64,000 nucleotides of DNA from Dehalococcoidia bacterium. Its GTDB lineage: Bacteria; Chloroflexota; Dehalococcoidia; Tepidiformales; Tepidiformaceae. This document shows, piece by piece, positions 1 to 64,000 of the stretch. The notes under the pieces are model-generated. The model was not told where the DNA came from and searched no databases. It saw only the letters and a list, made by a program, of their open reading frames with translations. How positions within the stretch are numbered: the stretch's first letter is position 1; each line of letters opens with the position of its first letter. The translations under genes were made by a program, and so were the position numbers. Location of the stretch: the NCBI GenBank assembly GCA_022827945.1, contig JAJEIT010000026.1:34191-98190 (forward strand), read 5' to 3'.

Positions 1-534
1 ATCGGTCGAGCCCGCGCCCACCAGTATCAGCTTCTCGCCCACCACATCAATGCTCGTGATCGAGCAGTTCCCGAGCTTCACCGGCACCACCCGGTCGTTT
101 CGGGTCGCCTCGCCTATGGCCACGCAGATGGCGATGTAGTGGCTCACCACGACCACGTCGCCGGCGCCGTTCTCGAACTCCGCCAGCGTCCCGACTACCC
201 GCTGGCGCCACGCCTGCAGCGTCTCGTTCTGCTCGCTCCAGACGCCCTCCATGAACGGCCCGATGATCGCCTTGCGCTCCTCCGGCGGCAGCGAGGGGTC
301 GAAGACCTCCGCAACCTCCTCGCGGACCTCCGGCTCGAGGCCGAAGGCCGCCGCGATCGGGTCCGCCGTCTCGCGCGTGCGCCGCAGCGGCGAGACGACC
401 AGCCGCGAGGGCGTCAGCCTGCCCAGGGCCCGCGCCGTGATCGCCGCCTGCTCATGGCCGAGCGGCGCCAGTCCCGGGTCGAGGTCGTCGAGCCCGGCCG
501 CGGCCAGTCCGTGACGGATCAGGTAGAGCGTCAT
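1..534 (-). CDS. Histidine phosphatase family protein (3' end outside window)
   Basis: The minus-strand reading starts at the ATG at 534 and stays open for 178 codons to the window edge, so the C-terminus is missing. The N-terminus reads MTLYLIRHGLAAAG, the RHG signature of the phosphoglycerate mutase/histidine phosphatase superfamily (His 8 would be the phosphorylated residue). A downstream SPLRRTRET block matches the second conserved Arg region, and VVVVSHYIA supplies the second catalytic His. The family removes phosphate from small metabolites or proteins; the substrate cannot be told. The start lies only 7 bp after the stop of the upstream lyase gene, so the two are probably co-transcribed. 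Confidence 0.88.
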   Translation of the reverse strand, partial: MTLYLIRHGLAAAGLDDLDPGLAPLGHEQAAITARALGRLTPSRLVVSPLRRTRETADPIAAAFGLEPEVREEVAEVFDPSLPPEERKAIIGPFMEGVWSEQNETLQAWRQRVVGTLAEFENGAGDVVVVSHYIAICVAIGEATRNDRVVPVKLGNCSITSIDVVGEKLILVGAGSTD

Positions 535-541
535 GGCGCGC

Positions 542-1537
542 TCAGGATCCGTCGCTGAAGAACAGCTTCTCGACCTCGTCGGAAAGCGTGACGTTCATCA
601 GCCGGGCGCGCTGCAGCGCCTCCCAGTAGTAGCGGTAGGTGGCGCGGTCGTGCAGGTCGCCCTCATGCTGGATCGGCCCCCAGTCCGCCTCGTACGCCTT
701 CAGCATGATCGCCTCGCCCAGCGCGACCTCCGGCGCTTCGGGCGCCATCGCCCGCGTGATCGGCTCGATCTGCGCCGGGTAGATGGACCACTGCCGCATG
801 AACCCGAACTCCTCGCGCGCCCGCCGCGCGTCGCCGTAGATGACGTCCTCGTCGCGCAGCTCCAGCGTGACGTTGTGCGCGGGCACGACCCCGTGCGCCA
901 GCGCGGCCGCCACGACATCTCCCTTCGCCCGCCGGATGAGCTGGTGGTTGAACTGCCCCGGCGAGCGCATCGCCGAAGCGGGAATCGTGCCGTGGTGCGC
1001 CGAGACGAAGTCCATCAGCCCGAAGTCGAGCACCTGCACGTTCGGCAGCGCCGCCAGCTCCCAGGCGTCGTGCAGCGCGCCGTGCGTCTCGACGAGGATG
1101 TGGATGGGAATCTCGCGATCCACGCCCGCCTGCTGCGTGCGCTCCCGGATGTAGTCGATCATCTCCGCGCCCTGGCTCGCCTCGGTGCACTTGGGGATCG
1201 TGAGGTAGGCCACGCGCTCGGCCGCCTCGCCGACGACGATGTCGGCGTCCGCCTTCCAGTGGTCGTGTGTGTAGTCGTGGATGCGAACGCCGGCCATGTT
1301 GTGGTGGTTGGACTCGCTGTTCTGCATCCGCGCCGCCATCCGGGCGTGCGCCGTCTCCTCCCCCGTGGGCGCCCCGTCCTCGAGGTCCATGGTGATGTCG
1401 AAGACGCCGCCCATCTCGTTCTGCAGCTCGAAGGCCTTCTGGATGCGCTGCTCCGTTCCCGCGAAGTGCTCGCAGGACGGGATCACGGGCATCGGCGGCT
1501 CGCCCTCGAAGAGCGCCTCGTTCGGGTGTCGGGGCAT
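542..1537 (-). CDS. HpcH/HpaI aldolase/citrate lyase (CitE-like) family protein
   Basis: This 331-residue protein has features of the CitE-like branch of the HpcH/HpaI superfamily: an early ITMDLEDGAP segment (metal-binding acidic region), AGVRIHDY with the conserved Arg, IHILVETHGAL (conserved Glu in the barrel) and a LDFGLMDFV strand. Relatives cleave or condense CoA thioesters such as malyl-CoA or citramalyl-CoA using divalent metal; the exact substrate cannot be inferred. It precedes the histidine phosphatase gene by 7 bp in the same direction. The ATG at 1537 is followed directly by a well conserved N-terminus, so I keep it as the start. Confidence 0.82.
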   Translation of the reverse strand: MPRHPNEALFEGEPPMPVIPSCEHFAGTEQRIQKAFELQNEMGGVFDITMDLEDGAPTGEETAHARMAARMQNSESNHHNMAGVRIHDYTHDHWKADADIVVGEAAERVAYLTIPKCTEASQGAEMIDYIRERTQQAGVDREIPIHILVETHGALHDAWELAALPNVQVLDFGLMDFVSAHHGTIPASAMRSPGQFNHQLIRRAKGDVVAAALAHGVVPAHNVTLELRDEDVIYGDARRAREEFGFMRQWSIYPAQIEPITRAMAPEAPEVALGEAIMLKAYEADWGPIQHEGDLHDRATYRYYWEALQRARLMNVTLSDEVEKLFFSDGS

Positions 1538-1626
1538 GAAACGCCTCCCTGACGTATCTGGTGTTGGGGTTCTCGCAGAGTGCGCGAGCCAGTATCGGCC
1601 CTCACCGCCCCACGGTCACGCGCGGG

Positions 1627-1902
1627 CTACGCCCACCCCGTCAGCGCCGCCTCCACCGCCTCGTTGACCGCCTCCGCCGCCTCCCCGGGCACCGCCTCCC
1701 CCAGCGCCTCCAGGCGAGCCTCGATGTACGCCCGCGCCGACTCCACGCTCGACACGTCGTCGCTCGCCGCCGCCTCGGCCACGAGCGCCTGCGCCAGGCG
1801 CAATGGGTCGCCGGCGATGGCCGCGCCCGCCTCGCCGAGATCGGCGAACGGCTCCGCGAGCATCCTCCGGAGCTGGGTCAGGCGTATCTCGTCGGTGGGC
1901 AC
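1627..1902 (-). CDS. Hypothetical small acidic protein
   Basis: A 91-residue, acidic, alanine- and glutamate-rich protein predicted to be all helical (for example LRRMLAEPFADLGEAG). There is no signal peptide or membrane segment and I recognise no family. It starts 24 bp after the stop of the zinc-ribbon gene on the same strand, so co-transcription is plausible, and that context is the main support for it being real. Overlapping frames on both strands are also open here because of high GC, so coding status is only moderately supported. Confidence 0.5.
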   Translation of the reverse strand: MPTDEIRLTQLRRMLAEPFADLGEAGAAIAGDPLRLAQALVAEAAASDDVSSVESARAYIEARLEALGEAVPGEAAEAVNEAVEAALTGWA

Positions 1903-1926
1903 GGGGCGCCTCCGCCGCGATGGCGG

Positions 1927-2286
1927 CTAGCGCGGTGGCGCTTCCTGCCGGGGCGGCCGGATCTTGTTGTAGCAGGTGCTGCAGTAGACGGGACGGTCGC
2001 CCCGCGGCTGGAATGGCACTTCCGTCATCTGGCCGCAGTCGGCGCAGGCGGCGGGGTGCATCTGGCGCGGCGTCTTGCCGCCGAAGCTGGCGAAGTTCCC
2101 GTAGCGCACGTACCCGTCCATCTCCTCCAGGGAGCTGCGGTTCGAACGCCGTGCCTGGCGGCAGGAGGGACAGCGCGAGGGCTCGTTCATCAGCCCCTTG
2201 TTCGCGTAGAACTCCTGCTCGCCGGCGGTGAAGGTGAAGCTGGTGCTGCAATCGCGGCAGACGATCTGCTTGTCGGCGTAGGCCAA
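1927..2286 (-). CDS. Zinc-ribbon domain protein
   Basis: A 119-residue protein with two zinc-binding regions. The first has CRDCSTSF at residues 10-17 and CPSCRQARR about 28 residues later, matching the small bacterial zinc-ribbon family that usually has YADKxIxCxDC at its start. The second has CADCG followed by CSTCYNK, a classic CxxC pair ending in a zinc-knuckle tail. Such proteins are common in Chloroflexota and related phyla; function is unknown, with nucleic-acid or protein binding likely. The gene is divergent from the VapBC-like pair across an 86 bp gap. Confidence 0.82.
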   Translation of the reverse strand: MAYADKQIVCRDCSTSFTFTAGEQEFYANKGLMNEPSRCPSCRQARRSNRSSLEEMDGYVRYGNFASFGGKTPRQMHPAACADCGQMTEVPFQPRGDRPVYCSTCYNKIRPPRQEAPPR

Positions 2287-2372
2287 GGAATCAGGGCTCC
2301 TTCCCTGCGGGTCTGCGAACCAGTGTACCAGCCGCCCCGCTACGGCTAACCGGACCGATGCTCAAACTGCTA

Positions 2373-2398
2373 TCCTTACTTGACGACCACAGTAAGGA
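2373..2398 (+). promoter_or_regulatory. Perfect inverted repeat over the vapB ribosome binding site (putative operator)
   Basis: TCCTTACT at 2373-2380 and AGTAAGGA at 2391-2398 are exact reverse complements separated by 10 bp. The right arm overlaps the AAGGAG ribosome binding site at 2394-2399, seven bases before the ATG at 2406. AbrB/MazE-fold antitoxins typically bind such palindromes to autorepress their operon, so this is the likely operator. It could also act as an RNA hairpin that hides the ribosome binding site. Confidence 0.6.
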
Positions 2399-2405
2399 GT
2401 CTGGC

Positions 2406-2654
2406 ATGGAAGTTGCCGCTCGCGTCAGTTCAAAAGGCCAGATCACGATTCCCCGTGCGGTGCGTGAAGCGCTCGGTATCAAGGAGGGCGATGAAGTCCT
2501 CTTCCGGCTTGAGGGGAAGCGCGCGGTCATTGCGCGTACCCCTGACTTTCTGGAGCTCGCTGGATTCGTGGACGTGCCCCTGGAGAAAAGGGGCACTCCG
2601 TGGGACGAGATTCTGCGTGAGACACGGAAGGCTCGGGCCGCCGCCCGTCGATGA
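2406..2654 (+). CDS. AbrB/MazE/SpoVT-type antitoxin (VapB-like)
   Basis: An 82-residue protein opening with a swapped-hairpin AbrB domain: VSSKGQITIPRAVREAL at residues 7-23, then the EGDEVLF hallmark. The C-terminal tail (about residues 55-82, basic at the end) would wrap around the partner toxin. The ATG at 2406 is chosen over an in-frame ATG at 2358 because it has AAGGAG seven bases upstream and starts exactly at the domain boundary. It overlaps the downstream PIN-domain gene by four bases (ATGA), the usual arrangement of type II toxin-antitoxin operons. A palindrome over the ribosome binding site probably mediates autoregulation. Confidence 0.9.
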   Translation: MEVAARVSSKGQITIPRAVREALGIKEGDEVLFRLEGKRAVIARTPDFLELAGFVDVPLEKRGTPWDEILRETRKARAAARR

Positions 2655-3046
2655 CCGCCTTCCTCGATACGAACATCATCGTCCGGCACTACACCGGAGA
2701 CCCGCCGGCTCAGGCCCGGTTGGCAACCCGCTACCTCGAGCAAGCCGACCGGCTCCTCCTCCCCGACCTCATCCTTGCGGAGGTCGCGTACGTGCTGGAG
2801 TCGTATTACCGCATGTCCCGCGACCAGGTTGCTGCCGCGCTGCGCTCGACCCTCGCCATACCTGCCGTTCGGGTGTTCGACAGGGATCTCCTTCAGCGGA
2901 CGGTCGAACTGTACGACATCCACCGTTTTGGCTTCGCCGATGCCTACCTCGTGGCGAGCGCCGAGCGCTCGGCCGTAGGGACCATCGCCTCGTTCGACCG
3001 GGGAATCGATCGCGCAGAAACGGTCCGGCGGGAAGAGCCTGCCTAG
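2651..3046 (+). CDS. PIN-domain ribonuclease toxin (VapC-like)
   Basis: A 131-residue PIN-domain protein. The acidic metal-binding residues are visible: Asp6 in FLDTNII, Glu44 in LILAEVAYVLE, Asp97 in FADAYLVA and Asp116 in SFDRGID. VapC toxins are Mg2+-dependent endoribonucleases that commonly cleave tRNA or rRNA and are neutralised by the cognate antitoxin. The start codon overlaps the antitoxin stop (ATGA), implying translational coupling. All four acidic residues are present, so it should be active. Confidence 0.9.
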   Translation: MTAFLDTNIIVRHYTGDPPAQARLATRYLEQADRLLLPDLILAEVAYVLESYYRMSRDQVAAALRSTLAIPAVRVFDRDLLQRTVELYDIHRFGFADAYLVASAERSAVGTIASFDRGIDRAETVRREEPA

Positions 3047-3050
3047 ACCC

Positions 3051-3986
3051 CTACCCCGCCAGCGCCCCCACCTCCGCGACCTCGTCGTCCGTCAGCACCC
3101 ACTCGACCGCCGCCGCGTTCGCCTCGAGCTGCTCCGGCTTCGTCGCGCCCGAGATGACGCTCGACACGTGCGACTGCGACGAAAGCCAGGCGATGGCGAG
3201 GTCGAGCACCGTGCGACCGCGCTCCTCCGCCCACGACTCCAGCTTCTCCAGCGTCGCGAAGTTCGCGTCGGTCAGGACGCCCTGGGCTCGTTCGCCCCAG
3301 GCCGCCAGCCGCGTCCCTTCCGCCACCCCCTGCCCCTGCCGGTACTTGCCCGTCAGGAAGCCGCTCGCGAGCGGGAAGTAGGGAAGCATGCCCAGCCCGT
3401 GGTGGTTGCAGGCCGGCACCACCTCCGCCTCCACGCCCCGCTCCATCAGGTTGTAGTGGTTCTGCGCCGAGACCATCTTCGTCAGGTGATGCGTCTCCGC
3501 CGTCCAGTGCGCCTCCGCGATCTGCCAGCCCTTGTAGTTCGAGTTGCCGATGTAGCGAACCTTGCCCGACCGCACCAGGTCGTCGAGCGCCCGCAGCGTC
3601 TCCTCGATAGGCGTGTCCGGGTCGGGCATGTGCATCTGGTAGAGGTCGATGTAGTCGGTCCCGAGCCGCCGCAGGCTCGCCTCGCACGCTTCCGCGATGC
3701 GGTGGCGCGAACCGCCCCGCTCCATCGGCCCCTCCCCCATCGGCGCCGCGAACTTCGTCGCGATGATCACCTCGTGCCGGCGCGCCCCCAGCGCCCGCCC
3801 CAGCATCTCCTCCGACGCGCCCCGTCCGTACACGTCCGCCGTGTCGAAGAGCGTGATGCCCGCGTCCAGTGCCGCGTTCGTGACCTTCTCCGCGGCCCCG
3901 TAGTCGATGCGCATGCCGAAGTTGTTGCAGCCCAGTCCCGCCAACGAGACATGCAGGCCCGACCGTCCAAGCCGCCGGTACTCCAT
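3051..3986 (-). CDS. Aldo/keto reductase
   Basis: A 311-residue, single-domain aldo/keto reductase with (beta/alpha)8 fold features. The catalytic tetrad is identifiable: Asp48 and Tyr53 in FDTADVYG, Lys78 in IATKF and His119 in YQMHMPDP. The C-terminal VISGATKPEQLEAN is the NADPH-binding signature of the voltage-gated potassium channel beta-subunit/Tas-like AKR group. It would reduce aldehydes or ketones with NADPH in the cytosol; the substrate is unknown. It is convergent with vapC, with stop codons four bases apart. Confidence 0.92.
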   Translation of the reverse strand: MEYRRLGRSGLHVSLAGLGCNNFGMRIDYGAAEKVTNAALDAGITLFDTADVYGRGASEEMLGRALGARRHEVIIATKFAAPMGEGPMERGGSRHRIAEACEASLRRLGTDYIDLYQMHMPDPDTPIEETLRALDDLVRSGKVRYIGNSNYKGWQIAEAHWTAETHHLTKMVSAQNHYNLMERGVEAEVVPACNHHGLGMLPYFPLASGFLTGKYRQGQGVAEGTRLAAWGERAQGVLTDANFATLEKLESWAEERGRTVLDLAIAWLSSQSHVSSVISGATKPEQLEANAAAVEWVLTDDEVAEVGALAG

Positions 3987-4102
3987 CGTTCCCCCTGTCG
4001 CCGGTCGCCCCGGCGCGATGCCGGAGTATACGGGGGAAGGAACCCACGCCTGCCCCGAGGGGGGCTGGGGTAATTCGTCCGCGCTGTTGGTAGGGTCTCA
4101 CT

Positions 4103-5584
4103 GTGACGTGCGGAGGAATCAAGCACGGGCTGCGGAGAGCCGCCCGCAATCTCCGGGCAGTGCTCACGGTTCTTCCCTTCGCGGCTCTGTTGCTCGCGCT
4201 CGTTGCCTGTGGTGGTAAAGGGGAGCCAGACCGGGTCACGCCCTCCCCAACGGCTGAAGCGTCGACCACTGGCCCCTCCCCTACCCCGACAGCCACGGCC
4301 GCGCCGACCGCTCCAACCGCGACAGTCTCGCCGGCGGCTCCAACTGCGACTGCCGCCGCCACGGCCACACCAACAGCGTCGCCCGTGCCTCCTGCCCCCA
4401 CACCCACAGCGACAACCTCCCCTGCTGCTGCCGTGTCCACAGATGAGTCAACTGAGGCAGCAACTCCCGAGGCCCGTGACGAGCAGCAGGTGTTGAATGT
4501 CGAAGGGGTCGGTGAGGTCGAGGGTCCGGTGGCGGTCTACGCAGAGAGACTGTTCCAGGCGGAAGAGGCTGGACAGCCCCTGAGCCTGTCGAACCAGAAG
4601 TTCTTCGCCATTGACCTGGGGACAGGCAAGAAGTGGGACATCGTGGATGTCGGGGAGGAATGGCCCCGCGTTCAGGTGGCGGGGGACCGGCTGGTTCTCT
4701 GGGACGAGAGGTTCGACGTCCACCTGGTCTCGCTCGACGGAAAGTCCCAGGTTCTCTCTCAATCCGGCGACGCGCTCCTCCCGGTCGTTTCGCTCGATGG
4801 GTCGAAGATAGCCATTGCCGTCGACGGCACCCCCTCCGGTGAGGCCGATAGCATTGTCGTCCTCGATGTGCAGTCGGGTGACGAGTTGGTCCGCCTTGAG
4901 GCTGACGATCCCCGCATCGACCCCCCACCCTCGGCCGACGACTTCTCACTGGAAGTCTCGCGCTGGGGCATGACTGGAGATGCGCTCCTCGTCAGCGGGC
5001 GAGGGACCGGCAGTTTCGTCGTCACCCTCGATGGCGAAGTCCGTGAGACATCCATCGGAGGCCGGTCTCCAGACCTGCGCTACGGCATTGTCGCAGAGCC
5101 GCGCCGCCGTTCGACGTACGACTCATTGACCGTGATGGAACTCACCACGGGACGTGTGGTGCTCACGCTGACACCGGAGGAGGGCAGCCGCATCTGGGGG
5201 TGGTACTGGGGCGCGCCTCCCTCCCCCGAGTTCATGTACGCGACAGTCCCGGAGAATGCCAGGGACTCCAACGAGCGACGAGCCCAGGCCACCTGGCGCA
5301 TCGTCGACCTGGACACCGGCACTACCAGGATTGTGGACATTTTCGACGAGACGCTGCGAGCTGAGTGGCAGTGGATATGGACGATCCAGGACAGTTCCTA
5401 CACGACGCTCTGGGGACAGTGCCTGGTTCGCCATCGAAACCTGGATTCCTGCATCGACCTCTTCGAGGGGGCCAACGAGGCGCTCGACGCGCTCTCCGAC
5501 GACCCCGATCCCACCGAGGAACCCCGGGATCCATATACCTACTCTCGAAGAACTGAGTTGCTGGGCATCATCTGGCTCGATTAG
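4103..5584 (+). CDS. Lipoprotein with Pro/Thr/Ala-rich linker and propeller-like domain
   Basis: A 493-residue protein starting at GTG. A twin-Arg-flanked hydrophobic segment (residues 18-35) ends in a lipobox, LVAC at 33-36, so it is probably a lipoprotein anchored at Cys36. Residues about 45-115 form a low-complexity Pro/Thr/Ala linker typical of surface-tethered proteins. Residues about 125-493 contain repeated strand motifs (FFAIDLGTGK, VSLDGSKIAIA, VVLDVQSGDEL, VDLDTGTTRI) spaced like blades of a WD40/YVTN-type beta propeller. No catalytic motif is seen. The first codons overlap a GGAGGA sequence, so the exact start is uncertain. Confidence 0.8.
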   Translation: MTCGGIKHGLRRAARNLRAVLTVLPFAALLLALVACGGKGEPDRVTPSPTAEASTTGPSPTPTATAAPTAPTATVSPAAPTATAAATATPTASPVPPAPTPTATTSPAAAVSTDESTEAATPEARDEQQVLNVEGVGEVEGPVAVYAERLFQAEEAGQPLSLSNQKFFAIDLGTGKKWDIVDVGEEWPRVQVAGDRLVLWDERFDVHLVSLDGKSQVLSQSGDALLPVVSLDGSKIAIAVDGTPSGEADSIVVLDVQSGDELVRLEADDPRIDPPPSADDFSLEVSRWGMTGDALLVSGRGTGSFVVTLDGEVRETSIGGRSPDLRYGIVAEPRRRSTYDSLTVMELTTGRVVLTLTPEEGSRIWGWYWGAPPSPEFMYATVPENARDSNERRAQATWRIVDLDTGTTRIVDIFDETLRAEWQWIWTIQDSSYTTLWGQCLVRHRNLDSCIDLFEGANEALDALSDDPDPTEEPRDPYTYSRRTELLGIIWLD

Positions 5585-5595
5585 CCCGCCCGCCC

Positions 5596-5957
5596 CTACC
5601 CCGTGAAGCGCACCACAGGCGTCGTCCGGCCCCAGAGCTCCTCCAGCCGGTAGTACTCCCGCTTCTCCGGTGAGAACACGTGCACGATCACGTCGCCGAA
5701 GTCGATCAGCACCCAGCCGCTTTCCTTGCGGCCCTCCTGGTGGCGCGGCGGCACGCCGGCCTCCTTGAGTTCGTGCCCCAGCCGTTCCACGATGGCGCTG
5801 AACTGCAGCGGCGAGTGCGCCGTCGCCAGCACGAAGTAGTCGGCGAAGCTCGACGCCTTGCCGATGTCCAGCATTGCGACATCCTCAGCCTGCAGCTCGG
5901 AGAGAAGATCGATGACGCGGTGGGCGAGTGGCTCGGATTCCAGAGCGCGCGCTCCAT
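5596..5957 (-). CDS. rsfS: Ribosome silencing factor RsfS (5' end appears frameshifted)
   Basis: The ATG at 5874 gives 92 residues (MLDIGKASSFADYFVLAT onward), an RsfS core including the DFGDVIVHVF strand. RsfS binds ribosomal protein uL14 and blocks subunit joining when nutrients are scarce. Family members have about 20-30 more N-terminal residues. Those are present upstream in frame (…LESEPLAHRVIDLLSELQ) but without an ATG, GTG or TTG. The only ATG (5957) reads MERAL and then leaves the frame at a GCGCGCGC tract at about 5944-5951. Removing one GC unit would give a normal MERALESEP start. Either a 2-base expansion, a sequencing error, or a CTG start at 5943 is needed. Confidence 0.8.
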
Positions 5958-5993
5958 TCCGCCTGGTGCGGACTCTGCGAGAATAGCACAGCC

Positions 5994-7082
5994 GTGAACG
6001 CTCCCCGTGTCGTCTGCGCCATGTCCGGCGGCGTCGATTCCTCCGTCGCCGCCGCCCTCCTCGTCGAGCAGGGCTACGACGTCGTGGGCGTCACCATGCG
6101 CCTCTGGACCGAGGAGCGCCCGGACGAGCTTCGCGGCCACCAGCAGTGCTGCAGCGTCGAGGACATCGACGACGCCCGCCGCGTCGCCGGCCAGCTGGGC
6201 ATCCGCCACTACGTCCTCAACTTCGAGGACGCCTTTCGCGAGCACGTCGTCGACCCCTTCGTCGACGAGTACGCCGCCGGCCGCACCCCCAACCCCTGCG
6301 CCCGCTGCAACGAGCACATCAAGTACCGCGCCCTCCTCGACCGCCTCCCCGCCTTCGACGCCGGCCTGCTCGCGACCGGCCACTACGCCCGCGTCGCCCG
6401 CGGCGAGGACGGCGTCCCCCACCGCCTCCTCAGGGGCGTCGACGACTCCAAGGATCAGTCCTACGTCCTCTACATGCTCGGGCAGGAGCAGCTCGCGCGG
6501 CTCCTGCTGCCCGTCGGCGACCTGCGCAAGGACGACGTGCGCGAGGTCGCGCGTCGCACGGGCCTCGATGTTGCGGAGAAGCCCGACAGCGTCGAGATCT
6601 GCTTCGTGCCCGGGAACGACTACCGCGCCTTCGTCACCGAGCGCGTCGAGCCCCGCCCCGGCGAGCTGCGCGACGCCGGCGGCGAGGTGCTCGCCCGCCA
6701 CGAGGGCGTGACCGGCTTCACCGTCGGCCAGCGCAAGGGGCTCGGCGTCGCCCTCGGCGAACCCCGCTACGTGACCGCCATCGACGCCGCCACCAGCGTC
6801 GTCACCATCGGCGAGGAGGACGACCTTTACGCCGACCACGCCGCCGTCGAGGCCGTCACCTGGGTCGCGGGCGCCCCGCCCCCGCTCGGCGAGCCGATAG
6901 CGGCAAAGGCCCGCTACAAGGCCGAGGCCGCCCCCGCCACCCTCGCCGGGGCCGCGGATGGCCTCGCCACCGTGCGCTTCGACCGCCGCCAGCGCGCCCT
7001 CACCCCCGGCCAGGCCGTCGCCTTCTACCGGGGCGACGAGGTGCTCGGCGGCGGCACCATCGTCCGGGCCTGGCGTGACTGA
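5994..7082 (+). CDS. mnmA: tRNA-specific 2-thiouridylase MnmA
   Basis: A 362-residue protein that installs sulfur at C2 of the wobble uridine 34 of Lys, Glu and Gln tRNAs, using ATP and sulfur relayed from a cysteine desulfurase. The PP-loop is SGGVDSS at residues 11-17. The nucleophile Cys102 lies in NPCARCN and the persulfide Cys203 in EICFVPGND. The C-terminal half has the PUA/beta-barrel region (GFTVGQRKGLG). The GTG at 5994 fits the family start better than an in-frame upstream ATG at 5928. It is divergent from rsfS with only a few dozen bases between them. Confidence 0.96.
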   Translation: MNAPRVVCAMSGGVDSSVAAALLVEQGYDVVGVTMRLWTEERPDELRGHQQCCSVEDIDDARRVAGQLGIRHYVLNFEDAFREHVVDPFVDEYAAGRTPNPCARCNEHIKYRALLDRLPAFDAGLLATGHYARVARGEDGVPHRLLRGVDDSKDQSYVLYMLGQEQLARLLLPVGDLRKDDVREVARRTGLDVAEKPDSVEICFVPGNDYRAFVTERVEPRPGELRDAGGEVLARHEGVTGFTVGQRKGLGVALGEPRYVTAIDAATSVVTIGEEDDLYADHAAVEAVTWVAGAPPPLGEPIAAKARYKAEAAPATLAGAADGLATVRFDRRQRALTPGQAVAFYRGDEVLGGGTIVRAWRD

Positions 7083-7094
7083 GGCGGCCCGGCG

Positions 7095-9080
7095 GTGAAG
7101 CGATGGATGCTGGCCGTGCTCGTGGCAGCCGTCGCGCTCCCTCTCATGGCGCAGTCCCATTCCGGCGCGCAGTCGAACGGCGCCACTCCCTTCCGGATCG
7201 TGCTCTGGCAAGACGTCGATTCCCCAACCGACCTCTCCCTGAGCGTCCGCCCCGAGGACGGACTCTGGGGTGACCTCGGGACCGTCCCCGTCGAGCTCGC
7301 CCGTTTCAACGCCTCGCGAAGCTACCGGTACGGCGACCTCGTCGTGGCTGGCGTCGAGATACGTGTCTGGCAGCAGGCCTCCAACGTGCGACGGCACTTC
7401 ATCAGCGTTCGCCGCGAGGGCGGTGAGTGGGACGACGTCGGAACCGTCCCCGTCGCCCTGAACTTCCTCAGCGAAAGCGGCCGCTATCGCTTCGGCAGCC
7501 TCGCCCTCTCCCTGCCCGCGCCGGAACCCGACCGCGCCCTGCTGGTCGCCGTGGGAGCCGAGCACTCCTGCGCCCTCCAGGCCTCCGGCGCGATCGTCTG
7601 CTGGGGCGACAACGCCCGCGGCCAGACTGATGTCCCGCCCGGCCGCTACCGCTCCCTGAGCGCCGGCGAGTGGCACACCTGCGGCCTCACCTACTCCTCC
7701 GGGGTGGTCTGCTGGGGCGACGACTTCAGCGGCCAGACCGACGTTCCGCGGGGCCGCTTCCGGTCCCTGAGCGCCGGCCTCGCCCACACCTGCGCCGTTG
7801 CGCGTCTGGGTGGCGTGGTCTGCTGGGGGGCCAACGGCAACGGCCAGGGCGACCCACCCGCCGGGACCTTCCGCTCCCTGAGCGCCGGCGCCGGCCACAC
7901 CTGCGGGCTGCGGAACTCGGGACGCGTCGAGTGCTGGGGCGATAACGCCCGCGGCCAGTCCGACCCGCCCGCCCGCCGCTACCTCTCCATCGCCGCAGGG
8001 GCCGACCACAGCTGCGGCCTGCGCGAGTCCGGCCGGCTCGACTGCTGGGGCGAGGGCCACTGGGGCGGCGCGTCCCGGGGTCCGTACCGCTCCGTGTCCG
8101 CGAGCGGCGCCGCCACCTGTGCGCTCGGCCAGTCCGGCGAGGTCCTGTGCCGCGGCAGCATCCCCGATCCCCCGGCGGGCGCCTACCGCTCCATCAGCGC
8201 CGGACCCGCCCACGCCTGCGCCGTCGACGAGTCCGCCGCTGTCGTCTGCTGGGGGAGCCGCTCCGACTCCGGCGCTGCGGAAGCGCCCGCCGGGACCTAC
8301 GCCTCGGTCAGCGCCGGTGATGTGCACACCTGCGCCCGCACAGCGTCGGGAGAGGTGGCCTGCTGGGGCAGCGACGAGAACGGGCGAACCAGCGCCCCCT
8401 CGGGGACCTACCGCTCGCTCAGCTCGGGCGCGTGGCACAACTGCGCCGTAAACGGTGAAGGCGAAGTCGCGTGCTGGGGCGCCGGCATCGACGGCAGCAC
8501 CGAAGCGCCATCCCGGAGCTACCGGACGGTCAGCGTCGGCTTTGCCCACAGCTGCGGCCTGCGCGACTCGCGGGCGATCGACTGCTGGGGCCTGAACCAG
8601 TTCGGCCAGGCCGATGCGCCGTCGGGACGCTACCGCTTCGTCAGCGCCGGCAACGCCCACACCTGCGCCGTCAGGACCTCGGGCGCGCTCGTCTGCTGGG
8701 GAGGCGCCTGGCACGGCCAGCTCGATGCCCCCTCCGGGAGCTACCGCGCCGTCAGCGCCGGCGGCGACTTCGCCTGCGCCCTGGGCGCAGACCGCGAGCT
8801 CGCCTGCTGGGGCGCCAACGACTACGGCAAGGCTGAGCCGCCCGAGGGGCGCTTCCTCTGGGTGGGGACCGGGCAGCACCACGCCTGCGCCGTCAGCGAA
8901 GACGGCGAGATGCGCTGCTGGGGCCAGAACAACCACGGCCAGACCGACGCCCCCGAGGGTCGCTTCCGCTCGGTGGACGCGGGCGCCATCCACACCTGCG
9001 CCATCCGCGACACGGGCGAGGCTGTCTGCTGGGGCCACGAGCTCCACGCCCGCGCCCGCCCCCCCGCCGAACTGCAGTAG
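7095..9080 (+). CDS. Secreted RCC1/BLIP-II-like 14-unit repeat protein, copy 1
   Basis: A 661-residue protein from a GTG start. Residues 1-25 form a signal peptide (VKRWMLAVLVAAVALPLMA). Residues about 33-140 hold two tandem copies of a ~54-residue module (RVWQ…SVRPEGG.W.DLGT…YRYGDL) that I do not recognise as a named domain. Residues about 150-661 hold fourteen units of ~37 residues with consensus HTCALRxSGxVxCWGxNxxGQxD then PxGxYRSVSAG. Each unit has two Cys (HTC and CWG; one unit reads CRG), so blades are probably disulfide-pinned outside the cell. Fourteen units would make two seven-bladed RCC1/BLIP-II propellers. It probably binds a ligand or protein; no catalytic motif is seen. Confidence 0.88.
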   Translation: MKRWMLAVLVAAVALPLMAQSHSGAQSNGATPFRIVLWQDVDSPTDLSLSVRPEDGLWGDLGTVPVELARFNASRSYRYGDLVVAGVEIRVWQQASNVRRHFISVRREGGEWDDVGTVPVALNFLSESGRYRFGSLALSLPAPEPDRALLVAVGAEHSCALQASGAIVCWGDNARGQTDVPPGRYRSLSAGEWHTCGLTYSSGVVCWGDDFSGQTDVPRGRFRSLSAGLAHTCAVARLGGVVCWGANGNGQGDPPAGTFRSLSAGAGHTCGLRNSGRVECWGDNARGQSDPPARRYLSIAAGADHSCGLRESGRLDCWGEGHWGGASRGPYRSVSASGAATCALGQSGEVLCRGSIPDPPAGAYRSISAGPAHACAVDESAAVVCWGSRSDSGAAEAPAGTYASVSAGDVHTCARTASGEVACWGSDENGRTSAPSGTYRSLSSGAWHNCAVNGEGEVACWGAGIDGSTEAPSRSYRTVSVGFAHSCGLRDSRAIDCWGLNQFGQADAPSGRYRFVSAGNAHTCAVRTSGALVCWGGAWHGQLDAPSGSYRAVSAGGDFACALGADRELACWGANDYGKAEPPEGRFLWVGTGQHHACAVSEDGEMRCWGQNNHGQTDAPEGRFRSVDAGAIHTCAIRDTGEAVCWGHELHARARPPAELQ

Positions 9081-9174
9081 CAGCCCGGGCGTCGGGTAGT
9101 CCGGCCGTGTTCCTGATACCGTGCGGTCCCGTCCCCGAACCGAACCGGCCGGGGCGCTGGGGGAGGAGCAACCG

Positions 9175-11232
9175 GTGAAGAGGTGGGCCCTCGTTCCCCT
9201 GCTGCTCGTGCTTGCCCTCTCCTCCGCGGCGCTTGCGACGGCCGGCGCGCAGTCAGGCCCCACGACCAGGGTCGAGATTCGCGTCTGGCAGCTTGTGGGC
9301 AGCGACACCACGCTCGCGGTCAGCGTCCGGCCCGAGGGTCGCGCCTGGGCCGACCTGGGCACGATTCCGCTCGACATGAGCGGTCTGACGTCGGATGGCT
9401 TCTGGCGCTACGGCGATGTCGCGACGGCGGGCGTCGAGGTGCGCGTCTGGCAGCGCTCGACCAGCTACCGGAACCTCTGGATCAGCGCCCGCCCCGAGGG
9501 CGGCTCGTGGGCCGATCTCGGCACGACTGCCCTGCATATGGCGGGACAGACCAGGGATGGGCGCTGGCGCTACGGGGACATCACCCTGGCTGTGTCGGCC
9601 CCGACGACGGCACCAACCCCGACCGAGAGCAGGGACGGCGACAGGGTCGTCACGATCAGCGGAAGCCAGACCCACACCTGTGCGCTGTGGGAATCGGGCC
9701 GTCTCGTCTGCTGGGGACTGGAGGTGGACGCCGCACGGGTGCCGGAGGGGACGTACGTCTCCGTTGGCGTCGCCCACGGCCACACCTGCGCCGTCCGCGC
9801 GTCCGGAGAGCTGACCTGCTGGGGCCTCAATGTGGCGACTGTCACGAGTGTGCCGGCGGGGAACTACCGCTTCGTGAGCGTCGGGTTCTATTCCGCCTGT
9901 GCTATTCGCGACTCCGGCTCGATCGTCTGCTGGGGGCAGGAGCTTCCCGACGTCGACATGGAGGCGCCGGAAGGGATCTACACCTCGGTCACGGTCGGCT
10001 TCGCCCACGCCTGTGCGCAGCGAGAGTCCGGCGAGATCGTGTGCTGGGGCTGGAATGACTCTGGCCAGACGGATGCCCCCGAAGGCGCGTTCCGCTCCGT
10101 CAGCAGTGGCGAACAGCACACGTGCGCCCTTGGGGACAGGGGCAGGGTGACTTGCTGGGGGAACAACGAGTACGGCCAGGCGGATGTGCCCGCGGGGAGA
10201 TTCCGTGCGGTGAGCGCCGGACGCTACCACACCTGCGGGCTCGGAGAGTTGGGCACGGTGGTCTGCTGGGGAGGACCCCAGCGCCGCGCCACCGAAGCCC
10301 CCGAGGGGAAGTTCCGCTTTGTCAGCGCCAGCAACACCTACAGCTTCTCCTGCGGCGAACGCGAACAGGGTGGCCTGCAGTGCTGGGGCGGCGCCCCCAC
10401 CAACTACGGTCAGGGCAACGTTCCGGAGGGCGCCTATCAGGATTTCGACACGGGAACATGGTATGTCTGCGCCGTCCGCTCCTCCGGCACGCTTGCCTGC
10501 TGGGGATTCGGCGACTCAAGGGAGACCAGCCCGCCGTCCGGTACCTACACCTCCGTGAGCGCAGGGGGTGACCACGCCTGCGCCGTCCGTCCCTCGGGAG
10601 AAGTCGCCTGCTGGGGGGAGAGCATTTGGGAGTCCGAGAACAGGGGCCAGACCGATGTCCCGGAGGGCCGCTACCGCGCCGTCAGTGCCGGCTACCGTCA
10701 CACCTGCGGCCTCCGCACGTCCGGGGAGGTCGTCTGCTGGGGTAGCAACGACCAGGGCCAGCTCGACGCGCCTTCGGGGCAATTCATCTCGGTGAAGGCC
10801 GGGCTCCATCGCTCCTGTGCCGTGCGGGAATCCGGAGAGACCCTCTGCTGGGGTGGTGGAGGAGGGTTCGGGGGTGTCCCCACGATCGCCGGGCGGTACA
10901 CCAGCGTGGCTGTTTCCGGGTTCGTCTGCGCCGTCCATCAATCGGGCGAGGTGGACTGCTGGTCAGGACCAGGAGATTCCTTCGCCGATGTGCCGGCCGG
11001 CCTCTACCGCTCGGTGAGCGCCGGCAATAGTCACGCATGTGCGGTCCGGCGATCGGGCGAGGTCGTGTGCTGGGGGAACAACACCTACGGGCAGCTGGAT
11101 GTCGTGCCCGGACGCTACACGTCCGTCAGCGCCGGCTGGACGCAGACCTGCGCCCTGCGCGAGTCGGGCGAGCTCGTCTGTTGGGGCACGAAGCCGCACA
11201 TCGTTGCCAGGGTCCCGGCCGAACTCCAGTAA
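9175..11232 (+). CDS. Secreted RCC1/BLIP-II-like 14-unit repeat protein, copy 2
   Basis: A 685-residue paralogue of the preceding gene with the same layout: signal peptide (residues 1-25, ending ATAGAQS), two tandem RVWQ…RPEGG…LGT…YGD modules (about 32-140), a short Thr/Pro linker (142-151), and fourteen HTC…CWG units to the end. The final residues (RVPAELQ) match the last residues of copy 1 (RPPAELQ). The GTG at 9175 is chosen because GGAGGAG lies seven bases upstream and the signal peptide starts there; an in-frame upstream ATG at 9121 adds an unlikely 18 residues. One unit (residues about 575-600) carries CWS instead of CWG. Confidence 0.88.
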   Translation: MKRWALVPLLLVLALSSAALATAGAQSGPTTRVEIRVWQLVGSDTTLAVSVRPEGRAWADLGTIPLDMSGLTSDGFWRYGDVATAGVEVRVWQRSTSYRNLWISARPEGGSWADLGTTALHMAGQTRDGRWRYGDITLAVSAPTTAPTPTESRDGDRVVTISGSQTHTCALWESGRLVCWGLEVDAARVPEGTYVSVGVAHGHTCAVRASGELTCWGLNVATVTSVPAGNYRFVSVGFYSACAIRDSGSIVCWGQELPDVDMEAPEGIYTSVTVGFAHACAQRESGEIVCWGWNDSGQTDAPEGAFRSVSSGEQHTCALGDRGRVTCWGNNEYGQADVPAGRFRAVSAGRYHTCGLGELGTVVCWGGPQRRATEAPEGKFRFVSASNTYSFSCGEREQGGLQCWGGAPTNYGQGNVPEGAYQDFDTGTWYVCAVRSSGTLACWGFGDSRETSPPSGTYTSVSAGGDHACAVRPSGEVACWGESIWESENRGQTDVPEGRYRAVSAGYRHTCGLRTSGEVVCWGSNDQGQLDAPSGQFISVKAGLHRSCAVRESGETLCWGGGGGFGGVPTIAGRYTSVAVSGFVCAVHQSGEVDCWSGPGDSFADVPAGLYRSVSAGNSHACAVRRSGEVVCWGNNTYGQLDVVPGRYTSVSAGWTQTCALRESGELVCWGTKPHIVARVPAELQ

Positions 11233-11257
11233 TTTCACCGGCGCCCCGCCGTTATTC

Positions 11258-11287
11258 TTGAGGACGCCTCGGGACGCCTGCTATCCT
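11258..11287 (+). promoter_or_regulatory. Sigma-70-like promoter of purH
   Basis: TTGAGG at 11258-11263 and TATCCT at 11282-11287 are separated by 18 bp. The predicted transcription start, about seven bases further on, falls at the first base of the ZTP riboswitch, which supports the assignment. Confidence 0.6.
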
Positions 11288-11293
11288 CACTGG

Positions 11294-11395
11294 ACTCGGG
11301 TGACTGGCGAATACGCGGAGTACCGCGGGGGAGCTCGAGTAGTTTCAAGCATGGCCGCTCGCCTGGGCCGGTCCGTTCGTTCGGACGGGCCTTTT
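11294..11395 (+). promoter_or_regulatory. ZTP (pfl) riboswitch with terminator hairpin upstream of purH
   Basis: The leader carries the pfl/ZTP hallmarks in order: ACTCG at 11294-11298 pairing with CGAGT at 11336-11340 (P1); the GGGTGACTGGCGAA core; a P2 hairpin CGCGG/CCGCG at 11314-11318/11323-11327; GGGGGAGC; then the downstream CCGCTCGCCTGGGC pseudoknot domain at 11356-11368. A ten-base hairpin with one mismatch follows (11366-11375 with 11382-11391) plus TTTTG. ZTP riboswitches sense the 10-formyl-THF stress signal ZTP/AICAR and turn on one-carbon and purine genes, commonly by preventing termination. Position directly before purH fits exactly. Confidence 0.92.
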
Positions 11396-11428
11396 GCTTC
11401 TCCGGGAGAGAAGCAACGGAGGTGAGCC

Positions 11429-12994
11429 GTGCGTGCTCTGCTAGGCGTTTACGACAAGACCGGGATCGAGGATTTCGCCCGCGGGCTCCACGCCCTCGGC
11501 TGGGAGCTCGTCTCGACCGGCGGCACGAAGCGGGCCGTCGAGGCGGCCGGTGTCCCGGTCACCGGCATCGAGCAGGTCACTGGCTTTCCCGAGATGCTCG
11601 ACGGCCGCGTCAAGACCCTCCACCCGGCCGTCCACGCCGGCATCCTCGCCCGCCGCGACCTGCCCGAGCACAACGCTGCCCTCGGCGAGCATGGCTTCGG
11701 GACCATCGACCTCGTCGCCTGCAACCTCTACCCCTTCCGCGCGGTCGTCACCCGGGAGGGTGGCGCTTCTCTCGCCGAGGGCATCGAGAACATCGACATC
11801 GGCGGCCCCACCATGCTGCGCGCCGCCGCCAAGAACCACGCCGACGTCATCGTCCTCGCCGACCCCGACGACTACGCCGGCACGCTCGAAGCGCTCGCCG
11901 CGGGCGGCCTCGACGCCGATGCCCGCCGCCGGCTCGCCTGGAAGGCGTTCCAGCACGTCGCCAGCTACGACAGCGCCGTCGCTGAGTGGCTCTGGGACGG
12001 CGACGAGTCCCCGCCCGAGCTGAGCGTTCCCCTCGAGCGCGTCGCGGGGCTGCGCTACGGAGAGAACCCGCACCAGGGCGCCGCCTTCTACCGGGACGGC
12101 TCGCTCGGCGAGGACGCCCTCGGCGGCATCGCCACCGCCGTGCAGCACCACGGCAAGGAGCTCTCCTACAACAACTACCTCGACGCCGACGCCGCCTGGA
12201 ACGCCGTCAACGACTTCCCCGAGCCCGCCTGCGTCATCGTGAAGCACACGAACCCCTGCGGGGCCGCCACCCGCGACGACCTTCGCGAGGCCTACCGCCT
12301 CGCCGTTGTCGCCGACCCGGTGAGCGCCTTCGGCGGCATCGTCGCCTTCAACCGCCCCCTCGACGAGGACCTCGCCCGCGAGCTGCGCGAGTACCGCAAC
12401 CCCACCGACGGCTCGACGCGCATGTTCTACGAGATCGTCATCGCCCCTGAGTACACGGAGGAGGGTCTGCGCGTGCTCAAGGGCAAGTCGAAGGATCTGC
12501 GCATCCTCGAAGCGGATCCCCGCTCACGCGGCGGCCGTTCGCTGCGGCAGGTGGGCGGCGGCTGGCTCCTCCAGGACGCCGACGAGATCGCCCCCGAGGA
12601 GATCGACTACCAGGTCGTCTCGAAGACGCAGCCCACGGAGCAGCAGCTCGCCGACCTGCGCTTCGCCTGGCGATGCGTGAAGCACGTCAAGAGCAACGCC
12701 ATCACGCTCGCGAAGGACGGCCGGCTGCTCGGCATGGGCAGCGGCCAGCCGAACCGGGTCAAGAGCGTCGAGATCGCGATGGAGAAGGCCGGCGACGAGC
12801 TGCGGGGCGCGGCCCTCGCCAGCGACGCCTTCTTCCCCTTCTCGTGGAACGACGCCGTCGAGCGCGCCTGCCAGGCGGGCGTCGCCGCCATCGCCCACCC
12901 CGGCGGCAGCCTCCGCGACCAGGACTGCATCGACTGCTGCGACAAGTACGGCGTCGCCCTCGTCTTCACGGGCACGCGCCACTTCCGGCACTAG
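11429..12994 (+). CDS. purH: Bifunctional AICAR transformylase/IMP cyclohydrolase PurH
   Basis: A 521-residue enzyme that catalyses the last two steps of purine synthesis: formylation of AICAR with 10-formyl-THF, then ring closure to IMP. The N-terminal IMP cyclohydrolase half contains STGGTKR, DGRVKTLHP and NIDIGGPTMLRAAAKN. The transformylase half has RYGENPHQ, the ELSYNN segment, KHTNPCG with its catalytic Lys-His, and SDAFFPF near the C-terminus. It starts at GTG, six bases after GGAGGT. It stands alone after its ZTP riboswitch, so it is probably expressed when folate one-carbon units or purines run low. Confidence 0.97.
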   Translation: MRALLGVYDKTGIEDFARGLHALGWELVSTGGTKRAVEAAGVPVTGIEQVTGFPEMLDGRVKTLHPAVHAGILARRDLPEHNAALGEHGFGTIDLVACNLYPFRAVVTREGGASLAEGIENIDIGGPTMLRAAAKNHADVIVLADPDDYAGTLEALAAGGLDADARRRLAWKAFQHVASYDSAVAEWLWDGDESPPELSVPLERVAGLRYGENPHQGAAFYRDGSLGEDALGGIATAVQHHGKELSYNNYLDADAAWNAVNDFPEPACVIVKHTNPCGAATRDDLREAYRLAVVADPVSAFGGIVAFNRPLDEDLARELREYRNPTDGSTRMFYEIVIAPEYTEEGLRVLKGKSKDLRILEADPRSRGGRSLRQVGGGWLLQDADEIAPEEIDYQVVSKTQPTEQQLADLRFAWRCVKHVKSNAITLAKDGRLLGMGSGQPNRVKSVEIAMEKAGDELRGAALASDAFFPFSWNDAVERACQAGVAAIAHPGGSLRDQDCIDCCDKYGVALVFTGTRHFRH

Positions 12995-13013
12995 GGTTGG
13001 TGACCGCCGGCTG

Positions 13014-13057
13014 GTGACTGGTCCGCCCCTCCCCTGGGTGGGGTGGACACCAGTCAC
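13014..13057 (+). terminator. Long hairpin downstream of purH
   Basis: GTGACTGGT at 13014-13022 pairs perfectly with ACCAGTCAC at 13049-13057; a two-base bulge and CC/GG and CCCC/GGGG pairs extend the stem inward. There is no clear T-run, so it may be a Rho-assisted terminator, a 3' stabiliser, or a stem-loop repeat. It separates purH from the convergent tRNA-Ser gene. Confidence 0.5.
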
Positions 13058-13084
13058 TATCCACTACTCACTACCCACTAGCAC

Positions 13085-13174
13085 TGGCGGAGAGGGTGGG
13101 ATTCGAACCCACGAGGGGCTTGCACCCCTACACGATTTCCAGTCGTGCCTGTTCAGCCACTCCAGCACCTCTCC
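13085..13174 (-). tRNA. tRNA-Ser (anticodon GGA)
   Basis: The minus strand folds into a 90-nt class II tRNA. The acceptor stem GGAGAGG/CCTCTCC is perfect, the discriminator is G and the CCA end is encoded. The anticodon loop reads ACTGGAAAT giving GGA (serine UCC/UCU), with anticodon stem CACGA/TCGTG. A long variable arm AGGGGTGCAAGCCCCT and the T-loop GGGTTCGAATCCC are present. Confidence 0.97.
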
Positions 13175-13225
13175 GCGAGGCGTCGGGCTAGCGTAGCAAG
13201 GGCGCGGGACTCGGGCTTGCCGCGG

Positions 13226-13426
13226 CTAGCGCTTGCGCTGCTCGCGACGTCCCTTCGTCAGCTCGCGATACCGCGCCCACAGTTCCTGTTCTTTCTCCTG
13301 GGCGCCCTCGCGTGCGATCTCGATGGCCTGCTCCGCTGCCTGGCGGAGCTCCTCCACCATCTCCTCGGGATTCGGTACGCCGCCGTCCCCGATGACGGGA
13401 TCGTCCGACGACCCGCCCGCGCTCAC
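13226..13426 (-). CDS. Hypothetical small coiled-coil protein
   Basis: A 66-residue charged protein. Its first 20 residues are Gly/Asp-rich and disordered, and residues about 20-60 form a likely amphipathic helix or coiled coil (EEMVEELRQAAEQAIEIARE) ending in a basic tail. Its ATG overlaps the stop of the membrane-protein gene upstream (ATGA), so it should be translationally coupled to it. No family is recognised. Confidence 0.65.
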   Translation of the reverse strand: MSAGGSSDDPVIGDGGVPNPEEMVEELRQAAEQAIEIAREGAQEKEQELWARYRELTKGRREQRKR

Positions 13427-13887
13427 GACCCGCCCCGGAAGCGTCCGCCCAGCGAGCCGAGCGAGTCCAGCCCGCGCCGGATGCCGCTCACGACCGAGTA
13501 GACGCGGATGATCGGCGTCACGGCGGATTCGCCCACGAACTCGGCCGTGCCCTTCACCTCGTCCACGAGGTCACGGGCCGAATCGAGCAGGGGAACCACG
13601 TTCTGGTTCACGGCGCGCCGCACCGAGAGGGCCACGCCGATGAGCACCGCCAGCAGGATGCAGGCGAGAACCCCGGCGATCGCCACGAGGACGCCGAGCG
13701 CCACCACGGCGATGTCGCGCCACTCGCTCCAGCTGTCGGGGGCCGACCACGTGCCCGGCTCGGCCTCGTTCGGGAAGATGTTCCCGCCGAAGTAGCCGTC
13801 CACGAGCACGGCCACCACGATGTAGACGACGACGATCAGCACCGCCGCCAGGACGACCGTCAGGAAGAAGCGCAGGACGCTGTTCAT
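13423..13887 (-). CDS. Hypothetical two-span membrane protein
   Basis: A 154-residue protein with an N-terminal membrane span (residues about 7-29, FLTVVLAAVLIVVVYIVVAVLV), a ~30-residue acidic and Trp-containing extracytoplasmic loop, and a second span (about 61-88, VVALGVLVAIAGVLACILLAVLIGVAL). The cytoplasmic tail is amphipathic (VVPLLDSARDLVDEVKGTAEFV) and resembles DUF948-type helices. It overlaps the next small coiled-coil gene by four bases, suggesting a membrane-anchored pair. Function is unknown. Confidence 0.78.
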   Translation of the reverse strand: MNSVLRFFLTVVLAAVLIVVVYIVVAVLVDGYFGGNIFPNEAEPGTWSAPDSWSEWRDIAVVALGVLVAIAGVLACILLAVLIGVALSVRRAVNQNVVPLLDSARDLVDEVKGTAEFVGESAVTPIIRVYSVVSGIRRGLDSLGSLGGRFRGGS

Positions 13888-13944
13888 GGGGGCAATGATA
13901 GAGCCATCCTTGCCATGGCGCGCCCGCGCTCCTCGCCGCGGGGC

Positions 13945-15297
13945 CTAGCCGGGGGCCAGCTCGAACAGGTCCAGCAGGTTCGAGATTGCCTCGAACGTGG
14001 TCGCCTGCCCCAGCAGCCGGTCCACGTAGTTCAGGTCGATCGCGCTCCCCAGCGGCACTCCCACCGCCTGCGCGAGCGCGTCCAGGTACTGCTGCGCCAC
14101 CGGCTCCACCGGAGCCGTCTCGTCCACGTCGTCCGCGTAGGTGGCGGCAATCGCGTCCACGAACGACCCGTACGCCACGCCGGAGTCCGGCAGCACCTCG
14201 CGGCCGTGCGGACTCGGCAGGATGCCGAGCGACTCCGGGATGGCGCGGCCGCTGTTCAGCATGGCCAGCGCCTCGATGTTGAAGTTCCGCGCCAGGGGCG
14301 AGGGGTCCCGCGCCAGCTCCGGCTGCGAGATCAGCAGGTGGACGTACAGGAAGACGTCGATGGCGCTCGCCACGACCTCCTCCGTCAGGCTGTCTTCCCG
14401 GTCGCAGTGGATCGCTTCGTGCGCGAGCAGGGGCATGAGCAGCTCGAAGGGCGCCGCCTCCAGGTCGGGCCGGATGGAGAGGATGCGCCGCCCCTCGTCG
14501 TCGTAGGTCACCCGCGCCACCAGGTCGAGGTCGCCCGGCGGCTCCTGGAATCCGATGAACGCCGCCGGGGCGCCCGTGCAGTTGTCCGGCCCGAGCAGGG
14601 AGCGCACGGCCGCGTCCGCGAAGGTTCCGGCAAGCGCCGCCAGGGCCGCGCGCAGCTTCGGCGCGGCCACCACCTCCGCGTCCATGCCGTCGTACAGGAA
14701 CAGGGCCGTCTCCCGAACCGCCGCCGACGCCTCGCGCTCGTCCAGGTGCTCCTCCAGGGCGTCGCGCACCGCCAGCGGGTCGCGATCGGCCGCGGTGGGC
14801 GACTCCGGAGGCCGTGGCTCCACCAGCGAGAGGTCGCCGAAGGCGAACACGCCCCCGGCCAGCACCACGCCCAGCTCCGTGAACTCGCTCGTGACCACGA
14901 CCGAGACCTCGTCCTCCGGGCCGGAGAGCGCCTCCGTCGAGACGTGCAGGGTCGAACCCGACACGATGAGCGCCCCCACCGTCAGCTCCACGACGCGCGA
15001 GCTGACCACCTCCACGCCCTCGACCGGCATCTCCGTGAGCGGGTGGCCGGTCAGCGGCGAGCCCTCCGGCGCGGTCAGCCGGAAGGCCGCGTTCAGGGCG
15101 CGCAGCTTGGTCGGCTCGACGGCGCGGTTGAAGCGGACCCGCACGACCGACCGGGCCAGCGGCAGGTCGTCCACGTACACGCGTTCCGCGCTTGCTTCGA
15201 GCGCGCGGATCGGCGCGGGAGGTGGCTCACCGCCTCCACACGACGCAGCCAGCGCCAGCACCAGCGCCGCGACAAGCCCTCCGAGGACGCGATGCAT
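13945..15297 (-). CDS. Lipoprotein with HExxH zincin-like motif
   Basis: A 450-residue protein with a signal peptide and lipobox (LAASC, Cys20) followed by a Gly/Pro-rich stretch, so it is probably an outer-leaflet lipoprotein. Residues about 40-150 look like an Ig-like Big_5-type domain (VRVRFNRAVEPTKLRALN). Around residue 300 it has LLAHEAIHCD, an HExxH zinc-protease-like motif (H-E-A-I-H), with EEVVASAIDVFLYV downstream that could supply a third acidic ligand. A surface metallopeptidase is the best guess, but no named family was recognised and activity is unproven. Confidence 0.8.
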   Translation of the reverse strand: MHRVLGGLVAALVLALAASCGGGEPPPAPIRALEASAERVYVDDLPLARSVVRVRFNRAVEPTKLRALNAAFRLTAPEGSPLTGHPLTEMPVEGVEVVSSRVVELTVGALIVSGSTLHVSTEALSGPEDEVSVVVTSEFTELGVVLAGGVFAFGDLSLVEPRPPESPTAADRDPLAVRDALEEHLDEREASAAVRETALFLYDGMDAEVVAAPKLRAALAALAGTFADAAVRSLLGPDNCTGAPAAFIGFQEPPGDLDLVARVTYDDEGRRILSIRPDLEAAPFELLMPLLAHEAIHCDREDSLTEEVVASAIDVFLYVHLLISQPELARDPSPLARNFNIEALAMLNSGRAIPESLGILPSPHGREVLPDSGVAYGSFVDAIAATYADDVDETAPVEPVAQQYLDALAQAVGVPLGSAIDLNYVDRLLGQATTFEAISNLLDLFELAPG

Positions 15298-15382
15298 GCC
15301 GAGAGCCTACCGTGCTCCGCCCTCCGGCGACGCCAGCGTTAACAACTCGCGCGGCGGGCGCCTTCTCCGCGATGATGGGCGC

Positions 15383-15913
15383 GTGACCCTCGACGCACCC
15401 CCATCGACCGCCCCGCGCGGAACCCCCTGGGTCGAGCGCAAACGCAAGCCGGACGGCAGCGAGCGCCGCTACACCTGCGCCCTCGAGCACGCCTCGCCCT
15501 CGCTCGTCGTCGTCAGCTACGTCATGCGCCAGGGTGGGGCCGTCTTCGGCACCCCTATCGACATCCCGCCGGGCTCCGTCTCTTACGGCTACTTCTGGCG
15601 CGCCCGTCCCTACACCGTCTACCGCATGCGCGATGGCGATCGCATCATCGCCCACCGCTTCGACGCGGTCGCCGGCGTGCGCATCCGCGAGGGCGAGGTT
15701 GCCTACCGCGACCTCGCCCTGGACTGGTGGCTCACTGCCGAGAACGCGCTCATCGAGGAGGACCGCGACGAGTTCCTCGAACTCCGCGCGGATGGCGCCT
15801 TCAGCCCCGCCGACCTCGCCGCCGCAGCCCGCGCCGAGCGCGTCATCGCCCGCGCCGCCGACCGGCTCCTCCCCGAGCTCGCGGCCATCGAACAACGCCT
15901 CGGGATCGCCTAG
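15383..15913 (+). CDS. DUF402 domain protein (putative nucleoside-phosphate phosphatase)
   Basis: A 176-residue protein matching the DUF402/FomD-like fold: SYGYFWRARPYTVYRM, then the RFDAVAGVRI strand, a YRDLALDWWL segment and EEDRDEFLEL, which carry the acidic metal-binding residues. Characterised relatives hydrolyse nucleoside di- or triphosphates with divalent metal. The GTG at 15383 is chosen over distant upstream starts because the frame before it overlaps the divergent lipoprotein gene and loses family-like sequence. Confidence 0.82.
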   Translation: MTLDAPPSTAPRGTPWVERKRKPDGSERRYTCALEHASPSLVVVSYVMRQGGAVFGTPIDIPPGSVSYGYFWRARPYTVYRMRDGDRIIAHRFDAVAGVRIREGEVAYRDLALDWWLTAENALIEEDRDEFLELRADGAFSPADLAAAARAERVIARAADRLLPELAAIEQRLGIA

Positions 15914-15931
15914 CGAGTTGGAGAGCCACGG

Positions 15932-16180
15932 CTAGTCATCCCCTTCACGCCGGTCTTCTGGCCACACGCGGGATTCGCCCCAGTCAAGCTCCTCGTCGGT
16001 CTGCGGGAATCTGCCGTAGCCTTCCGCATACTGTCGGTCGATCTCCTCAGCGGCCTTCTGGGCAAGGTAGTTCGCAGTCGCTTCGCGCAGCACCGCCGAG
16101 CGGCCCCGCTCACGTACCTCGGCAAGCGCGTCGAGCCTCTCCAGGAGGTCCTCATCGAACGTCACCTGTATGGCTTTCAT
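15932..16180 (-). CDS. Ribbon-helix-helix antitoxin-like protein (orphan)
   Basis: An 82-residue protein with a CopG/MetJ-type ribbon-helix-helix N-terminus: MKAIQVTFDEDLLERLD strand plus helix, then a GRSAVLREATANYL second helix. The acidic C-terminal tail (EELDWGESRVWPED) resembles toxin-binding tails of MazE-like antitoxins. No toxin follows it: 18 bases after its stop the convergent DUF402 gene ends. It is therefore an orphan antitoxin or a solitary regulator. A nested inverted repeat directly upstream (16184-16211) is the likely autoregulatory operator. Confidence 0.85.
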   Translation of the reverse strand: MKAIQVTFDEDLLERLDALAEVRERGRSAVLREATANYLAQKAAEEIDRQYAEGYGRFPQTDEELDWGESRVWPEDRREGDD

Positions 16181-16183
16181 GTG

Positions 16184-16211
16184 TATAGAAAACTACATGA
16201 TGTGGTCTATA
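16184..16211 (-). promoter_or_regulatory. Nested inverted repeat, putative operator of the RHH antitoxin gene
   Basis: On the minus strand the order is TATAG, ACCACATCATGTAGT (a 7-1-7 palindrome with one mismatch), TTT, CTATA, ending three bases before the ATG at 16180. The outer TATAG/CTATA pair brackets the inner palindrome. Ribbon-helix-helix proteins bind such short repeated half-sites. No ribosome binding site is visible, so the message may be nearly leaderless. Confidence 0.5.
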
Positions 16212-16266
16212 GGAGGGTGTACCGCCCCTGCATCCGGCCAGCCGCCCAGGAGCCTACGATTGCCGG

Positions 16267-16956
16267 GTGGAAATCCCCGTGCCAGACCTCGCCATCCCCG
16301 ATGTCGTAGCCGCCCTTGAGCGGATGCACGGCGCCGAGCGCTGGCACTGGACCCCAGAGAGCGACCCCTTCGAGGTCGCGGTCGGCGCGATACTCGTGCA
16401 GCACACGAACTGGACCAACGCCGAACGCGCCGTCGACCGCCTCCGCGAGGCTGGCGTCCTCGACCCGGACCGGCTGGCGGATCTGCCGGACGAGGCCATC
16501 GAGGAGCTGATCCGGCCCAGCGGCCAGTACCGCACGAAGACGCGCAAGCTGCGCGCCTTCCTCGACCTGGTCGCCCGGCACGGCTCACTCGAAGCGCTGC
16601 TTGTGCTGCCTTCGGACGCGCTCCGCGCCGAGCTGCTCGCAACCTGGGGCATCGGCGATGAGACTGCCGACGCCATCGCCCTCTACGCCGCGGGGCAGCC
16701 GGCCCTCGTCGTCGACGCGTACACGCGTCGCCTCTTCTCGCGCCTCGGCCTGGGACCACCCCCCGACGACTCTTACGGCGCCTGGCAGGCGTTCCTCGTC
16801 GGGGAGCTGCCCCCCGACGCCCCGGCGCTCGCGCGCTTCCACGCGCTGGTGGTCCTCCACGCGAAGCACCTTTGCCTCGCGCGCCGCCCCCACTGCGGCG
16901 ACTGCCACCTCGCTCCCTGCTGCGCCTTCGCGTCAGACGCGCCCCTACCCCCTTGA
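16267..16956 (+). CDS. Endonuclease III-like HhH-GPD DNA glycosylase
   Basis: A 229-residue DNA repair enzyme. The helix-hairpin-helix is at residues 123-141 (LLATWGIGDETADAIALY), the catalytic Asp150 lies in VVDAYTRRLF, and a [4Fe-4S] cluster is supplied by Cys203-x6-Cys210-x2-Cys213-x5-Cys219. The residue equivalent to the catalytic Lys of Nth is Glu132 (GIGDETAD), so it should be a monofunctional glycosylase without lyase activity, as in MagIII/Mig-like subfamilies. The target could be alkylated or mismatched bases. It starts at GTG and is followed 24 bases later by ychF. Confidence 0.88.
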   Translation: MEIPVPDLAIPDVVAALERMHGAERWHWTPESDPFEVAVGAILVQHTNWTNAERAVDRLREAGVLDPDRLADLPDEAIEELIRPSGQYRTKTRKLRAFLDLVARHGSLEALLVLPSDALRAELLATWGIGDETADAIALYAAGQPALVVDAYTRRLFSRLGLGPPPDDSYGAWQAFLVGELPPDAPALARFHALVVLHAKHLCLARRPHCGDCHLAPCCAFASDAPLPP

Positions 16957-16980
16957 GCGGCGCGCGGGTACGTTCCCACG

Positions 16981-18078
16981 ATGCAGGTCGGCATCATCGG
17001 GCTGCCGCGGGCAGGCAAGACGACCGTCTTCAACGCCGTCTCGCGCGGACTCGCCCCCGTCGGGGGCTTCGGCGGCGCGGGCAAGCCCAATATCCGCTCG
17101 GTGGCCGTCCCGGACACGCGCGTTGACCGCCTCTCCGAGATCTACCAGCCCAAGAAGACCACCCATGCCACCGTCGAGTACGTCGACTTCCCCGCCGCCG
17201 GCGAGCACTTCGGCCAGGGACAGGGCCTCGGCGGGCGCTTCCTGAATGAGCTGGCCGCCGTCGATGCCCTCATCCACGTCGTGCGCGCCTTCGAGGACGA
17301 CTCCGTCCCCCACCCCGAAGGCTCCGTCGACCCCGGCCGCGACATCGGCATTATGGACCTCGAGCTGGCCTTCGCCGACCTCGCCCTCATCGAACGCCGT
17401 ATCGAGCGCATCGACCCCGAGCTGCGCACCCTCAAGGCCGGCGAACGCGGGCAGCTGCAGGCCCTGCGCGACCTCCTCGACCGGATGCGCGGCGAGCTTG
17501 AAGCGGAGACGCCCATCCGTGCGATGTCGCTCTCCGCCGACGAGCGCCGCCTCCTGGGCGGGAGCCAGTTCCTCACCGACAAGCCCCTCCTCGACCTCGT
17601 GAACGTGGGCGAGGAGGACCTGCCCCGCAGGCTCGCCATCGAGGAGGAGCTGCGCGCGGCCCACGGCGCCCCGGGCCGCGACCTCGCGGTCATGGGCGGC
17701 CGCTTCGAGATGGAGCTGAACGAGCTCAGCGACGACGAGGCCGCCGAGTTCCGCCAGGACGTCGGCGTCGAGCACAGCGGCATGGCCGAGGCCGTCCAGC
17801 GCAGCTACGCTCTGCTCGGGCTCATCAGCTTCCTCACCGTCGGGCCGGACGAGTGCCGCGCCTGGACCGTCACCGAGGGCGCGACCGCCCCCGAGGCAGC
17901 CGGCAAGATTCACACCGACCTGCAGCGCGGCTTCATCCGCGCCGAGGTCATCCGCTACGAGGACCTCGTGGAGTGCGGCAGCGAGGCCGAGGCGAAGCGG
18001 CGTGGCCTGCAGCGCACCGAAGGCAAGGAGTACCTGGTGAAGGACGGGGACGTCGTCCACGTCCTCTTCAACGTCTGA
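16981..18078 (+). CDS. ychF: YchF/OLA1-family P-loop ATPase
   Basis: A 365-residue protein of the Obg-related YchF family, which hydrolyses ATP in preference to GTP and associates with ribosomes. G1 is GLPRAGKTT (residues 7-15). The DFPAAG segment corresponds to G3 and NVGEED to the altered G4 (NxxE) that explains ATP preference. The C-terminal TGS domain includes AWTVTEGATAPEAAGKIH and ends with the canonical KDGDVVHVLFNV. It is slightly variant in the P-loop, where most members have NVGKST, but otherwise complete. Confidence 0.93.
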   Translation: MQVGIIGLPRAGKTTVFNAVSRGLAPVGGFGGAGKPNIRSVAVPDTRVDRLSEIYQPKKTTHATVEYVDFPAAGEHFGQGQGLGGRFLNELAAVDALIHVVRAFEDDSVPHPEGSVDPGRDIGIMDLELAFADLALIERRIERIDPELRTLKAGERGQLQALRDLLDRMRGELEAETPIRAMSLSADERRLLGGSQFLTDKPLLDLVNVGEEDLPRRLAIEEELRAAHGAPGRDLAVMGGRFEMELNELSDDEAAEFRQDVGVEHSGMAEAVQRSYALLGLISFLTVGPDECRAWTVTEGATAPEAAGKIHTDLQRGFIRAEVIRYEDLVECGSEAEAKRRGLQRTEGKEYLVKDGDVVHVLFNV

Positions 18079-20442
18079 TCAGGCCTCGTTCTCGCCCGGC
18101 GCTTCGTCCTCGAGCTCGCCTTCCAGCGTGTCGTCATCCACGACCTCCGCCTCCTCCTCGTCCCTGCTCGCCGACCGGCGACCGAAGATGCGCGCCGCCA
18201 GCGCGTTCCGCAGGATGCGGTAGGCCTCGCCGGCCTCGTCGGGGTCCGTGCGCTCAAGGTCGGGTGGGCCGTAGCGCGCCTCCTCGTACGCCGTGCTCAG
18301 GGTCGCGGCTTCGGCGGGCCGTTCGAGGGCGTCGCCGAGGCGCGTGCCCCACTGCCGCACCGTCTCCGACTCGGCCGCCTGCAGCCCGGCCCAGCCCGCG
18401 AGCCGCTCGATGCCGCCCCACTGCCGCGGCATTCCGCTCAGGCCCCGCAGACCCCACACCCAGAACACGCGCGCCCCCATCGACACCACCACCAGCGCCA
18501 CCAGCGCGCCCCCGACGCTCCAGATGATCGTCCAGGGCGGCCCCGCCTCGCGCTCCAGCTCCACGGGCGTCAGCAGGTCGGCCAGGAGGTCGATCGCGTC
18601 GTCGTCGATGGCCTCGATCGGCAGCGGAATGGTGGGCGCCTCCTCGAACGGCAGGTTCGTCACCTCTCCGATGATGGACCCGAGGTCTGCCCCCACGAGC
18701 GTCAGCTCGTCCGACGGATTGAAGTCGACCCAGCCGTACGTGGGGAAGTACACCTCCACCCACGAGTAGGCGTCGTTCTTGCGCACGGAGAAGACGCCCG
18801 TGCTGATGTTCAGGTCCTCCGGGTCCAGCACGTACCCCACCGCCACCCTCGCGGGCACGCCCTGCGTCCGCAGCATCACCGTCATCGCCGTCGAGAAGTA
18901 GTCGAAGTAGCCGCGCTGCAGGTCGAACAGGAAGAAGTCGACCACGTCGCGGCGCGAGGGCGCGGAACGCACGCTCATGTCCAGCTCGAACTCGCGGATG
19001 TACGCCTCGATCGCCTTGGCCAGGTCGTACGGGTTCGTCACGCCCTCGGTCACCCGCGCCGCCTCGTCGTGGACGCGGTCGGGCAGGTCGTCGGGCAGCT
19101 GCAGGTAGCGCTCGCGCACCCAGCTCGGGTAGTTCACCCCGTCCCCGCGCAGCTGGTCCGGCGTGGCGATGCTGAGCGTTCCCGCCACGCGGTAGCGGTC
19201 GCCCTCCTGCAGGTCCTCCTGGCTGCGGATGCGCTCGATGTCGCCCGGGAACGACTCCGGCAGGTCCGCGATCGAGTCGATGTTGGTCCCCAGCGGCGTC
19301 CCCACCGAGAACAGCGTCTCCTCGTCGTCGAACACCTCGATGTCGAGCGTCGTGATGACGCGCTCCCGGTAGGCGCGCGCCTGGATCTCGGCCGAGGTCG
19401 GGTCACCCGCGTTGACCTCTTCCTCCTGGCGGTCTGAGGAGCGCCAGCCGGAGCCCGTGTACTCGTCGTAGCTCGTGCCGCGAACCAGCCCGAGGCTCTC
19501 GCCCCGGACCTCGAACAGCACCTTCTTGCCCAGGCTCACGTCGCCCCGGATGGGCAGCGTGCGGCCGAACTTGTGGAAGTTGCCGCCGCTGCCCGCGAGG
19601 TTGTTGAACAACTGGCTGACGGGTTCGAGCGCGTCCTCGATCGGGTTCGTCACGTAGTCGATGGTCGTGTCGATGGCGTCGGCCTGCTTGCCCAGGGGCA
19701 CCTGCCAGGCGATCACGACCATCGCGACCGTGAGCACCAGGGTGAGCTGCACGGACTGCAGGCTGAGCCACTCGGGGTACTCGACCCGCGCGCGGTCCCA
19801 CTGCACGAACGCGCGCTGCAGGTGCAGCCGCGAGATCAGCAGCAGCGCCCCGAAGGAGAACATGAGGAAGGCCCCGCTGGGCCGCCCGCTGGTTGTGGCG
19901 ATGATGACGAGCAGCCCCGCGCACGCCGGCGCCACCGCGATCCACGCGTTCCGCCAGCGGAACACCGCCCAGGCCGCCAGGTAGGAGACGAACACCCCCA
20001 GTGTGTGCACCAGCAGCACGAACGGCAGGTTGTCGTTGCTGACGTCGTCCTCGCGTACGACGAGCACCCACTCGTTCATGCGCGCCACCACGTCCTCGAC
20101 GCGCGCCACGATCGAGCCGCCGTCGCCGTAGGGCGTGGCCGTCAGCGTGAGCACCATCAGGCCGAGCAGCAGCGCCACCGGATGCACGAGGAAGTGGCTG
20201 GCGCGCGTGCGCGCCGCCAGCAGCCCGATGATGAGCCCGCCGATCACCGCGGGCACGAGCGAGGGGAAGTCCCGCACCCACTCCGCCTGCTGGATCGCGA
20301 TCGCAATGGCGATGTACACGACGAGGGCGGGCACGAACGTGAGCCAGTCTTCCCAGCTCATCAGCAGGCGCGGCGTGTCGATGAAGAAGCGGCGCAGCCG
20401 CCCGCTCACCGTCGCCTCCCGGACCGCCTCTAGGTTTGCCAT
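18079..20442 (-). CDS. TgpA-like membrane protein with degenerate transglutaminase domain
   Basis: A 787-residue membrane protein: five or more spans in residues about 30-245, an extracytoplasmic region, a transglutaminase-like domain (about 470-590), one span at about 645-665 (TIIWSVGGALVALVVVSM), and a DUF4129-like C-terminus ending in an acidic tail. In active members the core reads GYC…FA, DAHxWVEVY and FDP. Here these are GYFDYFSTAM (Phe513), NDAYSWVEVY (Tyr559) and DFNPSDE (Asn575), so Cys, His and Asp are all replaced and catalysis is unlikely. It is the last gene of a moxR-DUF58-TgpA operon and overlaps the DUF58 gene by 13 bp. Confidence 0.9.
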   Translation of the reverse strand: MANLEAVREATVSGRLRRFFIDTPRLLMSWEDWLTFVPALVVYIAIAIAIQQAEWVRDFPSLVPAVIGGLIIGLLAARTRASHFLVHPVALLLGLMVLTLTATPYGDGGSIVARVEDVVARMNEWVLVVREDDVSNDNLPFVLLVHTLGVFVSYLAAWAVFRWRNAWIAVAPACAGLLVIIATTSGRPSGAFLMFSFGALLLISRLHLQRAFVQWDRARVEYPEWLSLQSVQLTLVLTVAMVVIAWQVPLGKQADAIDTTIDYVTNPIEDALEPVSQLFNNLAGSGGNFHKFGRTLPIRGDVSLGKKVLFEVRGESLGLVRGTSYDEYTGSGWRSSDRQEEEVNAGDPTSAEIQARAYRERVITTLDIEVFDDEETLFSVGTPLGTNIDSIADLPESFPGDIERIRSQEDLQEGDRYRVAGTLSIATPDQLRGDGVNYPSWVRERYLQLPDDLPDRVHDEAARVTEGVTNPYDLAKAIEAYIREFELDMSVRSAPSRRDVVDFFLFDLQRGYFDYFSTAMTVMLRTQGVPARVAVGYVLDPEDLNISTGVFSVRKNDAYSWVEVYFPTYGWVDFNPSDELTLVGADLGSIIGEVTNLPFEEAPTIPLPIEAIDDDAIDLLADLLTPVELEREAGPPWTIIWSVGGALVALVVVSMGARVFWVWGLRGLSGMPRQWGGIERLAGWAGLQAAESETVRQWGTRLGDALERPAEAATLSTAYEEARYGPPDLERTDPDEAGEAYRILRNALAARIFGRRSASRDEEEAEVVDDDTLEGELEDEAPGENEA

Positions 20443-21683
20443 GCTTCCGCCCCCACGGCGGTGCTGCTCAGGGCGTACGAGAGGTCATCCCCCTGGGCCA
20501 CGACGTACGTCAGGATGTCGCTCGCCGTCAGCTCCCCGTACAGCACCAGCGGCGACCCCTCGCCCCCGAACGTGCTCGGGTCGATCAGGACCACCGAGGC
20601 GCGAACGCCTCGCTGCACGAGCGACTGCAGCGGCGAGAGCCAGCTGCTGTCGGTGGACGCGGTCACCAGCACGAGCGTCGTGTGGCGCCCGAAACGCCGC
20701 TGCTCCTCGATGAGCAGGTTTCCCAGGGGCGCCTCCCCCGACGCCTTCGCCACGGCCAGCGACTCGAGGATGCGCGAGAGCTGCTGCTGCCCCCGCTCTG
20801 CCTCCACCACCGTGTAGTCCTCGCCGAAGGAGATGAGCCCCACCGAGCGGTTCGCGGCGATGTAGCGCTGGGCCACGCTCGCCGCCACCGTGACGGTGTA
20901 CTCCTCCGTGCTCTCGTCGCCCTCACCCGCCTGGATGTCGCCCTCCATGTCGGCGATCACCCAGATGTCGCTCGTCGGGTCGAGCTCGAACGTCTTCACC
21001 ATCAGCTCGCCCGTGTGGGCGGTCGAGCGCCAGTGGATGCGGCTCAGGGGATCGCCCGGCGCCCAGTCGCGGATGCCGCTCGCGTTCGGCGTGATGTAGT
21101 GTGTCCGGCGGCGGAAGCGGCCCTCGCCCGGCAGGCTCGCCGGGGGCGTCTGGAAGCGGGGCAGGTCCACCACCCGCGGGTAGACCAGGATCTGCTGGCG
21201 CACCCCGTAGTTCCGCTCCGTGTAGAAGATGCCGAAGGGGTCGCCCCCGCGCACGCGCAGCGGCCCCCAGTCGAACAGGCCACGGCGCTGCAGGGTCGTG
21301 CTCACCACCCAGCTCCGCAGCCCCCGGCTCGGGATGACGACCGCCCGCCGCGAATGGTGTTCGGGAAGGTCGCTCGGGTCCTCAAGCTCCACCCACATCT
21401 TGGGGATGTAGCTCAGGTTGCGGACCTCGATCAGCTCCTCCGCCTCCTGCCCCACCTGGCCCCGCAGCGTCCGCCGCTCCACCTGCACCTCGAGGGCGCG
21501 CGTGTTCAGCCAGGCGAGGAGGAGCGCGACGGGGATGCCCATCGCCACGATGTAGGCGATGCGATAGAGCAGCCAGAAGCCCGTGCCCGTGGCGATGAAC
21601 ACCGCCGCCACGAGGATGACGAGCAGCACCGTGAGCGTGCGCCGCTGCGGCGCAAAGGGCCACGCCAGCACTCGCCGCAGCAC
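20430..21683 (-). CDS. DUF58 domain membrane protein
   Basis: A 417-residue protein with two N-terminal membrane spans (residues about 17-60), a beta-rich cytoplasmic region, and the DUF58 core: YVWRS-like motif as DPLSRIHWRSTAHTGELMVKTFE, followed by a von Willebrand A-like domain (DIWVIADMEGD with a MIDAS-like Asp pattern). DUF58 proteins pair with MoxR AAA+ ATPases and are thought to act as adaptors in envelope or complex assembly. The gene lies seven bases after moxR and overlaps the TgpA-like gene, a conserved three-gene order. Confidence 0.92.
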   Translation of the reverse strand: MLRRVLAWPFAPQRRTLTVLLVILVAAVFIATGTGFWLLYRIAYIVAMGIPVALLLAWLNTRALEVQVERRTLRGQVGQEAEELIEVRNLSYIPKMWVELEDPSDLPEHHSRRAVVIPSRGLRSWVVSTTLQRRGLFDWGPLRVRGGDPFGIFYTERNYGVRQQILVYPRVVDLPRFQTPPASLPGEGRFRRRTHYITPNASGIRDWAPGDPLSRIHWRSTAHTGELMVKTFELDPTSDIWVIADMEGDIQAGEGDESTEEYTVTVAASVAQRYIAANRSVGLISFGEDYTVVEAERGQQQLSRILESLAVAKASGEAPLGNLLIEEQRRFGRHTTLVLVTASTDSSWLSPLQSLVQRGVRASVVLIDPSTFGGEGSPLVLYGELTASDILTYVVAQGDDLSYALSSTAVGAEAWQT

Positions 21684-21690
21684 CGGAACC

Positions 21691-22641
21691 TCAGGCGCGG
21701 GCGCGGGCGCCCGGCACGGGCACGCGGGCCAGGCAGTCGGCCACCACGTCGGCGGCCGTCGCCCCCTTCACGCGAGCCCCCGGGCTCACGATCACGCGGT
21801 GCCCCAGCGTCACGAACGCCAGCTCCTTCACGTCGTCCGGCGTCACGTAATCACGGCCCTCGAGCAGGGCCCGCGCCTGCGACGTGCGGAACAGCGCGAT
21901 CGACCCGCGCGGGCTGGCGCCCAGGTAGACGTTCTCGTGCGTCCGCGTCGCTCCGGAGAGGCCCACGATGTACTGCTTGATCAGCGGGTCGATGTAGACC
22001 TCGCGCACGGCCCGCTGCAGCTGCCGGATCTCGGTGGCGTCCGTCACCGCCTCCAGCGCGTCGATGGGGTGGGCCACCTGCTGCTCGTCGAGCACCGTCA
22101 CCTCGTCCTGCGCGCTCGGATAGCCCAGGTTCACGCGGATGAGGAAGCGGTCGAGCTGGGCCTCCGGCAGGGGGAAGGTGCCCTCGTACTCGATCGGGTT
22201 TTGCGTCGCCATCACCATGAAGGGCGACGGCATCACGTGCGTCACGCCGTCCACCGACATCTGCCGCTCCTCCATCGCTTCGAGGAGCGAGGACTGCGTC
22301 TTCGGCGTGGCCCGGTTGATCTCGTCGGCGAGCACGATCTGGGCCATGATCGGCCCCGCGCGGAACTCGAAGTCCATCGACTTCTGGTTGTAGATGGAGA
22401 CGCCCGTCACGTCGCTGGGCAGCAGGTCCGGCGTGAACTGGATGCGCTTGAAGCTGCACCCCGTCGATAGCGCCAGGGCCCGCGCGAGCATGGTCTTGCC
22501 CACGCCGGGGACATCCTCCACGAGCATGTGGCCACCACAGAGCAGGGCCGTGATCGCGAGCCGCAGCTCCCGGTCCTTGCCGATGATGACCTTCTCGACG
22601 TTCTCGATAATTCGTTGGGAAACGAGCTTCGGCTCTTCCAA
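21691..22641 (-). CDS. MoxR-family AAA+ ATPase
   Basis: A 316-residue AAA+ protein. Walker A is [10 protein letters not shown] (residues about 38-47), Walker B is VLADEINRA, sensor 1 is [12 protein letters not shown] and the Arg-finger/sensor 2 region is [13 protein letters not shown]. MoxR ATPases act as chaperones for partner proteins carrying VWA or DUF58 domains. It is the first gene of the moxR-DUF58-transglutaminase-like operon. A small intergenic region of 118 bp precedes it. Confidence 0.95.
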
Positions 22642-22759
22642 GTCTTCGCTCCGTGCCAGGTCAGGCGGCGAACGGTGAGTATAGCAACGGATCGCTCGCC
22701 TCCGCCGGGCAAGCCGCCAGACCGAGGGTCAAGGCCAGGAACAGGCGGGTGGGCCGGCC

Positions 22760-23170
22760 TCACTCCCCTTCGCAGGGCTCCTTCCGTGGGTCGCAGTCAT
22801 CGAACGGCCCCCGGGCGCTCTCCGCAATCTGCCGCAGAACCTGCTCGTGTGTGGGGTTGTCTCCAACCAGGTAGGAGAGGGGGCTTCTCTCGCAGCTGAA
22901 TTGCTCACAGATCAGGAGCCCGACAACGTCGCCCGTGCCGGTCCTCACGACTTCGACCCAGGTAAAGAGAGGGCCTTCCGCGTGCTGGCCGTCCTCAAGG
23001 CTCCTCTGCCTTCCGGACCCAGTTTCGCCCAGTTCGTACCCTGGCGGGATGTAGATGTCCTTGCCCGCCCAGCTCACCCGTTCACCCGAGTTGTCGGCAC
23101 AGGCCGCGAGGAGCCCCGGCGCGAGCGCGAACGCGAGAAGAACGCATCCGAAGGCAATCGGCCGGGTCAT
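22760..23170 (-). CDS. Hypothetical lipoprotein
   Basis: A 136-residue protein with a signal peptide (MTRPIAFGCVLLAFALAPG) and lipobox LLAAC. The ATG at 23170 is preferred over an in-frame one at 23206 because GGAGGA lies eight bases upstream and the signal peptide begins there. The mature part has two Cys pairs (LICEQFSCERS and DDCDPRKEPCEGE) that may form disulfides. No family is recognised. It is divergent from the acyl-CoA dehydrogenase gene. Confidence 0.72.
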   Translation of the reverse strand: MTRPIAFGCVLLAFALAPGLLAACADNSGERVSWAGKDIYIPPGYELGETGSGRQRSLEDGQHAEGPLFTWVEVVRTGTGDVVGLLICEQFSCERSPLSYLVGDNPTHEQVLRQIAESARGPFDDCDPRKEPCEGE

Positions 23171-23254
23171 CTCGGTCCTCCGGCCGCAGGCCGGCATCCC
23201 CAGCATAGCTCCGCGTCACTAGTCTCCGCCGGGCGAGCCGCTAGACTGCGGGCC

Positions 23255-24409
23255 ATGTCCGAGCCCGACTGGGTCGCCCTCGCCGCCTCCCTGGCCGAGC
23301 GCTTCGCCGAGCGCGCCCCCCGCCACGACCGCGAAGGTTCCTTCCCCCACGAGAACTTCGCCGAGTTGCGTGAGGCCGGCTTCATGAAGCTCACCGTGCC
23401 ACGCTCGCACGGCGGCTTCGAGCTGCCCCTCTCACAATTCGTGCGCGTGCAGGAGGCGCTGGCAGCAGGCGACGGCTCCACTGCGCTCGCCCTCAACATG
23501 CACCTCATCCGCTTCGGCGCCGAGCGCGAGGCGCAGATGTACCCGGAACCCTGGTTCGACGAGCTCTGCCGGGGCGCCGTCGAGGACGGCCGCCTCGTGA
23601 ACACCGCCGCCACGGAGGAGGGGCTCGGCAGCCCCGCCGGCGGCGGCATCCCAGAGACCACGGCCACGCCCGTCGAGGGCGGCTGGGTGCTGGAGGGCCG
23701 CAAGACGTTCGTCACCCTCGCCCCCGAGCTCTGGTACATGCCCGTCCTCGCCCGCCTCGACTCCCCCGACGGCGGCGCTCCCGACATCGCCGACTTCATG
23801 GTCCTGCGTGACGACCCCGGCGTCCGCATCGACGAGACCTGGGACGCCCTCGGCATGCGGGCCAGCGGCAGCCACGACCTCGTGCTGGAGGGCGTGCGCC
23901 TCGGCGAGGAACGCTTCCTCGGCTACCGCAACCGCGCGAAACCGAGCCCCCGCGGACGCGCGAGCGGCGTCTGGTTCGCCCTCGGCGTGGCCGCCACCAC
24001 CACCGGCGTTGCCCGCGCTGCCCGCGACTACGCCGTCGGATTCGCCCGCGAACGCACCCCCACCGGCCTCCGCACCATCTCCGAGTTCCCCGGCGTCCGC
24101 CGCCGCGTCGCCCGCATCGACCTGCTCCTGCAGCGCAACCGTGCCCTCATCGCCGACGCAGCCGCCGCCTGGGAATCGGGCGAGGACGGCGGCATGCCCG
24201 CCGCCGACCGCGTCGCCATCGCCAAGGTCGACGCGCTCAACAACGCTATCGAGGCAGTCGACGAGGCCATGCGCGTCGTTGGCGGTGTGGGCCTCCAGAA
24301 GAGCCGCCCCATCGAGCGCTACTACCGCGACGTTCGCGCCGGCCTCCACAACCCCCCGCTCGAGGACCGCGCCCTCGAGCAGATCGCCCGCCGCGCCCTG
24401 GACGAGTAG
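23255..24409 (+). CDS. Acyl-CoA dehydrogenase family protein
   Basis: A 384-residue flavoenzyme-type protein with the three-domain acyl-CoA dehydrogenase layout: an N-terminal helical domain (REAGFMKLTVPRSHGGF), a middle beta domain with NTAATEEGLGSP and WVLEGRKTFVT, and a C-terminal helical domain ending with the FAD-adjacent AMRVVGGVGLQKSRPIERYYRDVRA. The segment usually carrying the catalytic Glu is ambiguous here. It would oxidise a CoA thioester using FAD; the specificity is unknown. The short 384-residue length is typical. Confidence 0.9.
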   Translation: MSEPDWVALAASLAERFAERAPRHDREGSFPHENFAELREAGFMKLTVPRSHGGFELPLSQFVRVQEALAAGDGSTALALNMHLIRFGAEREAQMYPEPWFDELCRGAVEDGRLVNTAATEEGLGSPAGGGIPETTATPVEGGWVLEGRKTFVTLAPELWYMPVLARLDSPDGGAPDIADFMVLRDDPGVRIDETWDALGMRASGSHDLVLEGVRLGEERFLGYRNRAKPSPRGRASGVWFALGVAATTTGVARAARDYAVGFARERTPTGLRTISEFPGVRRRVARIDLLLQRNRALIADAAAAWESGEDGGMPAADRVAIAKVDALNNAIEAVDEAMRVVGGVGLQKSRPIERYYRDVRAGLHNPPLEDRALEQIARRALDE

Positions 24410-24539
24410 CGGCCGGTGGCCGGTGCCGCCCACTCACCCCTCAACCGAGCGCCAGCTCGGCGCTCTCCTCTCCCCTCAGCCGCGCCTCGCGAGCGCGCAG
24501 CAGTCGAGCGGGAGAATCCGCGAGCGGCGCTCTTCTCGC

Positions 24540-24911
24540 CTATCCCATCCCCAGCTCGTGCAGGCGGTCGTCGTCGATGCCGAAGTAGTGCCCGATCTCG
24601 TGCAGGACCGTCGTCCGCACCTGCTCCCGCACCTCGTCGTCCGTCCGGCAGATCGACTCGATGGGCCCCTGGTAGATGCTGATCTTGTCCGGCAGGACGA
24701 GGTTGTAGCCCTCGTGGCCGCGGTCCGGTAGCGGGACGCCGTGGTAGAGCCCCAGCAGGGTGCTCCCCGGCCCGATTCCCGCCTGGTGCCGGTCCTGCGC
24801 GGTCGGCCGCCACTCGATCACGATCTCGACGTTCTGGACGCGCGTCATCAGCTCTCGCGGCAGCGACTCCAGCGCCTCGCGCACCAGCTCGCGGAAGTGC
24901 TCGCGCTCCAT
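24540..24911 (-). CDS. Minimal zincin metallopeptidase family protein
   Basis: A 123-residue protein of the small zincin-like family (PF06262 type). It has an N-terminal helix (FRELVREALESLPREL), the LLGLYHGVPLP strand, KISIYQGPIE, and the zinc motif HEIGHYFGIDD followed by DRLHELG, giving HExxHxxG with a downstream His/Glu. It would be a cytosolic metalloprotease of unknown substrate. The ATG at 24911 is the natural family start; a longer upstream ORF has no domain support. Confidence 0.9.
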   Translation of the reverse strand: MEREHFRELVREALESLPRELMTRVQNVEIVIEWRPTAQDRHQAGIGPGSTLLGLYHGVPLPDRGHEGYNLVLPDKISIYQGPIESICRTDDEVREQVRTTVLHEIGHYFGIDDDRLHELGMG

Positions 24912-25025
24912 CCCCGCGAGTCTACGGACTTCGCTTCGGCGCCACCGCGAGGGCGCGTCGCAGGCCCCGCCCTTTCCCCACACCCCGATCGGATGTACCG
25001 TTTCCGTCAAGTAGTGCCTGCGTGC

Positions 25026-25136
25026 CGCCCTTATCCAGACGGGTGGAGGGAACCGGCCCCGTGAAGCCCGGGCAACCTGTCTCCCAGGAGACAAGGTGCC
25101 AAAGCCGGAATCCCCGAAGGGGAAACGATGAGAGCG
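25026..25136 (+). promoter_or_regulatory. SAM-I (S-box) riboswitch
   Basis: The leader carries S-box landmarks in order: CTTATC closing stem (25030-25035) pairing with GATGAG (25127-25132), GGTGGAGGGAACCGGCCC, GTGAAGCCCGGGCAACC, a P3 hairpin TGTCTCCCAGGAGACA, GGTGCCAAAGCCGG, and a P4 hairpin TCCCCGAAGGGGA. P1 extends to 25026 and 25136. SAM-I riboswitches switch off methionine and SAM synthesis genes when SAM is high. Its presence ahead of a threonine synthase-like gene indicates that the operon makes methionine or its precursor homocysteine. Confidence 0.93.
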
Positions 25137-25175
25137 TCAGTGCTCAAGGACCCGGCCCGCGCACGAGGAGAGAAG

Positions 25176-25220
25176 ATGTCAGCACCTCTGGGCCGAATGT
25201 TCATGTCCCTGGTCCCGTAG
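25176..25220 (+). CDS. Putative 14-residue leader peptide between SAM riboswitch and operon
   Basis: GAGGAGA lies four bases before an ATG that opens MSAPLGRMFMSLVP and stops at TAG (25218-25220). Three of fourteen residues are Met, two of them at positions 8 and 10. The stop sits inside a hairpin GGTCCC/GGGACC at 25211-25225. A leader peptide sensing charged tRNA-Met would be a second control layer after the riboswitch. This is inferred only from the ribosome binding site, Met content and hairpin; it could be chance. Confidence 0.35.
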   Translation: MSAPLGRMFMSLVP

Positions 25221-25311
25221 GGGACCACCCTCGCGACCCCTCCGCCTCGCGACGGCGGGCGCCTCTCCGGGCGCCTCGCCCACCGCGACACCCGATGCAC
25301 GAGAGAAAGGC

Positions 25312-26553
25312 ATGACCTACGCACAAAACCTGCGCTGCCGCGAATGCAGCCGCGACTACCCCCTCGCAGCGCTCCACGTCTGCGAGTTCTGTTTCGGACC
25401 GCTTGAGGTCGTCTACGACGACGACGGCATCAAGGCCGCCGTCTCCCGCGAGGCCATCGCCTCGCGCCCGGCCAACCTCTGGCGCTACCGCGAGTTTCTG
25501 CCCTGCGACGCAGACACCGCGATCAACATCGGGGCGGGCTTCACCCCCCTCATCCACGCGAAGAACCTTGGCAAGGCGCTGGGGCTCCCCAACCTCTACA
25601 TCAAGAACGACACCGCCAACCCGACGTGGTCGTTCAAGGACCGCGTTGTGGCCATCGCCAGCTCCCGTGCGCGGGAGCTCGGCTACGAGAAGCTCGCCTG
25701 CGCCAGCACCGGCAACCTCGCCAACAGCGTCAGCGCCCACGCCGCCGCCGCCGGCATGGAAGCGGTCGTCGTCATCCCCAACGACCTGGAGGCGGGCAAG
25801 GTGCTCGGTTCGAGCATCTACAGTCCCACCCTGGTGAAGGTCGCCGGGAACTACGACGCCGTGAACCGTCTCTGCGCCGAGCTCGCCGGCACGCGCAACT
25901 GGGCCTTCGTCAACGTCAACGTGCGCCCCTACTACGCCGAGGGCTCGAAGACCCTCGGCTACGAGGTCGCGGAGCAGCTCGGCTGGCGCGCCCCCGATCA
26001 CTGCGTCGTGCCCATCGCCAGCGGCTCGCTCTTCGTCAAGATACGCAAGGGCCTGAACGAATTCGCGAAGGCGGGTCTCATCGATGAGCCCCAGACCCGA
26101 ATGAGCGGCGCGCAGGCGACCGGCTGCTCCCCCGTCGCCACCGCCTGGGCCGAGGGCAGCATGAACTTCCGCCCCCAGCGGCCCGACACCATCGCCAAGT
26201 CGCTCGCCATCGGCAACCCCGCCGACGGCTACTACAGCCTCGTCCAGCTGAAGGACACGAACGGCGCCTGCGCCTCAGTCAACGACGACGAGATCGTCGC
26301 CGGCATGAAGCTGCTCGCCGAGACCGAGGGCATCTTCGCCGAGACCGCCGGCGGCGTGACCGTCGCCAGCGTCAAGCAGCTTGCCGCCGCCGGTAGAATC
26401 GACCCCGACGAGCTGGTGGTGGCCTTCATCACGGGCGCGGGGTTTAAGACCGCCGAGGCCGTCGCCGACAGCCTCGGCCCCGCCCTCGAAATCGACGCGA
26501 CCGTCGAGAGCTTCGAGGCCGCCTACGAGGATCGTGAGGGGGTTCCCGCCTGA
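25312..26553 (+). CDS. thrC: Threonine synthase-like PLP enzyme, probably O-phosphohomoserine-dependent homocysteine synthase (MetM-like)
   Basis: A 413-residue fold-type II PLP enzyme. An N-terminal zinc ribbon is formed by Cys9/Cys12 and Cys24/Cys27, the PLP Lys109 lies in NPTWSFKDR, and ACASTGNLANS is the phosphate-binding loop. By sequence it is threonine synthase, which converts O-phosphohomoserine to threonine. Three contexts argue for homocysteine formation instead, as in the MetM/MetO route described in Streptomyces: a SAM-I riboswitch upstream, an overlapping NIL-domain gene, and a MoaD-like sulfur carrier downstream. Whether it also makes threonine depends on whether another thrC exists in the genome. 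Confidence 0.9.
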   Translation: MTYAQNLRCRECSRDYPLAALHVCEFCFGPLEVVYDDDGIKAAVSREAIASRPANLWRYREFLPCDADTAINIGAGFTPLIHAKNLGKALGLPNLYIKNDTANPTWSFKDRVVAIASSRARELGYEKLACASTGNLANSVSAHAAAAGMEAVVVIPNDLEAGKVLGSSIYSPTLVKVAGNYDAVNRLCAELAGTRNWAFVNVNVRPYYAEGSKTLGYEVAEQLGWRAPDHCVVPIASGSLFVKIRKGLNEFAKAGLIDEPQTRMSGAQATGCSPVATAWAEGSMNFRPQRPDTIAKSLAIGNPADGYYSLVQLKDTNGACASVNDDEIVAGMKLLAETEGIFAETAGGVTVASVKQLAAAGRIDPDELVVAFITGAGFKTAEAVADSLGPALEIDATVESFEAAYEDREGVPA

Positions 26554-26795
26554 TGGCTGTCCAGCGTTTGCGCTTCACCTTCCCGACCGACCTGATCAAG
26601 GAGCCCGTGATCTACCTCATCGGGCAGCAGTTCGAGGTCATCACCAACATCCGCATGGCCGACGTCGACGAGAGCACCGGCTGGGTCATCCTCGAGCTCG
26701 AGGGAGACACTGACGAGATCGCACGCAGCGTCGCCTGGGCCGAGAGCCGCGGTGTCCGCGTGGACCCCATCACCGGCGACGTCATCGAAGGCTAG
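26553..26795 (+). CDS. NIL domain-containing protein
   Basis: An 80-residue protein matching a stand-alone NIL (ferredoxin-like, ligand-binding) domain: RLRFTFPTDLIKEPVIYLIG, FEVITNIRMADVDE and GWVILELEGD. NIL domains occur at the C-terminus of the methionine ABC ATPase MetN, where they bind methionine, and beside homocysteine-forming enzymes in anaerobes. Its ATG overlaps the stop of the upstream PLP enzyme by one base, so it is translationally coupled. It probably binds methionine or helps sulfur transfer. Confidence 0.88.
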   Translation: MAVQRLRFTFPTDLIKEPVIYLIGQQFEVITNIRMADVDESTGWVILELEGDTDEIARSVAWAESRGVRVDPITGDVIEG

Positions 26796-26820
26796 TTACA
26801 CAACGAACGGAGACCACCAC

Positions 26821-27102
26821 GTGGCAGCAACAGTCCTCATCCCCCAGCCCCTCCGCCCCCTCACCGGCGATCAGCCCACCGTCGACGGTGTCACCGGCTC
26901 GCTGTCGGACTGCATCGCGGACCTCGAGGCGCGCTTCCCGGGCGTGGCCGAGCGCATGCTCGACGAGGAAGGGGAGCTGCGGCGCTTCGTGAACGTCTAC
27001 ATCAACGGCGAGGACGTCCGCTTCGAGGACGGTCTCGCCACCACCATCAGCGACGGCGACGAGGTCAGCATCGTCCCCGCCGTCGCCGGCGGTTCATTCT
27101 GA
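26821..27102 (+). CDS. MoaD/ThiS-like sulfur carrier protein with -GGSF C-terminus (MetO-like)
   Basis: A 93-residue ubiquitin-like protein starting at GTG with GGAG upstream. It has the MoaD layout: ATVLIPQPLRPLTG, a helix LSDCIADLEARFPGVAERML, FVNVYINGEDVRF and DGDEVSIVPAVAGG. Carriers of this type form a thiocarboxylate on a terminal Gly-Gly. Here two more residues, Ser-Phe, follow the GG, so a protease must trim the tail first, as described for QbsE-type carriers ending in Cys-Phe. It likely donates sulfide to the upstream PLP enzyme to make homocysteine. No JAMM protease or E1-like activator is in the window. Confidence 0.88.
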   Translation: MAATVLIPQPLRPLTGDQPTVDGVTGSLSDCIADLEARFPGVAERMLDEEGELRRFVNVYINGEDVRFEDGLATTISDGDEVSIVPAVAGGSF

Positions 27103-27193
27103 ACCCGGCTCCCGACGTTGCCTCCGCGCGGTCCTCGCCGCGAGGGGGATAGCCGGGCGCTCGCCAGACTTCAGGAGCGACGACAGAAAGCAG

Positions 27194-27217
27194 GAAGCCC
27201 CCGGAAACGGGGGCTTC
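27194..27217. terminator. Intrinsic-terminator-like hairpin between convergent operons
   Basis: GAAGCCCCC at 27194-27202 pairs perfectly with GGGGGCTTC at 27209-27217 around a six-base loop. It lies between the sulfur-carrier gene and the convergent tatA gene and can serve both. The T-run is poor on both strands. Confidence 0.65.
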
Positions 27218-27241
27218 GGTGTGTTCGCCTGTTGCGGAGCG

Positions 27242-27574
27242 CTAGAAGACGTTCCGGGTGCCGCTGTCGCTGCGAGGCGCCTCGGCGGGAGGGGCTGCGG
27301 CCGGCGGCGGAGCCGCCTGCTGGGGCGGAGGCGCGGCCTGCTGGACAGGCTGCTGGGGCGCCTCTTCCTGGACCTGCGCCTGAACCTGTGTCTCCTCGGT
27401 GGCGCCTTCCTCTTCGTCGTCTTCCCGAACGGCGCGCCGGAACTCCTTGATCGAGGAGCCCAGATCCCCGCCGATGCGGCTGATGCGCCCGACGCCAAAG
27501 AGCAGAACGATGACGCCGACGATGATGGCGAGCTCCAGCGGCCCAAGCGGACCGATAAGCAGCGGACCAGGCAT
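27242..27574 (-). CDS. tatA: Sec-independent protein translocase TatA/TatE family protein
   Basis: A 110-residue protein. The N-terminus MPGPLLIGPLGPLELAIIVGVIVLLFG contains the single membrane span with the GPLELAII hallmark. FGVGRISRIGGDLGSSIKEFRRAV is the amphipathic helix of TatA. The long C-terminal tail is acidic and then Pro/Gln/Ala-rich low complexity. TatA oligomers form the channel that exports folded proteins. The ATG at 27574 has GAGGAGG upstream, and an upstream in-frame ATG at 27622 is not needed. No tatB or tatC is adjacent. Confidence 0.93.
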   Translation of the reverse strand: MPGPLLIGPLGPLELAIIVGVIVLLFGVGRISRIGGDLGSSIKEFRRAVREDDEEEGATEETQVQAQVQEEAPQQPVQQAAPPPQQAAPPPAAAPPAEAPRSDSGTRNVF

Positions 27575-27728
27575 AACGCCCTCCTCGTCCCCCGGCTCAC
27601 GCCGGAGAATCAGTCCAATCATGGTACATGATGCTGCAATGGGGGAAAGCGCAAACCCGGTCGGGCTCGCCGCCAGCCTTCACCCCTCGCGGCGCAGATC
27701 GTTCAGGAGGAGTCCATCTGGGTCGGGC

Positions 27729-28040
27729 TCAAGACAAACGTTCGACGAAGACGTCCATGACGCCCCCGCAGATCTTGTCCTCGCCGTCCGTCGGCTCCGT
27801 CAGGTCGACCGTGACGATGCGCGGGGAGCCGTCCTCCAGCACCTCCATCGCCTCCTGCCACACCTCAGCCTCGCCGCAGCCCCCGCCGATGGTGCCGAAG
27901 AACGAGCCGTCACTGCGAACCACCATCTTCGCGCCCGTCTTGCGGGGCGTGGACCCGCGTGTCCGCGCGACCGTCGCCAGCACGACCGGCTCTTCGCGGT
28001 CGAGCGCCGTCTGGATCTCGCGGAATATCTCTTCGTTCAT
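27729..28040 (-). CDS. XdhC/CoxI N-terminal domain protein
   Basis: A 103-residue protein that corresponds only to the N-terminal XdhC_CoxI domain: LDREEPVVLATVARTRGSTPRKTGAKM, FFGTIGGGCGEAEV and ICGGVMDVFVE. XdhC/CoxI proteins insert a sulfido ligand into or chaperone the molybdenum cofactor of xanthine and CO dehydrogenases. The usual C-terminal Rossmann half is absent here, which is a known split arrangement. No molybdenum hydroxylase is visible in the window. Confidence 0.88.
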   Translation of the reverse strand: MNEEIFREIQTALDREEPVVLATVARTRGSTPRKTGAKMVVRSDGSFFGTIGGGCGEAEVWQEAMEVLEDGSPRIVTVDLTEPTDGEDKICGGVMDVFVERLS

Positions 28041-28117
28041 ACCCTGATCCTGACGCCCCCGGCCCGACGCCGCAAGCGCGACCCCCGGACGCGCCCGAAT
28101 TCTCTACCATCGCACGC

Positions 28118-28759
28118 ATGACGCCCCTCGCAATCGACCACGTCATCCTCGCCACCGCCGACATCTACGCCACCTCCGCGCGGCTCGAACGCGACCACGG
28201 GCTCGTGTCGCTGCCCGGCGGAAGGCACGCCGGCCACGGAACCGGCAACCGCATCGTCCCCCTGGGGGACGCCTACATCGAGATCATGGGCATCGTCGAC
28301 GAGGATGAGGCCGCCGCCAGCCCCATGGGTGCATGGATCGCTGAGCAGACCGCCGGCGGCGACCGCGTCGCCGCCCTTTGCCTCCGTACCGACGCATCCG
28401 GCCTCGACGCCACCGCCGAGCGGCTTGGCCTCCGTCCCCTCCCCATGTCCCGTGACGCGCCCGGTGGCGTCACGCTCACCTGGCGCCTCGCCGGCCTGGC
28501 CGAGGCCATGGCCGACCCCTCCCGCACCTTCTTCATCGATTGGCAGGTTCCCCCCGACCTGCACCCCGCCCGCGGAGATGCCCGGCACCGCGTGCGACCA
28601 ACCGGCTTCGCCTGGGTCGAGCTCGCCGGCGATCCCGACGCCATCCGGACGTGGCTGGGCGAGGACACGCCCGGCGTGCGCGTCGCCGCCGCCCCGGAAC
28701 CGCGCGTACGCGCTGCCGTCGCCTTAGCTACCAGCGGTGAGATTCCGCTGGGACCATGA
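28118..28759 (+). CDS. VOC/glyoxalase-like domain protein
   Basis: A 213-residue protein starting IDHVILATADIYATSARLERDHGL, typical of glyoxalase-like (PF13468) members of the vicinal oxygen chelate fold. GTGNRIVPLGDAYIEIMGI carries a Glu that is a usual metal ligand, and FIDWQVPPDLHPA begins the second half. The family includes lyases, dioxygenases and isomerases; the substrate is unknown. It is divergent from the XdhC-like gene. Confidence 0.85.
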   Translation: MTPLAIDHVILATADIYATSARLERDHGLVSLPGGRHAGHGTGNRIVPLGDAYIEIMGIVDEDEAAASPMGAWIAEQTAGGDRVAALCLRTDASGLDATAERLGLRPLPMSRDAPGGVTLTWRLAGLAEAMADPSRTFFIDWQVPPDLHPARGDARHRVRPTGFAWVELAGDPDAIRTWLGEDTPGVRVAAAPEPRVRAAVALATSGEIPLGP

Positions 28760-28800
28760 GAGGTTGTAGTGGGCAAATGCCCGTGTAAGATGGAAGCACG

Positions 28801-29118
28801 ATGACCCAGGTGAAGAAGCGAAAGAGCCCCACGAAGGTCGAAGAGATCCCGGTTATTCCCGCGGGACGCCTCCGGGGCCAATTGCGACGGCGCATCAGGC
28901 GTTACGAGCAGCGCTATGAGATGTCTACGGATCGTATGCGTGAGGTTGTACGAAAGGATCCGACCCGAGAGACATTGGAGATTTGCGATTGGCTGATGGA
29001 CGACAACCTCCTCAGGTACCTCATCGGGGAGGAAGGCATGGATGGGTTGCCATCGACCGATACGTCTCAGCCCACGAGCGCTCCCTCGAACGGCATGCCT
29101 TCGTCCTCGAAGACCTGA
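28801..29118 (+). CDS. TumA-like antitoxin candidate
   Basis: A 105-residue basic protein. Residues about 28-80 are helical with RYEMSTDRMREVV and ETLEICDWLMDDNLLRYL, the pattern seen in small antitoxins encoded before TumE-type toxins (regular-sized arms, CEWL-like motif). The last ~25 residues (GLPSTDTSQPTSAPSN onward) are Ser/Pro/Thr-rich and read through the start of the next gene in a different frame, so they may be frameshifted or vestigial. It precedes and overlaps the DUF6516-like toxin gene. Confidence 0.65.
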   Translation: MTQVKKRKSPTKVEEIPVIPAGRLRGQLRRRIRRYEQRYEMSTDRMREVVRKDPTRETLEICDWLMDDNLLRYLIGEEGMDGLPSTDTSQPTSAPSNGMPSSSKT

Positions 29119-29477
29119 CGGTCTTTCAGCGCGCTACTGGACGACCAGGCCCCATTCTCAGGCTCCACGGACGGCTCCTCTGCTCCGCAGGGGTGGTGGT
29201 TGAAGTTGCGAAGGAGCTCGCGATCCAGCTCGGTCCGCGCAATCAGGAAGGGGTCTGGGGCCTGAGCTATTCCTACCACGCCCATGTTCCGGGGCGTGGC
29301 AATCTCCTGCGCTACGACAACTCGCACGGCTTCGGCGAATACCACCGCCACGAGTACGACTTCGCAACCCAGGAAGAGAAGCCCGTCGAGATGCTTACCC
29401 GCGAAGAGTTCCCCACCCTGATCGAGGTTCTCGACGAGGTCCAGGCCATGGCGCGGCGGCTCGGACTCGTCCGCTAG
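28983..29477 (+). CDS. TumE-like (DUF6516 family) toxin
   Basis: The conserved part (about 143 residues) begins IDRYVSAHERSLERHAFVLE. It contains two strands (RLHGRLLCSAGVVVEVAKEL), YSYHAHVPGRGNLLRYDNSHG and YHRHEYDF, matching the DUF6516/TumE toxin pattern with RYDN followed by HxRH. No canonical start lies near the domain boundary: the first in-frame start is TTG at 28983, 136 bases inside the antitoxin gene. A strong GGGGAGGAAGG at about 29027-29037 sits before the natural start region, so a one-base deletion near 29043-29048 is suspected. Confidence 0.68.
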   Translation: MRLADGRQPPQVPHRGGRHGWVAIDRYVSAHERSLERHAFVLEDLTVFQRATGRPGPILRLHGRLLCSAGVVVEVAKELAIQLGPRNQEGVWGLSYSYHAHVPGRGNLLRYDNSHGFGEYHRHEYDFATQEEKPVEMLTREEFPTLIEVLDEVQAMARRLGLVR

Positions 29478-30433
29478 CTGGCCGCGAGCCTCGCCCCGAT
29501 GAACGCCGTCACACGCTGCCGCGCCTGCTCCCCGATCGGGATCGGCGCCGCGTCGAAGCCGTGCGGGCCGCCGGGGTAGACCGCCAACTCGGACTCGTTG
29601 CCCGCCGCCAGCCAGCGTGCGTGCATGAACAATGAGTCGTCCAGCAGCGGGTCGTACGATCCCACCGTGAACAGCGCCGGCGGCATTTCGTGCAGGTGTG
29701 CGTTCAGCGGCGACACGTCGGGGTCGGTCGTATCCACGCCGGGGATGAACATCTCGTAGAAGCGGTCGATCGCAGCCCGGTCGAGACCCCCCTCGGGCCC
29801 CACGCCCAGCCGCTGGCTCGGCGTCATCGACAGGTCGTACGGACCGTACACCAGGTTCGCCCCGAGGAAGCCCGTGTAGCCGTGTCGGTCCCGCATCCGC
29901 AGGAGCGTGACTGCGGCCAGGTGCGCGCCCGCCGAACCGCCCCCGATCAGCAGCCGCTCCGTCCCGAACTCCGCCGCCGCGTTCTCGACCAGCCACACCG
30001 CCGCGGCCTCGCAGTCGTCCGGACCGGCGGGGTACGGGTGCTCCGGCGCGAGCCGGTAGTCGACGCTCACCGTCGCGAGGCCGAACCCCTCGACCAGCGC
30101 CAGGTTGGCCTGGTCGCTCATCCGCGCCCGGCCGATCACCCAGCCGCCCCCGTGGATGTCGAGGTAAACGCCCGCCGGCTCCCGCCCCTCGGGCCGGATT
30201 ATGCGGATCGACGCGCCCTCGCCCATCCCCGGCACGACGCGATCCTCCGCCCGCTCGACGGGCGGGGGCACGGGAAACGCGCCGCCGCCCTCGTCCATCA
30301 GCCGCCGCAGCTCCACGAGGTCGGTGTTCTCCATGGAGGGCATCTGCTCGCGCATCGCCATCGAAGCCGCCACGAACTCGCGCGTCTCCTGGCTGATCGC
30401 GTCCTCGCCGAAGACGCTCGAATCGAAGCTCAT
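29474..30433 (-). CDS. Alpha/beta hydrolase (esterase/lipase, HSL-like family)
   Basis: A 319-residue hydrolase. The oxyanion motif HGGGW lies at residues 94-98, the nucleophile is Ser167 in GGGSAGA, the acid is probably Asp in SYDPLLDD and the His is in GGPHGFD. This is the hormone-sensitive lipase-like family that cleaves short-chain esters. The ATG at 30433 is the family-like start; upstream extension has no support. The gene lies 11 bp after the AhpD-like selenoprotein gene in the same direction, so they are probably co-transcribed. It is convergent with the TumE-like gene and overlaps it by four bases. Confidence 0.9.
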   Translation of the reverse strand: MSFDSSVFGEDAISQETREFVAASMAMREQMPSMENTDLVELRRLMDEGGGAFPVPPPVERAEDRVVPGMGEGASIRIIRPEGREPAGVYLDIHGGGWVIGRARMSDQANLALVEGFGLATVSVDYRLAPEHPYPAGPDDCEAAAVWLVENAAAEFGTERLLIGGGSAGAHLAAVTLLRMRDRHGYTGFLGANLVYGPYDLSMTPSQRLGVGPEGGLDRAAIDRFYEMFIPGVDTTDPDVSPLNAHLHEMPPALFTVGSYDPLLDDSLFMHARWLAAGNESELAVYPGGPHGFDAAPIPIGEQARQRVTAFIGARLAAS

Positions 30434-30444
30434 GGCGGTGCTCC

Positions 30445-30954
30445 TCAGGTCGGTTTCAGGCCGAACGAGTGAATCAGGCGCCCGTAGCCCAGATAGCTCA
30501 CGACCGCCCACCCGATTTCGAGGATCTGCTCCTCGGTGAAGTGCTCCCCCAGCTCCTCGAACAGCTGGCCGTCGATGTTCGCGTGGTCGACGAACAGCCG
30601 CTCGGCGTAGTGGAACGCCGCCTTCTCCGCCTCGCTGAAGTCCTGGTCGCCCCACGTCGCAATCTTGCCGACGGTGCTCTCCTCGAGGGTGTCACCTTCC
30701 CCTGACAGGGGAAGCCGGGCGGCCTGTCAGAAGTCGCAGGCGTTCAGCTGCGCGACCCGCAGCCGCACCATCTCCTTCAGTCGCGCCGAGACCGCCCCGT
30801 CCCGGATCAGCGGCCGGTACCACTCGTTCCACCGCTGGAACAGCTCCGCGTTGTGCCCGAACACGCGCGTGAAGTCGTCGCCACGGCCGCGCAGCCCCTC
30901 CGGGAGCTCGTCGTCGGTCGCCAGTCGGATGTGTGGGGAAAGCGTATCAGTCAT
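30445..30954 (-). CDS. AhpD-like/carboxymuconolactone decarboxylase family selenoprotein (in-frame UGA = Sec76)
   Basis: Reading from the ATG at 30954 reaches TGA at 30727-30729 after 75 codons, in VRLRVAQLNACDF. Read as selenocysteine, the frame continues unbroken to a second TGA at 30445-30447, giving 169 residues. The second part (EKAAFHYAERLF, EEQILEIGWAVVSYLGYGRL) is normal AhpD/CMD sequence. The UGA occupies the second position of the redox CxxC motif: Cys73-Asp-Phe-Sec76. A SECIS-like hairpin follows 19 bases later. AhpD-like proteins are thiol-dependent peroxide-reducing or hydroperoxidase partners, and selenoprotein members have been reported. A nonsense-mutated pseudogene is the alternative. 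No selA/selB/selC is visible here. Confidence 0.85.
30696..30729 (-). promoter_or_regulatory. bSECIS-like hairpin with its UGA codon
   Basis: Downstream of the UGA (30727-30729), on the minus strand, CTTCCCC (30714 to 30708) pairs perfectly with GGGGAAG (30702 to 30696) around the five-base loop TGTCA. The distance from UGA to the loop is 19 bases, inside the reported 16-37 window, and a G occupies the second loop position. These are the general criteria for bacterial SECIS elements recognised by SelB. Confidence 0.75.
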
Positions 30955-30970
30955 GCGCGGCAGTCTACCC

Positions 30971-32644
30971 CTACCCCAGGTACGCCGACCCCGACCGACG
31001 GCCCTTCGGGTCCGTCAGCACGTTCACCAGCGCGACCGTGTCCGCCGCCAGCGCCTCCTGCACCGCCGGTATGATGTCCGCCGGATCCTCGACGCGGCGC
31101 GCCCAGCCGCCCACCATCTCCACCGTCTTCTCGTAGGCGACGGGGAGGAGGGCGGCGATGGGGGGCGCGTCCGGCGCGAACGTCCGATCCTGGATCGAGT
31201 GCCCCGCGATGCCCCCGTTGTTTGACACGACGATGACGACGTTGCACCCGATGCGCGCCGCCGTCTCCACCTCCATGGCCGCGGCGCCGAAGGCGTAGTC
31301 GCCGAGCACCGCCACCACCTGCTGGTCCGGCCGCGCCAGCTTCGCCCCGATCGCGTACGGGAGGCCCGTGCCCATGCAGCCCGTCGTGCCCGAGTTGAGT
31401 CGCAGCCGCGACCCGAAGCTGGGCATGACCGCCCGCGCGACGCCCATCGTCAGCTCCGCGTCGACCGTTACAGTCGCATCCCGGTCGAGGCAGTCGCGCA
31501 CGTCGCGGAGCAGGCGGAAGTGGTTGATGGGCACCTCGTCCGAGGCCATCGCCTCCGCCGAGCCCGCCTCGTTCCGGTCGCGCGCTTCCTGCAGCGTGCC
31601 GACCCAGTCGCTGCTCGCGGTGCGCAGGCTGCGCCCGTCGAGCAGCCCGTTGAGCTGGTCCACGGCGACTGCGCAGTCCGCCACGATGCCGACCTCGACG
31701 TCCGCGCCGCTGTAGAACTCCTCCGCCACGATGTCGATATGCGCCAGGCGCGCTCCTTCGGCGAAGCGCGGCGGCTTCCCGAACTGGAACACCCAGTTGA
31801 AGCGCCCCCCGACCATGAGCACCGCGTCCGCCCCGCCCAGCGCCGCCGAGCGCGCCGCGTTCATGAACATCGGGTGGTCGTCGGGGATCGCGCCCCGCCC
31901 CATCGGCGACGACACGAACGGGATGCCCCGGTCGACGAGCCGCTGCAGCGGCAGCCCCGCCTCCGCCCAGCCCGCGCCCTTCCCCATGATGACGAGCGGC
32001 CGCTCCGCCTCCGCCAGCATGTCCGCGACCGCTTCGAGGGCGGCCGGGTCCGGGTGGGGCCGCGAGATCTCGGGCTCGCTCGTCCGCCACTCAACGTTCT
32101 CTTCCTCGAACGGGGTGCGGATCAGCTCAGCGGGGAAGTCTAGGTAGACCGCCCCGGGGCGCCCGTTCAGGGCGCGCCCCAGCGCGAGGTGCACGTACTC
32201 GGCGATGCGCGCCTGGCTGTCGACCTGCGTCGCCCACTTGCACGCGGGCGCCGCGAACGCGACCTGGTCCGCCTCCTGGAAGGCGCCCAGCCCGCGCTGG
32301 TTGCCCGCCGAGGAGCCGCCCAGCACCACCAGTGGCATCGCGCTCTCCGTCGCCACGTACATCGGCGTGACCGCGTTCGTCAGCGCCGGCCCCGACCCGA
32401 CCACGAGCACCCCCGGCTTCCCCCGCGCCCAGCCCCAGGCCGAGGCGGCGAAGCCCGCCGACACCTCGTGCCGGCAGTTCACCACCGTGATCCCCTCCCG
32501 CTCCATCGCCGCCATGACCTCGATCATGGGTCCCGCCACCACCCCGAAGGCCGTGTCGATGCCGGCCGCTTTCAGCTGCCGCGCGATGATCTGTCCGCCG
32601 TTCAGTTCTGCCACGCCGTGCCCTCCGCTTGAGGTGGCCGCCAT
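30971..32644 (-). CDS. Thiamine pyrophosphate-dependent enzyme (2-hydroxyacyl-CoA lyase/oxalyl-CoA decarboxylase-like)
   Basis: A 557-residue TPP enzyme with the acetolactate synthase-like three-domain layout. Glu60 (NCRHEVSAGFAA) is the TPP-activating Glu, GSGPALTNAV is in the PYR domain, and GDYAFGAAAMEVETA…VIVVSNNGGI is the TPP/Mg motif. VGGRFNWVFQFGKPP resembles the CoA-binding linker of oxalyl-CoA decarboxylase and 2-hydroxyacyl-CoA lyase rather than acetolactate synthase. It would cleave or decarboxylate a 2-hydroxy- or 2-oxoacyl-CoA. It lies 16 bp upstream of the AhpD-like gene in the same direction. Confidence 0.87.
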   Translation of the reverse strand: MAATSSGGHGVAELNGGQIIARQLKAAGIDTAFGVVAGPMIEVMAAMEREGITVVNCRHEVSAGFAASAWGWARGKPGVLVVGSGPALTNAVTPMYVATESAMPLVVLGGSSAGNQRGLGAFQEADQVAFAAPACKWATQVDSQARIAEYVHLALGRALNGRPGAVYLDFPAELIRTPFEEENVEWRTSEPEISRPHPDPAALEAVADMLAEAERPLVIMGKGAGWAEAGLPLQRLVDRGIPFVSSPMGRGAIPDDHPMFMNAARSAALGGADAVLMVGGRFNWVFQFGKPPRFAEGARLAHIDIVAEEFYSGADVEVGIVADCAVAVDQLNGLLDGRSLRTASSDWVGTLQEARDRNEAGSAEAMASDEVPINHFRLLRDVRDCLDRDATVTVDAELTMGVARAVMPSFGSRLRLNSGTTGCMGTGLPYAIGAKLARPDQQVVAVLGDYAFGAAAMEVETAARIGCNVVIVVSNNGGIAGHSIQDRTFAPDAPPIAALLPVAYEKTVEMVGGWARRVEDPADIIPAVQEALAADTVALVNVLTDPKGRRSGSAYLG

Positions 32645-32716
32645 CGTACGCCCCGCGCGGGGCCGCCCGCCGGGAGCCTACAATCGGGCGCCGCGACCGC
32701 GGCCAGGGGGACGCTC

Positions 32717-33478
32717 ATGGACCGGCTCGAAGGAAAGGTCGCGCTCGTAACGGGAGCAGGTTCGGGGATCGGCAGGGCCTCGTCCCTGCGCTTCGCCGCC
32801 GAGGGCGCCGCCGTCATGTGCGTCGACCTCGACGAAGCCTCCGCCCAGGCCACCGCCGCCACCATCGCCGAGGGCGGGGGCTCCAGCGCCGCCCTCCAGG
32901 TCAATGTCACCGAGGAGGAGGCGGTCAGGGCCGCCTGCGAGGAGACGGCCCGCGAGCTCGGCGGCCTCGACGTGCTCTACAACAACGCCGGCATCGGCCG
33001 CGCCGAGTGGGACCTCACCATCGCCGTCAACCTGAGCGGCGTCTACTACGGCCTTCGCCACGGCGGCGCGCTCATGGCCGAGCGCGGCGGCGGCGCCATC
33101 ATCAGCACCGCCTCGATCGCGGGACTCGTCGGCCTCGTCAGCAGCCGCGTCACCGAGTTCCCGCCCGTCGACGGCTCCGGCGCCTACATCGCCGCCAAGC
33201 ACGGCGTCGTCGGCCTGACGCGCCAGTTCGCCCTCATCTACGCGGACCACGGCGTCCGCGTGAACGCGATCGCGCCCGGCTACATCCGCACGCCCATGAT
33301 CCAGGACGCCCTGCAGGAAGACGAGGGAGCCTCCGGCTTCCTCGAGTCGCTGCACCCGCTGGGCCGCCTCGGCGAACCCGAGGAGATCGCCGCCGCCGCC
33401 GCCTTCCTCGCCAGCGACGACGCCTCCTTCATCACCGGCATCACCCTCCCGGTCGACGGCGGCTACACCGCGCGCTAG
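32717..33478 (+). CDS. SDR family NAD(P)-dependent oxidoreductase
   Basis: A 253-residue classical short-chain dehydrogenase. The cofactor motif TGAGSGIG is at residues 12-19 and NNAG follows; the active site has a Ser in ISTASIAG and Tyr157-x3-Lys161 (SGAYIAAKHG); PGYIRTPM is the conserved C-terminal loop. An Asp in VDLDEAS after strand 2 suggests NAD preference. It starts a plus-strand run with the thiolase and DUF35 genes, so it may act in the same acyl-CoA degradation pathway. Confidence 0.92.
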   Translation: MDRLEGKVALVTGAGSGIGRASSLRFAAEGAAVMCVDLDEASAQATAATIAEGGGSSAALQVNVTEEEAVRAACEETARELGGLDVLYNNAGIGRAEWDLTIAVNLSGVYYGLRHGGALMAERGGGAIISTASIAGLVGLVSSRVTEFPPVDGSGAYIAAKHGVVGLTRQFALIYADHGVRVNAIAPGYIRTPMIQDALQEDEGASGFLESLHPLGRLGEPEEIAAAAAFLASDDASFITGITLPVDGGYTAR

Positions 33479-33540
33479 GGGCGAGCACCGCCCGGCCTGC
33501 CCCGCTAGACTGCGCCGGAATCCGCCAGGGAGCGTGCTCC

Positions 33541-34791
33541 ATGACCGCTGATGTCGACGCGACTGCCCCCAAGTACCTGCGCGACAAGTACGCCATCATC
33601 GGCGTTGGCGAGACCACCTACACCCGTGGCTCGAACCTCACCACGCGCGCGCTCGGCACCTGGGCCGTCAAGAACGCGATGGAGGACGCGGGCATCCCCG
33701 CCTCCGAAGTCGACGGCATGATGTCGTACTCGAACAACGACTCCACCCCCTCTCCCATGATCGCCGGCGACCTCGGCATCCGCCTCAACTTCTACATGGA
33801 CGTCTACGGCGGCGGCTCCAGCAGCGAGGCGCTTATCGGCCTCGCCATCGGCGCCATCGAGGCGGGGATGTGCAACACCGTCGTCGTCTTCCGCTCGATG
33901 AACGGCTACTCCCAGGTCCGCATCGGCGGCACCGGCGTGCGCGCGGCCGCGCCCATCGGCGGGGACGCCGTTCACACGGCGCCGTACGGCTGGCTCAGTG
34001 CCGGCCAGAACTTCAGCCCCAGCTTCATGCGCCACATGTACGACTACGGCACCACGCCCGAGCAGGTCGCCATGGTCAAGGTCATCCACAGCGAGCACGC
34101 CTCCAACAACCCCAAGGCCTACTACAAGCAGCGCCTCACCGTGGACGACGTCCTCAACAGCCGCATGATCGTGAAGCCCCTCCACCTCCTCGACTGCTGC
34201 GTCGAGACCGACAACGCCACCGCCGTGATCGTCACCCGCGCCGAGCGCGCCTACGACTACCGCAACACCCCCGCCCGCATCCTTGGCGTGGCCGGGCGCG
34301 TCTGCAAGCCGCGCATCGACATGCACTTCCAGCACGGCCCCATCTCGACCGTCGCCGGCTACTACATCAAGGACATCATCTGGCCCAACGCCGGCGTCGG
34401 GCCGGAGGACATCGACCTCACCGGCGCCTACGACGCCTTCACCTTCACCTCCATGCTCCAGCTCGAGGACTACGGCTTCTGCAAGAAGGGCGAGGGCGGC
34501 GACTACGTCAGCAGCGGCATCATGCGGCTCGGCAACGAGCGCCCCAACAACACCAGCGGCGGCCACCTCTGCGAGGGCTACACCCACGGCATGAACATGA
34601 TCATCGAGAACGTGCGCCAGCTCCGCGGCGAGGTCGACGACTACTGCCCCGTCGACGACCAGGGCCGCAGGCAGCACACCTTCGACTATTCCGGCGGGGC
34701 CTGCCGTCAGGTGCCCGACGCCAACATCTCCATGAACCTCGGCTGGGCGATGCCGGGCACCGGCTCGTCCATGGTGATGAGGAAGGGATAG
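33541..34791 (+). CDS. Thiolase-fold acetyl-CoA acetyltransferase-like protein (SCP2 type) lacking the catalytic Cys
   Basis: A 416-residue thiolase-fold protein of the lipid-transfer/SCP-x group: KYAIIGVGETTYTRG at the N-terminus, VYGGGSSSEALIGLAIGAIEAG at the nucleophile region, and NTSGGHLCEGYTHGMN near the C-terminus. Alignment with the paralogue at 60777-61913 places Ser93 where that protein has Cys79, so the usual acylation Cys is absent. Such proteins pair with DUF35 proteins, here the next gene four bases downstream, and act on steroid or acyl-CoA side chains, often as aldolases rather than thiolases. Confidence 0.88.
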   Translation: MTADVDATAPKYLRDKYAIIGVGETTYTRGSNLTTRALGTWAVKNAMEDAGIPASEVDGMMSYSNNDSTPSPMIAGDLGIRLNFYMDVYGGGSSSEALIGLAIGAIEAGMCNTVVVFRSMNGYSQVRIGGTGVRAAAPIGGDAVHTAPYGWLSAGQNFSPSFMRHMYDYGTTPEQVAMVKVIHSEHASNNPKAYYKQRLTVDDVLNSRMIVKPLHLLDCCVETDNATAVIVTRAERAYDYRNTPARILGVAGRVCKPRIDMHFQHGPISTVAGYYIKDIIWPNAGVGPEDIDLTGAYDAFTFTSMLQLEDYGFCKKGEGGDYVSSGIMRLGNERPNNTSGGHLCEGYTHGMNMIIENVRQLRGEVDDYCPVDDQGRRQHTFDYSGGACRQVPDANISMNLGWAMPGTGSSMVMRKG

Positions 34792-34795
34792 CGCA

Positions 34796-35326
34796 ATGCC
34801 TCAAGGCGAATACCGCGGCATGAACCTCACCATCCTCGATATCGACCACGAGAACGTGGCCTACTTCGGCCACTGCGCCGAGCACGACTTCCACCTGCAG
34901 AAGTGCACCGCCTGCGGCCTCCTGCGCTATCCGCCCGGGACCGCCTGCCCCTGGTGCCAGAACCGCGAGTTCGAGTGGACGCCCGTCGAGGCCAGGGGAA
35001 CCGTGCACTCCTACGGCGAGGTCCACCAGGCCATCCAGACCCAGTTCCGCGAGCACGCGCCCTACATGATCCTCATCGTCGACCTCGATACCCAGAAGGG
35101 AGAGCCGTCGGAGCACGAGGCCCTCCGCGTCGCCGGCAACCTCGTCACCCCCGACGGCGAGCTCGCGCCGCCCGAGCTCGTGAAGCAGGTCGGGATCGGT
35201 AGCCGAATGCGCATGGTCTTCGCGGACGTCGCCGACGGCCTCGCCCTGCCCATGTGGACCCTCGACGAAGAAGCCGAGCAGCCCGACGAACCGTGGCGCT
35301 ACCCGCAGGAGTACAACGGGGTCTAG
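34796..35326 (+). CDS. DUF35 Zn-ribbon/OB-fold protein
   Basis: A 176-residue partner protein. The rubredoxin-like zinc ribbon is CTACGLLRYPPGTACPWC (CxxC…CxxC) followed by an OB fold (GTVHSYGEVHQ, VGIGSRMRMVF). DUF35 proteins form complexes with thiolase-fold or enoyl-CoA hydratase partners and bind acyl-CoA. It follows the thiolase-like gene at four bases, the same arrangement as the pair at 60777-62332. The N-terminal 30 residues before the ribbon are longer than usual, so a later start at the internal ATG (Met9) is possible. Confidence 0.9.
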   Translation: MPQGEYRGMNLTILDIDHENVAYFGHCAEHDFHLQKCTACGLLRYPPGTACPWCQNREFEWTPVEARGTVHSYGEVHQAIQTQFREHAPYMILIVDLDTQKGEPSEHEALRVAGNLVTPDGELAPPELVKQVGIGSRMRMVFADVADGLALPMWTLDEEAEQPDEPWRYPQEYNGV

Positions 35327-35410
35327 CGCAGGCCCCTGTCGGGGGCGGCGCTCCCGCCGGAGGAAGCGCACAATGAGCACGACACCGCTACCCGGGCAGG
35401 CCCAGAAGAC

Positions 35411-36682
35411 ATGCTGAGCGCGAACGACAACGAGCTGCTGACCCGCACCGGACCGGGGACGCCCATGGGCGACCTCTTCCGGAGATTCTGGGTACCCGTG
35501 CTCATCGCCACGGAGCTGCCTGGGCCCGACTGTCCGCCCGTGCGCGTCGGCGTGCTCGGCGAGGAGCTCGTCGCCTTCCGCGACACGAACGGCACCGTCG
35601 GCCTCATCGAGGGGCGCTGCCCGCACCGTCGCGCCGAGCTGTTCTGGGGCCGCAACGAGGAGTGCGGCCTGCGCTGCGTCTACCACGGCTGGAAGTTCGA
35701 CGTCGACGGCAACTGCGTCGACATGCCTTCCGAGCCGCCCGAGTCCCAGTTCCGGGAGAAGGTCGGGATCGCCGCCTACCCCACCCGCGAGTGGGGCGGC
35801 TACATCTGGGCTTACCTGGGCCCGCCCGACCTGCCCCCTCCGGAGCTGCCCGACTTTGAGTGGGCGCACGTCCCCGAGAGCCGTCGCTACGTCTCCAAGA
35901 AGCTCCAGCAGTGCAACTGGGCGCAGTCGCTCGAGGGCGCCATCGACACCGCCCACTTCTCCTTCCTCCATATGCTCGTCGGCGAGCTCCCCCCGGACGC
36001 GCCGAAGGCCCTCCGCTACATGAAGGCCGACGGCTCGCCGAAGTTCACCATCCGCCCCACCGACGCCGGCTTCGTCATCGGGGGCGCACGTTTCGCCGAG
36101 GAGGACAGCTTCTACTGGCGCATCACCCAGTTCCTCGTCCCCAACCACAGCCTCGCCCCCGGAGCCGAGCGCGGCCAGAACATCAACGGCCAGACCTGGG
36201 TCCCCATCGACGACCACAGCTGCTGGATCTACACCTACACCTGGAACCCCGACCGCCCCATCACCGAAGAGGAGCTGGCCATCATCAAGGGCGGCAAGGC
36301 CAGCATTCACTCCATCGTCGACGAGCACTACCACCCCATCCGCAACCGCGACAACGACTACCTCATCGACCGCGAGGCCCAGCGCACATCCAGCTACACC
36401 GGCGTGCAGGGCATCTCCGAGCAGGACGCCTGCATCCAGGACAGCCAGGGGCCCATCTACGACCGCACGCAGGAGCACCTGGGTACGACCGACGTCGCCA
36501 TCATCGAGTTCCGCCGCATGATGCTGCGCATGGCCCGCAACCTGCTCGAGGGCCAGGAGCCCGCCGAGGCCCGCAACGGGCGCGCCTACTGGGTACGCTC
36601 CGGCGCGGAGGTCGCCCCCCGCACCACCTCCTTCGACGAGGTCGCCGCCGACCGCACGGCGGCTGGAGAAGCAGGCCCCTAG
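35411..36682 (+). CDS. Rieske non-haem iron oxygenase alpha subunit
   Basis: A 423-residue ring-hydroxylating oxygenase. The Rieske [2Fe-2S] ligands are Cys70-x-His72 (RCPHRRAE) and Cys89-x2-His92 (CVYHGWKF). The mononuclear iron site is Asp179, His182 and His187 in EGAIDTAHFSFLH. Organisation resembles phthalate 4,5-dioxygenase-like oxygenases. It would hydroxylate or demethylate an aromatic or related substrate using a separate reductase, which is not in the window. It follows the SDR-thiolase-DUF35 genes with an 84 bp gap. Confidence 0.92.
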   Translation: MLSANDNELLTRTGPGTPMGDLFRRFWVPVLIATELPGPDCPPVRVGVLGEELVAFRDTNGTVGLIEGRCPHRRAELFWGRNEECGLRCVYHGWKFDVDGNCVDMPSEPPESQFREKVGIAAYPTREWGGYIWAYLGPPDLPPPELPDFEWAHVPESRRYVSKKLQQCNWAQSLEGAIDTAHFSFLHMLVGELPPDAPKALRYMKADGSPKFTIRPTDAGFVIGGARFAEEDSFYWRITQFLVPNHSLAPGAERGQNINGQTWVPIDDHSCWIYTYTWNPDRPITEEELAIIKGGKASIHSIVDEHYHPIRNRDNDYLIDREAQRTSSYTGVQGISEQDACIQDSQGPIYDRTQEHLGTTDVAIIEFRRMMLRMARNLLEGQEPAEARNGRAYWVRSGAEVAPRTTSFDEVAADRTAAGEAGP

Positions 36683-37101
36683 GGCATCGCCAGCGGCGCG
36701 ACCGCCACCTCGATGTCGGACACCGATCGATCAAGTTCGATGTCGCTCGTGGTCGTGTAGAGCAGTTCGCCCTCGTGCCGGACCGCTACCCAGATCTCGT
36801 GCGCGGCCCCGGGCGTCAGCCGGTCGGTCCGGTAGGTCACGTTGAACTCGACGGGCAGGGTGCTTGCGTCCTCGATCACCTGCCGTCCTACCGCGATCGC
36901 CAGCGAGTCCTCACCGGACACGTCAACCAGCACGACCTCGACGCACGCGCCTACCGGGAGCTCGACCTCTCCTTCCAGGTACCGCACGGTGCCGGTAATC
37001 GAGTCGACGTCGCTATCGGCGAAGACGACCGTCAGGAGCAGGGCCGGGACCGTCATCACGATCAGGGCGCTCGTCGACAGCAGCAGAGCAGGCTTCCACA
37101 T
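36679..37101 (-). CDS. YbaY/YscW-type domain protein, membrane-anchored
   Basis: A 140-residue protein. After a hydrophobic N-terminal signal or anchor (LLLSTSALIVMTVPALLLTVV), the domain ITGTVRYLEGEVELPVGACVEVVLVDVS is typical of the YbaY/YscW lipoprotein family (PF09619), with two beta-sandwich halves. There is no lipobox Cys. The ATG at 37101 is chosen because GGGAGGAG lies upstream and an upstream start at 37158 only adds a basic extension. Its role is unknown; relatives bind or chaperone envelope proteins. It overlaps the Rieske gene end by four bases, convergently. Confidence 0.78.
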   Translation of the reverse strand: MWKPALLLSTSALIVMTVPALLLTVVFADSDVDSITGTVRYLEGEVELPVGACVEVVLVDVSGEDSLAIAVGRQVIEDASTLPVEFNVTYRTDRLTPGAAHEIWVAVRHEGELLYTTTSDIELDRSVSDIEVAVAPLAMP

Positions 37102-37235
37102 GGCACTCCTCCCGATCCACCGTACAAGGTCTCGGGAGGGCGTTGTGCCGGCTGCCAAGGAGTGGCGTGGGCGCGCTCACGCGCTCCTAACCTGGGCTTA
37201 ACCGGGATGGCGAGAAGGCAGGCCGCAGGGCTCCG

Positions 37236-37991
37236 CTAGCCGCCCCGCGCCGCCTGCAGATCGGCTCGCGCGGCGACGCGCATGCCGCCCTGGTCGCTGC
37301 TGATCGTCACGAGCTGGAAGCCCGCCGCCGCGTGCTTCGCCGCGAGCTGCGCGTTCGCGTGGATGCCCGCGATCACGCCGTGCGCCTTGCACGCCTCGGC
37401 GATGCGCACGCGCTCCTGCTCGAAGCGGCCGCCGTTGTCCATCCCCGGCGGCAGCCCCAGCGTGATGCTCAGGTCCGCGGGGCCGACGTAGACCGCGTCG
37501 ATGCCCGGCACCGAGAGGATGTCGTCGAGGTTGTCGAGCGCCTGCTCCGTCTCGATCATCGGGATGCACGCGACTTCCGCGTTCGCGTGCGCGAAGTAGT
37601 CCCCGCCCGCGTACATCGTGGCCCGCAGGGGGCCGAAGCTGCGGCTCCCCTCCGGGTGGTAGCGGCAGGCCGCGACCGCCGCCTGCGCCTCTTCCACGCT
37701 GTTCACCATGGGGATGATCACCCCCATCGCGCCTGCGTCCAGCATCTTCATGATGATGCCCGGCTCGTTCCAGGGAACGCGCACGAACGGCATCGTCTCG
37801 CGCGTGCTGATCGCCTGCAGCATCGTCAACGCCGTCTGGTAGTCGATGCCCCCGTGCTGCATGTCGATGCAGACGTAGTCGAACGCCTCCGTCGCCATGA
37901 TCTCGGCGCTGAGGGAGCTGGGCAGCGAGAGCCACCCCCCGAGGGCGACCTCACCGGCCCGCCAGCGCGCCTTCACCGTGTTCTCACGCAT
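37236..37991 (-). CDS. HpcH/HpaI aldolase family protein
   Basis: A 251-residue class II aldolase: FDYVCIDMQHGGID (His base and Asp), FVRVPWNEPG with the pyruvate-binding Arg, GAMGVIIPMVNSVEEA, IPMIETEQALDN with the metal-ligand Glu, and VYVGPADLSITLG with the metal-ligand Asp. It matches 2,4-dihydroxyhept-2-ene-1,7-dioate/4-hydroxy-2-oxovalerate-type aldolases that split off pyruvate. It is the last clearly chromosomal gene before the lower-GC island. Confidence 0.92.
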   Translation of the reverse strand: MRENTVKARWRAGEVALGGWLSLPSSLSAEIMATEAFDYVCIDMQHGGIDYQTALTMLQAISTRETMPFVRVPWNEPGIIMKMLDAGAMGVIIPMVNSVEEAQAAVAACRYHPEGSRSFGPLRATMYAGGDYFAHANAEVACIPMIETEQALDNLDDILSVPGIDAVYVGPADLSITLGLPPGMDNGGRFEQERVRIAEACKAHGVIAGIHANAQLAAKHAAAGFQLVTISSDQGGMRVAARADLQAARGG

Positions 37992-38009
37992 TGCTACCGC
38001 GCTCCTCTC

Positions 38010-38225
38010 TCACCCACGCCCGCAGCACTTCGCCTCGCGGGCAATGCGCATGCCTGTTCCCAAGGCAAAGCCGAGGGCGTCGTTCCGACTGTCGAAGGGG
38101 CCTTCCCATCCACCGTCTTCCGGTCGTTTCGGGACTCTCCCCAGGTAGTACCGGCAGTTCGCATCGTGGACCAGGGCCGCCGACGTCGGCTTGTCAACGT
38201 TGACCGCCCAACGCGCATCACTCAC
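38010..38225 (-). CDS. Hypothetical small protein with His/Cys pattern
   Basis: A 71-residue protein: WAVNVDKPTSAALVHDANC, a Trp-Glu-Gly-Pro-Phe segment, an SRNDALGFALGTG helix and a C-terminal KCCGRG. The H..C…C C spacing is shared by small proteins scattered in bacterial genomes and suggests one metal site. There is no named family that I can assign. It lies 18 bp upstream of the HpaI-type aldolase gene in the same direction. Confidence 0.62.
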   Translation of the reverse strand: MSDARWAVNVDKPTSAALVHDANCRYYLGRVPKRPEDGGWEGPFDSRNDALGFALGTGMRIAREAKCCGRG

Positions 38226-38932
38226 CGCCTGACTCCCCTTTCACCGACCACGTTCCCGGTTTCCCAATCCGCACCAAACTCTGCGCTACTCATGGGAAGT
38301 GGCATTGCCGCCGCGAGGCGGGTAGTGGCACCCGGACTCGAGAGGATTGGGCTCTGTCGGTCCTACGGTGCCGTTTCTCACAGGCGCACGAACATCGGCA
38401 TGACGGGCGCTCGCGCGAAATGGGGTGTGCCCGGTTTCCACGTTGTGCTGACCTTCTGAGGGTGATCGGGATTGCCCTGGAGACCGCGGCGCATGGGGCC
38501 GATTGAGCGACTCCAGGTCGCACTGCGGGGTCGTCGCTACTTGTAGTCATGACTGCTGCCGCGGGTCGCGACTTTCCATCGTCGCTCATTGCGGCGGAAC
38601 GAGACAGCCCACACCGATGACGGACCGCCTTCGGCTCGGGGTTGGGCACCGAGCAAGGGTTCGGCCATCCGTCATCGGAAGAAAAAGAACATGCCTCCTC
38701 CTAGTGCCAGGAGTTTGTCACGGAGTCCGTTCGTGGCATGGGAAACCACGGCTTGGCACTGCCGACTCATGATGAGATGAGACCGAAGCTCGGGTCAACT
38801 GCTGTGACCCCGGGGCAGCCGATGCTGCCCCTAGATGGCAGCCGGGCCGGTGCAGAGGGCGTCCCCTCGCTGGGGGTCGGGAGCCACCGTCGGACAACCG
38901 CAAGTCGCTGGTGTCGGCAAGCTAGCGCTCCC
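38226..38932. other. Gene-poor stretch at left edge of island
   Basis: About 700 bp with short overlapping ORFs on both strands and none with recognisable protein features, ribosome binding site or codon bias. The base composition is more mixed than in the chromosome to the left. It may hold the decayed left end of the island. I found no repeat matching the right-end junction at 60,737-60,780 by eye. Confidence 0.5.
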
Positions 38933-39358
38933 TTAGAGGACCGCTTCTGCCAGAGCCTCCTTGGCTCGGTACGGACGAACTCCCAGCTCTGCCAGGATTC
39001 TCCGGACCTCCACTCTCCTGTCATAGCCCCGGTCGTAGTGAAGCAGGAGGCCACTGTCCGTACGCATCGCGACGCCGATGAAAGGATAGTCGTCACTATC
39101 GCCGCCAGCAGCTTCAAGGTCGGCAAGCTGGCGCGAGTCGAGAGACCCCGAGAGCCAGGTCATTCGCTGGAGAACCGCCTTGAACCATTCGCCAGTAACG
39201 TCATTGAAGTTGATGTGGCGGCGGTATTCCGCCAGTATGTACCCTTCGTCGTCCATGGCCAGAATGTGTTTCTTTTCTAATATAGTCCGTAAGGCCTTCA
39301 GGTCATGTTCCTCATGTCCTGCCCGACCGATGACGCTCGTGTCAACGACTATTTGCAC
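38933..39358 (-). CDS. PIN-like domain protein, partner of AAA ATPase
   Basis: A 141-residue protein starting MQIVVDTSVIGRAGHEEHD, with the PIN-type first Asp6. Later acidic residues in AMDDEGYILAEYRRHI and LHYDRGYDRR could complete a metal site. Its start overlaps the stop of the AAA ATPase gene by 17 bp, so the two are translationally coupled. A nuclease effector controlled by the ATPase is the natural reading. The family is divergent from VapC and I cannot name it. Confidence 0.72.
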   Translation of the reverse strand: MQIVVDTSVIGRAGHEEHDLKALRTILEKKHILAMDDEGYILAEYRRHINFNDVTGEWFKAVLQRMTWLSGSLDSRQLADLEAAGGDSDDYPFIGVAMRTDSGLLLHYDRGYDRRVEVRRILAELGVRPYRAKEALAEAVL

Positions 39359-40667
39359 GTTCTAGTGATGCTTGAGCGCGGCGAAATACTTCTTCCGCAC
39401 CCTGCTCAAAAAACCCCCGGGGAAGATTTTCCAGCAATCCCTCTCCCGTTACAGGAAGTTCGCTCACCTCCGTTCCATCCGGGCCCTCATCAACATAGTG
39501 AATAGCCACATCCGAAGGTTCCACTTCTTCCTCTGCCACAAGAGTCTGCAGCCTCCTTAGCAAGTGCTCACTATGCGTCTCAATAACAAACTGTTTGCCT
39601 TCCTTCATCATCTCCACTAAAAAGTCGGCCAACTCCAATTGAGAGGCCGGGTGAAGATGAATCTCCGGTTGTTCTATGATGATCGTGGCGCCTTCGCCCA
39701 GCATGCACGGAAGTACGATTACAGGTAATACTTGCGAGATACCAAATCCAACGTCGCTAATATTAGACTCGATTCCTGTGTCTACATCGACGACATTGAG
39801 CCGGAAATCCGTCGCCTGAATACGTTGAACATTCACTTCGTGAGCTACGCCCAAGCGCTTCAGCCAATTGTTAACGTTATTGAGCACCGTACGTCGAGTC
39901 TCTGCTCGTCTACTTGCCCACCATAAAGCACCAGCAGTGGTCTCACCACGCAATCCGACATCCTGTGGACTCTCAACACCACCAGAATAACTGCGCTCCG
40001 ATTCTCCACGGATCGGGCCCAAGAAATAAATGCGTTCCATCTGCTGCTCGAATTCGTACGGCATCCCATACAAAATCCAATCCAATAGATCCTCTTCAGA
40101 ATATTCTCGAGCGCTGGACCGGTAGGGGAACCCTCCGAAGTCGTAGAACTTCCCTCCCGTAGAAGTAACGAAATCCAGGGAATCCTTTGTCTCATCCTTG
40201 AAGGTCAGGGAAAAGCGGGAGTAGCGCTTATTCGTCCTTGACTTTACGGCGGAAAAGTCTTGGTGTGAGTTCGTGAAGCTCTGCAAAAAGGGGTATGTTT
40301 CCCAAGTCTTCCGGTTGTAATTGAACTCAACGCTAAGCACGGTTTCCGACAGATCGAAAGTTGTCCGCCGTGGGCGGAATGGTCCTCGCGCCCTCTCTCG
40401 CCAAGCCACTTCTATGGTGAGTGGGAGGCTCGTGTCATGTTGGTATGCCAGATCGGAGTAGGTGCCGAGGTCCACGTATTTTCCCTGCAGGACCAGGGAG
40501 ACCCGCTGGTCCCGTGAGTCGACGGTTTGGCGAGCCACGCGGAGGGCGTGAATCAACGAGGTCTTGCCGGAGCTGTTGGGTCCGAGCAGGACAGTAAGTT
40601 TGCCCAGCCGGACCCTCCCCGAGTCACTGAAGGAACGGAAGTTCTTGAGCCGGATGGCGGTTAGCAC
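39342..40667 (-). CDS. AAA15/OLD-like ATPase with DUF3696-type C-terminus
   Basis: A 441-residue SMC/ABC-like ATPase. Walker A is GPNSSGKTS at residues 29-37. ISDVGFGISQVLPVIV supplies the signature region, TIIIEQPEIHLHP is Walker B and ETHSEHLLRRL is the His switch. The C-terminal VTGEGLLENLPRGFFEQ matches DUF3696-type endings. Codon usage is much less GC-biased than in the flanking chromosome, indicating transfer. With the overlapping PIN-like gene it resembles ATPase-nuclease defence pairs, in which the ATPase senses phage and releases or activates the nuclease. Confidence 0.88.
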   Translation of the reverse strand: MLTAIRLKNFRSFSDSGRVRLGKLTVLLGPNSSGKTSLIHALRVARQTVDSRDQRVSLVLQGKYVDLGTYSDLAYQHDTSLPLTIEVAWRERARGPFRPRRTTFDLSETVLSVEFNYNRKTWETYPFLQSFTNSHQDFSAVKSRTNKRYSRFSLTFKDETKDSLDFVTSTGGKFYDFGGFPYRSSAREYSEEDLLDWILYGMPYEFEQQMERIYFLGPIRGESERSYSGGVESPQDVGLRGETTAGALWWASRRAETRRTVLNNVNNWLKRLGVAHEVNVQRIQATDFRLNVVDVDTGIESNISDVGFGISQVLPVIVLPCMLGEGATIIIEQPEIHLHPASQLELADFLVEMMKEGKQFVIETHSEHLLRRLQTLVAEEEVEPSDVAIHYVDEGPDGTEVSELPVTGEGLLENLPRGFFEQGAEEVFRRAQASLERANSR

Positions 40668-41097
40668 AGCCTGTTCCTCAATTCTGCTTCAGTGAGAAGA
40701 TACTACTGCGCCATGTTCAGCGCTTCGTTTCCTGACGCTGTGCTAACGGCCGGGCTCTGTGCTGTAAGTGCGAGGTGCGTCGTATCTCAGGTCGACCTGG
40801 GTTCGAAGTCTAGGCCGCTCCACCACCCGAGCCCGCTGCCACAGGTGTTTTCAGTCATCCCCCACCGCAGGCCGCCCGAGAGGCACTGGGGTAACCTTCA
40901 TCTGCAGGTTGTGCAAAGAAGCCCCGGCCCGTTGGGCTGGGGCGCTTCAAACACTTGCTCGGCCTGGCAAGCCGCGCCTTCCCACCCCCACCGTTTCCGC
41001 GGGTCGCAGAGATCCTAGGTGTGCTCGCCGCCGTTGATGTGGTCCTCTCTGGTCCACCTCTATTGGCAGTGCCTCGGGTAGGGGGCACCCAGTACCA
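40668..41097. other. Non-coding or decayed stretch in island
   Basis: No ORF here shows protein-like features. A strong hairpin lies at 40918-40948. A T-loop-like GGGTTCGAAG followed by GCTCCACCA at 40799-40834 is reminiscent of a tRNA 3' end, but acceptor spacing is off by one and no 5' half is present. Confidence 0.45.
40918..40948 (-). terminator. GC-rich hairpin with T-rich tail on the minus strand
   Basis: GCCCCGGCCC at 40921-40930 pairs with GGGCTGGGGC at 40934-40943 through one G-T wobble, with GAA…TTC flanks. On the minus strand it is followed by TTCTTTGC, the layout of an intrinsic terminator. No clear upstream gene exists on that strand now, so it may be the remnant of a lost gene. 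Confidence 0.5.
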
Positions 41098-41542
41098 TTG
41101 CTCACGAGAAGAAAGTGGGTCCTGAGTCCCACCGACTGGGTGTGGTACGGTCATGAAGACCCGCCGGTCGAAGAGCTCAAAGAGTTGGGAGACGACTCAG
41201 CGTTTTCGGTGGGGCTGGGCGTCGTGCCCCTGGAGGGAAGGAAGATTGCTCGACATTTACGTGGACTGCCGGGAATGCCGACCGCGAGACTTGGAGCCAA
41301 ACGAGATGGTCATCGCCTCTGGGAGCAGGGCTGTTGAGAGGCTTTTGGGCGCCGGCGATCAGGAGTGGGCAGCCAAGAAGGTGCCTGTTGTGAAGAAGCA
41401 CGCGTCCTTGTACCCCGACCATGAGCCGATCGGCGTGATTTCTTGGGGAGACCACGGATTCGACGACCTCTGGTACAGAGACTGCGTGGAGTACGCTTGG
41501 GTTTCGCCGATGTACCGCACTGTCCTTGTTCCTCCTCTCTGA
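41098..41542 (+). pseudogene. Frameshifted unrecognised gene
   Basis: Two overlapping plus-strand frames look like halves of one protein. The first frame reads WVLSPTDWVWYGHEDPPVEE and DDSAFSVGLGVVPLEGRK up to about 41,245. The second then reads LLDIYVDCRECRPRDLEPNE through AWVSPMYRTVLVPPL to the stop at 41542. A single frameshift near 41,245-41,260 would join them. The joined protein (~145 residues) has a DCREC motif but no family that I recognise. A sequencing error is possible. Confidence 0.38.
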
Positions 41543-42196
41543 CTCTCAAACCCGCTCGGCTGGCCACACTGGAAAGCCCTTGCTCCGGAAATTCTGGGTA
41601 CTGGCGCAGTTGGCCAGCTAGCTCTGGAGCTTCGCGGCCACGCGCGTGAGGGGGTGCCCGCCTGGAGGGTGTTCCGGTAGGCCATGAAGACGATCTGGAC
41701 GGGCTGGGCCTGGCCGATGTGCCATGGAGCAGCGCTACACCTGCCTAATGGTGTGGATGGAGTAGACAAATGTCGCCCTAGGTGCGTTCGCTCGATGATT
41801 GGATCTTGGACCTCGAGGGGTAGCGCTTTCTTGAACTCCTCGACAGTTGCCCGCAGCGCCATCGCCTGACTTGTGAGACTTGGCAATGGGCGTTGAAGAC
41901 GCCAAGGGGGTCTGCCGCGACTTGCTGGTCCCTTACACACTTCGACAGAGCCAGCGCGAGCTTCGTGGCCTCCGCAGACGCAGCCATCGAAAGAGTGCAG
42001 ATATGGACGCGGGAGGTCAGCATCGGGTTCCGATTCTCTCACCCGACGGGCGCTGGCGTCTCACATTTCCCGCGGGCCAGCGCATCTTTCCCGTAGCGGT
42101 CCATCGTCTTGCCGCGCTCCCAACGCTCGGAGAGTTGGCTTTTGGCGACGACAGGGACCACCATCGATCGGAGAGTCGGCTGGTGACACGGGAGGT
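41543..42196. other. Stretch without a supportable gene
   Basis: A minus-strand open frame is present around 41,500-42,042, including MALRATVEEFKKALPLEVQD, but its composition shifts along the length and I recognise no family. Plus-strand frames are short. It is probably decayed sequence inside the island. Confidence 0.4.
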
Positions 42197-42841
42197 ATGG
42201 TCGTGAATGAAGACCAGCTGGTAGCGATGCATCCCCGGCTTTATCACATGGCTGAGCTTGGAAGTTGGCCGTCGATTGAGAGGCACGGCCTGCTAAGCAC
42301 CAAGGCTCTCATTGAGCTATTCGAGGTGGATGAGGGTCTTAGCCTCAGGCTGACGCGCGAACGCCGCCCCGAGAAGGTGACGCTCCAGCATAGGCAGCTC
42401 GGGTCGGCCGTCATTCGGGACAACAAGCCGATTCACGACTCCCTGCTTGATCGCTGCCTTGAGGGCATGGACAAGGAGGACTGGTACGACCTCCTGAACG
42501 GTCGTGTCTTCTTCTGGCTCACACGACGGCAGCTGGAGAAATTCCTATGCGCGCAGACATACAGGAGTGAAGAGCACACGGTCCTGACCCTTTCGACTGC
42601 CCGTCTACTTGAGCGTCAGCGCGATGATGTCCGCCTCTCGCCTATCAACTCTGGTGCGACCCACCCCGGCAGCCTCTCGCCCCGTGGCGTCGGCACGTTC
42701 GCTTCGATAGGGGACTACAGCATTGAACAGTATTCGTACAGGCGCCGCGATGAACGGATACGAGAGCTAGCCGTCATCAACGCAGTGTCCCAGGTGGCTG
42801 ACCTTGTGATTGACGTTGAAGACACTAAGTGCCCCAAGTGA
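42197..42841 (+). CDS. DUF7002-like protein (ADP-ribosyltransferase-like N-terminus)
   Basis: A 214-residue protein beginning HPRLYHMAELGSWPSIERHGLLSTKALIELF. The YH…W.SI..HGLLS pattern is the hallmark of DUF7002 and resembles the NAD-binding start of ART-fold enzymes such as KptA and DarT. VFFWLTRRQLEKFL and a C-terminal YSYRRRDERIRELAVINAV follow. GGGAGG precedes the start; the ATG at 42197 and a GTG at 42203 are both possible, the latter with better spacing. It may modify nucleic acid or protein, and defence or toxin roles are suggested by fold and location only. Confidence 0.65.
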   Translation: MVVNEDQLVAMHPRLYHMAELGSWPSIERHGLLSTKALIELFEVDEGLSLRLTRERRPEKVTLQHRQLGSAVIRDNKPIHDSLLDRCLEGMDKEDWYDLLNGRVFFWLTRRQLEKFLCAQTYRSEEHTVLTLSTARLLERQRDDVRLSPINSGATHPGSLSPRGVGTFASIGDYSIEQYSYRRRDERIRELAVINAVSQVADLVIDVEDTKCPK

Positions 42842-43041
42842 GTTGGCTGTGGTGCAGCACGCGCTCGGCCGGCCCTGACACTTCCCCGGTGCTGTGTGGA
42901 ACCGATGCTCGTGCTTGGAGGGGCTTTGGGCCGTGCTACCATCGCGCGCGTACGTGCTGTTCCCGCGGTTGCTTGGGATAGCAGCAATTGCGGGTGCTTC
43001 TCAGCTAAGCCGATAGCTGCCCTTAACTTGTCGGAGCGCCG

Positions 43042-43820
43042 ATGCCAGACGTCGTGATTGAGAACCCAGTCCTCAACTCGCCCTACGAGGAGCCGGGCCG
43101 CCACTTTCGCTTCGACGATCAAGGGATCACCAGTGATATCGAGGAAGGGCGTCGCCCCAGTTCGTACTTCGTGCCGGAGCATGTCGAGCGTGCGGCGCGT
43201 GCTGCAATAAGGGGCCTCGGGTACGACCTACTTGTCGTGTGCGGCTTCGCCTTCGACGCCCACGCGAGCGAGAAGACACGCGAATTCGCACCGGAGCAAA
43301 TCCAGGGCGATGGCGCTGGAGACAGATTCGCCTTTGCTGAGGGCGTGCGCCAGTACGGCAAGCTGCCGGTCATGCTCGCACGCATCAATCCCGATCTGGC
43401 GATGGGGGACGACCTGCTGAAGAAAACCGGAGCAGGCAACCTCTTTACGGTTTTCGGTGAGCCCGATGTGGACATCGAGCGAACGTGGGATGGCGACATT
43501 CTGGTCGAGCTCCGGGGGTCGATGTGTATGACCCGACCACCGGCGACGTACGCTCTGCCTCGACGGACGATATCGCCTGCTGGTTCATCGACAGCGACTA
43601 CGACGAGCAGAGCTTCTTCGTGCGGCACGCCTATTTTACGGGTGCAGACGAGCCGTACGAGCGCCTTCAGCGCGCGCTCCGCGCAGAGATCGACGAGGTC
43701 GCATGGGCCTCTCTCTACTCGACCCGTAGCCGCCCGTTCCCGGTCCCAGAGAGCGGCAAGATCGCCGTCAAGGTGATCAACCATTACGGGGATGAGGTTC
43801 TGAAGGTGTTTCAGGTCTGA
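43042..43820 (+). pseudogene. Chimeric, frameshifted remnant of a restriction-modification locus
   Basis: Residues 1-50 (ENPVLNSPYEEPGRHFRFDD, GITSDIEEGRRPSSYFVP) match the N-terminus of large DEAD-box restriction endonucleases of the BPTD_3080/type III-like kind. From about residue 52 (AARAAIRGLGYDLLVVCGFAFD) onward the sequence instead matches the C-terminus of the DNA methyltransferase of such loci (KTGAGNLFTVFGEPD, DVYDPTTGDV, DDIACWFIDSDYDEQSFFVR, KVINHYGDEVLKVFQV). An internal deletion fused them. A one-base loss in the G-run at 43514-43518 then breaks the frame between ELRG and VDVYDP. Confidence 0.72.
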
Positions 43821-44049
43821 GTGGCTTCCCGCGGTCCTGTCGACACCTCCTCTGGCTCGAGGGCGCGGAGCCAGCTGACCCCCATCCAGCCTAAGCCATC
43901 GCCGTCAGGGTTTCGCCGAATGCAACGATGCGCTCCAGCAGCACTCCTTCTAGTACGGGCGCGCTTCCACGATCGGGGCGTCGGGCCTGGAGTCGCCGCC
44001 CGGCGGGTGTGGCGAAGGACTTGAGCGGGTGCCGGCGGTGAGGAGGGGA

Positions 44050-44137
44050 TCAGGAAGCCGTGCTACCGCAGGCGGCGTTGACGGTGCCCCTCGCTCAACC
44101 GGCTCGGCTCGCGAAACCGTCCCCTAGGCGAAGGTAG
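44050..44137 (-). repeat. Scar repeat, copy 1 (truncated protease-gene start)
   Basis: About 88 bp closely resembles 52133-52218 (TCAGGAAGCCG…GGTAGAC). On the minus strand it contains a degraded start of the retropepsin-like gene (compare 57673), cut at the same point as in the other scar. The rest of 43821-44158 has no gene that I can support. Confidence 0.6.
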
Positions 44138-44158
44138 ACTCTCGATCGGACCAGAGAT

Positions 44159-45004
44159 ATGCCGATACCTGGATCTGAACTGTCGCGATGGTGTCATCCC
44201 CGCTCCGCGATGGCCTCGAAGCAGGCGCACGTATTGATCCGAGATGCCATAGCCTCCGATGCTCGGCTTATGGATTTCAGGCATGAGGTTCTGCTTCAGG
44301 GCTCGTATAAGAACAGCACAAACCTTCGTAAGGACAGCGATGTCGATCTGGTCGTTCGTCTTGCCTACAAACTCAGCCCCGGCCTTGCCGAGCTTAGCGG
44401 CAAGCGGTTGCAGGAGAACGCTTCCCACCAGGCTGCCCACAAACACTGGCAGTCATTTCGACAGCGCGCACTGAGGGTGATGCGAAACACGTACGGGGAT
44501 GCCGTCACCAGCGGCCGCAAGACCATAAAGCTGGCGAAGGGGGATTTGCCCGCGGATGCCGACCTTGTGGTCACGCTGAGCTATAAGGAGGGCATTGCGC
44601 TCTACCTGCCTGACGAGAGGCGTTGGATCGCCAGCTTTCCGCAACAACACCATGAGCAGGGACGGAAGAAGGACGAGGCCACAGTCCGGCGATTCAAGAG
44701 GACGGTCCGCATGTTCAAGGCAGCCCGGAACCGGCTGGTTGAGAGGAAGATGCTCACCAACGACGAGGCTCCCTCCTATTTCATCGAGTGCCTGCTCTTC
44801 AACGTCCCCGACAGGCTGTTTGCACCAAGGCTGGCGCCGACCTACACGGGCATCCTCGATTGGCTGAGGACCGCGAAGCTCACGAAGTTCAAGAGCCAGA
44901 GCGGGCAGGTGGAGTTGTTCGGGTCGGGCCCTGAACAGTGGTCTCAGAAGAAAGCGCGGGGCTTCGTCAGGGCGTCACAGGAGCTTTGGGACACGTGGGG
45001 TTGA
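44159..45004 (+). CDS. OAS/CD-NTase-like nucleotidyltransferase
   Basis: A 281-residue protein with a DNA polymerase beta-type nucleotidyltransferase core. GSYKNSTNLRKDSDVDLVV (Gly48-Ser49, Asp61 and Asp63) supplies the first metal ligands and DADLVVTL (Asp133/Asp135) the third. The C-terminal helical region has RRFKRTVRMFKAARNRL and EAPSYFIECLLFNVPD, as in CD-NTases and OAS-like enzymes. It would make an oligonucleotide second messenger or modify a nucleic acid. No CBASS effector, E1/E2 or JAB gene is adjacent, so it is orphaned or works differently. Confidence 0.8.
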   Translation: MPIPGSELSRWCHPRSAMASKQAHVLIRDAIASDARLMDFRHEVLLQGSYKNSTNLRKDSDVDLVVRLAYKLSPGLAELSGKRLQENASHQAAHKHWQSFRQRALRVMRNTYGDAVTSGRKTIKLAKGDLPADADLVVTLSYKEGIALYLPDERRWIASFPQQHHEQGRKKDEATVRRFKRTVRMFKAARNRLVERKMLTNDEAPSYFIECLLFNVPDRLFAPRLAPTYTGILDWLRTAKLTKFKSQSGQVELFGSGPEQWSQKKARGFVRASQELWDTWG

Positions 45005-45082
45005 GGGCCAGTTAGGAGCCTTGGCGCCTCCGCTGTGGTGAGTACATCAACCCACCAACCGATTTGGAGGTCGGCTTCCCTC

Positions 45083-48000
45083 TCACGCCGGAGTCACTCC
45101 AGTTGGCTCGAAGACCAGCTCCGGTATCACGACCTCCCAGGACTCCATCCGTAACCCCTCCTGATGTTCTGGAGCGGAGAGTGTTCGCTCCCACTTGGCG
45201 ATCGCAAGGACGGTGGCGTCGACGCAGCGCATTCCTGCCGGCGGGCGGAAGCCCTGGGCCAGTTGCCCTACGACCGTTCCGCGCTCGGCCAGCAGCGTCC
45301 AGCGCCCTTCCTGAGGTCGCACATCGAGGTGGTCGCCGGGCATGAGAGCGGTGATCGCGCGGTGGATTCCGTGGCTCGGTGCACGGTAGCCGGCAAACCC
45401 GATGAACACATCGCCCAGGCCTAGCCGGACGTAGCGCCTCTTGAGTTCCGGATGCGGTGGCGAGGGATCCGGCGCGCCGTCCCGGTGGAGCACCGCGGGC
45501 AGACTGCGGAGGGGCTCCTGAGGCGGTAGGCCGGCAGCAAATCGCATCAGGCCCAGCGTGTGCCGTGCGCGCGTCATGGCGACGTAGTAGAGACGGCGGG
45601 GGACATCAGGGTCTTCGTCTTTGCTCACGCGCTGCCAGTTCCCGTCGAGCACGATCACGTGATCAAACTCGAGCCCCTTTGCTCGGTGTGCGGTCAAGAG
45701 CAGCAGCCCCTGTTGCCGGCGTCGCGCCTCCCTGCTCCACTCCGCAAGCCACTCGATGGCGTGCTCGCGTGGCGTCTCCGCGCTCCCGGTCTCGAGCTCG
45801 TACTCCTCGAGGGCTTCGCGCAGGAAGGCACGCCATGGGGTGTCCGGCTGCCCCGACAGCCAGGAACGGATTTCCGCGCTTGCTATCACCCCGGACTCCC
45901 GCTCCCGAAGCCAGCCTACGAGGGCCTGCGTTTCCCGCAGCCTCCAGACGGATGGGATGTCCTCATGCGCAAGCTGGGCGGGGATGCCCTCGCGCTTGCA
46001 GAGGGTCCGCACCGGGTCGAGGAAGCTCCATTCGCGGGCGATGACGGCGCACCGGGACCAGTCCCATTCGGAATCCAGCGATGCCAGCCGCTGCAGCTCG
46101 GCGACGGCCGCGCGGGCCTGTGACAGGGGAGTGTCTCCTGCCGGCAGCACCTGGACCCTGCCCCGAGCCACGGGATCGCGATCCTCCCAGGTGCCGCCCG
46201 CCGCTGCGCTTTGGCGGGCTCGGTCGACCCCGAGGGGGTGGCCGGCCTTCATTCGCTCTCGGGCGGGCGCGATCACGGCGTTCGCGGCTTCAATGATGTG
46301 TTTCGTCGACCGGTAGTTGCCCGTCAGATAGGACGAGCGAGCTTCGTAGTCAGCCTCGAACCGTCGGATGAACTCCACCGACGCGCCTGCAAAGGCGTAG
46401 ATGTTCTGGTCATCGTCCCCGACTGCCAGCAGTGTCAGCTTGCTGTCCGACTCGCTCAGCGTTCTGCCGGCGAGGGCGGAGATGAGGTCGTACTGGGCCG
46501 GTGACAGATCCTGATACTCGTCGATCAGGACCCAGCGGAAACCTGCCAGGAGGCGGGTGCGTAGCTCGTCTACCTCATCGGGTGGCAGCCCGTCACCGCG
46601 AAGGAGCGCGATGGCCTGGTGGAGGACTTCGTCGAAGTCGTCGGTGTCGGGCTGGCGGATGCGGCCGGCGTAGCTCGCTCCCACCAGCCGCATCGCGAGG
46701 GCATGGCAGGTCATGACTACGACGCCGCGAGCGTCGGCGCCCACGAGTTCAGCCAGCCGCTGGCGTATCTCGACGGCAGCGTGCCGGTTGTAGGTGAGGG
46801 CGATGATGCTTCTCGGGTTCTCGCGGCGAACGCGCAACAGGTAGGCGATGCGGTGGACGAGCACACGGGTCTTTCCGGACCCCGGCCCGGCGAGCACCAG
46901 CGCATTCGTCTGCTCGCGGTCGTCGGCCACGACGGCGCGCTGTTCGGGATTCTTCAGGTCCTCAACGATGACTCGCCAGGACTCCGCTGTTGTCTGACGC
47001 CTCATCTCGGCCTTGCGATGCGGCAACCAGCGCTCCAGAAATTCGGACTCGGGCATGCGGAAGTAGTCCACAGCCATCTGCAAAGCGCCCGTCATCGATC
47101 GCAGCCCCTGCTCGGCGTACTCGGCCATGACGTGGATCTGGCGGACCTGTTCGTCGTAGTGAATCTGGAGGGAGGTGAAATCGGTCGCGTTGAAGCTGCG
47201 ACGCCCGTCACCGTCAATGCGGATCGTCATCGCGGGACGGAACACCGTCAGACCGCGGTTCAGCTGGATGACCTGTTGCTCGTGGAGCCAGAGCAGCGCC
47301 CGGTCCATGAGCTTCTCGGGCGTCCGCGCCCTGGAGCGGATGAAGAGGTCCTCGTGCAGCGCACCGACGAGCTTGCCAAGCGTGGTCTCGGCGAGGAGGT
47401 CGGTGCCCTGGCTGCGGGGGGGCAAGGTGCCAAGCAGGTGGCCCAGGAGCCGGGCCGCGGCAACGCGGCGCAACTCGGCAGTTCGTTCGAGGTCACTCCA
47501 CTTGCGCCGGAGGGTGACTGCCACGGTCTCGGCGTCGCGACGGCGCACACTGACACTCCCGCCCACGCCCGCTTCGTCACGGCCATCGGCCGCGATGCTG
47601 CGGATAAGCCTCCACAGGAGCTCCGGCAGTGCACTCGCATGCCCCTCGTCCTTCAAGCGTTGTGTCGCATGTCGCAGGTAGAGCGTTGACGCCTCGCCGG
47701 GTGCCAGGTCGGGCGCCGTCTCACGCAGAAGCCCTATCAATGCCTCCTCCAGCGTCATTGCTGCCTGCAGGCGGTTCCGGGAGGAGTTGGCGACCCCGGC
47801 GTGGACAAATGAGGTGATCGTGGTGTCGTTGCTGGCGATGCCGAGGCTGTCGAGGTCGTGGAGCGCGGCGCGCAGGTCCTCTGGACTGAGCCCCACTGTC
47901 GACATCAGCTCATCGGTGGATAGGCCCTGGTCGGGGGGTGCTTCGAACAGCGCCGCAACCACGCGCAGGAGTTTCCGTCGGTACCCGTCCGTAACCTGCG

Positions 48001-50206
48001 AGCGGGCCAGACGTGCCCGCGCCTCCTCGATGGAGTTCACGCGCAGGGACGACGGGAACACCCTGACGTGGTTCGCCTCCCGGGAGACCAGCATGGCCTC
48101 TTCGAGCCACGCGACGGCGGTGCGAACGCGGGTGTCGTCGGTAGCCGAGTCCCGCTCGAACTCCTTCTCGTCATCCTCGAGCAGGATCTCGCCGGGTGTG
48201 GCCACGACCTCCCCTTCGAGCCTGTGTCTGCGGTCGAGGCTGCGAAGGGCCCGCAGGACCGCCTGAATCTCGTGTCGCTGCAAGCGCGATCGTGCGGCCA
48301 GCCCAAACTGCCGCTCCACGTCGTTGTCGGTGTAGAGGAGGATGCAGCGCGCGGCTTCCTGGTCACGGCCAGCCCGCCCTGCCTCCTGCAGGTAGTTCTC
48401 CAGCGATCCCGGAATGTCTGCGTGAATGACGACCCGCACGTCGGGCTTGTCGATGCCCATGCCGAACGCGCTCGTGGCGGCGATGACCTGCAGTTCTCCC
48501 CCGATGAACGCTTCCTGCACGGTTCGCTTGGTGTCGGGAAGGAGGCCCGCGTGGAAGTGGGCGGCGGCGACCCCCTTGTCCCGCAGGAACCCCGCCATCT
48601 CTTCGGTGCGGGCGCGCGTGGCGCAGTAGACGATGGCGCCGCCGCCCGTGTCTCCGCTTAGCTCCGCCTCCAGGAGCTGATGCACGTTGGCGAACTTCTG
48701 GTCGTCCGTAGTCTCCACGACGACGAACTCAAGATTCGTGCGCTGGGAGCCGGCGTCGAAGACCCGCAGGTCAATACCGAGCGTGTCGCGGAAGTAGTCC
48801 ACGATTTCTGCCGTGACATCGGGCTTCGCAGTTGCCGTCAGGCACAAGACGGGGGGAGGGGCGTTCTCGCCTGCGCGTTCCCTGATGAAGCGCCCTATGT
48901 ACCGGTAGTCGGGGCGGAAGTCATGCCCCCACTGCGAGAGGCAGTGCGCCTCGTCGACCACCCACGCTCCAATCTCTCGCTGTTGCAGGACCCTGCCAAC
49001 GGAGACGCTTCGGAGCTGCTCGGGCGAGATGAGGAGGATGCCCGCATCCCCCAGACGGACGCGATCGAGCGTATCCGCGCGCTCCGGCATCGACAGCATT
49101 CCGTTGATGGTCACCGCGGCGCTGATCCCCCGGCGCTCCAGCCCCGCGACCTGATCGGCCATGAGCGCCACCAGCGGCGAGATCACGACGGTGAGCGCGC
49201 CGGTCTTCGCGTATCGCGAGAGCGCGGGAACCTGGTAGCACAGCGACTTACCGGCGCCCGTCGGCAGGATGGCAAGGACGTTCTCGCGGGCCATGGCGGC
49301 TTCGACGACCTGCTTCTGGACCGGCTGCCCCTGGTCATCGGCAGGTTCCGCCCGGAAGTCGTAGAAGCCGAACCATCGGTGGAGTTCCTTGCGGGCGTCC
49401 TGTCGCTCCCGGCACCACGAACACGCCGGCTCAGTGCAAGCACGGTCGCGAAGGCGTTCCACAAGCCTGCCCGCCTCCGGGAACTGGTGGCGCACCCAGG
49501 GTGGCATCACCGAGTTGCCCTCGGCTACTGAGAGCCACGCGAGGGCGTAGGCGAGAGGCCACGCGTGTGTCGCAGCCCCATGCGAAGCATCCCGCGAGGC
49601 CGGCAAGCATGCCCGTCCGCTCAGGCACTCGAGAACCGCTGCCTGGCCTTCTTCCTCACTCGGGCGGGGTGCCCCGCGTACGTGCGAGAACACCAGGTCG
49701 AAGCCCGCCATCCCCGCCTCAAGGGTGGTCAGCCAGTGCCACGCACTCAGCAACTCGGAGTCGGCGCGACTGAGCGCGTCGCACTGGTCGGAGAAGAGTT
49801 CCAGCGTCAGGAGGGCGTCCAGGTGGGGGGCGTTCAGGCGGCCGCGCTTCAGTCTCCCTTCCTGGTAGTGCTTGACCAGGTGGTGGTAGGGATTCGCGGG
49901 GTGAGCCAGGGGGCTCAGGCGGAGGGTATCGATGACAGGGAGCCGAAGGAGACGGAGGCCGGGGTTCGCGGCCTGCAGGTGCGGAAGGTCGAACGCGATG
50001 ATGTTGTGGCCGAGCAGGGCGTCGACGCCGGTCGCAAGCTCGTCGAGGGCCGCAAGAGCGTCCGGAAGGCTCTTCGCTGTTCCTGGGAGCGTTACCGCCG
50101 TACCGCGGTCGCTTCGCACTCCGCCCAGCGCGTAGATGGTTCCGTCTCCAGGGCGCACCTCGAGGTCGACGGAGAGGCACGCGATCGGGAGGGCGGTGTA
50201 ATCCAT
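45083..50206 (-). CDS. DnaQ-like exonuclease-RecQ helicase-UvrD helicase fusion protein
   Basis: A 1707-residue three-part protein. Residues 1-160 are a DEDD-type 3'-5' exonuclease (Asp14-x-Glu16 in VDLEV, GHNIIAFDLPHL as Exo II). Residues about 280-700 are a RecQ helicase: Walker A LPTGAGKS near 317, DEAHCLSQWGHDFRP near 417, TSAFGMGIDKPDVR and EAGRAGRDQ. Residues about 1090-1560 are a UvrD/PcrA-like helicase: AGPGSGKTR near 1109, DEYQDLSPAQYD near 1229, TAHRAKGLEFDHVIV near 1507. The fusion joins unwinding in two systems with end degradation. It probably acts on recombination or foreign DNA. The frame is intact. Confidence 0.92.
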   Translation of the reverse strand: MDYTALPIACLSVDLEVRPGDGTIYALGGVRSDRGTAVTLPGTAKSLPDALAALDELATGVDALLGHNIIAFDLPHLQAANPGLRLLRLPVIDTLRLSPLAHPANPYHHLVKHYQEGRLKRGRLNAPHLDALLTLELFSDQCDALSRADSELLSAWHWLTTLEAGMAGFDLVFSHVRGAPRPSEEEGQAAVLECLSGRACLPASRDASHGAATHAWPLAYALAWLSVAEGNSVMPPWVRHQFPEAGRLVERLRDRACTEPACSWCRERQDARKELHRWFGFYDFRAEPADDQGQPVQKQVVEAAMARENVLAILPTGAGKSLCYQVPALSRYAKTGALTVVISPLVALMADQVAGLERRGISAAVTINGMLSMPERADTLDRVRLGDAGILLISPEQLRSVSVGRVLQQREIGAWVVDEAHCLSQWGHDFRPDYRYIGRFIRERAGENAPPPVLCLTATAKPDVTAEIVDYFRDTLGIDLRVFDAGSQRTNLEFVVVETTDDQKFANVHQLLEAELSGDTGGGAIVYCATRARTEEMAGFLRDKGVAAAHFHAGLLPDTKRTVQEAFIGGELQVIAATSAFGMGIDKPDVRVVIHADIPGSLENYLQEAGRAGRDQEAARCILLYTDNDVERQFGLAARSRLQRHEIQAVLRALRSLDRRHRLEGEVVATPGEILLEDDEKEFERDSATDDTRVRTAVAWLEEAMLVSREANHVRVFPSSLRVNSIEEARARLARSQVTDGYRRKLLRVVAALFEAPPDQGLSTDELMSTVGLSPEDLRAALHDLDSLGIASNDTTITSFVHAGVANSSRNRLQAAMTLEEALIGLLRETAPDLAPGEASTLYLRHATQRLKDEGHASALPELLWRLIRSIAADGRDEAGVGGSVSVRRRDAETVAVTLRRKWSDLERTAELRRVAAARLLGHLLGTLPPRSQGTDLLAETTLGKLVGALHEDLFIRSRARTPEKLMDRALLWLHEQQVIQLNRGLTVFRPAMTIRIDGDGRRSFNATDFTSLQIHYDEQVRQIHVMAEYAEQGLRSMTGALQMAVDYFRMPESEFLERWLPHRKAEMRRQTTAESWRVIVEDLKNPEQRAVVADDREQTNALVLAGPGSGKTRVLVHRIAYLLRVRRENPRSIIALTYNRHAAVEIRQRLAELVGADARGVVVMTCHALAMRLVGASYAGRIRQPDTDDFDEVLHQAIALLRGDGLPPDEVDELRTRLLAGFRWVLIDEYQDLSPAQYDLISALAGRTLSESDSKLTLLAVGDDDQNIYAFAGASVEFIRRFEADYEARSSYLTGNYRSTKHIIEAANAVIAPARERMKAGHPLGVDRARQSAAAGGTWEDRDPVARGRVQVLPAGDTPLSQARAAVAELQRLASLDSEWDWSRCAVIAREWSFLDPVRTLCKREGIPAQLAHEDIPSVWRLRETQALVGWLRERESGVIASAEIRSWLSGQPDTPWRAFLREALEEYELETGSAETPREHAIEWLAEWSREARRRQQGLLLLTAHRAKGLEFDHVIVLDGNWQRVSKDEDPDVPRRLYYVAMTRARHTLGLMRFAAGLPPQEPLRSLPAVLHRDGAPDPSPPHPELKRRYVRLGLGDVFIGFAGYRAPSHGIHRAITALMPGDHLDVRPQEGRWTLLAERGTVVGQLAQGFRPPAGMRCVDATVLAIAKWERTLSAPEHQEGLRMESWEVVIPELVFEPTGVTPA

Positions 50207-50393
50207 GGTCGTACTGCGCTTCGTGGGGCGAATAGGCCCCGACGGCGGCCTGTTCCTGCTGAACCTAAGTGATGAGGAGGGTCGATTATGGCATGTGCGT
50301 GGGGGCAGCGGTTCGACTGTGGTGCGCCGACACGGCTTCGAGAGTAACCGGAGGCGGCCACGCTTCAGTCGCTATCCCGTCCCTCGCCTTGTC

Positions 50394-50591
50394 TCAGGCG
50401 ACCAGCCTGTAGGTCACCCAGAAAACTCCGAGGCCGACGCGACGCCTGTGACCAGCAGATGCTTCCGGGCGCGGGTACAGATCCCCAAGCGCTACCCGAG
50501 CCAGTCCCCGCTCGTAGCCTGTCCCGGCGTCGAGCGGGTCGAGCGCGATGGCCCAGTCGAAGTCGCGAATCGCCTCGGCGTGGCGACCCAT
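50394..50591 (-). pseudogene. TPR-like fragment
   Basis: The frame reads HRYRGMGRHAEAIRDFDWAI and then ALDPLDAGTGYERGLARVALGD, a clear tetratricopeptide unit, but stops within about 65 residues. The upstream frame is open for only ~30 more codons and lacks TPR sequence. It is most likely the remnant of a larger TPR gene. Nothing else is supportable between 50207 and 50779. Confidence 0.45.
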
Positions 50592-50779
50592 GCCTCGGTA
50601 GCGGTGGGCGTCGCCGTCGCGGGGGGTGGAGTCTGGCCAGCCTGTCGTAGTCGCGCCAAGCTGCTCTTGAGCGCCCTAACGGAAGACACCAGTACACAGC
50701 ATCCCCTACCATGAGTCGCACGAGGACTGCCTTGCTGGGGGCAGCGCGGCTGTAGACCACCAGGAGGAGCCCGTACACG

Positions 50780-51511
50780 ATGGCCACAAGCGTGCGTGAA
50801 CTCGCGCCCATTCGTGTCGGGGCCGGCACGTTCACGGTCCGAGATGCCGCGCTGTTCCTGCGCTCGACGACACCACCACCGGAAATGCCGGTCTCTCTCT
50901 GGAAGACGCATCGGCGTCGCCCATTTACTGCAAGCACCCGCGCGCTCTACTCGTGGGTCCGCCTGGGTATGGAATGGACTGCGCCGACCCCGGTGAGCAG
51001 TCGAGACCGGGTCATTTCGTTCGAGGATCTCATCCGGCTGCGGATGATCGCGCTATTTCGCGCGCGCGGATTCCGCTACCGGACGATTCGCGAGGCCGAG
51101 GACTATGCCCGGTCCCTGACTGGCGCCAGGCAACCGTTCGTGACGGAGGAGCTGTGGACTGGCTTCTCCGCCGTCCTGCTCAAGTTCACGGACAGGCTTG
51201 TTGCGATCTCCCGCCAAGGCCAACTGGCCCTACCACACCTCCAGGAATGCCTGGAACCGGCGAATCACGGGCTGGTGTTCGATCAGGACGGAGTTGCGGA
51301 GCGATGGAGCACGGCTCCGGGCATCATGGTCGATCCTGGTGTGCAGTTCGGGGCGCCGTGCCTTCAGGGCACGCGGATTGAGACCGCGACGCTCTGGTCG
51401 ATGCATTCGGCCGGTGACTCTAGAGAGTCTCTGGCGCGGGCGTTCGCGATTCCGATTGATGGAGTAGAGGCGGCCCTTGACTGGGAGCGAAACCTCACGC
51501 TGGCCGAATAG
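50780..51511 (+). CDS. HTH-DUF433 antitoxin-type protein
   Basis: A 243-residue protein. The N-terminal half is MerR-like: FTVRDAALFLRSTTPPPEM, then SFEDLIRLRMIALFRARG and RTIREAEDYARSL. The C-terminal ~70 residues (MVDPGVQFGAPCLQGTRIET, then ESLARAFAIPIDGVEAALDWE) are a DUF433 domain, a common antitoxin module. It overlaps the DUF5615-like gene by 35 bp, the typical antitoxin-toxin order. It probably binds its own promoter and neutralises the next product. Confidence 0.82.
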   Translation: MATSVRELAPIRVGAGTFTVRDAALFLRSTTPPPEMPVSLWKTHRRRPFTASTRALYSWVRLGMEWTAPTPVSSRDRVISFEDLIRLRMIALFRARGFRYRTIREAEDYARSLTGARQPFVTEELWTGFSAVLLKFTDRLVAISRQGQLALPHLQECLEPANHGLVFDQDGVAERWSTAPGIMVDPGVQFGAPCLQGTRIETATLWSMHSAGDSRESLARAFAIPIDGVEAALDWERNLTLAE

Positions 51512-51959
51512 CGTCGAGTTCTTCCTCGATCAAGGTCTACCACCTCAGGTTGCCGAGGCGCTGGCGATGATCGGGTACCCGATCACGCACCCGGAGCAGC
51601 ACCAGCAGCGAGGTACGAAAGACGAGGCGCTGATTCCGTGGCTCTCTGAGCGCGGCTACACCTGGATCACCAAAGACGACGCGGCCAAGAAGGCGCATGC
51701 CGAAGCCTTACTCAGCAGCGGTATCAGCGTGGTGTGGGTCCGTGGCATCGACCGGCGCAAGAATCGAATCACCGTTCATGACGTGCATCTCCTCTTGGCT
51801 AGCAAGCTTGAAGAAGCAGCACGGCAGATCGACGAGTCACGCGGGCCGCTGCACCTTGAGGTCTATCTGAACGGCGCTCGACCGACCCTACGCGCGATCC
51901 AGTCGAGCGAAGTCGCACGGTCGCGCCCCCTGCGCCGCGCAGGGAGGCATCGACGCTAG
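51477..51959 (+). CDS. DUF5615/PIN-like toxin
   Basis: The conserved part (about 150 residues) starts EFFLDQGLPPQVAEALAMIG, the DUF5615 PIN-like opening with its first Asp. WLSERGYTWITKDDAAKK supplies the second acidic pair. The only in-frame start is TTG at 51477 inside the DUF433 gene; the natural boundary lies near 51,505. The long overlap implies coupled translation. The Arg-rich C-terminus (RSRPLRRAGRHRR) may be an extension created by nearby rearrangement. A VapC-like ribonuclease role is inferred from the family. Confidence 0.75.
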   Translation: MTGSETSRWPNSVEFFLDQGLPPQVAEALAMIGYPITHPEQHQQRGTKDEALIPWLSERGYTWITKDDAAKKAHAEALLSSGISVVWVRGIDRRKNRITVHDVHLLLASKLEEAARQIDESRGPLHLEVYLNGARPTLRAIQSSEVARSRPLRRAGRHRR

Positions 51960-52023
51960 AGCGTGGTTCTCGGCACTGCCCTACGAGGAGTGGCGCGGAT
52001 GAGGAAGCCGCAAGCAGGCCCGC

Positions 52024-52130
52024 TGAACCTGGGGCGACAGCTTCGGCCTGATCCCGATCTGCCATGACTGTGGAGCAACCTTCGCGAGCTGGCGGGAACG
52101 CACGGCGCACAAGCGGAAGTGCAGGGAGGC
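52024..52130 (+). pseudogene. Zinc-finger-like gene fragment
   Basis: In one plus frame the sequence reads PICHDCGATFASWRERTAHK then RKCREAVRKPHYRERRW, a C2H2/C2HC-like finger with a basic tail. There is a stop shortly upstream (52,023) and no start codon. The tail RKPHYR recurs as RKPCYR just before the scar at 44,050. It is a remnant of a small phage- or plasmid-type gene. Confidence 0.4.
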
Positions 52131-52132
52131 GG

Positions 52133-52218
52133 TCAGGAAGCCGCACTACCGCGAGCGGCGTTGGCGACGCCCTCGATCAACCGGCTCGGCTCGCGGCACC
52201 GGCCCCGGAACGGTAGAC
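52133..52218 (-). repeat. Scar repeat, copy 2 (truncated protease-gene start)
   Basis: It closely matches 44050-44137. On the minus strand a TTG overlapping the upstream gene opens MIEGVANAA, as in the intact retropepsin-like gene at 57673 (MIEGVVNAAYEP), and then diverges to RGSAAS and a stop. The protease gene has therefore been deleted to its first nine codons at this copy. Confidence 0.65.
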
Positions 52219-52446
52219 GGCTCGATGCCCGACACGCACGCTCCACACATTGGTGGCGCCCGGGTACTCAACTCGCAAGAGTTCCGCTGCCTCGATCACG
52301 GTGTCGGCGACAGCCCAGCCTCCGCTGTCTACATCGATGGCCACGACCTGACCGTGACGGGACATCTCGACCTGGGGCCGGATGACGCGCTCGTAGAGTT
52401 CGTCTCCGAGACGGGCTGTCTCTTCAGCAGGAAGGCGCCTGGGCAT
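52177..52446 (-). CDS. Antitoxin-like small protein, copy 1 (partner truncated)
   Basis: An 89-residue protein, roughly 75 percent identical by eye to the one at 57670-57939. It begins PAEETARLGDELYERVIRPQ, has a VVAIDVDSGGWAVADTVIEA strand-helix and ends NVWSVRVGHRAVYRSG. In the second copy this gene overlaps a retropepsin-like gene (ATGA); here that partner is reduced to 15 codons. It probably once served as the regulatory half of the pair. Function is unknown. Confidence 0.75.
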   Translation of the reverse strand: MPRRLPAEETARLGDELYERVIRPQVEMSRHGQVVAIDVDSGGWAVADTVIEAAELLRVEYPGATNVWSVRVGHRAVYRSGAGAASRAG

Positions 52447-53204
52447 CTCGCTCTTCTCCTCCGACTCCACATGGAGAAGATAGCGTTCCCCGTAGGCCTG
52501 TCCAGTCATCGAAGTTCCCGAAAGACGCAGCGACGACAACCGAGCCAACCAGCTCAGTCCCAACAACGATGCCTACTGGCAGTCGCGGGGCGAGGACGAG
52601 CGCCCGGACGATTGGGAAGACGACAGCCCGCAAAAGGGCGGCAAGGACCGACCTCCTTCGAAGAAGTAAGTCGCGCGGGGCCGGGCGCGGTTCTAGCGGT
52701 ACGGCAAGCGGGTACATGATGCCGCCCTGCCCGTCGGGGCAGCCGGAGTTGTTGATGACGAGGTCGTTCAGCGTGCACGTGCGCGGGATGTTGTCCCCGA
52801 TCGTGCGGTCGTAGTTCTCGCCGTAGTTGCCCACGGCCACGCGCGCACGGCGGCGGCGTTCGGCGTGTCGCGCCACACGCTGTGGCGCTTCCTCGAGCGC
52901 GGCCAGCCGGGCCGCGCCCTGTCCCGGGCGGTGACGGGCAGGGCTGGCTCTAGAACGCGAACGGAGGGCTGTTCCCCCACAGCTTCGTTACGCCGCGCGA
53001 GGACATGCCGAAGCGCACGAACGTCGCCGCCCCGAAGAAATGCCGGCAGAACAAGCAGGTCGTGTACGGTGGACAGGAGGGGCCGCTTTGGCGGGCTGCG
53101 CCTCGCACCTCGACTTCCGGCAACACGGCCATGCGGCCACTGCAACGGCGTGAAGGGCGACCGTCCGCCAAAGTACCTAGTCCCGATGCTCGAGGAGGTG
53201 GGAG
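52447..53204. other. Cluster of gene remnants
   Basis: Several fragments can be read. Minus strand at about 52,690-52,830: NYDRTIGDNIPRTCTLNDLV. Plus strand at about 52,850-52,920: FGVSRHTLWRFLERGQPGRA, an HTH-like piece. Plus strand at about 53,126-53,200: CGHCNGVKGDRPPKYLVPML, resembling the end of an HNH-type zinc site. None has a complete gene around it. This is debris from several insertions and deletions. Confidence 0.5.
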
Positions 53205-53945
53205 GTGGTCGTGGAAACGTTAGATGAGGGGCCATTCAAGGCCGCGTGGCGGGAACTCGAAAGCCAAGTCTTGGAGCTGTGTGCCTACTACGATCCCCGT
53301 GCTCCCCAACAGTGGTTACGCACCCAGATGGGGCCTGGCGGGAACCGTATGCGGGAGCTGTCTGGCTGGATATTTGGAACGGTGCAGCGTGCTGTTGAGA
53401 ACGAAGATCCGTTCACACTTGGGATTCTGGAGAGCTGGGAAGGCTTGAAGCGGCGAAGGAACGAGTTGGAACACGCGATAGCGTCCGACGCTGGGCTTGT
53501 CTACCACAACTCCCAGCAGGTGCGAGGGTCATACCACTGGACCGCCGAGAGACTGGATGAGCTAACCAACGACACGCTCGCACTGACTAGCCGTGTTGAG
53601 GGGTTCTTAGCCTTCGCCAATCTGGCGAGAATGGACTTGGAGCTAGGTGGTGCTCTGTCGCTTGGATCGGGTAAAGCACACATGGGAGGCCACCGACCCT
53701 CGGAGTGCGAATACTGCCGAGCGCAATTCGACGCATTGTCGAGGAACCTCATCGACGAGATGCTCGAGAAGAGAGTCGTCCCCTCGCAGGAGGAGTGGCG
53801 GTCAATCGTAGACAACTGGGGTTTCGATATGACCGCAGAAGAGACCGAGCTCGCGGTCCGTGAGAGGACTCAGAAACGGGTTGAGCAGGACAAGGAGGTC
53901 GCTGAACTCCTGAAGGGCTGGGGAGAGGGCTCCGGTGAAGGTTGA
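53205..53945 (+). CDS. Hypothetical protein with CxxC motif
   Basis: A 246-residue protein from a GTG start (another in-frame GTG lies two codons later). It is mostly helical, with LELCAYYDPRAPQQWL at the front, a central EGLKRRRNELEHAI segment that resembles nucleotidyltransferase-associated or HEPN-like helices, and SECEYCRAQFDALSRNLIDE near residue 170, a CxxC pair. The C-terminus is charged coiled coil. No family is firmly recognised. Low GC for the region indicates transfer. Confidence 0.65.
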   Translation: MVVETLDEGPFKAAWRELESQVLELCAYYDPRAPQQWLRTQMGPGGNRMRELSGWIFGTVQRAVENEDPFTLGILESWEGLKRRRNELEHAIASDAGLVYHNSQQVRGSYHWTAERLDELTNDTLALTSRVEGFLAFANLARMDLELGGALSLGSGKAHMGGHRPSECEYCRAQFDALSRNLIDEMLEKRVVPSQEEWRSIVDNWGFDMTAEETELAVRERTQKRVEQDKEVAELLKGWGEGSGEG

Positions 53946-54032
53946 CTGGACCACATCGAGGCCATCCCATTTGAAGTCAGGACCGAATCCGTAGGCTGCC
54001 GCTGCTCCACGCTCGGAGCGGAGAAACTCGCC

Positions 54033-54257
54033 ATGTGGCTCCGATTCACCATTGGCCTCGCACTCCTGCCGTACCTCATCATCGCCGGCATCATCAACGC
54101 CCCGATCCTGCTGGTCCTCCTCGGAGGGGGCGGCGCCCCCGCATGGGATTTGCTTCCCACCGGGGTGCAGACCTGGTTCCTGCTGACGATGACCGCCCCC
54201 GCCCTCATCGCCGGCGGCGTGCTCGCATGGTGGCCCGACACGAACCATTGCGACTAG
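54033..54257 (+). CDS. Small two-span membrane protein
   Basis: A 74-residue protein with two hydrophobic segments (LRFTIGLALLPYLIIAGIIN and WFLLTMTAPALIAGGVLAWW) and a short C-terminal tail. It resembles small membrane proteins of conjugative elements, located just before a coupling-ATPase fragment. No family is named. Confidence 0.55.
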   Translation: MWLRFTIGLALLPYLIIAGIINAPILLVLLGGGGAPAWDLLPTGVQTWFLLTMTAPALIAGGVLAWWPDTNHCD

Positions 54258-54286
54258 CTCGACAGACTCCCACCACTGCCCTTGCG

Positions 54287-55213
54287 GTGCGGAGGATTCA
54301 CCCCGCACTACGCTCCCGCACCCGCGCCGACGCGCTCGCGCCCGTGCAGACGCGGCTCTCCTACTACGCCTCCTCGAAGCGGGCGCGCGCCATCCTCGGC
54401 CAGCCCCGCTCCACCATCGACCTGCGGCGCACGATCCTCGACGGGGGCGTGCTGCTCGTCTCCACCGCCCAGGGCGCGGCCGGGAGGGACGTGGCCGCGC
54501 TGATCGGGTCGTCGGTCCTCAATCTCGTCGACGCCGTCATCCGCGAGCAGGGCGCGCTGCCGCCGGAGCAGCGCCGCGGCGCGCTCGTCGTGGTGGACGA
54601 GATGCAGTCCATGCCGGGCGTCGACTACGAGTCGATGCTGAGCGAGCTGGGGAAGTTCGGGGCGAGCTTCGTGCTGGCCACGCAGAGCCTCGCCAAGCTC
54701 GACGACCTCTCCCCCACGATGCGCGACACCGTGCTCGCCAACGTCGGCTGCCTCGCGGTCTTCCAGGTGGCGGGGACGGACGCGCGCCAGCTCGTCTGGG
54801 AGCTGGACCGCGAGCGCGTCTCCGAGGAGGACATCGTTTCCCTCCCCGCGCACCACGCCTACGTCCGGGCGACGGTCGGGGCGGAGCGCACCCCCGCCTT
54901 CTCGATGGAGGTGCGCAGGCCGGAGGAGGGGAGTTCCGCCACGGCCGCGCGCATCCGCTCGGAGGCGTCCTCCTACCTCCTCACGGAGGAGGAGATCGCG
55001 GCCCAGCGGGCCGAGGGGGCCAGGCGCGTCCAGCGCTATATCGACGAGCGCGACGAGGACGCCACGAACGACGCCCATGCGGGGGACGGGAGCGCGGACG
55101 CTGATCCCTCTCCCCCGAAGGCCGCTGCCTCCGGCGAGGAGCGGCGCGGGAAGCGCGCGCGCAGCAAGCGCAACAAGGCGCGGGACGGCGCCTCTCCGGA
55201 GGACGCGGCGTGA
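54287..55213 (+). pseudogene. Conjugative coupling ATPase (TraD/VirD4-like), C-terminal fragment
   Basis: About 300 residues remain. RRTILDGGVLLVSTAQGAAG and VVVDEMQSMPGVDYESMLSE (Walker B, DE) are followed by FGASFVLATQSLAKLDDLS, ANVGCLAVFQVAGTDARQLV and a TraM-recognition-like tail. The Walker A half and N-terminal membrane region are missing; the ORF starts abruptly at a GTG. Type IV coupling proteins are normally 600-900 residues. It overlaps the next gene by four bases (GTGA), so the original operon order survives. Confidence 0.75.
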
Positions 55214-56877
55214 GGGCCGAACGCGACCTGCTGGCGCTGCTCGGGGATACGCCCTTCCTCGACCGGCTGGAGGCGGCCGCGCTCTCCGGCTGGTCGAGGG
55301 GCGCGGCCTACCAGGCCATGGAGAGGCTGGGGGAGGCGGGGCTCGTCGCCCCCCTTCCCCACGGCTCCGAGCTGATCGCCACCACGCAGCGCTACTCGCT
55401 CACCGCCGCCGGCTTGCGCCGCCTCGCGGACGAGGAGGGCCGGAGCCTGCCCGAACTGCTGCGCGCGCGGCCCCTCACGGCCCACTGGCGGCGGCTCCTG
55501 CTGGAGCGACTCGACGCCGTCGCCGCCGTCTACCGGCTCGCCTCGGCGATCGCCGGGGAGTCCTGGCCGCTGCGCTTCCGCTGGTACCGGGCGCAGCCGA
55601 TGGACGCCGCCATCGGCCTGCCGGACGGGCGCAGCCTCTTCCTCGTGCGCCAGGGCGGGACGGCCGACCGCACCTCCTTCGCCAAGCGCCTCTGGCGGCT
55701 GCGCGAGGGCCCGCGCCCGGGCGCGTACCTCGTGCTCGTCCCCGACGCGGTGCGCCTGCGCCACACGGCCCGGCTCATGGCGCAGGCGTCCGCGCTCGCC
55801 TTCCTGGCGCTGGAGCGCGACGCCGTGGCGGGGTCGCGCGCACGCGTCTGGCGCTCCGCGGCGGGCTCGCCCTGGCTCTCGCTCGACGAGGTGATCACGC
55901 ATGTCGGGGATCGTCGCGCCTGGCCGCGGGAGGAGCCGCTCGCCCGCGCGCCCGTGCCCCGCGATCTCCGTCCGGCGGGGTTGCGGCGGGCGCCGGGCCA
56001 GCTGCTCCCCGCCCTGCTCAAGCCCGCGGAGAAGCGCGTTCTCGGCCTCGTCGCCGACTGGCCCTGGATCGAGCCCGACCATTTGGCCGGGCTGCTGGGC
56101 GTCTCCGGCCGGCGCGTGGCGCAGATCCTGCACTCGCTCGAGGAGGCCGCCCTCGCGACCCGCGTCTCGGGAAGGCTCGTGCTCTCCGACCGCGGGCTGG
56201 CGCTGCTCGCGCGCCGCGACCGCTCCGCCGTCCACCTCGCCCTGAGGCGCTGGAGCGCGGAGCCGCTGGATTCGCAGGGGCCGCTCGCCTGGCGCAGCGT
56301 CTTTGGCAGGCGCAGCCGCCAGCTCCTGCGGACGATGGAGCACACCGCCGGGGTGCACTGGTTTCTCGCCGCGCTCGCGGAGCAGGCGCGGGAACGGGAC
56401 CGCGAGCTCGTCCAGCTCGACCCGCCCCACCGCGCCTCGCGCTACTTCCGCCACGGCGGCGTCCTGCACTCGGTCAACCCCGATGCCTTCGGCATCCTGG
56501 AGCGGGAGGGCGAGCCCCGGCCCTTCTTCCTTGAGTGGGAGCGCCGCGCCGTCAGGCCCTCCACCATGGCCGCCCGCGTCGCGCCCTACCTGCGCTACTA
56601 CGCCTCCCAGCGCCCCACCGACGATCACGGGCTCCGTCCCGACGTGCTCGTCGTCTTCGACGCCGAACTGGCCGCCCACCACTTCCTGCGCGTGGCCGCC
56701 GCCGAGATGAAGCGAGCCCGCGTCGAGATCCCGCTCCGGGTCTCGCATCGCGCGCTGCTGGAACGCACGGGGCCGCTGGGCGCGGCCTGGCGCACGCCGG
56801 GCGCTCCCGTATCCCCCGCGGCAGGGACATCCCCTGCGCTGCCCTCGCCCGGCCACGAGGGGCGCACCCGTGCGTAG
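55210..56877 (+). CDS. Replication-relaxation family protein
   Basis: A 555-residue protein with two winged-helix regions: the N-terminus (LLALLGDTPFLDRLEAAALS, YQAMERLGEAGLV) and a central one (KRVLGLVADWPWIEPDHLAG, QILHSLEEAAL). The C-terminal third (HTAGVHWFLAALAEQA, PRPFFLEWERRAVRPST) has the conserved Glu-rich strand of the replication-relaxation family (PF13814), which accompanies plasmid and ICE transfer genes. It probably binds DNA at the element's origin. It is intact, unlike its upstream neighbour. Confidence 0.85.
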   Translation: MRAERDLLALLGDTPFLDRLEAAALSGWSRGAAYQAMERLGEAGLVAPLPHGSELIATTQRYSLTAAGLRRLADEEGRSLPELLRARPLTAHWRRLLLERLDAVAAVYRLASAIAGESWPLRFRWYRAQPMDAAIGLPDGRSLFLVRQGGTADRTSFAKRLWRLREGPRPGAYLVLVPDAVRLRHTARLMAQASALAFLALERDAVAGSRARVWRSAAGSPWLSLDEVITHVGDRRAWPREEPLARAPVPRDLRPAGLRRAPGQLLPALLKPAEKRVLGLVADWPWIEPDHLAGLLGVSGRRVAQILHSLEEAALATRVSGRLVLSDRGLALLARRDRSAVHLALRRWSAEPLDSQGPLAWRSVFGRRSRQLLRTMEHTAGVHWFLAALAEQARERDRELVQLDPPHRASRYFRHGGVLHSVNPDAFGILEREGEPRPFFLEWERRAVRPSTMAARVAPYLRYYASQRPTDDHGLRPDVLVVFDAELAAHHFLRVAAAEMKRARVEIPLRVSHRALLERTGPLGAAWRTPGAPVSPAAGTSPALPSPGHEGRTRA

Positions 56878-57187
56878 GGCGAGGCCCCGCCTCCCGCGCC
56901 ATCGCGGCGACCCGGTGATCGCTGGCCGCGCCATGCGCGCGGGCACGGGGAGGTTGCCGTGCGACTTCCCCCAGCGCCTCAGGCGGCTGAAGGACCTCGC
57001 CGGCTGCACCTGGGATGACTTCGCCGAGGTGCTGGGCGTCGAGCGCAAGCGCGTTCTCGGCTGGCTCCGCGGCACCGAACCCCACGGGGGCGCCTATCAC
57101 AACCTGGTCAAGGTCGCCTGCCGCATCCCCGGTGGCCTGCGCATCCTCCTCGGCGAGGACCTCGTCGCCCCCGTGCGGGAGGACTGA
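56870..57187 (+). CDS. HTH-type small protein (gene A of a repeated pair)
   Basis: A 105-residue protein starting at GTG inside the end of the replication-relaxation gene. Residues about 35-75 form an XRE-like helix-turn-helix (QRLRRLKDLAGCTWDDFAEV, LGVERKRVLGWLRG). The end reads RIPGGLRILLGEDLVAPVRE. That C-terminal coding region recurs at about 58,332, where it precedes gene B. It is probably a regulator of the mobile element. Confidence 0.7.
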   Translation: MRRARPRLPRHRGDPVIAGRAMRAGTGRLPCDFPQRLRRLKDLAGCTWDDFAEVLGVERKRVLGWLRGTEPHGGAYHNLVKVACRIPGGLRILLGEDLVAPVRED

Positions 57188-57240
57188 GCTGATGCGGCGA
57201 CGGCACGCTCCCGCTTCGCGGCGACTTCGCCCTGGCGGTC
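57121..57240 (+). repeat. Direct repeat, left copy (end of gene A, start of gene B)
   Basis: About 115 bp with roughly 85 percent identity to 58332-58450. It runs from CATCCCCGGTGGCCTGCG through the gene A stop and ATGCGGCGACGGC, the start of gene B, to TTCGCCCTGGCG. Here gene B is cut off after a few codons by the protease/antitoxin-like pair. Confidence 0.7.
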
Positions 57241-57280
57241 GTGGCGATCAGGAAGGGGGCACGCCTGGCGCTGTTGGCGG

Positions 57281-57673
57281 TCAGGAGGAAGAGGGCTCCT
57301 CGGTGGTCGTGCGCTCGATGACGACGCGTCCCCCGGGCTCGACATCGAGGCACACGCTGTGGCCGTCGAGCAACCGCATGCCCGCAAGCGGCGCAGCGTC
57401 CGACACGTAGACGTCGACGGTCCTGGACTCACCGTCCAGGAGCACCGTGACGCGATGAACGTCGAAGGTCGCCTCGTGACCATCGGCCAGGAGCGCCTGG
57501 CTGGTGGTCACGAAAGGCAATCCCAGTTCACTCACGAGCACCCGAGGCAGGGTCAGGAAACCGTTGTAACCGGTGTCGATCACGGCTTCGATGTCCCGAA
57601 CGCGCCCCGCCGGACCGCTCACGGCAAGGGGGACGACAGGTTCGTAGGCGGCGTTGACGACGCCCTCGATCAA
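57281..57673 (-). CDS. Retropepsin-like clan AA aspartic protease
   Basis: A 130-residue protein with the aspartic-protease signature VIDTGYNGFLTLP (Asp-Thr-Gly, residues about 32-44), upstream strands VPLAVSGPAGRVRDIEAV, and a later hydrophobic glycine motif (LAGMRLLDGHSVCLDVEPGG). Such single-lobed proteases work as dimers. Its ATG overlaps the stop of the antitoxin-like gene (ATGA), indicating a coupled pair. The C-terminal tail is Thr/Glu/Ser-rich. Its biological role is unknown; a toxin-like or processing role is speculative. Confidence 0.82.
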   Translation of the reverse strand: MIEGVVNAAYEPVVPLAVSGPAGRVRDIEAVIDTGYNGFLTLPRVLVSELGLPFVTTSQALLADGHEATFDVHRVTVLLDGESRTVDVYVSDAAPLAGMRLLDGHSVCLDVEPGGRVVIERTTTEEPSSS

Positions 57674-57939
57674 CCCGCCCTCCGCACGGAGTTGCCCCCG
57701 AAGCTGTAGACCGCACGATGCCCGACCCGCACGCTCCAGACGTTGATGGCGCCTGGATACTGTGCTCGGAGGAGATCGGCTGCCCCGAGGACGCTTTCGG
57801 CAACGGCCCAGTTTCCGCTGTCGACATCGATCGACACGATCTCTCCGTGATGGGACATCTCGACCTGGGGCCGGATGTCTCGCTCATAGATCTCGTCGCC
57901 GAGACGGGCTGTCTCCTCAGCGGGGCGGCGTTCGGGCAT
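57670..57939 (-). CDS. Antitoxin-like small protein, copy 2 (paired with aspartic protease)
   Basis: An 89-residue protein (PAEETARLGDEIYERDIRPQ; SIDVDSGNWAVAESVLGAAD; INVWSVRVGHRAVYSFGG). The ATG at 57939 has AGGGGAA eight bases upstream. It overlaps the retropepsin-like gene by four bases. It is a paralogue of 52177-52446. I recall similar two-gene units scattered in other genomes, but no function is known to me. Confidence 0.78.
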   Translation of the reverse strand: MPERRPAEETARLGDEIYERDIRPQVEMSHHGEIVSIDVDSGNWAVAESVLGAADLLRAQYPGAINVWSVRVGHRAVYSFGGNSVRRAG

Positions 57940-58402
57940 CTCGCTGTTCCCCTGTCGCTCTGACTCCACGTTTAGAGGATAGCGCCCTCCGCAGGGCCGC
58001 CCAACCGCAGGGCCTCCAATCTTTCCCTTAGCCCGTCCGGCCCCGACAGGTTCCTCGAATGCACGACGACATCCAGGCCTCCAGGAATGGGAAGAAATCG
58101 GCATTCGCGGGGTCAATCGTGCCAAATTGCGGTGATAGCAATAAGAAGCTACGAACATGTGCCTTGAAGTCACCTGGCAGCAATACACGTGCCCGTAGCA
58201 TGCCGAAGGCAGAGGGAGGGCCGGCGTCGCCTGCGTTGATCAGAGCACGACCCTGCGTGGCCGGCTGCTGCGCGCGGCGCCCTGACGGTGCTGGCAGGAC
58301 GACCGACCGACCGACCCCACCAGCGGACCCCAGGCATCCCCGGTGGTCTGCGTATCCTCCTCGGCGAGGACCTCCTCGCCAACATGCGGCAGGACTGAGC
58401 CG
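57940..58402. other. Gene-free stretch between repeat modules
   Basis: No supportable gene. It contains the right copy of the direct repeat from 58332. GTGCCAAATTGCGG at 58,119-58,132 nearly matches part of the dyad at the recombinase junction (60,740-60,751), possibly by chance. Confidence 0.4.
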
Positions 58403-58450
58403 ATGCGGCGACGGCCACGTGCTCCACTCCCCGACGAGTTCGCCCTGGCG
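58332..58450 (+). repeat. Direct repeat, right copy (end of gene A, start of gene B)
   Basis: It matches 57121-57240. This copy has only the tail of gene A but a complete gene B. The two copies bracket about 1.1 kb containing the aspartic protease/antitoxin-like pair. Confidence 0.7.
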
Positions 58451-58648
58451 ATTGAGGCGATCAAGGAAGCCTCCGGGCTGACCTGGGAGGAACTGGCGCG
58501 CCTCCTCGGCACGAACTCCGTCAACCTCTGGCGCTGGCGCAACGGCGTGCGCCCCGGCGCCGACCACCTGCTCGCGCTCCAGGCCCTCGCGCGCAGCCTC
58601 GGTCTCGAGGACGTCCTGCCCGTCGCGAGCCTCGGCCCCGAGCGCTAG
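58403..58648 (+). CDS. HTH-type small protein (gene B)
   Basis: An 81-residue XRE-like protein: EAIKEASGLTWEELARLLGT and NSVNLWRWRNGVRPGADHLL form a helix-turn-helix, ending in a short tail. It starts at ATG, just after the gene A tail. Similar pairs of small HTH genes lie beside integrases. Probably a regulator. Confidence 0.72.
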   Translation: MRRRPRAPLPDEFALAIEAIKEASGLTWEELARLLGTNSVNLWRWRNGVRPGADHLLALQALARSLGLEDVLPVASLGPER

Positions 58649-58755
58649 GTCCGCGCACGGGGCTACACCGATGTAGTCGCGCGCGCGGGATTACCTCGCC
58701 CGCAGTCGTCCACCACGCTGACCATCAGACGCGCGTTCCGCGCGGAGCGGACGGG

Positions 58756-58959
58756 ATGGACGAGATGGAGACCGGCGGGCAGCCGAAGCGCAGCGGACGC
58801 GACCGCCGGGGCGCGCCGGAGCCGCGCGTGGTCGCCATCAAGTACCGCCCCGCCCCCGACGCCGAGGCGCGCCTGCGGCGCATTGCCGCCATCCTGCTCG
58901 ACCACGCGACCCGCGCTGCGCCGGTGGACGGGGACGGCGGGGAGTGCGAGGACCGGTAG
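58756..58959 (+). CDS. Hypothetical small protein next to recombinase
   Basis: A 67-residue basic-then-acidic protein: VVAIKYRPAPDAEARLRRIA then AILLDHATRAAP. Small proteins with the YRPAPDAEARLRR pattern lie beside large serine recombinases in other elements. It may be an accessory factor, but no function is known. The ATG at 58756 has no strong ribosome binding site. Confidence 0.5.
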   Translation: MDEMETGGQPKRSGRDRRGAPEPRVVAIKYRPAPDAEARLRRIAAILLDHATRAAPVDGDGGECEDR

Positions 58960-59118
58960 GACGGTGCGAGGCGTCGCCGGCGCGGCCGCAGCGTTGACCC
59001 GCTCGCTCCGGCCCCGCTAGGCTGACGGGGACAACGTGGCCCGGCGGTGCAGTCAACACCCCGGGCCGTGGCGCCCCCTGTATGAGCAGGTGACGCGAGC
59101 CGCATGGTACCGCTCGCA

Positions 59119-59143
59119 GACCCGCCCCCGCAGGAGGCGGGTC
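59119..59143 (+). terminator. Hairpin upstream of recombinase gene
   Basis: GACCCGCC at 59119-59126 pairs perfectly with GGCGGGTC at 59136-59143 around a nine-base loop and is followed by GTTTGTATTT. It lies 13 bases before the recombinase ribosome binding site and may insulate or attenuate recombinase expression. Confidence 0.6.
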
Positions 59144-59166
59144 GTTTGTATTTCGAGGAGGCAGCC

Positions 59167-60939
59167 ATGCCGCGAACGAACACCAACATCAAGCCCGAGA
59201 CACACCGCGCCGCCATCTACGCGCGCGTCTCCGACAAGAGCCAGGCCGAGGACGACAAGACCTCCCTCGCCAAGCAGGTCGGCGACATGGAGACCTACTG
59301 CGAGGAGCGCGGCTACACGATCGCCGCCCGCTACCAGGAAGTCGGTCGCGGCTGGTCGAAGAAGCGGCCCGAGTTCCAGCGCATGCTCGCCGATGCGAAG
59401 GCCGGCCGCTTCGATACGATCGTCTGCTGGAAGTCCGACCGCCTCAGCCGCGGGATGTACCCCGCCGCCGCCCTGATGGAGGTCGTCGAGGCGCACCGCA
59501 TCGAGATCGAGGCGGTGATGGACGCGATCGACATGAAGACGTTCGGGCTGATGGCCGCGATCGGCAAGATCGAGCTCGACAACTTCCGCGAGCGCGCCTC
59601 GATGGGCAAGCGCGGAGCGGCTAAACAGGGGCGCATCCCCGTCAGCACGGTGCCCTACGGCTACCGCATCGCCGGGGACGGCAGGCCCGAGATCGTCGAG
59701 CACGAGGGCGAGGTGGTACGCCGCATCTTCAGGCAGTACGTCCAGGAGGGGATGGGCGGGCTCGCGATCGCCGAGCAACTCAACAGCGAGGGTGTCCCCA
59801 CGGGGAGGTCCGCCCTGCGCTGGCACGCGCCCGGGATCAACCGCATGATCCGCAGCGAGACTTACAGGGGCATGTGGTGGTACGGCAAGGCACGCCACAT
59901 CGCCACCGACGACGGCACGCGCATCCACGAACAGCCCCGCGACACCTGGATCGACGTGCCCTTCCCCCCGCTGGTGGACGACGAGACCTGGGAGCAGGCG
60001 CAGGCGGTCCGGGCGCGGCGGCGGACCCACTCCCCTCGCAACACGAAGGTGTTCCACCTCCTTCAACACCTCGTCCGCTGCAGCGAGTGCGGGATGCTCA
60101 TGGGTCCCCTCGCGAAACGGCTCCGGACCGTCAGGCGTGGCGGGAAGACGTACCGCTATGAGTACGATCCGCCCAAGCGCTACTACCAGTGCTACGGGAT
60201 GAAGGCGCCACACTCGCTGCGCTGTCGCGAGCGTCCGATGATCCGTGCGGAGCGACTCGAGAACCTGGTCTGGGACGAGGTCAGGCACCTGCTGGAGAAT
60301 CCGAACCTGATCGTGGCCGGGCTCACGGCGCTGAACGGCGACGCTGACGGCGACGTGGCCGGCGAGGTCGAGCGCACGGAACGGGAGCTGGCCGGTGTCC
60401 AGGGGGAGGAGGACCGGGCCATCCGCCTCTACGTGATGGGCAAGATCACCGAGGAGCAACTCGACCACCAGCGCCGTTTCATCGGCGAGCGCCTGGAACG
60501 CCTCCGGGTGAGGCTGGACGAGTACCGGTCGCGAGCGTCGGCGCACGCTGACCAGCGCCTCGCGCTGGAGCGGGTCGTGGAGTGGACGGGTCGCGTTGGC
60601 GGCAGTCTCGACGACCTGCCCGACGAGGAGCGTCGCGAACTCCTCACCCTGTTACTGGAAGAAGCGACGATCGACGGCGAGAATAAGGTCACCCTCACGC
60701 TCGCTATCCCGCCGGATGAAGAGGCCGTTGAGGACGTTGTGCCAATTGCGGCACAAGGAACACCGATCACCGACCACTATTCGTTGGTCATGATGATCGT
60801 GCCCGAGGCCATGAACATGCCGCCCACGCCGTGGCAGACGCTGATCTTCGCGTCGGGCACCTGCGCCGGAGCCGTCCCCCGCATCTGGCGGACGCTCTCC
60901 TGCAGGGCGTACATCCCGTACATGCCCGAGTGCATGTAG
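59167..60939 (+). CDS. Large serine recombinase (integrase/excisionase)
   Basis: A 590-residue recombinase. The resolvase domain begins AAIYARVSDKSQ with catalytic Ser22. The recombinase domain covers about residues 165-280 (GYRIAGDGRPEIVEHEGEVV). The zinc ribbon is CSECGMLMG…YYQCYG…LRCRE, and a coiled coil spans about 390-450. The ATG at 59167 has GAGGAGG upstream. Residues from about 537 (HYSLVMMIVPEAM onward) are antisense of the thiolase gene, so the natural C-terminus was replaced by host sequence at integration. It would mediate site-specific integration of the island. Confidence 0.92.
   Translation: MPRTNTNIKPETHRAAIYARVSDKSQAEDDKTSLAKQVGDMETYCEERGYTIAARYQEVGRGWSKKRPEFQRMLADAKAGRFDTIVCWKSDRLSRGMYPAAALMEVVEAHRIEIEAVMDAIDMKTFGLMAAIGKIELDNFRERASMGKRGAAKQGRIPVSTVPYGYRIAGDGRPEIVEHEGEVVRRIFRQYVQEGMGGLAIAEQLNSEGVPTGRSALRWHAPGINRMIRSETYRGMWWYGKARHIATDDGTRIHEQPRDTWIDVPFPPLVDDETWEQAQAVRARRRTHSPRNTKVFHLLQHLVRCSECGMLMGPLAKRLRTVRRGGKTYRYEYDPPKRYYQCYGMKAPHSLRCRERPMIRAERLENLVWDEVRHLLENPNLIVAGLTALNGDADGDVAGEVERTERELAGVQGEEDRAIRLYVMGKITEEQLDHQRRFIGERLERLRVRLDEYRSRASAHADQRLALERVVEWTGRVGGSLDDLPDEERRELLTLLLEEATIDGENKVTLTLAIPPDEEAVEDVVPIAAQGTPITDHYSLVMMIVPEAMNMPPTPWQTLIFASGTCAGAVPRIWRTLSCRAYIPYMPECM
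60737..60756. repeat. Dyad at the recombinase-thiolase junction (possible att site)
   Basis: TTGTGCC at 60737-60743 and GGCACAA at 60750-60756 are perfect inverted repeats around a six-base centre AATTGC. It sits 20 bp before the thiolase stop codon at 60777. Serine-integrase attachment sites have such dyads, so it may be part of attR. Confidence 0.45.
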
Positions 60940-61913
60940 CTCAGGCCGCCGCCGTTCGTGTTGACCGGCAGGGGGCCGCCCGGGGCCGTGTTGCGCGCCT
61001 CGATGAAGGCGCCCGCCTCGCCCCGCCCCACGAAACCGAGGTCCTCGAGCCCGTAGATCGGCAGGTGCGCGAAGGCGTCGTAGATCATCACGTGGTCCAC
61101 GTCGTCGTGGGTGATGCCGGCCTCGGCGAAGGCCCTCGAGCCCGCGACGCGGAATGCGCGCGAGGTCGTCATGTCCTCCATCTGGCTGATCATCGGCGTT
61201 TCCACGCTCTCGCCGGTGCCCAGGAGGTAGACCGGCTTCGTGGGGAAGTCCCGAGCCCGCTCCTTCGAGACCAGGATCAGCGCGCCGCCGCCGTCCGTCA
61301 CCAGGCAGCACTGCAGCAGCCGGAACGGGTAGGCGATCATGCGCGAGTTGAGCACGTCGTCGACCGTGATCGGATCCTTGAACGTCGAGCGCGGGTTGAG
61401 CGCCGCCCACTCGCGCTGCACCACCGAGACGGAGGCGAGCTGCTCGTGCGTCATGCCCGTCTCCTTCATGTAGCGCAGGACGCCCAGCGTGAACATCGAG
61501 GGCGGTCCGCTCAGGCCGTAGGGCGCCTCGTACTGCCCCGCGAGGGAGGCGGGTGCGCCGGCGAAGCCGCCGCGCCCCACGCGCGAACGCCCGCTCTCGC
61601 CGTGCGTCACAAGCGCGACGTCGCAGAGCCCCTCGTTGATGGCCGCGGCCGCGTGCCGCACGTGCAGCATGAACGAGCAGCCGCCCACGGCCGTGCCGTC
61701 GACCCACGTGGGCGTGATCCCGAGGTAGTGTGCGATGGCGGCGGGCGCCTCGCCCGCCGTGGCCACGCCGTCGATGTCGCTCGGCGAGAGGCCGCAGTCC
61801 TCCATCGCGTTCAGGGCGGCGTCGGCGTGCAGCTGGATCTGGGAGAGGCCGGGAATGCGGCCGAGCTCGGTCGTCTCGGCGGCTCCGACAATTGCTACGG
61901 AACGGGGCTCCAT
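60777..61913 (-). CDS. Thiolase family protein (SCP2 type)
   Basis: A 378-residue thiolase-fold protein. The nucleophile candidate is Cys79 in AVGGCSFMLHVRHAAAAI; ISVCHGVGGMFMASGTIIMT is the C-terminal active-site loop with His. It is followed upstream by a DUF35 gene two bases away, the pair arrangement also seen at 33541-35326. It would thiolyse or form a CoA thioester, acting with the DUF35 partner. The 3' end is the insertion point of the island; the last residues TNE may be element-derived. Confidence 0.9.
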   Translation of the reverse strand: MEPRSVAIVGAAETTELGRIPGLSQIQLHADAALNAMEDCGLSPSDIDGVATAGEAPAAIAHYLGITPTWVDGTAVGGCSFMLHVRHAAAAINEGLCDVALVTHGESGRSRVGRGGFAGAPASLAGQYEAPYGLSGPPSMFTLGVLRYMKETGMTHEQLASVSVVQREWAALNPRSTFKDPITVDDVLNSRMIAYPFRLLQCCLVTDGGGALILVSKERARDFPTKPVYLLGTGESVETPMISQMEDMTTSRAFRVAGSRAFAEAGITHDDVDHVMIYDAFAHLPIYGLEDLGFVGRGEAGAFIEARNTAPGGPLPVNTNGGGLSYMHSGMYGMYALQESVRQMRGTAPAQVPDAKISVCHGVGGMFMASGTIIMTNE

Positions 61914-61915
61914 GG

Positions 61916-62332
61916 CTAACCTCCCACCGGCCGGAACTTCGGCAGCGATATCTCGTCCGTGATCGGCGTGAACGCGACCTCGACGGGCATGTCGAGCACG
62001 AGCGCCTCCGGCGTCTGCTCGCAGTCGATGATGTTCGTCATCATCCGCGGCCCCTCGTCGAGCTCGACGATGGCGATCGCGTGCGGGTCGGGACCGAAGC
62101 CCGGGGGAGGCCGGTGGTTGATCACGTAGCTGTACAGCTTGCCCTTCCCGCTCGCCGTGAAGTTCGAGACCGAGCGGCAGGCGCAGGCCGGACAGAACGA
62201 CCGCGCCGGGAAGATCACGTTGCTGCAGTCGTCGCAGCGCTGCAGGCGAAGCTCACCTCGCTTCGCCCCATCCCAGAAGTCCTGGGTTTCGGGTGTGGGC
62301 ACGGGAACCGGGCCCTTGTAGTCGTCGGCCAT
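61916..62332 (-). CDS. DUF35 Zn-ribbon/OB-fold protein
   Basis: A 138-residue partner of the thiolase. The zinc ribbon is CDDCSNVIFPARSFCPAC and the OB fold includes GKGKLYSYVINHRPPPGF and LDMPVEVAFTPI. The gene ends two bases before the thiolase start, so the pair is co-transcribed. The protein probably positions the acyl-CoA substrate for the thiolase. Confidence 0.92.
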   Translation of the reverse strand: MADDYKGPVPVPTPETQDFWDGAKRGELRLQRCDDCSNVIFPARSFCPACACRSVSNFTASGKGKLYSYVINHRPPPGFGPDPHAIAIVELDEGPRMMTNIIDCEQTPEALVLDMPVEVAFTPITDEISLPKFRPVGG

Positions 62333-62455
62333 GAAAAAGCCACCTCTGGCGTGGTTTGGCGCACGGGGCGCGCGCGTCAGCGCATCCTACGAGCTTCGCC
62401 GTAAACGTGGGAGCGGAGACGAGCCGTCTATGATGCCGGTCGGGAAGAGGGGACC

Positions 62456-62905
62456 GTGCCAGGCCAATGGCGCAGCATCTCCACAGCGCGCCGACCGCTC
62501 GCAGCCGCGGGCGCGCTGCTGGCTGCCGTGATTCTGGGCTGCGGTGACGGTGAAGACAGCGCACGCGTGTGCGACGACACCCTGCCCGACAACGCGCTCG
62601 TGATCGTGTACTTCCCCGAAGGTGGCGAAGAAGTCGAGAGCGGCTTCGAGGTGAGCGGTTGCTCCCGCACCTTCGAGGCGAACGTGCAGTGGCAGTTGAC
62701 CGGGCGAGACGGCGAGGTCTTGGCGAGCGGCCATACGACCGGCGGCGGCGTCGACGGGCCTGCGCCCTTTACCTTTTCCGTCGAGTACCGAGCTGCCGAA
62801 AGGCAGGTCGGGCGCCTCACCGTGTTCGAGGAAGATGTGTCCGAAGGGGAGGGCTTCCCCCCGCCTCGCGCGGTCGTACCGCTGGTCCTCGCTGCCACGG
62901 AATAG
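62456..62905 (+). CDS. Lipoprotein with Gmad2-type immunoglobulin-like domain
   Basis: A 149-residue protein starting at GTG. A hydrophobic segment (ARRPLAAAGALLAAVILGC) ends in a lipobox-like ILGC. The domain SGFEVSGCSRTFEANVQWQL through QVGRLTVFEED matches the Gmad2/bacterial spore germination-associated Ig fold with a conserved Cys. It is probably surface-anchored with a binding role. Confidence 0.8.
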   Translation: MPGQWRSISTARRPLAAAGALLAAVILGCGDGEDSARVCDDTLPDNALVIVYFPEGGEEVESGFEVSGCSRTFEANVQWQLTGRDGEVLASGHTTGGGVDGPAPFTFSVEYRAAERQVGRLTVFEEDVSEGEGFPPPRAVVPLVLAATE

Positions 62906-62960
62906 GGTCAGGTCTCGGGCCGGGGTCGTTGGAAGGCTCGGAGAATTGTCAGGTGCCGTC

Positions 62961-63638
62961 TCAGGCACCGTCCTCGCCGGAGCGCACCCAGACGCGGTCC
63001 GCCACCTGCGTGCCCATCACGATCTCGCGGGAGTCCACCGTGATCGTCACGGTGCCCCGATACGGCTCCGAGGACTCCAGCTTCGCCACCTGCCCCGGGC
63101 GGATGCCTTCCGTGTCGAAGAACTGCAGGAGTTGCTCGTCCTCCTCGAACACGCGCTCGATCTCGATCGTCTCGCCCTCGGGCACGTCCGCCAGGGTCGT
63201 CATCGAGAGGTCGCCCGCGTTCGCCAGCCCCGGGATCGGGTAGCCGAAGGGGCTGCGGTCCGGATTCCCCAGCGTCTCCACCAGGTGGGGCTCGGTCACG
63301 TCGGAGATGCCGTGCTCCAGCAGGTGCGCCTCCTCGTAGGCTCGCCACCAGGGCACATTCAGGACGGTCGTCAGCAGGCACTCCGCCAGGCGGTGGCGCC
63401 GCACCATCTCCTCGGCCCGGCGCATGCCCTCCGGCGTCAGCTCGATCATCTTGCGCCGGTTGATCGAGACCAGATCGTCCCGCTGCAGCCGCTTCAGCAT
63501 CCCGGCGACCGAGGGCGGCGTCACCCCCAGGCGATCCGCCAGCCGCACCGCGATGACGCTCTCCCCCTCGTCGTGGTTGAGGCGGTAGATCGCGCTCAGA
63601 TAGTCATCACTGGCGACGTTGACGACCTGCTTGGGCAT
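62961..63638 (-). CDS. DtxR/MntR-family metal-dependent transcriptional regulator
   Basis: A 225-residue regulator. The winged helix (SDDYLSAIYRL, VRLADRLGVTPPSVAGMLKR) is followed by the dimerisation/metal domain (RAEEMVRRHRLAECLLTTVL, EEAHLLEHGISD with Glu and His ligands) and a C-terminal FeoA/SH3-like domain (ERVFEEDEQLLQFFDTEGIR). It would repress metal uptake genes when Fe2+ or Mn2+ is bound. The divergent gene at 63750 may be its target. Confidence 0.93.
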   Translation of the reverse strand: MPKQVVNVASDDYLSAIYRLNHDEGESVIAVRLADRLGVTPPSVAGMLKRLQRDDLVSINRRKMIELTPEGMRRAEEMVRRHRLAECLLTTVLNVPWWRAYEEAHLLEHGISDVTEPHLVETLGNPDRSPFGYPIPGLANAGDLSMTTLADVPEGETIEIERVFEEDEQLLQFFDTEGIRPGQVAKLESSEPYRGTVTITVDSREIVMGTQVADRVWVRSGEDGA

Positions 63639-63749
63639 CGCCCTGATCGTGCCACGCCGCGCTGGTTTTGTCTTGACCGAATGCCCCTTCTATTCAGGCA
63701 CCGCCAGCCGTACACTCGACGTGCATCTCTCGCCGCGAGGGAGGGGACC

Positions 63750-64000
63750 ATGAGCGCAGCACCCACAACGCCCGAACTCGATCTGTCCTGGCTCGATCTC
63801 TACGACGATCCCACGTCCGCCGAGCCCACGAAGAAGGGCCTCACGCTCGACGCCATCGACATCGGCGACTACGCCTCGCAAGAGGACCTGCCTCGTGACA
63901 TGACCCCCCGGCTGCGCGGCGCCACCGCCCGCGAGAACGCCCACCGCATGGGCCTCACCTACAACACCAAGCACGACGTCTGGGCCGACCAGTGCCGCTC
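63750..64000 (+). CDS. Unrecognised gene, 5' part only
   Basis: An ATG at 63750 with GAGGGAGGGG upstream opens 83 codons to the window end. The sequence starts SAAPTTPELDLSWLDLYDDP and includes ARENAHRMGLTYNTKHDVWA. There is no signal peptide and I recognise no family from this part. It is divergent from the DtxR-family gene. Confidence 0.75.
   Translation, partial: MSAAPTTPELDLSWLDLYDDPTSAEPTKKGLTLDAIDIGDYASQEDLPRDMTPRLRGATARENAHRMGLTYNTKHDVWADQCR

Follow-up and report, generated by a model that had tools for sequence, protein, structure and literature searches.

Selenoproteins in which selenocysteine (Sec) occupies the second position of a redox pair on a CMD- or AhpD-type domain have been described from marine metagenomes. 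The Sargasso Sea set, as presented in PMC1088965, includes a CMD-domain CxxU selenoprotein represented by four sequences; the GOS set contains 70 sequences of a family named AhpD-like 2 (pfam02627, CxxU), according to PMC2398784; and both AhpD-like and CMD-like CxxU selenoproteins appear in a 2026 review (PMC13188914). A small loop containing a G is given in PMC1088965 as the common feature of bacterial SECIS elements. In a sponge metagenome study, most symbiont bins are reported to encode both SelA and SelB, and most of their close relatives to lack them (PMC5649159). No paper devoted to the selenoproteins of SAR202-type Chloroflexota was found in a literature search outside which most subscription journals fall, and the word "selenoprotein" was absent from the SAR202 papers among the best 20 of 187 matches.

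The present analysis concerns one gene in a stretch of 64,000 nucleotides (the window) from a probable member of the Chloroflexota, whose lineage appears, from record titles, bin names and PMC5649159, to be sponge-associated and SAR202-like. A preliminary description of the window had proposed an AhpD-like selenoprotein and had remarked that such proteins are known from metagenomes, as is indeed documented from 2005 onward for the CMD/AhpD-type CxxU proteins (PMC1088965, PMC2398784). The predicted selenoprotein of the window is thus not new in kind. With a probability of about 0.93, the gene at 30954-30445 encodes a CMD/AhpD-fold selenoprotein in which the UGA of codon 76 is decoded as Sec by the SelA, SelB, SelD and tRNA-Sec of the same genome, a reading supported by this machinery, by the conservation of TGA or Cys at the codon, by a synonymously conserved hairpin and by co-occurrence with tRNA-Sec.

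Reading frame and in-frame TGA

The minus-strand frame opens with the ATG at 30954 and runs for 75 sense codons to a TGA (30729-30727) directly after ...NACDF, where standard gene calling ends the protein. Behind this TGA are 93 further sense codons and then a TGA stop at 30447-30445, so that both halves of the frame are as the preliminary description had drawn them. The Pfam CMD match (PF02627) spans the internal TGA, covering residues 37-117 at 35.9 bits (cut-off 23). There is only this one internal stop, and the frame is otherwise intact. When the 442 TGA codons of the window with at least 25 open codons on either side were ranked by coding score on both sides, the TGA of codon 76 came first; by eye, three of the next four are ordinary stops with the start of another gene behind them. 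The features are collected in Table 1.

Table 1. Features of the window locus (window positions) and TGA-bearing CMD genes elsewhere in the same genome (contig positions)
Feature	Position	Strand	Basis or remarks
CMD/AhpD-fold gene, 169 aa with internal TGA read through	30445..30954, including stop	-	Frame and Pfam CMD
In-frame TGA, predicted Sec codon 76 (Cys73-x-x-Sec76, second position)	30727..30729	-	TGA in orthologues, Cys in homologues
Cys73 codon (Cys73 being the probable resolving residue of CxxU)	30736..30738	-	Invariant in alignment A3 and in 107/107 homologues
Glu61 codon, spacing as in the proton-relay Glu of PA0269	30772..30774	-	Invariant; role as described in PMC3141380
Predicted bacterial SECIS hairpin (CUUCCCC/GGGGAAG stem; UGUCA loop, G in second place)	30696..30714	-	Fold and conservation
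ThDP-dependent enzyme (oxalyl-CoA decarboxylase / 2-hydroxyacyl-CoA lyase / acetolactate synthase superfamily)	30971..32644	-	Upstream; ends 16 nt before CMD start
Alpha/beta hydrolase (Abhydrolase_3)	29474..30433	-	Downstream; starts 11 nt after CMD stop
TGA-bearing CMD gene, ACDFUAPAR	G000:C75:28254-28817 (L071:3755-4318)		Gene end 5.4 kb before the window
TGA-bearing CMD gene, GCRYUIPAR	G000:C7:61224-61598 (L083)		Near a Cyclase-family gene; tRNA-Sec on the same contig
Tandem CMD pair, TGA-bearing DCGYUKNVR directly behind CMD paralogue DCEAE	G000:C19:43289-44327 (L094:3290-4328)		
Tandem CMD pair, TGA-bearing QCFTUMSLR and paralogue ADDRE	G000:C34:12588-13621 (L100:3089-4122)		Four-base overlap

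Elsewhere in the window, the TGA at 53943 on the plus strand, fourth in the scan, lies between coding-like frames with no Pfam match on either side, and no convincing further selenoprotein was found among the 442 ranked codons. An earlier list of 101 long read-through frames in the window was discarded as being, by appearance, mostly wrong-frame noise. The window also contains a SAM riboswitch (25028-25134, plus strand, 76.4 bits) upstream of a PLP-dependent (PALP family) gene at 25312, which by eye is threonine-synthase-like, and a ZMP/ZTP riboswitch (11290-11375, plus strand, 57.1 bits) located before an extended open frame near 11423.

Gene neighbourhood

The hydrolase adjoins the orthologue in all nine genomes of the genus. 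On the other side, flanks of 1.5 kb show the ThDP-dependent gene in eight of the nine. For the ninth genome, the gene is not seen in the 1.5-kb flank of locus L032 but lies within 3 kb of L021, a locus taken to be from the same genome by contig position. The gap is longer in some genomes. Outside the genus, 1.5-kb flanks contain the ThDP gene in one of seven cases and the hydrolase in none. Of the neighbours named in the preliminary description, the hydrolase stands, whereas the "CoA-lyase" is better described as a ThDP-dependent enzyme nearest to the oxalyl-CoA decarboxylase models (367 bits, cut-off 557), followed in score by those for 2-hydroxyacyl-CoA lyase and acetolactate synthase. Among the 25 matches listed for this enzyme, none reaches an NCBIfam cut-off.

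Active site and predicted chemistry

A profile search gave 401 homologues; among the best 120, 107 are at least 140 aa long and 13 are short. All 107 of the longer homologues carry Cys73, Cys76, Glu61 and Arg80, and the UGA therefore falls at the position of the second redox Cys, where the preliminary description had placed it. Set against the AhpD-like family as described in PMC3141380, the window protein has the redox pair in the form of CxxU, with the Sec codon at the second Cys position, and an invariant Glu61 located 12 residues before Cys73, as expected of the proton-relay Glu. At the position of the proton-relay His it has Arg80, and Arg is likewise found in each of the 107 listed homologues of at least 140 aa. 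The label "AhpD-like" consequently holds for the fold and the CxxC spacing, but not for the AhpD His. The gamma-carboxymuconolactone decarboxylase, for its part, is described as having no CxxC motif (PMC3141380), and the window protein, with its CxxU, does not conform to it.

Within the fold, Sec76 would be the attacking nucleophile, with its selenolate reducing the substrate and Cys73 serving as the resolving residue by way of a selenenylsulphide; regeneration would fall to a thiol or a donor of the thioredoxin type, and Glu61 would be the likely proton relay. As a first guess, the substrate might be a hydroperoxide or other electrophile derived from the neighbouring ThDP carboligase/decarboxylase and esterase-type hydrolase. 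An AhpD-like peroxidase activity is a guess, because the proton-relay His of AhpD is an invariant Arg here. The protein might instead be a selenoprotein without peroxidase function, namely a reductive dehalogenase-like or other electrophile-reducing CMD-fold enzyme comparable to the debrominase Bmp8, with which it has the CMD/AhpD fold and the CxxC pair in common at 16-17% identity over the fold. We consider this unlikely, given that other AhpD-fold structures (6k40, 2oyo, 3c1l and PA0269) match equally well or better, and that orthologues also occur in an ALOHA-labelled bin, by name a plankton sample.

Selenocysteine machinery and co-occurrence

The preliminary description had held that a selenoprotein here would imply Sec machinery in the lineage, and a search of the genome for selA, selB, selC and selD recovered all four. 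The assembly (2.85 Mb, 99 contigs, 95% complete) encodes a tRNA-Sec (71.1 bits, gathering score 47; annotated by ARAGORN as tRNA-SeC with anticodon tca, UCA), SelA (518 bits, cut-off 267.9), SelB (301 bits, cut-off 242.25) and SelD (343 bits, cut-off 125). The SelD gene (contig C22, 122333-123268) has one in-frame TGA, in the motif TGCGGUASK, and is likely a selenoprotein itself, in agreement with the GOS table of PMC2398784, where this is often the case. Three molybdopterin oxidoreductases were matched in the genome, none with a TGA, and there is therefore no Sec formate dehydrogenase among them; a search for GrdB/PrdB gave no match in this genome and likewise none in the control genomes. The number of selenoproteins counted in the genome is a lower bound, the search having covered the CMD, SelD, molybdopterin oxidoreductase and GrdB/PrdB families.

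Among 60 related genomes, 43 have a tRNA-Sec match above 60 bits. This line was our choice and falls where the scores drop from 63.1 to 51.9 bits; the Rfam cut-off of 47 would pass 49 of the 60, and the tRNA-Sec family search scores in all 14 control genomes. Where weaker matches were checked, in 7 of the 17 genomes below 60 bits (four of genus g13, G048, G052 and G010), all were identified by ARAGORN as tRNA-Ser or tRNA-Arg. TGA-bearing CMD genes are present in 22 of the 43 genomes with tRNA-Sec above 60 bits versus 1 of the 17 without (Fisher p 0.001, in a test that counts related genomes as independent). The four genomes of genus g13 in the set have no strong tRNA-Sec match, and all four read VTACGFCRQVR where the selenoprotein counterpart reads VTDCGYUKNVR, that is, Cys for Sec.

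As a point against the Sec reading, genome G010 (78% complete) carries TGA-bearing CMD genes at C22:9127 and C235:7027 with no tRNA-Sec match above 60 bits, its best match in the tRNA-Sec search being a tRNA-Arg.

Paralogues and tandem pairs

The own genome has eight PF02627 matches, of which five have a TGA: the window gene, C75:28329, C7:61257, C19:43487 and C34:12915. Behind the C75 gene are an AMP-binding gene of acyl-CoA ligase type and a gene of enoyl-CoA hydratase type. In the two tandem pairs, the partner of the TGA-bearing gene has Glu at the second redox position (C-E-A-E, in C19) or lacks Cys at the redox site (D-D-R-E, in C34). The C19 pair adjoins a Rieske/ring-hydroxylating oxygenase and its type is found in 12 genomes by our row count; the C34 pair adjoins an MFS transporter and its type is found in 9 by the same kind of count. 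The Cys form of g13 also keeps its partner alongside (L046 to L049).

A set of 103 CMD sequences was assembled from 97 distinct rows from genomes, with identical rows dropped, and six outside homologues taken from those of the profile search. A TGA is present in 62 of these, always in one and the same alignment column, which in the others holds Cys (15, including the six outside sequences) or another residue (26). All 26 of the latter share their fetched stretch with a Sec or Cys CMD gene.

UGA read-through is widespread in biology, and the codon might be read by other means than Sec insertion, either by a near-cognate tRNA or after lineage-wide reassignment of TGA, with the 75-aa N-terminal piece as the short of two forms. 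This is highly improbable: TGA occurs in the Cys column alone in all 62 CMD sequences that bear one, the genome has a complete Sec machinery, and the 75-aa form would be without most of the fold. A wholesale reassignment is further contradicted by the use of TGA as the terminator of the window gene itself and of eight of its 16 orthologues (own included).

Conservation of codon 76 and selection on the frame

Close orthologues (E < 1e-70, identity at least 67%) are found in 16 of the 60 related genomes, the own genome included. In every one of the 16, a single TGA is present, located at codon 76. When the search was widened to the whole order (38 genomes, E 1e-20), it gave the same 16 together with one stop-free distant homologue. 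The TGA is likewise at codon 76 in eight loci in GTDB contigs, which bear the titles Dehalococcoidia (four), Chloroflexi (three) and bacterium (one), and several of which are genomes also in the 60-genome set. Alignment A3 (Table 1) combines nine window and locus sequences with 36 hand-picked homologues. The codon is thus TGA in all 16 orthologues and Cys in all 107 listed distant homologues of at least 140 aa; neither an unrelated residue nor loss of the downstream region, which the preliminary description had named as signs of a pseudogene, was encountered among these sequences.

The conserved coding sequence behind the UGA is also seen in the nonsynonymous/synonymous ratio, which for the window gene against seven relatives is 0.09 to 0.22 after the TGA and 0.09 to 0.21 before it. 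Seven of the 13 short matches among the best 120 of 401 stop just before codon 76, and six consist of the part after the TGA only, the pattern expected of a gene caller that breaks a selenoprotein. That the TGA is an ordinary premature stop with a decaying downstream part, as the halt of standard gene calling and the separate halves in public protein sets could suggest, is scarcely credible, because purifying selection acts on either side of the TGA to about the same degree, the TGA recurs in orthologues down to 67% identity, and no further frame disruption accompanies it.

Among the database entries is a CMD protein, P0048 (92 aa, 25 member sequences, named Chloroflexi), that ends with ...QLNDCAV at a would-be Sec codon and is probably another truncated selenoprotein subfamily.

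Hairpin after the UGA

Close behind the UGA, a hairpin with a small, G-containing loop is predicted. The perfect 7-bp stem and UGUCA loop of the preliminary description are present, but its distance of 19 bases is that to the loop: measured from the UGA, the stem starts at 13 nt and the loop at 20 nt. RNAfold adds one pair, giving 8 bp and a GUC loop. The folding energy is ordinary in comparison with shuffles (z -0.51 for the hairpin and 0.43 for a 56-nt stretch) and was rejected as evidence. Stems of 8 bp or more with an early loop G stand behind 5.3% of the window's 1322 TGA triplets if G-U pairs count, and behind three of the 1322, the codon-76 TGA among them, if only Watson-Crick pairs do. 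When these 20 residues were recoded according to local codon usage (20,000 draws), such a stem arose in 8.3% of draws with G-U pairs and in 1.8% with Watson-Crick pairs. By itself, the hairpin is just moderately unusual.

Given the unremarkable fold energy and the frequency of 8-bp stems after TGA, the hairpin is persuasive through its conservation and not alone. It is identical or near-identical in 15 of the 16 orthologues, and the sixteenth, L039, has an altered sequence that still forms a perfect 8-bp stem. Synonymous identity peaks at codons 80-86, which are those carrying the hairpin, at 0.86 versus a per-codon mean of 0.59, the highest of all seven-codon spans; for codons 80 to 87, it exceeds that of random codon sets (p 0.002). 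A point against the hairpin is that, when 53 distinct downstream stretches were pooled, only 69% of cells paired at the fixed hairpin register, compared with 40 to 55% for registers moved by one to four bases; the value is lowered by some paralogues whose stems are shifted by two or three bases. The agreement with general bacterial SECIS rules asserted in the preliminary description is therefore upheld by the loop and the synonymous conservation peak, and not by the fold energy. It is likely that SelB with Sec-tRNA binds this hairpin so that the UGA is read as Sec and not as a stop, and the second UGA, at the end of the frame, would then terminate the protein.

Implications

The enzyme is easily overlooked in gene catalogues, because public protein sets split it at the UGA (as in the seven short matches before and six after it among the best 120 of 401). 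The genome ties the CMD selenoproteins of the metagenome era to an organism whose machinery and gene neighbours are known, and points to possible clients of the SelA and SelB genes that PMC5649159 reports from sponge symbionts. The related clade with Cys and no strong tRNA-Sec match offers a natural Sec-to-Cys comparison for the benefit of selenium in the CMD fold.

A broader and rather doubtful proposal is that CMD-fold selenoproteins have become a fixture of catabolism in this Chloroflexota family, with at least five Sec-CMD paralogues in one 2.85-Mb genome, varied catabolic neighbourhoods and two conserved tandem pairs whose CMD partner has lost the redox pair; the working enzyme would be a heteromer of a Sec-bearing and a dead subunit, and the substrates may include halogenated compounds. 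If true, this would also account for the commonness of selA and selB in sponge symbionts as described in PMC5649159.

Comparison with known systems

The best NCBIfam match of the window protein is NF053654, the YciW-related (seleno)protein family, whose name marks selenoprotein members; at 45.5 bits against a cut-off of 310, the window protein is a distant relative and a non-member. Five paralogue proteins were compared as well: for four of them NF053654 is again the best match, and the remaining one matched nothing. The scores against TIGR01926 (29.4, cut-off 81.8), TIGR00778 (26.1, cut-off 27.8) and TIGR04169 (21.4, cut-off 120) are also below the cut-off of each model matched, which places the window protein outside every NCBIfam CMD/AhpD family tested.

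PA0269 and the AhpD of M. tuberculosis share with the window protein a two-helix CxxC motif, a Glu 12 residues before the first Cys and an all-helical fold. The window protein differs from them in that Sec replaces the second Cys and Arg80 replaces the proton-relay His four residues after it. With the D. radiodurans AhpD-type protein 6k40, it has 21% identity over the aligned residues.

A close likeness, judged from their published descriptions, is to the CMD selenoproteins of the Sargasso Sea and GOS sets, with which the window protein shares PF02627, Sec as the second residue of CxxU, and a record in marine metagenomes. A bacterial SECIS-type hairpin, as predicted for the window gene, is reported for the Sargasso families as well. 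Unlike those sequences, the window gene comes with a known genome, Sec machinery and gene neighbours.
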